Part shown: positions 1 to 15,637 of the stretch, in pieces
Position numbering within the stretch: position 1 is the first letter of the stretch
Layout of the letters: every line of letters starts with the position of its first letter
From: Deltaproteobacteria bacterium
GTDB lineage: Bacteria; Desulfobacterota; Syntrophia; Syntrophales; UBA5619
Assembly: GCA_021372695.1 (NCBI GenBank)
Contig: JAJFTY010000140.1
Coordinates: 1 to 15,637, forward strand
Reading direction: 5' to 3'
Length of the DNA stretch: 15,637 bases
Notes under the pieces: generated by a model
Told to the model about the DNA's origin: nothing
The model's database searches: none
What the model saw: only the letters and a program-made list of their open reading frames with translations
Translations under genes and position numbers: made by a program

Positions 1-216
1 CGAAGCACCCATTAAAAGGCTCTTTGTCAAGAGATAATATAGTCCTGCTACAGAAAGGGTCGTCCTTCTGCAAAGTCAACGTGCCTTCAGAGGAACAGCC
101 GACCGGTTGACATTGTCTTTTCTTATGCCGACGTTACATTCCAGGCCGGTGTCAGTCTTCACTGCACCACGCACCCATCGGGATCCAGGCTGTAAGAGTA
201 TGGCAAGCAGCCCCTA
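1..216. other. No gene recognised; flank of the IS110 element
   Basis: I see no convincing coding region here. The open stretches are short (about 11 codons ending at 37 and about 36 codons ending near 113, both plus strand) and match nothing I recognise; they could be tails of genes entering from the left. The true end of the neighbouring insertion sequence may lie within this stretch or a little to its right. Confidence 0.4.
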
Positions 217-400
217 CCGCCGCTTGGCGGCCCAAATAATCGTCGGTGCCATGTCGTGTCCAAAAGGTACAATCTCACTGGTTTGAGCACCAGCTTCGTT
301 GTGGCTCACGACATGGGCAGTAAAGAGACGAGAACCGGTGCCGGATGGAACGGTTTCCAATCAATCTCTTGGGAAGCCCAGCTTCGTTCTCTGGTTCCCC
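217..400 (-). ncRNA. Candidate IS110/IS1111 bridge RNA region
   Basis: The non-coding stretch after the transposase stop is rich in secondary structure: a 10-bp perfect inverted repeat CCATGTCGTG (249-258)/CACGACATGG (307-316), a CTGGT/ACCAG hairpin inside it (278-293), and a CCGCC-GCTT-GGCGG hairpin (217-230). An 11-bp direct repeat CCAGCTTCGTT occurs at 290-300 and 378-388. Known biology: IS110-family recombinases use a structured bridge RNA with target- and donor-binding loops encoded in the non-coding end of the element. Assigning this stretch to that role is inference; loops and exact ends are not determined. Confidence 0.35.
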
Positions 401-416
401 GTTCCGGCCGGGCTTT

Positions 417-1433
417 TCATGCATAGAGCTTTGCCGCATCAAAAGGGACATTGTCCCGCAGGATATAATAAGCTGCCCTGGCTAGTTTGTGGGCCAGAGC
501 ATTATGGGCCACCATGAGGTTTCTCTGCTGCCTCTTGCGTTCGTAGAAGGCCCGGCTTTGAGGATCATAGCGCCGGGCATGTTCGGCGGCCTCGGAGAAC
601 GCCCAGGCGAGATACTTGTTGCCGTTCTTTTCGTTGCCCTTACCCTTGGCCTTTTCGTTGCTGACCCAGCGGCTGATCACCTTGCGGCAGTAGGAGGCGT
701 AGTTTCCGACCTTGGCAAAGCGCTCGACGGGTCCGGTTTCCATCTCGATGGTCAAGGCCAGGATCTTCCCCACGCCGGGGATGGTCATCAGGTTGCGGTA
801 GGAGCTCCGATCCTTGACGCGGCATTCGATATGGGTCTCCAGCGCCCGGATCTGGCGGGTCAACTGATCGATGAGGTCTTTGCTGACCGTTGCGGCAAGG
901 GTCAGCTCCGGATTGGAACACAGATGGCTCTCGATGGCGGCGGTTTTGCCCTTCAGGGTATCGCCGCCCACCTTGACGCCGCAGTTGCGGGTGATGATGT
1001 TCTGCAGACTCAGCAAAAGCGAGGTCCGCAGCCTCACCAGGTGTTGGCGCTTTCTCATCAGGTCCCTCAGGGCGCGATGCGCCTTGGGGTAGATATAGCC
1101 CTCGGGCAGGATGCCGAGCCTCAGCAGCTCTGCGAGCCACCGGGCATCGTGCTTGTCATCGACATACTTGAGGCCGGAGTACTTCCGGATGGCCGCTGGA
1201 TTGGCCAGGTGGACAGGGTAGCCCGCCTCCATCAAGGCATCTACAAGCCAATACCAGTTGTAGGTGGACTCCACGGCGATCCCCGCCGTCTCCGATCGAT
1301 AGGGTGCCAGCGTCTCCAAAATGACGCGGGGATCGTTGCGAAGTTTCTTCATCATGATCGGTTTGCCGTCCTCCGAGATGGCCGCTACATAATTATTCGT
1401 TGAATGCAGGTCGATCGCCATGTACACTTTCAT
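417..1433 (-). CDS. IS110-family transposase (DEDD recombinase)
   Basis: This is a 338-residue transposase, the normal size for the family. The N-terminal RuvC-like DEDD domain shows D8 (MAIDLH), E55 (VESTYNW) and D93/D96 (DDKHDA). A helix-hairpin-helix-like motif (IPGVGKILA, about 218-226) opens the C-terminal Tnp20 domain, in which S258 of WVSN, before KNGNKYL (269-275), is the likely catalytic serine. It recombines the element's circular form into target DNA guided by a bridge RNA. The start chosen is the ATG at 1433 because GGAGGT lies 5 nt upstream (1439-1444). The frame stays open to 1502, but the added residues do not look like a transposase N-terminus. All catalytic residues are present, so it looks intact. 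Confidence 0.9.
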   Translation of the reverse strand: MKVYMAIDLHSTNNYVAAISEDGKPIMMKKLRNDPRVILETLAPYRSETAGIAVESTYNWYWLVDALMEAGYPVHLANPAAIRKYSGLKYVDDKHDARWLAELLRLGILPEGYIYPKAHRALRDLMRKRQHLVRLRTSLLLSLQNIITRNCGVKVGGDTLKGKTAAIESHLCSNPELTLAATVSKDLIDQLTRQIRALETHIECRVKDRSSYRNLMTIPGVGKILALTIEMETGPVERFAKVGNYASYCRKVISRWVSNEKAKGKGNEKNGNKYLAWAFSEAAEHARRYDPQSRAFYERKRQQRNLMVAHNALAHKLARAAYYILRDNVPFDAAKLYA

Positions 1434-1588
1434 TGGGCACCTCCAGGGTAGAGTTGGTAGCTTTCCCCTTAAGCATAGCAGGAGTCCTTCTCTCCTGACC
1501 ATGTGAAGTGAGGTGCCTTTTTATGGTTATCAATCTCGTGCATAGAATCCCGGTTGCTTCACGCCGTCCCCAATGTCACAATGCCCTT

Positions 1589-3319
1589 ATGACCGCACTG
1601 ATTTCCCCCAAAGACGTCATCCGCATCCTCGAAGAGATCGGCGTGCTCCTCGAACTCAAGGGCGAGTCGCCCTTCAAATCGATCGCCTACGCCAATGCGG
1701 CCAGGCGCCTCGAGACCCTCGACGAGGACCTCGAGGTGCTGGCGAGGCGGGGCGACCTGAAATCCGTCAAGGGCATAGGCGACGCCCTCAGCAAGAAGAT
1801 CACCGAACTCGTCACCACGGGATGCCTCGAGTACTACGAGACGCTCAAGGCCTCCGTCCCGCCGGGCCACCTGGAGATGCTGCGCATCCCCGGCCTGGGC
1901 CCCAAGAAGATCCGCGCCCTCTACGAAAAGCTTGCCATCGAGACCCTGGGCGAGTTGGAATACGCCTGCATGGAAAACCGCCTCGTCGAGCTGCCCGGAT
2001 TCGGGGCCCGCACCCAGCAGAAGATCCTCACGGGCATCGAGCACCTGAAGCGGTACAAGGAGCGCCACCTCTGCAGCGAAGCCCTGGAGGCTGCCGAACC
2101 GCTGCTGGCAAAGCTCCTGACTCACCCCGGCGTCGTCTCGGCAAGCCTCGCCGGCTCCCTGAGACGCGGCAACGAGACCGTCAAGGACATCGACCTGGTT
2201 GCCGCCTCGAACGATCCGGAGGCCCTCTCGCAGTGGTTTTCCTCCCTTGCCGGCGTGGAGAGCATCATCGCCCGGGGCGACACAAAGGTAAGCGTGTTCC
2301 TCAAGGCCGGGATCAACGCCGATCTGCGGATCGTCTCCCCGCGGGAGTTCCCCTTCGCCCTGCACCACTTCACGGGCAGCAAGGAGCACAACGTGGCCAT
2401 GCGCGGCCGCGCAAAGCAGCTGGGGATCAAGATGAACGAGTACGGCCTCTTCCGGGACGAGGCGTTGCTGCCGTGCAAAAGCGAACAGGACGTCTTTGCG
2501 GCCCTGGGGCTTGCCTGGGTGCCGCCCGAGCTTCGCGAGAACATGGGCGAGATCGAGGCCGCCGAGACGGGGGAGATGCCTTCGCTTGTACAGATGCAGG
2601 ACATCCGCGGGATCTTCCACATCCACACAACGGCAAGCGACGGGGCGAGCACGCTCGAGGCGATCGTCGAGGCCTCAAAAAAGAGGGGATTGGACTACAT
2701 CGGCATCACCGACCACAGCGAGTCGGCCTTCTACGCCGGCGGCCTGACCCCCGAAGATGTACGAAAGCAGCACCGCGCCATCGACGAAATGAACCGCAGG
2801 GACCCCGCTTTCCGCATCTTCAAAGGCATCGAGGCCGATATCCTGCCCGACGGGCGGCTGGATTACGACGACGCGACGCTGGGAACCTTCGACTTCGTGA
2901 TCGCCGCCGTGCACTCGCACTTCGGGATGAGCGAGGACGAGATGACCGAGCGGCTCATCCGGGCCCTGGCAAACCGCCACACCACGATCCTCGCCCACCC
3001 CACGGGCCGTCTCCTGCTTGCCCGCGAGCCCTACGCACTGGATCTCGAGCGGGTCATCGACGCCGCCGCGGAGCACGGCAAGGTCATCGAGCTAAACGCC
3101 AACCCCCACCGGCTGGATTTGGACTGGCGCCACTGCAAGTACGCCAAGCGCCAGGGCGTGCGGATCGCCGTCAACCCCGACGCGCATCACGCGGATGGAC
3201 TTGCGGACATGCGGTACGGGCTGAACATCGCCCGCAAAGGCTGGCTCGAGGCACAGGACATCATCAACTGCCTGGGACTGGAGGAGATGAAAGCGTTTCT
3301 CGCAAAAACCAAGCAATAG
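1589..3319 (+). CDS. polX: DNA polymerase/3'-5' exonuclease PolX
   Basis: A complete 576-residue bacterial family X polymerase, the normal length. The N-terminal 8-kDa-like and helix-hairpin-helix region has GIGDALSKK (62-70), PGLGPKK (101-107) and PGFGAR (136-141). The nucleotidyltransferase palm carries GSLRR (189-193), D200 and D202 in KDIDLV, and D245 in ADLRIV. The C-terminal PHP domain has HIH (344-346), ITDHS (373-377), E415 in GIEAD, H442/H444, H470 and D531/H533, the metal-binding set of an active 3'-5' exonuclease. Known role: gap-filling DNA repair in the cytoplasm. The frame is open from 1508, but homology begins at the ATG at 1589; no clear Shine-Dalgarno precedes it. It is convergent with the receiver gene at 3389, and the IS110 element sits just upstream, so its native promoter may be displaced. 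Confidence 0.95.
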   Translation: MTALISPKDVIRILEEIGVLLELKGESPFKSIAYANAARRLETLDEDLEVLARRGDLKSVKGIGDALSKKITELVTTGCLEYYETLKASVPPGHLEMLRIPGLGPKKIRALYEKLAIETLGELEYACMENRLVELPGFGARTQQKILTGIEHLKRYKERHLCSEALEAAEPLLAKLLTHPGVVSASLAGSLRRGNETVKDIDLVAASNDPEALSQWFSSLAGVESIIARGDTKVSVFLKAGINADLRIVSPREFPFALHHFTGSKEHNVAMRGRAKQLGIKMNEYGLFRDEALLPCKSEQDVFAALGLAWVPPELRENMGEIEAAETGEMPSLVQMQDIRGIFHIHTTASDGASTLEAIVEASKKRGLDYIGITDHSESAFYAGGLTPEDVRKQHRAIDEMNRRDPAFRIFKGIEADILPDGRLDYDDATLGTFDFVIAAVHSHFGMSEDEMTERLIRALANRHTTILAHPTGRLLLAREPYALDLERVIDAAAEHGKVIELNANPHRLDLDWRHCKYAKRQGVRIAVNPDAHHADGLADMRYGLNIARKGWLEAQDIINCLGLEEMKAFLAKTKQ

Positions 3320-3341
3320 AGCAACGGACGGGCCTCTTCCT

Positions 3342-3386
3342 TTTTCTTGACGGAACAGACTAAACAGACAGGACAGACCGACTAGG
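3342..3386. repeat. Degenerate GGACAGAC-type low-complexity tract
   Basis: Between the convergent polX and receiver genes lies a purine-rich string of imperfect 8-10 nt units (ACGGAACAGA, CTAAACAGA, CAGGACAGA, CCGAC). A similar tract lies at 12519-12569, directly downstream of prsR. No function is evident. Confidence 0.4.
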
Positions 3387-3388
3387 CC

Positions 3389-3877
3389 TTATTTCATCGA
3401 GCGCGCAAATACGATGCCCAGGATGAGCCAGAGGGGAATGGAGATAATCAGGGCCCAGGTTATGCCCTGGAGGTGACGGAGCCTCATCTTGAGACTCTTT
3501 TCGAGGATAGCTTTGTCGATCTTGTGCTTGATCTCTTCGATCTTGAAGGGCTTGGTGATGTAATCCTGGGCGCCCCGCCGGATGGCTTCTACGGCCGAAT
3601 CGATGGAGGGGTAGCCCGTGATCATGATGAACGCTGCGTCGGGATCGGCGTGCCTTACTTCCTGCAGAAACTCCAGCCCATTCATCTCGGGCATCATGAG
3701 ATCGGACAGGATAATGTCGAAGCGCCTCGTTTTACACAGCTCGATTGCAGTGCGCGGGTTGTCCGTCGTCTCCACGTCGAAATTGAAGGCGTTCATGTAG
3801 CCGCCGAGGACCTGGAGCACGCTCGGGTCGTCGTCGAGGACAAGAGCTCTTCTTTTCTTTTTTCCGTTCCAACCCAT
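3389..3877 (-). CDS. Stand-alone receiver protein with C-terminal membrane helix
   Basis: 162 residues from the ATG at 3877. Residues 10-128 are a CheY-like receiver: acidic cluster D15-D17, phospho-acceptor D59 in LSDLMMPEMNG, T87 in MITGYPS and K109 in ITKPF. All key residues are present, so phosphorylation is expected. There is no DNA-binding or enzymatic output domain. After a charged helix (about 113-135) the protein ends in a hydrophobic stretch (about 139-157, LIISIPLWLILGIVF) and a short basic tail, predicting a C-terminal membrane anchor with the receiver in the cytoplasm. The start is uncertain: ATGs at 3904 and 3925 are also in frame, and none has a good Shine-Dalgarno; 3877 gives the most typical receiver N-terminus. 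No cognate kinase is adjacent. Product class is certain; role is unknown. Confidence 0.85.
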   Translation of the reverse strand: MGWNGKKKRRALVLDDDPSVLQVLGGYMNAFNFDVETTDNPRTAIELCKTRRFDIILSDLMMPEMNGLEFLQEVRHADPDAAFIMITGYPSIDSAVEAIRRGAQDYITKPFKIEEIKHKIDKAILEKSLKMRLRHLQGITWALIISIPLWLILGIVFARSMK

Positions 3878-4057
3878 GGCACAGAGTAGCCATGCAAAAA
3901 GCATACGCAACGCACCGCGATGCAAAACAGAATATATTGCCTTTATATCGAATACTTACGAATCTGGCAAGCATCGCCTGCAACAAATTATGGAGGGGAT
4001 TCCCGGCAGGATGACGGTTGACTGACTATTCACCGCGGTGATTTGGGCTTCACCGGC

Positions 4058-4201
4058 TCACAAAAAAGGATTTTCGATTACGATTCCTTCAATGACCTGC
4101 CCATGGTTCAGATCCTCGGACAGGACCCTATCGGCACCGGCAAACGATGCCGATGCCACAATGATGGCATCCCAGAAAGAGAGATGGTTCCCCTCTTCCT
4201 G
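4058..4201 (-). pseudogene. VapC-like PIN-domain toxin, C-terminal remnant
   Basis: On the minus strand an open stretch of 47 codons ends at TGA 4058-4060 and reads like the end of a VapC PIN nuclease: NHLSFWDAIIVASA, then LSEDLNHGQVIEG and a final ENPF. In that family the FWDA and SEDL acidic residues help form the catalytic site, and the NPF ending is typical. An in-frame TAG (4202-4204) and a degenerate copy of the palindrome/nonamer repeat replace everything upstream. No PIN N-terminus with the first catalytic aspartate and no antitoxin gene is found nearby. It is therefore a dead fragment, short enough to be missed by gene callers. Recognition is from motif memory, not a search. Confidence 0.7.
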
Positions 4202-4250
4202 CTACTTTGCCACTTTTGTCATTGTCTTCCTGCCACTGCGGCGCAGCGTC
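4199..4250. repeat. Degenerate single copy of the palindrome/nonamer repeat
   Basis: The stretch contains TTGCCACTTTTGTCATT, a further CTGCCACT, and GCGGCGCAGCGTC (4238-4250), a damaged form of the 13-bp palindrome found nine times at 14053-14535. It lies about 100 nt downstream of the CFI-box gene stop at 4347, in the same orientation as the main array relative to minus-strand genes, and borders the broken vapC fragment. Confidence 0.65.
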
Positions 4251-4346
4251 ATTTCATTGCGAGCAGGGCCCGGGTCCTCTTTAGCATTCTCCTTCAACAA
4301 TTCAAAACTCAACACTCATAACTCAAAGCTTTGCTCTTCTCCACGT

Positions 4347-5093
4347 TCACTTCTTCCACCTGATATTCCTGACTTCCCTCACGAGCCGCCTCTGTTGGGC
4401 ATACAGCACAAACGTCAGGCCCATCAGCAGTGCGAGCACTCCAACATATACGGCCAACCGGTGCTGGATGCTGAAAATCAGGGGCTTGAGTGACAGGCGC
4501 GTCGCCCGCCTGAGCAGATCGTCCTGGCTGATGAAATCGGCAATCGGGGGCGACACGCGATAGTAGAATTGCACAAACAGCCTCCCCGGTTCGCTTGCCA
4601 GGAGAATGCGATCCCTGAACTTCTGCAGCAGGATAACCTCCGGCGCATAGTAACTGCCGAATGCTGCCGTGGCGATGAAGCACCCACCGCCCCCGCTGCT
4701 CGCCGACCCGCCCGAAGGCGCAGGACTGGGTGCCGGGGCCTGGGGCACCGTGTAATCGACCGCCGAGGAATAGTCGCTTTCATTGCCGTCGCCGTCGTAA
4801 GCCGTTGCAGCAAAGTAATAGGTCACCCCCTCCAGCAGCCCGGAGATGACGAAGCTTGTCACATTTCCAACATCGACGTGCGACGTGTAGCTCCCTGACA
4901 CCGTCCCGTAGTGCACCCGGTAACCGATGACACCGGGATCCGAGTTGGCATCCCAGGCAACGGTTACCTGCGCCGCGTGGGCGGTTGTCAGGAGGCTCAG
5001 TATGGCAACAAGCACAAGGACGAGGCTCGAGAGTGCTGCCAGAAGAAATGAACTATGCCTGGAAACCAAGGGGAAAGGATGTGCCTGCGACAT
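4347..5093 (-). CDS. FN3-domain CFI-box-CTERM membrane protein, copy 1
   Basis: 248 residues. Signal peptide (about 1-40, hydrophobic core 16-35, ending TTAHA), then a fibronectin type III domain (about 41-116: VTVAWDAN, GYRVHYG, YYFAATAYD), a Pro/Ser/Gly linker (117-137), then the CFI-box region (GGGGCFIATAAFGS, 134-147; EPGRLFVQFYYRVSPP, 168-183), a C-terminal hydrophobic helix (about 213-231) and a basic tail. Known from the family: the CFI box is a recurrent C-terminal module of exported proteins; its processing is not established to my knowledge. The start is firm: GGAGGTGA (5098-5105) precedes the ATG. A c-di-GMP-I riboswitch lies in the leader, so expression should follow c-di-GMP. A paralog with the same architecture is at 6616. 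Location is probably the cell surface or inner-membrane-anchored periplasm. Confidence 0.88.
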   Translation of the reverse strand: MSQAHPFPLVSRHSSFLLAALSSLVLVLVAILSLLTTAHAAQVTVAWDANSDPGVIGYRVHYGTVSGSYTSHVDVGNVTSFVISGLLEGVTYYFAATAYDGDGNESDYSSAVDYTVPQAPAPSPAPSGGSASSGGGGCFIATAAFGSYYAPEVILLQKFRDRILLASEPGRLFVQFYYRVSPPIADFISQDDLLRRATRLSLKPLIFSIQHRLAVYVGVLALLMGLTFVLYAQQRRLVREVRNIRWKK

Positions 5094-5126
5094 GGCATCA
5101 CCTCCGCATGCAGATTGTCCCTGGGT

Positions 5127-5161
5127 GGGCGAATCTGGGCACGGGAAGTGCTGGTTCGCCC
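5127..5161 (-). promoter_or_regulatory. Hairpin overlapping riboswitch P1 (possible expression platform)
   Basis: Just downstream of the aptamer the transcript can form GGGCGAA (5161-5155)/TTCGCCC (5133-5127) with an inner GCAC/GTGC stem. The first G residues also belong to the 3' strand of the aptamer's closing stem, so the two folds compete. There is no U-run after it, so it is not an intrinsic terminator; control at the Shine-Dalgarno or by alternative folding is more likely. This is inference from pairing alone. Confidence 0.4.
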
Positions 5162-5260
5162 TGGCAGCCCTGCCGCCCTATCCTTCACAAATGCGGGGAC
5201 TTAGGCCAGCGGCTTTGCGCCCCACCCTTTCGGTGTGGGTTGCCTTTTTCAGGTTTCTAT
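5155..5260 (-). ncRNA. Cyclic-di-GMP-I (GEMM-I) riboswitch
   Basis: Read on the minus strand, the leader of the CFI-box gene shows the class I c-di-GMP aptamer core in order: AAAAAGGCAACCC, a hairpin closed by the tetraloop CCGAAAGG, the invariant GCGCAAAGCC, the receptor strand GGCCTAAG, a variable arm, GGATAGGGC, and finally GCGGCAGGGCTGCC. The GAAA tetraloop with the CCTAAG receptor strand is the known tertiary contact of this class. The closing stem is probably CCTG (5253-5250) with CAGG (5163-5160). The base aligned to the ligand-recognising position 20 of the Vibrio Vc2 aptamer appears to be G, which favours c-di-GMP over cGAMP, but that alignment was done by eye. The controlled gene starts about 60 nt downstream. 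Confidence 0.88.
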
Positions 5261-5268
5261 CCGTTCAT

Positions 5269-5297
5269 AGTATCGGCCCCCGCGGTTTTTTCTTTAA
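5269..5297 (-). promoter_or_regulatory. Possible promoter for the riboswitch transcript
   Basis: GATACT (5269-5274) as a -10 and TTAAAG (5292-5297) as a weak -35, 17 bp apart, would start transcription a few bases before the aptamer. The fit is modest; position relative to the riboswitch is the main support. Confidence 0.35.
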
Positions 5298-5440
5298 TTG
5301 TTCCCCCATTTCCATCATAATCCTCTCTCAATCGAGGGATTCATCCATGCACCCACTGACGTCAACACGGGTCATTACGAGCAACGGGCCCCGAACGGGT
5401 TCGGGGTTATCGATGGAAGAAAAAAGACCAGTAAAATCCT

Positions 5441-5580
5441 CCCCAGCCCTCCTTTTCCAAAGGAGGGTTCTGGGAGCACCCCCCATTGAAAGAGGGGAAT
5501 CCACCCACGTGTCCCCCTTTGTAAAAGAGGAATCCTCCCAGACCTCCCCCTTTGAAAAAGGGGGATTGAGGGGGATTTTC
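5441..5580. repeat. Cluster of four KGG-type palindromic repeats
   Basis: Four imperfect C-run/G-run hairpins follow one another: 5447-5467 (9-bp perfect stem CCCTCCTTT/AAAGGAGGG), about 5479-5497, 5513-5530, and 5546-5564 (CCCCCTTT/AAAGGGGG, loop GAA) followed by ATTGAGGGGGATTTT. Conceptual translation on the minus strand gives the familiar spurious peptide pattern NPPxSPFFKGGxGG that intergenic repeats of this type produce in many bacterial genomes. They occupy the 5' region of the methyltransferase gene. A 7-bp hairpin CCCCGAA/TTCGGGG (5389-5406) precedes them and a GCCTCGCGAGGC palindrome (5614-5625) follows. Confidence 0.75.
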
Positions 5581-5598
5581 TTCAATCAATTCGAGTTT

Positions 5599-6564
5599 TT
5601 GATCACGAACCGAGCCTCGCGAGGCGTAGTAATCCACGATTCATCCTCGCGATATTTCAACTGCACACCACCGGGAAGAGCGCTGCAATATACGGCATTT
5701 CTCTTCATCCTCGTTTTATCATCCCTCCTTCCGCAGTTCGCCCCTGTCCCGTATGCCCATGCCTACACGGAATCCGAGCGCAACGTCAAGCTCGACGCCC
5801 CCTTCGTGCCGACCCCGAATTACGTCATCTCGGAGATCCTGTCGAAAGCCCGCGTGGGCAAAGATGACATTCTCTACGATCTTGGCTCAGGCGACGGCCG
5901 CATCGTCATCGAGGCCGCCAGGCAGACGGGCTGCCGTGCCGTGGGCATCGAGATCGACCCCGATCTGGTCGAAGACAGCCTCAGGGCAGCGGAGCGGGCC
6001 GGCGGGCAGGATCGCGTCCGGTTCATCGTAGCGGACATCTTCACGGCCGATTTCAGGGAGGCCACCGTGGTGACGATTTACATGGGGGGCCACGTGAATC
6101 TCAAACTCCGCCCGAGGCTGCTTCGGGAACTCAAGCCGGGCACGCGGGTCGCATCCTACTGCTTCGACATGGGCGATTGGAAGCCCGACGCCGTCTCAAC
6201 CTTCGGCAAGGAGGATGCCTATTTCTGGATCATCCCCGCGAACGCCTCGGGAACATGGCAGTGGACGGAAGGCAAAGGAAAGACGAGCACCTCATGGCAA
6301 CTAGAGATAAAACAGGTGTTCCAGGAAATATCAGGATTCGTCACCTGCATGGATAAACAGTACCCGTTGCGGGATGGAAAGGTAACCGGTGAAGGGATTC
6401 GATTCGCTCTCGACGGAGAAGCCTTTGGAAAAGCATCCCCTGTCGTGTTCTCAGGTCGAATACAAGGCAACGAAATTGAGGGTACCATCGGCGGCAAAGG
6501 TTCTGCGCACCTTACTTGGCGAGCCACACGACACACCGATGCCCCTCAGGATATCGCCAGGTAA
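5599..6564 (+). CDS. Exported class I SAM-methyltransferase-like protein
   Basis: The mature part begins after a hydrophobic export segment (ALQYTAFLFILVLSSLL to AHA, 5680-5762) and carries a Rossmann methyltransferase fold: motif I LYDLGSGDGR, acidic GIEIDP after strand 2, VADIF near motif II, then RPRLLRELKPGTRV. A beta-rich tail of about 110 residues (from GTWQWTE) follows, typical of this secreted methyltransferase-like family. Methyl acceptor unknown. The start is unsure: the frame is open back to 4927, an ATG at 5413 would include the KGG repeat cluster in the protein, TTG 5599 is the first usual start codon after the repeats, and CTG 5683 would give the most compact signal peptide but is a rare start. 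None has a clear Shine-Dalgarno. The gene lies between the two CFI-box paralogs on the opposite strand. Confidence 0.8.
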   Translation: MITNRASRGVVIHDSSSRYFNCTPPGRALQYTAFLFILVLSSLLPQFAPVPYAHAYTESERNVKLDAPFVPTPNYVISEILSKARVGKDDILYDLGSGDGRIVIEAARQTGCRAVGIEIDPDLVEDSLRAAERAGGQDRVRFIVADIFTADFREATVVTIYMGGHVNLKLRPRLLRELKPGTRVASYCFDMGDWKPDAVSTFGKEDAYFWIIPANASGTWQWTEGKGKTSTSWQLEIKQVFQEISGFVTCMDKQYPLRDGKVTGEGIRFALDGEAFGKASPVVFSGRIQGNEIEGTIGGKGSAHLTWRATRHTDAPQDIAR

Positions 6565-6596
6565 ATAATCCCGGGTAAAGAGCTCTGCTGCCGTTT

Positions 6597-6637
6597 TTCT
6601 TGCTTGCCATACTTTTCACTGCCGCGAAGCAGCCCTG
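6597..6637. repeat. Degenerate single copy of the palindrome/nonamer repeat
   Basis: TTGCCATACTTTTCACT followed by GCCGCGAAGCAGC (6621-6633) and CCTG matches the nonamer-plus-palindrome unit of the array at 14053-14535 with a few changes. It overlaps the stop codon of the second CFI-box gene and fills the gap to the convergent methyltransferase gene. Orientation relative to the minus-strand gene is the same as in the main array. Confidence 0.6.
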
Positions 6638-7305
6638 CGTTTCCTCGCAATGACCGCCGCGGGGATCGCCACAACTATAGCAAAGACCGCCAGCGGGTGT
6701 TTCACGGCATAGACGATGGGCCTCAGGCCCCACCTGGCTGCTGTCTTCACCAATGCGTGCTCCGCAATGAAGGCAGCTATGGGCGGAGATACCCGGTAGT
6801 ACCACTCGACGAATGCCCGACCTGGGCTGTTGGTCATCAGCACTTCGTCCCTGAACGCCCGCAGAATTGCAACCTCGGGTGCAAGATAGCTTCCGAAGGC
6901 TGCCGTTGCGATAAAGCATCCGCCTCCACCGCCGGAAGAAGACGGGCTGGACCCCGGCACCGTGTACGCTATTTCACCCGAAAAGTTGCTTTCATCGCCT
7001 GTACTGGCATACGCAGTGGCGGATATAAAATAGGTCACACCCGGCACTAACCCCGTTATGGTGACGGTGGTCTGGCTACCCACATCGATGACCGCGGTGT
7101 AATAAGAGCTTGTTGTTCCATAATACACCCTGTAACCCGATACCGTGGGTTCGTGATTCAGGTCCCAGGCAAGTGTGACCTGTGCTGCGGGGCAGATCGA
7201 TGGCAGTATCAGAAGGATGTATAGAAGGGTGATGAAAGATGAAATGACCAGGTAAGGACGAACGAGCGTAGCCGCCTTGCTTGAAACGATGCAGAACGCG
7301 CTCAC
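6616..7305 (-). CDS. FN3-domain CFI-box-CTERM membrane protein, copy 2
   Basis: 229 residues with the same plan as the gene at 4347-5093: signal peptide (about 1-40, ending ICPAA), FN3 domain (about 41-116: VTLAWDLN, GYRVYYG, TYFISATAY), Ser/Gly linker, CFI box (GGGGGCFIATAAFGSYLAPE, 125-144), PGRAFVEWYYRVSPP (161-175), a C-terminal hydrophobic helix (about 204-220) and an RKRR-containing tail. The start is a GTG at 7305 with AGGAGG about 11 nt upstream. Its leader has no recognisable riboswitch but a strong hairpin (7350-7392), so the two paralogs appear to be controlled differently. The 3' end overlaps a repeat copy. Product class is secure; function is unknown. Confidence 0.87.
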   Translation of the reverse strand: MSAFCIVSSKAATLVRPYLVISSFITLLYILLILPSICPAAQVTLAWDLNHEPTVSGYRVYYGTTSSYYTAVIDVGSQTTVTITGLVPGVTYFISATAYASTGDESNFSGEIAYTVPGSSPSSSGGGGGCFIATAAFGSYLAPEVAILRAFRDEVLMTNSPGRAFVEWYYRVSPPIAAFIAEHALVKTAARWGLRPIVYAVKHPLAVFAIVVAIPAAVIARKRRAASRQ

Positions 7306-7349
7306 GTTCCGGGGCCCTCCTTCAAGATGGAAATCCCCCTCATCCCGAT

Positions 7350-7392
7350 GTCAGGCGGATACGAACCCCATTTTGACCGGATCCGCCCTGAC
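7350..7392 (-). promoter_or_regulatory. Long leader hairpin upstream of CFI-box gene 2
   Basis: GTCAGGCGGAT (7350-7360) pairs with ATCCGCCCTGAC (7381-7392), 11 bp with one bulged base and a 20-nt loop. It would lie in the 5' untranslated RNA about 45 nt before the GTG start. It could be an operator or an RNA control element; I recognise no known family. Confidence 0.4.
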
Positions 7393-7399
7393 CGATGAT

Positions 7400-7428
7400 T
7401 TCGTATCGCAAAACAGTAAATCTGTCAA
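7400..7428 (-). promoter_or_regulatory. Possible sigma70-type promoter of CFI-box gene 2
   Basis: A perfect -35 TTGACA (7423-7428) is followed after 17 bp by a poor -10, TACGAA (7400-7405). Its position upstream of the leader hairpin fits, but the -10 matches only three of six consensus bases. Confidence 0.3.
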
Positions 7429-7494
7429 GTCATTATATTTTCTATGATTTATGCCTCCTATCTTTTCTGGTTCTCCACGGCAGGACGCGCGGGC

Positions 7495-7523
7495 AAAAAA
7501 AGCAGGGCATAACAAGCCCTGCT
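7495..7523 (-). terminator. Rho-independent terminator of PEP-CTERM gene 1
   Basis: On the minus strand AGCAGGGC pairs with GCCCTGCT (8 bp, 7-nt loop, 7501-7523) followed by seven T residues. It lies 23 nt after the stop codon of the gene at 7547. Confidence 0.9.
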
Positions 7524-7546
7524 TCCGATGTCGATGTGCAAGACCT

Positions 7547-8197
7547 CTATTTCATTTTCCTGCGGAAAATGCCTACCCCGATCAGGCCCGTCCCCAGCAG
7601 TATCAGAGTCATCGGCTCGGGGACCAGAGCCAGCTGATCCTGTTTATTTCCGCTTGCCCCGACCAGGTTCATTACGCCAACGTCACCCGTACCGTTCCAT
7701 TGATCAATTAAGGACTGATTAATAGCATAATTGACAAACTTATTATTCTCATCCCCATTACCGTATTGCAGTTGCCATATCGCTTGCTGAAGGAGCAGAT
7801 CGTCGGCTCTTCGCGCATTGGCATCAACATAATTGAAGATGCCCGCGACATTCCAGCTGTTGTGCGCGAACTCATGGTAGAGATACGCTACGAGGCTGTT
7901 CAACGCAATCGGCGTCGACCCGCCGTTGTACATGATCGTCGTTCCGACGGACTTGACGGTCAATTTCTCGCCGAGGTAGAAATACTCGTTGGGCTCGACG
8001 CAGAATGTCGTGAACAAAGCCGCCTTTGTTGCATAGTCGGACACGGTGAATTCGCCACCCGAGGAACCGGTGTTCCACGGCGCCCATGTAAGACTTACGG
8101 TATCACCCGCCTGGATGGCCTCCGCATGCTGCAGGGGAAGAATGGCAAGCATGACAAGGAAAAACCCTGTGATTACAGCTGCCTTCCTCTTCGTCAT
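7547..8197 (-). CDS. PEP-CTERM exported protein 1 (FCVE...QQAIW type)
   Basis: 216 residues. Signal peptide 1-27 (MTKRK, hydrophobic core, ending AEA). The body has a single cysteine, C66 in FCVEPNEYF, and a later LLQQAIWQLQYG (135-146); this Cys...Q-x-A-I-W arrangement recalls thioester (TQXA) adhesin domains, a possibility only. The C-terminus is a full sorting signal: VPEP (192-195), hydrophobic helix, FRRKMK. Known for the class: an exosortase cleaves at PEP and the protein goes to the surface or exopolysaccharide matrix. The ATG at 8197 is supported by AGGAG 8 nt upstream. It is monocistronic, with a sigma54 promoter at 8246-8260, a PrsR-site candidate at 8380-8396 and its own terminator. 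Confidence 0.9.
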   Translation of the reverse strand: MTKRKAAVITGFFLVMLAILPLQHAEAIQAGDTVSLTWAPWNTGSSGGEFTVSDYATKAALFTTFCVEPNEYFYLGEKLTVKSVGTTIMYNGGSTPIALNSLVAYLYHEFAHNSWNVAGIFNYVDANARRADDLLLQQAIWQLQYGNGDENNKFVNYAINQSLIDQWNGTGDVGVMNLVGASGNKQDQLALVPEPMTLILLGTGLIGVGIFRRKMK

Positions 8198-8245
8198 GAT
8201 AAAACTCCTTTTCTTTTTCTTATAACTTTCTTTGACCCATATTGA

Positions 8246-8260
8246 GCAGATACCATGCCA
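8246..8260 (-). promoter_or_regulatory. Sigma54 (RpoN) promoter of PEP-CTERM gene 1
   Basis: TGGCATGGTATCTGC on the minus strand matches the consensus TGGCACGNNNNTTGC at 9 of 11 defined positions, with correct GG-to-GC spacing. Transcription would start about 37 nt before the ATG at 8197. Confidence 0.8.
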
Positions 8261-8576
8261 CAGAGAGGATTCTGATCGAGGGGAGAAAAAATATCAACTA
8301 AGCACCCGTTTTCATGCACTTATTGTCTAGATCAACGCGTCTGCCCATACGGCGCCTACGAAGTTGACCGCACCAAAGTTGTCAACAATGCCGACGCCTC
8401 GTTCGTCACATTTGCAACCATTATCCCATTTAGCACATGTTTATAAGCACTTACAAAATGAATCTGATGAAACGCAAATGTAAAACATGTTTACAATTCC
8501 CTGTGCTCTCCCTGGAATTCTATTGCACTTCAATTGCTATCCGTGAAATTTTCGCCACTAGAGATAGGATGGACAC
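8261..8576. other. Intergenic control region of PEP-CTERM gene 1
   Basis: No gene is seen. Besides the candidate PrsR site it holds the 9-mer ACATGTTTA twice (8435-8443 and 8485-8493), the second inside an inverted repeat GTAAA-N5-TTTAC (8480-8494). Composition is more AT-rich than the neighbouring genes. Confidence 0.5.
8380..8396 (-). promoter_or_regulatory. Candidate PrsR upstream activating site (PEP-CTERM gene 1)
   Basis: TGTCAACAATGCCGACG fits the shared motif YGTAANNNATTCCGACR with two substitutions. It lies 119 bp upstream of the sigma54 -24 element, in the same orientation relative to transcription as the other five copies. Confidence 0.5.
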
Positions 8577-8603
8577 AAAAAAGCGGGGATTCATGCCCCG
8601 CTT
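8577..8603 (-). terminator. Rho-independent terminator of PEP-CTERM gene 2
   Basis: AAGCGGGG/CCCCGCTT, 8-bp stem with 7-nt loop (8581-8603), followed on the minus strand by a run of T residues. It lies 19 nt after the stop of the gene at 8623. Confidence 0.9.
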
Positions 8604-8622
8604 GAAGTTCGAAATTACTTAC

Positions 8623-9303
8623 TTATTGCCTTCTTCTGGCTGCCGCAATACCGAACAGGCCAACCACCAGAAGCAACAGCGTTGCGGGCTCGGGAACACT
8701 CTCCGCCGATCCGCTGCCAGTCAGCACAATCCTGCCGCTTCCCAGCGTTCCAGTGTACAGCATAGTCAGGGTGGGCGCGGGGATTAGCGAAAACTCCACA
8801 TCGCCGGAGAACAACATGCGCAGGATGGCAGGCGTAAAGACATTCCCAAATTGAGAGAAGTAGGCATCGGGCAACGACTCTGCAGCAGCGGGATTGAATA
8901 TTCCGTATCCGATATAGTCCGTATTAAATAAGTAGCCTGCCGCCCTTGTCCAGCCGTAATAATCGCTCGTCGGAGAGAGCAGAAGCGAACCGAGCACCAA
9001 ATTGCCGCCATCAAGCCGCCCTGCATAAAGCGACCAACTATCGGGTACGACAAGCGCGGACGTTGCCGGGTCGTTCCACAGTCGAATCGAAGCAATGGCC
9101 GGATAGCTTCCGTCGACTAACGGAGACGTGTTTTCCAGGGTCATCGTCAGCCGATCGCCGGAGAGGTCGACAGCCATCCGTGCCGACGCCGTCCCGTAAG
9201 GGGTATTCCCTGAAAAGGTATAGTTGTAAATGATCGCCTCCGATCCCGATGCCAATACCAACGACAGGACCAGGCCCATAAAAAGCGTGATCGTCTTGAG
9301 CAT
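8623..9303 (-). CDS. PEP-CTERM exported protein 2
   Basis: 226 residues from the ATG at 9303, supported by AGGAGGG about 8 nt upstream; the frame continues to a GTG at 9321, but that would put the Shine-Dalgarno inside the gene. Signal peptide about 1-23 (ending GSEA), a body with no motif I recognise, rich in Gly, Ser, Thr and aromatic residues as usual for beta-rich surface proteins, then VPEP (203-206), a hydrophobic segment and AARRRQ. Exosortase-dependent sorting is expected from the tail. Unlike its four PEP-CTERM neighbours it has no acceptable sigma54 promoter and no good copy of the putative PrsR site, so it may be regulated differently. It has its own terminator. Confidence 0.9.
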   Translation of the reverse strand: MLKTITLFMGLVLSLVLASGSEAIIYNYTFSGNTPYGTASARMAVDLSGDRLTMTLENTSPLVDGSYPAIASIRLWNDPATSALVVPDSWSLYAGRLDGGNLVLGSLLLSPTSDYYGWTRAAGYLFNTDYIGYGIFNPAAAESLPDAYFSQFGNVFTPAILRMLFSGDVEFSLIPAPTLTMLYTGTLGSGRIVLTGSGSAESVPEPATLLLLVVGLFGIAAARRRQ

Positions 9304-9490
9304 AACGGTTCCCTCCTTCACTCCATGCCCGGTTCAATAATGCGAAGCGAGTTAATGAGCCGAATGAGATCAGCTGCCGAACTATTTTATTTGAATGGAT
9401 TTTCTGGATGCAAAGGCTTCAAATGAATTTTTCACTACCATATTCTCGTGTCGACAACAATACTTTCTTCTCACCCGGGCATGCTTATGC

Positions 9491-9521
9491 AAAAAAAAAC
9501 GCCGCAATCGCGGCGTTTTTT
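9491..9521 (-). terminator. Rho-independent terminator of PEP-CTERM gene 3
   Basis: CGCCGC-AATC-GCGGCG (9500-9515) extended by A-run and T-run on either side, nine A on the left and six T on the right, so it can act in both directions. It ends transcription of the gene at 9541. A perfect palindrome GAGAGATCTCTC (9523-9534) sits between it and the stop codon. Confidence 0.9.
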
Positions 9522-9540
9522 CGAGAGATCTCTCAATCGG

Positions 9541-10023
9541 TCATTTCGTTCTTTTTCGCATCCCAAGCCCGATCGCCAGAAACCCGAAACCGAGAAGGAT
9601 CATTGTGGAAGGCTCAGCCACGGCAACGGGGGCTTTATCAATCAACCTACCCTCGGCGTCACTGAAAAGGACAACGAAACCGCTGATTATGCTCTCAACC
9701 GAAATGCCGCGATCAGCATTAAACAAGGGCTGGCGACCGGTCCAAGTATCGCCCAAACGTACCAGCCCGATCTCCGACATTGCGCCGCCGGGCAGCACAT
9801 ACCCCGCGATGAAGAGGGTATCGTTTGCGCTTGAGTTTGTAAGGCTGATGATCAGCCACGGTGTGGCCGTGCTAAGGCGATCGAAGCTGTACCCGATGTC
9901 GACCGATCCCGTGACCCCCCCTCCGTTCATGCCGGTTCCGGAAACGGGAAGGGCGTCAGCACCGACCGGCATCAGCGCGAGGCAGACTAATGACATAAAA
10001 ATCATGAGATTTTTCTTTTTCAT
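9541..10023 (-). CDS. PEP-CTERM exported protein 3 (AEP variant)
   Basis: 160 residues from the ATG at 10023, chosen because AGGAGG lies about 7 nt upstream and MKKKNLMIF opens a classic signal peptide (about 1-25, ending GADA). The small body (about 26-130) shows no recognised domain. The sorting tail reads AEPST (136-140) rather than PEP, followed by MILLGFGFLAIGLGM and RKRTK; AEP-type variants occur in this class, so it is probably still an exosortase substrate. It is the shortest of the five. A sigma54 promoter lies at 10060-10074 and two PrsR-site candidates lie further upstream. Confidence 0.87.
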   Translation of the reverse strand: MKKKNLMIFMSLVCLALMPVGADALPVSGTGMNGGGVTGSVDIGYSFDRLSTATPWLIISLTNSSANDTLFIAGYVLPGGAMSEIGLVRLGDTWTGRQPLFNADRGISVESIISGFVVLFSDAEGRLIDKAPVAVAEPSTMILLGFGFLAIGLGMRKRTK

Positions 10024-10059
10024 ATGACCCCTCCTTTTCTCTCTCGGAAAGAACAATAG

Positions 10060-10074
10060 GCAAGCTCCATACCA
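10060..10074 (-). promoter_or_regulatory. Sigma54 (RpoN) promoter of PEP-CTERM gene 3
   Basis: TGGTATGGAGCTTGC on the minus strand: the -24 TGG, the A and G of the first block and the -12 TTGC are all present with correct spacing. The start point would be about 25 nt before the ATG. Confidence 0.8.
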
Positions 10075-10206
10075 TCGTCGAGAAACGGATAACCCATCCG
10101 CCCAGGCTTCACCATATATGGTTGTTATTCTTTGATTTTTCGGATTGGAGCGGTCGGCATACGGAGGGTATCCGTAAATTGAGTGAGCTAAGACGAAAGT
10201 CTGATT

Positions 10207-10223
10207 TGTAAGATATACCGACG
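10207..10223 (-). promoter_or_regulatory. Candidate PrsR upstream activating site (PEP-CTERM gene 3, proximal)
   Basis: TGTAAGATATACCGACG matches the shared 17-bp motif with one substitution (A for T before CCGAC). It lies 132 bp upstream of the sigma54 promoter. Confidence 0.55.
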
Positions 10224-10314
10224 ATAATTCGATAGCAAAAAGCTATCAACATTATTTCTTTTAAAGACTATTATAATTCGAGATATTGCATCAATTTCGT
10301 TGCACAAAATGCAG

Positions 10315-10331
10315 TGTAACGAATTCCGACA
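10315..10331 (-). promoter_or_regulatory. Candidate PrsR upstream activating site (PEP-CTERM gene 3, distal)
   Basis: TGTAACGAATTCCGACA is a perfect match to the motif. It lies 240 bp upstream of the promoter and 108 bp beyond the proximal site, just before the terminator of PEP-CTERM gene 4. Confidence 0.6.
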
Positions 10332-10338
10332 TGCACAT

Positions 10339-10364
10339 AAAAAAAGCCGCCCGCAGGGGCGGCT
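10339..10364 (-). terminator. Rho-independent terminator of PEP-CTERM gene 4
   Basis: AGCCGCCC-GCAG-GGGCGGCT (10345-10364), 8-bp GC stem, followed on the minus strand by seven T residues. It lies 19 nt after the stop of the gene at 10384. Confidence 0.92.
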
Positions 10365-10383
10365 CTTTGATGCAATTTTGTAG

Positions 10384-10929
10384 CTATCTGGATTTGCTTC
10401 GCGTGGCAATACCCAATCCCAAAAGGCCAACACCAAGCAGCAACATCGTACCAGGCTCCGGGACTGCCGCAGCGGAAGTCACATGGCTGATTTTGTAGAT
10501 GTCAAATTCATATCCGGGGGCTACTGTGGCCAAGTTTATCACCCCCCAAGCCGACGAAGACTGATTTCGGAACAGGAATGTGTCCGGAGTCGTAGTATCT
10601 TTGCTGCCGGCTGCAATATTCCCCAATTTGATCAGAAAATACATAACATTCTGATCGGAAAAATTGATCGCATAGATTGTGGGCTGATTGTCAACCTGCT
10701 GCCAGACCATGCCTCCATCTTCATATTTTGCGTTTATCTGAAGGGCTGGATCAGAAAGAACATTCCTTATCCAGCCGATTTCCGTAGCGTCACCGCTGTT
10801 GCCGAGATTTGTCGAACGAATCAGAGTGTCGACCTGACCCACTGTCGACATCGGGATCGACCAAGCGTGACCCGCAAGCATTAACAAGGAACAAAGAGCA
10901 CATAAAATAATCGACGCTCTTTTCGCCAT
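10384..10929 (-). CDS. PEP-CTERM exported protein 4
   Basis: 181 residues. The ATG at 10929 (MAKRASIIL) is chosen over the in-frame start at 10986 because AGGAGG lies about 6 nt upstream and the sigma54 promoter at 10969-10983 falls inside the longer version. Signal peptide about 1-24 (ending HAWS). The body (25-150) has no motif I recognise. The tail is VPEP (156-159), a Leu/Gly-rich helix and TRSKSR, a standard exosortase signal. It has its own terminator and the best sigma54 promoter of the window, with a PrsR-site candidate 106 bp upstream. It is divergent from PEP-CTERM gene 5 across a 700-bp AT-rich region. Confidence 0.9.
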   Translation of the reverse strand: MAKRASIILCALCSLLMLAGHAWSIPMSTVGQVDTLIRSTNLGNSGDATEIGWIRNVLSDPALQINAKYEDGGMVWQQVDNQPTIYAINFSDQNVMYFLIKLGNIAAGSKDTTTPDTFLFRNQSSSAWGVINLATVAPGYEFDIYKISHVTSAAAVPEPGTMLLLGVGLLGLGIATRSKSR

Positions 10930-10968
10930 CACATCCTCCTTCACCCGCTTACCTGTATCAATAAGCGA

Positions 10969-10983
10969 GCAACCCTCGTGCCA
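10969..10983 (-). promoter_or_regulatory. Sigma54 (RpoN) promoter of PEP-CTERM gene 4, perfect consensus
   Basis: TGGCACGAGGGTTGC on the minus strand equals the consensus TGGCACGNNNNTTGC at every defined position. The start would be about 28 nt before the ATG at 10929. Confidence 0.93.
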
Positions 10984-11089
10984 CAATAACCGACAGCCCG
11001 ACCTATTCTCTACTTTGTTATAATAATTAAATATTTAAACAATTAAAATGATGAATAAAGTGCCATAATCTTTTTTCGAAACTCAGAAT

Positions 11090-11106
11090 TGTAAATTATT
11101 CCGACA
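11090..11106 (-). promoter_or_regulatory. Candidate PrsR upstream activating site (PEP-CTERM gene 4)
   Basis: TGTAAATTATTCCGACA is a perfect match to the shared motif, 106 bp upstream of the perfect sigma54 promoter. Confidence 0.6.
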
Positions 11107-11200
11107 GAAAGACTTCAAACTCCAATCAGTAAACATCAATTACAGAATAATATCTTTATTTATCTATATATTATAAATATTATGTTGCACTTGATGCAAA

Positions 11201-11217
11201 TGTCGAATTAGTTTACA
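11201..11217 (+). promoter_or_regulatory. Candidate PrsR upstream activating site (PEP-CTERM gene 5, distal)
   Basis: TGTCGAATTAGTTTACA on the plus strand; its reverse complement fits the motif with two substitutions in the ATTCC core. It lies 328 bp upstream of the sigma54 promoter and 138 bp from the proximal site. Confidence 0.45.
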
Positions 11218-11338
11218 GTCTTTTCATGCAATAATTTATCTTTATATTCTAATTACTTAAAGAATTCCCAAAAAATATTTTGCAATAAAAAAGGGCCGCC
11301 AGGTATTTGGTTGCAATTGTTTCACATCCTGTTTAATT

Positions 11339-11355
11339 CGTCGGAATGTTTTACG
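11339..11355 (+). promoter_or_regulatory. Candidate PrsR upstream activating site (PEP-CTERM gene 5, proximal)
   Basis: CGTCGGAATGTTTTACG on the plus strand is the reverse complement of a perfect motif match. It lies 190 bp upstream of the sigma54 promoter, so relative to transcription it has the same orientation as the minus-strand sites. Confidence 0.58.
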
Positions 11356-11545
11356 ATGTAACCATATTACAATAAGTTCCTGTTACTAAACATAGTATTT
11401 TTAGATACGCTTTAAATCAGCACCGGTACTGTCCAGATATTTTACGAATTTCAGTTTCATTGATTACATCGGTTGAAAATGCATTAACAAATAATGTAAA
11501 TAATATCAATTCATTATTTGCTATAAAACCCGTATCATCGCAACA

Positions 11546-11560
11546 TGGTATCTGTCTTGC
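11546..11560 (+). promoter_or_regulatory. Sigma54 (RpoN) promoter of PEP-CTERM gene 5
   Basis: TGGTATCTGTCTTGC has the -24 TGG and the complete -12 TTGC at correct spacing. The start would be about 58 nt before the ATG at 11630. Confidence 0.78.
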
Positions 11561-11629
11561 TCATGTAATTTTCATTAGTTTGACATAGGCAATTTGAGTT
11601 AATATCGGACTGGAAAGGAGGAGACAATA

Positions 11630-12289
11630 ATGAAGAGGCGAACCGTAATCGTGATGCTTGCGTGTGCCTTGGTCTGCGGACTCTCTGGGCTTTCATTCGC
11701 AGCAGTTGTACCAAATCTTATCAGCAATGGAACCTTTGATTCAGGCTTGGTTTCTTGGAATCCATCGGGCGATGTTGTCGTAGGCACTGGTGGGACAGGT
11801 GTGTTAAGCGGCAACTACGCTCTCCTGGGTGCTAATTCCACAGACGGAAATAGTTCCATTAATCAGTACTTTAACATTTCAGATGGTACCACCCAGCTTG
11901 CAGTTTCCTTCAGTTATCGTTTTACCGGTGTCGACACCAGCTATTTTTCTTCTGACAGGGCATTAGCGACCCTCACTCAATTCATCGGAGGATGGAGCGC
12001 AACAACGGAAATGATCAGTGAACGGAGTTCCGAAGAGTTTATAACACAGGGAGTATATTCTGGTATTGTCGATGTAGCTAACTGGCTCTGGTGGGACGCG
12101 ACTTCAGGCAACTTACGTTTCACGTTATCTGAAAGCAGTCCATATAGTGGATGGTTCTGGACGGACGGTGTGACGAACAGTTCTTTCGCCATAGATAACG
12201 TCAGCGTAGCCGCAGTGCCCGAGCCCACCACGATGCTCCTTCTTGGGCTGGGTCTTGTGGGCCTTGCTGCCTCGCGCCGCAGGAAGTAA
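11630..12289 (+). CDS. PEP-CTERM exported protein 5 (jelly-roll-like domain)
   Basis: 219 residues. Signal peptide about 1-24 (MKRRT, hydrophobic core, ending SFA). The mature part begins NLISNGTFDSGLVSW and ends with FAIDNVSV just before the sorting signal, a pattern typical of carbohydrate-binding-module-like jelly-roll domains in extracellular proteins; sugar binding is an inference. The tail is VPEP (196-199), TTMLLLGLGLVGLAA and SRRRK. GGAAAGGAGGAG lies just before the ATG. It is the only PEP-CTERM gene here on the plus strand, with its own sigma54 promoter, two PrsR-site candidates and a strong terminator, so it is monocistronic. It is convergent with prsR. Confidence 0.92.
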   Translation: MKRRTVIVMLACALVCGLSGLSFAAVVPNLISNGTFDSGLVSWNPSGDVVVGTGGTGVLSGNYALLGANSTDGNSSINQYFNISDGTTQLAVSFSYRFTGVDTSYFSSDRALATLTQFIGGWSATTEMISERSSEEFITQGVYSGIVDVANWLWWDATSGNLRFTLSESSPYSGWFWTDGVTNSSFAIDNVSVAAVPEPTTMLLLGLGLVGLAASRRRK

Positions 12290-12313
12290 CACCAAAGATC
12301 TGACATTACAACT

Positions 12314-12347
12314 AAAGAGGCAGAGCCGATTTGGCTCTGCCTCTTTT
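12314..12347 (+). terminator. Rho-independent terminator of PEP-CTERM gene 5
   Basis: AGAGGCAGAGCC/GGCTCTGCCTCT, a 12-bp perfect stem with a 5-nt loop (12316-12344), flanked by A and T runs. Confidence 0.93.
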
Positions 12348-12518
12348 CTTTTCCCAGGCTGCCTTCCGATATCACGCCCGCATTGTCAATGATATTTTCT
12401 AGATCAAGACTTTCGCCCAGAGGCGGCTTCTAAAAATTACTCCCTGCCCTACTTGACGCGACAAGTCGTTTATTAAGCAGGATTTTCTTGCGGAATAGAA
12501 GACTCCACAACTTTCATT

Positions 12519-12569
12519 GTGACCGAACAGGCGGAACAACGGAACCGACCGAAAAGACGGAATTGACTG
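12519..12569. repeat. Degenerate CGGAAC-type low-complexity tract
   Basis: Imperfect short units (GACCGAACAGG, CGGAACAA, CGGAACCGAC, CGAAAAGACGGAA) lie immediately downstream of the prsR stop. They resemble the tract at 3342-3386, which lies at the 3' end of the other receiver gene. Confidence 0.4.
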
Positions 12570-12576
12570 GCTTGTC

Positions 12577-14004
12577 CTACTTTCTCGCAATCCCCAATTT
12601 CTCCATCAACTCATAGAGCGTAGGTCGGCTGATTCCCAGCTCCTCGGCGGCGCGGGTGATGTTGTCCTTCTGACGGGCAAGGACCTTCAGGATCATCTCC
12701 CTCTCCAGCGTCTCCCTCGCCGCCCGGAGGGTCATCCCCTCGAACCGGCCCGCAGGCTCCTCCAGCTCGAGATCGGCGGGCTTCACCTTGCGGCCCTCTG
12801 CCATGATCACGGCCCGCTTGACCCGATTCTCCAGTTCCCGGACGTTTCCCGGCCAGGGATAGGCAGAAATCGCCGTCATGGCCGGCTGGGTGAACCCGGT
12901 GATCTTTTTCTTGTTCTCCTTGACAGCCCGCTGCAGGAAGGCATGGGCCAGAACGAGAACATCGTCGTCCCGCTCCTTGAGTGCCGGCAGGTAGATGGAT
13001 ACCACGCTCAGACGGAAGAAAAGATCCTCCCGGAATTTTCCATCCTGCATGGCCTGCTTGAGGTCCTTGTTCGTGGCCGCCACGATCCGAACATCCACCC
13101 GGATCTGGTCGCGACCGCCAACCCTCTCGATGACTTGCTCCTGCAGGAAGCGCAGCATCTTGACCTGCAATGGCAGGGACAGCTCGCCAATCTCGTCGAG
13201 AAAGAGCGTCCCGCCGTTCGCCAACTCGAACCGGCCCTTGCGCTGCATGTGGGCCCCCGTGTAGGCCCCTTTTTCGTGACCGAACAGCTCGCTCTCCAGG
13301 AGGTTCTCCGGGATGGCCCCGCAGTTGATGACGACGAAAGGCCCGCTGCGGTACTGGCTCTGGCGGTGGATCGCCTGCGCAACGAGCTCTTTCCCCGTCC
13401 CGCTCTCTCCCGTGATCAGGACGGGGACATCCGTGCTCGACACCTTGCGAACCGTCGCAAAGACCTCCTGCATCCTGGCGCTTGTCCCCAGCATGCCCTC
13501 GAATGCGTCATCCTGCGACTTCATCTGGAGCTCTGCGTTTTCCCGCTCGAGCGTCGAGACGTGCTGCGCTCGTCTCAGGATCGTTCTGAGCTCGCCGATG
13601 TCGATCGGTTTGTAGAGAATGTCGTAGGCCCCCCCTGACACCGCCTTCAGGGCATGCTCCTTCTCGGCCCGTCCCGTGACGATGACGACCTTGAGGAAGG
13701 GGTCCATCGCGAGGGCCTCGGAAAGCACGGCAAACCCCTCTTCAACGCTCGCCGGGTGCGGCGGCAGACCGAGGTCCAGCACCATGACGGACGGTTTGTG
13801 CTCGCGCAGTTCCGCAAGAGCGCTCACCCGATCCGCTGCAAGCGTAATGTCGCACTCCGCAGCGAGTGCCCATTTCATCTGGGTGCGCACGTCCTCATCG
13901 TCTTCGACGATAAGCAGACGGAGCCTTTGCGCGGGCAGCGTAACGCGTGAAGCCTGGAGATCATTCTCAGTCAAAACGTTTTCCTTTGCGAATTCCCCGG
14001 ACAC
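12577..14004 (-). CDS. prsR: PEP-CTERM-box response regulator PrsR (sigma54 activator)
   Basis: 475 residues in three parts. Receiver (about 28-145): D35/D36, phospho-acceptor D77 in VMVLDLGLPP, T110 and K132. AAA+ sigma54-interaction domain (about 168-400): Walker A GESGTGKE (199-206), GAYTGA loop (246-251) that contacts sigma54, Walker B GGTLFLDE (264-271), and WPGNVRELENR (384-394). C-terminal Fis-type HTH (about 449-470: ITRAAEELGISRPTLYELM). Known role: with kinase PrsK it turns on PEP-CTERM genes from RpoN promoters. That fits the four sigma54 promoters just upstream in this window. The start is a GTG at 14004 with GGAGGA about 8 nt upstream. It lies 538 bp after prsK, the gap being filled by the repeat array; one transcript through the array is plausible. 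Confidence 0.95.
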   Translation of the reverse strand: MSGEFAKENVLTENDLQASRVTLPAQRLRLLIVEDDEDVRTQMKWALAAECDITLAADRVSALAELREHKPSVMVLDLGLPPHPASVEEGFAVLSEALAMDPFLKVVIVTGRAEKEHALKAVSGGAYDILYKPIDIGELRTILRRAQHVSTLERENAELQMKSQDDAFEGMLGTSARMQEVFATVRKVSSTDVPVLITGESGTGKELVAQAIHRQSQYRSGPFVVINCGAIPENLLESELFGHEKGAYTGAHMQRKGRFELANGGTLFLDEIGELSLPLQVKMLRFLQEQVIERVGGRDQIRVDVRIVAATNKDLKQAMQDGKFREDLFFRLSVVSIYLPALKERDDDVLVLAHAFLQRAVKENKKKITGFTQPAMTAISAYPWPGNVRELENRVKRAVIMAEGRKVKPADLELEEPAGRFEGMTLRAARETLEREMILKVLARQKDNITRAAEELGISRPTLYELMEKLGIARK

Positions 14005-14052
14005 GTCTCTTTCCTCCTCTGCGATTACAGATTGCCGCTGACAGGACCAGAC

Positions 14053-14535
14053 CCGTCACTCTTGTCACTCTTGTCACTTTTATCACTGCCGCTCAGCGGC
14101 CCTGTTGTCACTCTTGCCACTCTTGTCACTTCTGTCACTGCGGCGCAGCCGCCTTGTCACTCTTGTCACTTTTGCCACTTTTGCCACTGCCGCGCAGCGG
14201 CCCTGCCCATCTTGCCACTTTCTTCCTATCATTCTTGTCACTTCTTCCACTGCAGCGAAGCTGCCTTGCCACTCTTGTCACTTCTGCCACTGCGGCGCAG
14301 CCGCCTTGCCACTCTTGTCACTTTTGCCACTTTTGCCACTGCCGCGCAGCGGCCCTGTTGTCACTCTTGCCACTCTTGCCACCTCTTGTCACTGCGGCGC
14401 AGCCGCCTTGTCACTCTTGCCACTTTTGCCACTTCTACCACTGCCGCGCAGCGGCCTTGTTGCCACTCTTGTCACTTCTGTCACTGCCGCGTAGCGGCCC
14501 TGTTGTCACTCTTGTCACTCTTGCCACTTCCTCTA
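14053..14535 (-). repeat. Array of nine palindromes and tandem nonamers between prsK and prsR
   Basis: Nine 13-bp palindromes start at 14088, 14140, 14189, 14252, 14292, 14341, 14394, 14443 and 14486, 40-63 bp apart. Four read GCCGCGCAGCGGC or close, three GCGGCGCAGCCGC, one GCAGCGAAGCTGC and the first GCCGCTCAGCGGC. The third stem pair is C-G, G-C or A-T, always paired. Between them lie, in most cases, about four tandem 9-mers of the form TTGYCACTY. It fills almost the whole prsK-prsR gap. On the prsK transcript it would give nine small hairpins separated by AGTGRCAAR spacers. There are no stop codons in several plus frames, giving false Cys/His/Leu-rich reading frames. Single damaged copies are at 4199-4250 and 6597-6637. 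Confidence 0.9.
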
Positions 14536-14542
14536 CACGCCC

Positions 14543-15637
14543 TCATCTCTTCCCCGGCAGAAATACCCTGAACGTGCTGCCTTTCCCTTCTTCGCTCTCC
14601 ACCTCGATCCGCCCTCCATGGGCCTCCACGATCGTTTTGCAGTGAAACAGCCCAATCCCCATGCCTTTCGGTTTTGTCGTCTGGAAAGGTTTGAACAGGC
14701 GCGTCTCGACGAACTCCCGAGACATGCCGCAACCCGTGTCGCTTACAGCCAGCTGCGCCCATCCATCGCTCATCGAAGTCGCTACAGTGATCTTTCCATC
14801 CTCCGATACGGCATCGCTTGCATTGACCAGCAGATTTCCGACGACCTTCTGCATCTGTTCGGCATCGACATACAGATCGTGCACGCGGCCCAGCGAACAT
14901 TGGACAGGCACCTTGAGCAACCCTTCGAGGCCCTTCACGGATTCGGACACGATCTGGTCGAGGTTGGATTCCCGGGGCGACACCTTGCTCCTCTCACTCA
15001 GCAGCGACAACCGGCTGCACATGCTGTTGATCTTCTCGACGCTTTGCGTAACGGAGCGGATCGCGTCCTTGCGGAATTCCGGGTTTTCGAAATGGACGGG
15101 CAGGTTCTGCATCACCAGGGAGAGCTTCGAGCCGAGATTTTTCAAATCGTGCATGAAGAAAGCCGACATCATCTGTAAGGCCTCCAGGGCCTTCGCCTTG
15201 TTGAGCTGGTCCGCCAGGCGCAGGCGCAGCAGGCTCGAGGCGGTTTGGTCGGCTATCGTCTTCAGCAGCTCGCTGTCCTGGTCCGTGAGAGGCGATGCCG
15301 AACCGCGCCCGGCCAGGGTGAGGACACCAATCAGGCGGCCGGCTGCGCGCAGGGCCACGACATAACGGATGCGCGCCTCCGACAACGCAGCCGCGTGGCT
15401 CTCCCTGAAATCCGGGACCCAGTCCTCGTTCGAGTCTTCAAAATCCACCGGCATCTCGCGAGCCCAGAGGGCGAGCATCAGTTCTGCGCCGGCCTGCCCC
15501 GTCATTCTCATCTTCCGAGCCTGCTCTTCCGTCAGGGCTGTGGAGGCGACGAACACAAGGGCGTCCCGGCTCTCCTCCGCAACCCACAGGCTTACGGACA
15601 GACAATCCAGGGTCTCCGAGACCATGTTCACGACCGC
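14543..15637 (-). CDS. prsK: PEP-CTERM system histidine kinase PrsK (C-terminal part)
   Basis: The reading frame is open to the window edge, so only about the last 364 residues are seen; the N-terminal membrane-spanning part lies outside. Visible parts: a GAF-like sensor domain (about the first 135 residues, GRLIGVLTLAGR, DQDSELLKTIADQ), a coiled segment, the H box with H in FFMHDLKN, then the HATPase: N box VGNLLVNASDAV, G1 DTGCGM, G2 KGMGIGLF and the ending STFRVFLPGKR. This order and the HDLKN form match PrsK. It autophosphorylates on His and should pass the phosphate to D77 of PrsR, encoded next on the same strand. The signal it senses is not known from the sequence. Confidence 0.93.
   Translation of the reverse strand, partial: AVVNMVSETLDCLSVSLWVAEESRDALVFVASTALTEEQARKMRMTGQAGAELMLALWAREMPVDFEDSNEDWVPDFRESHAAALSEARIRYVVALRAAGRLIGVLTLAGRGSASPLTDQDSELLKTIADQTASSLLRLRLADQLNKAKALEALQMMSAFFMHDLKNLGSKLSLVMQNLPVHFENPEFRKDAIRSVTQSVEKINSMCSRLSLLSERSKVSPRESNLDQIVSESVKGLEGLLKVPVQCSLGRVHDLYVDAEQMQKVVGNLLVNASDAVSEDGKITVATSMSDGWAQLAVSDTGCGMSREFVETRLFKPFQTTKPKGMGIGLFHCKTIVEAHGGRIEVESEEGKGSTFRVFLPGKR

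Follow-up and report, generated by a model that had tools for sequence, protein, structure and literature searches.

The question raised by this locus is what switches on its PEP-CTERM genes and whether they are controlled together. The window, i.e., the entire stretch of 15,637 nucleotides that we analyzed, carries five such genes: gene 1 (7547..8197, minus strand), which matches TIGR02595 and PF07589; genes 2 (8623..9306, minus), 4 (10384..10929, minus), and 5 (11630..12289, plus), which also have profile matches; and gene 3 (9541..10023, minus), which scores 21.0 with PF07589 against a cut-off of 20.7, TIGR02595 not being among its listed matches. The same window encodes PrsR (12577..14004, minus), a PEP-CTERM-box response regulator and sigma54 activator with receiver, sigma54-activator, and Fis-type HTH domains that reaches 615.8 bits with TIGR02915 (curated cut-off 502.6), as well as the C-terminal part of PrsK (14543..15637, minus), whose gene is truncated at the end of the window and which scores 252.8 bits with TIGR02916 against a cut-off of 300.

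A previous sequence-only reading had proposed that six intergenic copies of a 17-bp motif, all in one orientation and 106-328 nt upstream of four sigma54 promoters, form the operator of a PrsR encoded nearby, and prsR indeed lies 1.1 kb away. The promoters, which we first located with a general sigma54 consensus, are of the -24(GG)/-12(GC) type and lie upstream of gene 1 (8245..8260, minus; TGGCATGGTATCTGCT, 15.1 bits), gene 3 (10059..10074, minus; TGGTATGGAGCTTGCC, 12.0 bits), gene 4 (10968..10983, minus; TGGCACGAGGGTTGCT, 18.3 bits), and gene 5 (11546..11561, plus; TGGTATCTGTCTTGCT, 11.8 bits). Further upstream of each stand the predicted PrsR operator sites, so that four of the five PEP-CTERM genes are preceded by them, while upstream of gene 2 we found neither an operator above 9 bits nor a sigma54 promoter. 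Searching the window with the originally proposed pattern YGTAANNNATTCCGACR reproduced all six copies with their placement and mismatch counts (three with none, one with one, two with two). When up to three mismatches were allowed, there were 10 matches against 3.2 expected, a number reached by none of 200 dinucleotide shuffles. Four of these carry three mismatches, and a scoring matrix derived exclusively from related genomes (see below) identifies one of them (11430-11446) as a real extra copy but not the other three (4793, 11256, and 14933).

This relatives-only matrix recovers the six sites and adds two that the first reading had missed, making a total of eight above 9 bits (nine matches, as one palindromic site is matched on both strands) and none beyond these in the whole window. 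Gene 1 has a proximal site at 8380..8396 (CGTCGGCATTGTTGACA; two mismatches to the pattern, 11.9 bits, 119 nt to the promoter) and a newly found distal near-palindrome at 8479..8495 (TGTAAACATGTTTTACA; 14.2 bits and 10.9 on the plus strand, 218 nt). Gene 3 does have the two copies claimed for it, a proximal one at 10207..10223 (CGTCGGTATATCTTACA; one mismatch, 13.9 bits, 132 nt) and a distal one at 10315..10331 (TGTCGGAATTCGTTACA; no mismatch, 17.3 bits, 240 nt), and the single site of gene 4 at 11090..11106 (TGTCGGAATAATTTACA; no mismatch, 106 nt) is the best of the window with 22.5 bits. Gene 5 has three copies rather than two: distal at 11201..11217 (TGTCGAATTAGTTTACA; two mismatches, 19.0 bits, 328 nt), middle at 11339..11355 (CGTCGGAATGTTTTACG; no mismatch, 18.8 bits, 190 nt), and proximal at 11430..11446 (TGTCCAGATATTTTACG; 17.0 bits, 99 nt), the second of the new sites. 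Read towards the gene, the sites of genes 1, 3, and 4 are on the minus strand and those of gene 5 on the plus strand, where YGTAANNNATTCCGACR itself matches on the minus strand, and their consensus is YGTCGGAATNNTTTACR, with an exact 3' TTTACA in three of the eight. With regard to the inverted repeat expected in the enhancer of an NtrC-type dimer, comparison of the matrix with its own reverse complement shows that the outer TGT/ACA is symmetric and positions 4, 6, and 8 are not; some sites are near-perfect palindromes, e.g., the one at 8479 and those of one other genome (G065).

That these similarities arose by chance or from low complexity in long, AT-rich intergenic regions is exceedingly improbable. 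The window's intergenic regions are AT-rich, the pattern had been picked after the sequence was seen, and chance matches do exist, e.g., in Verrucomicrobiota without PrsR, where 14 of 15 exact matches lie within ORFs of at least 150 aa. Besides the shuffles, however, block-Markov controls argue against this explanation, with seven sites observed above 13 bits against 0.15 expected and eight above 9 bits against 1.9 (60 controls). All eight sites fall within three gaps between genes, which together account for 9.5% of the window. Except for individual weak sites such as 8380-8396, chance is also opposed by the fact that the motif was recovered blind in other genomes and in other phyla.

For this blind recovery we ran an expectation-maximization (EM) search with the motif width preset to 17 on 41 PEP-CTERM upstream regions from 11 genomes of relatives (44 TIGR02595 matches minus the contig-edge fragments L185, L218, and L221), the borders of which are approximate because start codons were set by a script rule (signal-peptide-like N-terminus, ribosome site, ATG). 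Without any window data, it returned TGTCggAAtanTTTACA together with a -24/-12 promoter, a consensus that ends like a published motif (TTTACA) and that the window sites fit. Above 18 bits, the motif occurs in sense direction in 21 of the 41 regions and in antisense direction in one, in line with the proposed direction rule, though these counts are partly circular because the matrix was derived from the same regions. Twelve of the 41 regions lack a site above 12 bits.

We compared 13 PrsR+ with 105 PrsR- genomes among 118 of the relatives' phylum. The exact pattern, a comparison free of the circularity described above, was found in 3/13 PrsR+ and 4/105 PrsR- genomes (p 0.029); all four PrsR+ sites have a sigma54-like promoter downstream and are located outside ORFs of at least 150 aa, whereas no PrsR- site has such a promoter and two of the four are within ORFs of more than 400 aa. 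A broader pattern gave 22 matches in the PrsR+ and 88 in the PrsR- genomes, with at least one match in 10/13 versus 50/105 (Mann-Whitney p 0.018). Followed up individually, a sigma54 promoter comes next in 14/22 PrsR+ versus 1/25 PrsR- sites (25 sampled from the 88) and a PEP-CTERM ORF in 13/22 versus 1/25, counts that are partly circular because the pattern and sigma54 scores were derived from such regions. It is the position relative to promoters and genes that discriminates; the bare genome-wide count is a weak marker of PrsR. A single PrsR- genome (G116) holds seven broader-pattern matches. Of the 25 matrix matches that exceed 13.5 bits at 28 prsR loci, eight are located within an ORF of at least 150 aa. 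In Verrucomicrobiota, PrsR+ (1/4) and PrsR- genomes (15/190) are not distinguished by the exact pattern (p 0.29), and its sole PrsR+ match sits inside an ORF.

Alternatively, the motif could belong to a different protein, be it a sigma54 activator or some other DNA-binding protein found alongside PrsR, with PrsR acting elsewhere; we consider this improbable. The link between motif and PrsR is a correlation, and NtrC-type regulators are numerous (117 of the 118 genomes have at least two TIGR02915 matches at E <= 1e-100, most below the cut-off). Moreover, one genome without a regulator above the cut-off (G107) has a site, a sigma54 promoter, and a PEP-CTERM gene, though its assembly may simply be incomplete. 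Against this explanation, several phyla have, in the neighborhood of prsK-prsR, a site accompanied by a sigma54 promoter and a sorting-signal gene. In addition, according to Rajeev et al. 2011 (PMC3333781), DVUA0057, the PrsR of Desulfovibrio vulgaris pDV1, itself enriched five predicted PEP-CTERM targets in vitro by DAP-chip.

A further possibility concerns the arrays, in which only promoter-proximal copies may be functional and the distal ones (10315, 11201, 11339, and 8479) relics or elements with another role, e.g., for a divergent neighbor. Single sites occur at 14 of the 27 relatives' promoters that have one, and the sites at 11090 and 11201 share one divergent intergenic region. We nevertheless find this rather unlikely since at genes 1, 3, and 5 the proximal copy is outscored by distal ones and arrays recur at the other 13 of these 27 promoters, at 9/20 VPDGG promoters, and at 3/4 promoters of the window. 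Helical phasing of the distances was not convincing: it is weak and period-dependent, with Rayleigh z at 10, 10.5, and 11 bp of 0.07, 0.36, and 2.8 for the gaps and of 0.44, 4.7, and 6.9 for the proximal spacers (paralogous promoters kept in).

We therefore regard the eight 17-bp sites as very probable enhancer sites for PrsR, predicted from sequence as the best reading because of the TIGR02915 score and domains of the regulator, the blind rediscovery of the motif in PrsR-bearing relatives, and the direction rule there. From the observed sites, promoter sequences, orientation, and conservation together with PrsR, we infer contact of PrsR with the motif, phosphorylation, looping, and multi-copy use as follows. 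PrsK presumably phosphorylates and thereby activates PrsR, which would bind the imperfect dyad TGTCRG-N5-TTTACA via its Fis-type HTH and assemble on the one, two, or three sites that a gene has. By looping, it would then contact sigma54 RNA polymerase at the -24/-12 promoter, which lies downstream of the nearest site at a distance of 99-132 nt, and open this promoter through its AAA+ domain. Four of the window's five PEP-CTERM genes would thereby be switched on together.

Beyond the first phylum, we studied a chosen sample of 60 PEP-CTERM regions rather than every match. Sites above 11 bits precede 7/19 betaproteobacterial genes (a 20th region, L280, is a 42-nt contig edge and was left out), and overall the operator is found before PEP-CTERM genes of Deltaproteobacteria-type genomes, of Betaproteobacteria, of at least one gene in a Scalindua genome, and of one in a Rokubacteria genome. 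In Verrucomicrobiota and Acidobacteriota, whose PrsR has the same HTH helix as that of the window, control of PEP-CTERM genes by these sites was rejected (1/31 sampled regions above 12 bits). Instead, operator and sigma54 promoter stand before VPDSG/VPDGG-CTERM genes of PrsR-bearing members in 21/30 regions (34 matches minus one fragment, L392, and three without a start in the contig), a test also free of the circularity noted above. On a Vibrio alfacsensis plasmid, a single site is followed after 92 nt by a sigma54 promoter and then by a gene without NCBIfam match.

We lean towards regarding PrsR, together with its asymmetric and directional enhancer, as a regulatory cassette that is older or more mobile than the Proteobacteria and follows the surface system beside prsK-prsR, not the PEP signal itself. 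A fixed orientation is unusual for sigma54 enhancers and would, with such a cassette, be a functional requirement, raising the question of why the enhancer of a dimeric activator is read one way only. The operator before VPDSG/VPDGG-CTERM genes looks new, with neither VPDSG-CTERM nor VPDGG found as a term in the papers listed by our literature search, and makes it possible to predict to which sorting system a surface protein belongs. The window itself is a compact test bed with the regulator, part of the kinase, four target promoters, and eight sites within ca. 8 kb.

Among known systems, DVUA0057 can be compared through its counterparts on plasmids of three further N. vulgaris strains, which are 49.8% identical to the window's PrsR. 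Rajeev et al. report having validated no binding site for DVUA0057 (PMC3333781), and a 41-kb stretch around the prsR homologue on the D. vulgaris RCH1 plasmid has no site above 14 bits. For floc-forming Betaproteobacteria, two reports (PMC9850573, PMC9012009) describe an RpoN-dependent PEP-CTERM gene, pepA, in Aquincola and cite dependence of such a gene on PrsK-PrsR in Zoogloea. This RpoN1 / PrsK-PrsR system resembles the window in its -24/-12 promoter, which has been mapped there, and its predicted upstream enhancer but belongs to a different lineage, and the enhancer is unmapped. We found no experimental proof of PrsR binding to the motif in the literature.

The operator reading as such is not new. 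Although the sequence-only reading knew of no published consensus, Haft et al. 2006 (PMC1569441) describe, for PEP-CTERM genes of Proteobacteria, a "motif 1" of 17 nt that has TTTACA at its end and lies upstream of a sigma54 motif. It is sometimes repeated, is predicted there as the PrsR site, and was restricted by these authors to Proteobacteria. The window shares with it the length, the TTTACA consensus end, a downstream -24/-12 promoter (their motif 2) in fixed order, some repeats, single-gene operons, long intergenic regions, and prsK and prsR in the genome. It differs in having up to three copies per gene, in the exact TTTACA of only 3/8 sites, and in spacers that go beyond what we found in print, with the nearest copies 99, 106, 119, and 132 nt from the promoter versus 32-92 nt for the most 3' copy there (mean 62.8; this range is descriptive and covers 99 genes). 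No further copy is hidden in the window at the ca. 62 nt typical of that report, the best score in the 24-98 nt slot being -2.2 bits, and spacers above 92 nt also occur at 8/27 relatives' promoters. VPDSG-CTERM genes (TIGR03778), which have another sorting signal and belong to other phyla, share the operator and sigma54 promoter of the window and resemble it in their spacers of 97-123 nt at 13/20 promoters.

The observation of repeated 17-nt copies in the window was correct and is extended here. A pattern check on both strands confirmed the six copies, their positions and their mismatches as described in the sequence-only reading, with all six intergenic and reading YGTCGGAATNNNTTACR or nearly so towards the gene. 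With up to three mismatches allowed, the pattern matches the window 10 times, compared to a mean of 3.2 in shuffled sequences, and none of 200 shuffles reached 10. The copy number of six turned out to be too low: a matrix built only from the upstream regions of relatives' PEP-CTERM genes (relatives-only matrix) recovered all six but also two further sites at 11430-11446 (+) and 8479-8495 (-), the latter a near-palindrome. These eight sites above 9 bits are confined to three intergenic stretches, which precede genes 1, 3, 4, and 5 of the five PEP-CTERM genes. This gives up to three candidate sites per gene, with 91-138 nt between neighbouring copies of an array. Using a -24/-12 consensus for sigma54 promoters, we called four sigma54-like promoters of PEP-CTERM genes at 8245-8260 (-), 10059-10074 (-), 10968-10983 (-), and 11546-11561 (+), and the six original sites precede them with spacers of 119, 132, 240, 106, 190, and 328 nt. 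Gene 2 (8623-9306), which lies between the putatively regulated genes, showed neither an operator above 9 bits nor a sigma54 promoter upstream in the window scans.

Among the five target-type proteins, the PEP-CTERM motif scores above cut-off with PF07589 in all and with TIGR02595 in four. The regulator PrsR is indeed encoded nearby, at 12577-14004, where the protein matches TIGR02915 and comprises receiver, sigma54, and Fis-HTH domains; beyond it, the window holds the C-terminal portion of PrsK. Most of the space between the two genes is taken up by a degenerate tandem array (14055-14530; ca. 49-bp unit, 9.5 copies, 73% match). Two proteins adjoining the PEP-CTERM cluster (4347-5093 and 6616-7305 (-)) carry a C-terminal CFI-box-CTERM domain (NF041770), and an IS110-family transposase (PF01548, PF02371) is found at 417-1502 (-).

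Of 118 genomes from the relative's phylum, 13 encode a PrsR above the TIGR02915 curated cut-off (PrsR+), and so do 15 of 15 further genomes tested. The closest relative (G001) has two such genes (C9:112771-114096 and C139:6-1163), one product being 86% identical to that of the window over residues 1-416 before the contig ends ahead of its HTH, the other having the helix SRPTLHDLIKKHDI. Eleven of 15 genomes yielded 44 PEP-CTERM matches, 41 of them with a usable upstream region (500 nt at most). A blind expectation-maximisation search of these regions, with the width preset to 17 and the original motif not supplied, returned TGTCggAAtanTTTACA as the best motif, followed, past its shifted versions, by TGGCAcnnnnaTTGCa. 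The relatives-only matrix found sites above 18 bits in 21 regions in sense and 1 in antisense orientation, and above 12 bits in 29 and 9, respectively, counts that are partly circular; in 12 of the 41 regions nothing scores above 12 bits.

The exact original pattern, which was derived independently of the relatives, occurs in 3/13 PrsR+ versus 4/105 PrsR- genomes (Fisher p 0.029). All four sites in PrsR+ genomes are followed by a sigma54-like promoter of at least 14.5 bits; after the four in PrsR- genomes no such promoter exceeds 6.2 bits, and two of these four sites fall within ORFs (437 and 589 aa). With a broader pattern, PrsR+ genomes yielded 22 sites, 14 of them followed by a sigma54 promoter, 13 by a PEP-CTERM ORF, and 3 located inside ORFs of at least 150 aa, versus 1, 1, and 13, respectively, among 25 sampled of 88 sites in PrsR- genomes. 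One PrsR- genome (G107) has a single convincing site. Another (G116) has seven broader-pattern matches, perhaps as part of a repeated element: four share a single 6-kb contig (L350, C13), and five have an identical 17-mer.

In PrsR-bearing Verrucomicrobiota and Acidobacteriota, only 1 of 31 sampled PEP-CTERM upstream regions has a site above 12 bits. There, operator and sigma54 promoter instead precede VPDGG/VPDSG-CTERM genes, both near prsK-prsR and elsewhere in the genomes (loci L351, 6625-7506; L352, 1552-2677; L009, L012, L013, and L014). Across 28 scanned prsR loci we found 25 matches above 13.5 bits, 13 of them in front of PEP-CTERM or VPDGG-CTERM genes and 8 within ORFs of at least 150 aa. 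Searching 12 genomes with TIGR03778 gave 34 matches in 11 of them and 30 usable upstream regions; sites above 12 bits were present in 21 in sense and 4 in antisense orientation, in 18 of 26 clusters after merging similar regions, and at least once in all 10 genomes with a usable region. The comparison with PEP-CTERM regions gives p 2e-8, for genome sets that differ in part and same-genome regions that are non-independent. A blind search of the 30 regions returned cGTCGGaAtnCcTTACA, nearly the original pattern. The window's PrsR helix, SRPTLYELMEKLGI, is identical in 9 of 11 Verrucomicrobiota/Acidobacteriota regulators compared (L003-L007, L009, and L012-L014) and one residue off in the other two (L015 and L018). 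The exact pattern did not separate Verrucomicrobiota genomes (1/4 PrsR+, with the match inside an ORF, versus 15/190 PrsR-). A sense site scoring over 12 bits, together with a sigma54 promoter, is present in 1/2 PEP-CTERM upstream regions from Scalindua and 1/7 from Rokubacteria. Among plasmid loci, a Vibrio alfacsensis plasmid with prsK-prsR (L394) has an operator (26878-26894) and sigma54 promoter in front of a gene with no NCBIfam match, and in the surroundings of D. vulgaris RCH1 prsR no site exceeded 14 bits.

The proposed role of these sites as PrsR operators is very probably correct, but it was already predicted in 2006. While the sequence-only reading knew of no published consensus, Haft et al. 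give one: a 17-nt motif 1 with the 3' end TTTACA, repeated in some cases, followed by a sigma54 motif at a mean spacing of 62.8 nt (range 32-92), both upstream of 99/167 proteobacterial PEP-CTERM genes, with PrsR predicted as its binder from phylogenetic profiles (PMC1569441). In later work, the regulator DVUA0057 of D. vulgaris enriched its five predicted PEP-CTERM targets in DAP-chip, the authors stating that a motif for it had not been validated (Rajeev et al. 2011, PMC3333781); pepA was RpoN1-dependent with a mapped -24/-12 promoter in work on floc formation (PMC9850573); and PrsK-PrsR dependence in Zoogloea is cited in PMC9012009. Haft et al. saw motif 1 in Proteobacteria only (PMC1569441). 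The part that we did not find in print is the extension of the operator to VPDSG/VPDGG-CTERM genes of other phyla; no mention of VPDSG-CTERM or VPDGG was found in a literature mostly confined to papers outside subscription.

Proximal spacers in the relatives measure 54-84 nt at 18 of 27 promoters, 104-128 nt at six, 21 nt at one, and more than 200 nt at two; in a betaproteobacterial control, sites scoring more than 11 bits occur in 7/19 regions, five of which also exceed the promoter threshold, with spacers of 52-97 nt. With proximal spacers of 99, 106, 119, and 132 nt the window falls into the longer class, and its promoters have not even a weak site at the 62-nt position; we make no claim on helical phasing of these distances. 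Set against Haft et al. (PMC1569441), the relatives' 54-84 nt class agrees with motif 1, while the window differs by its longer spacing and its up to three sites per gene.
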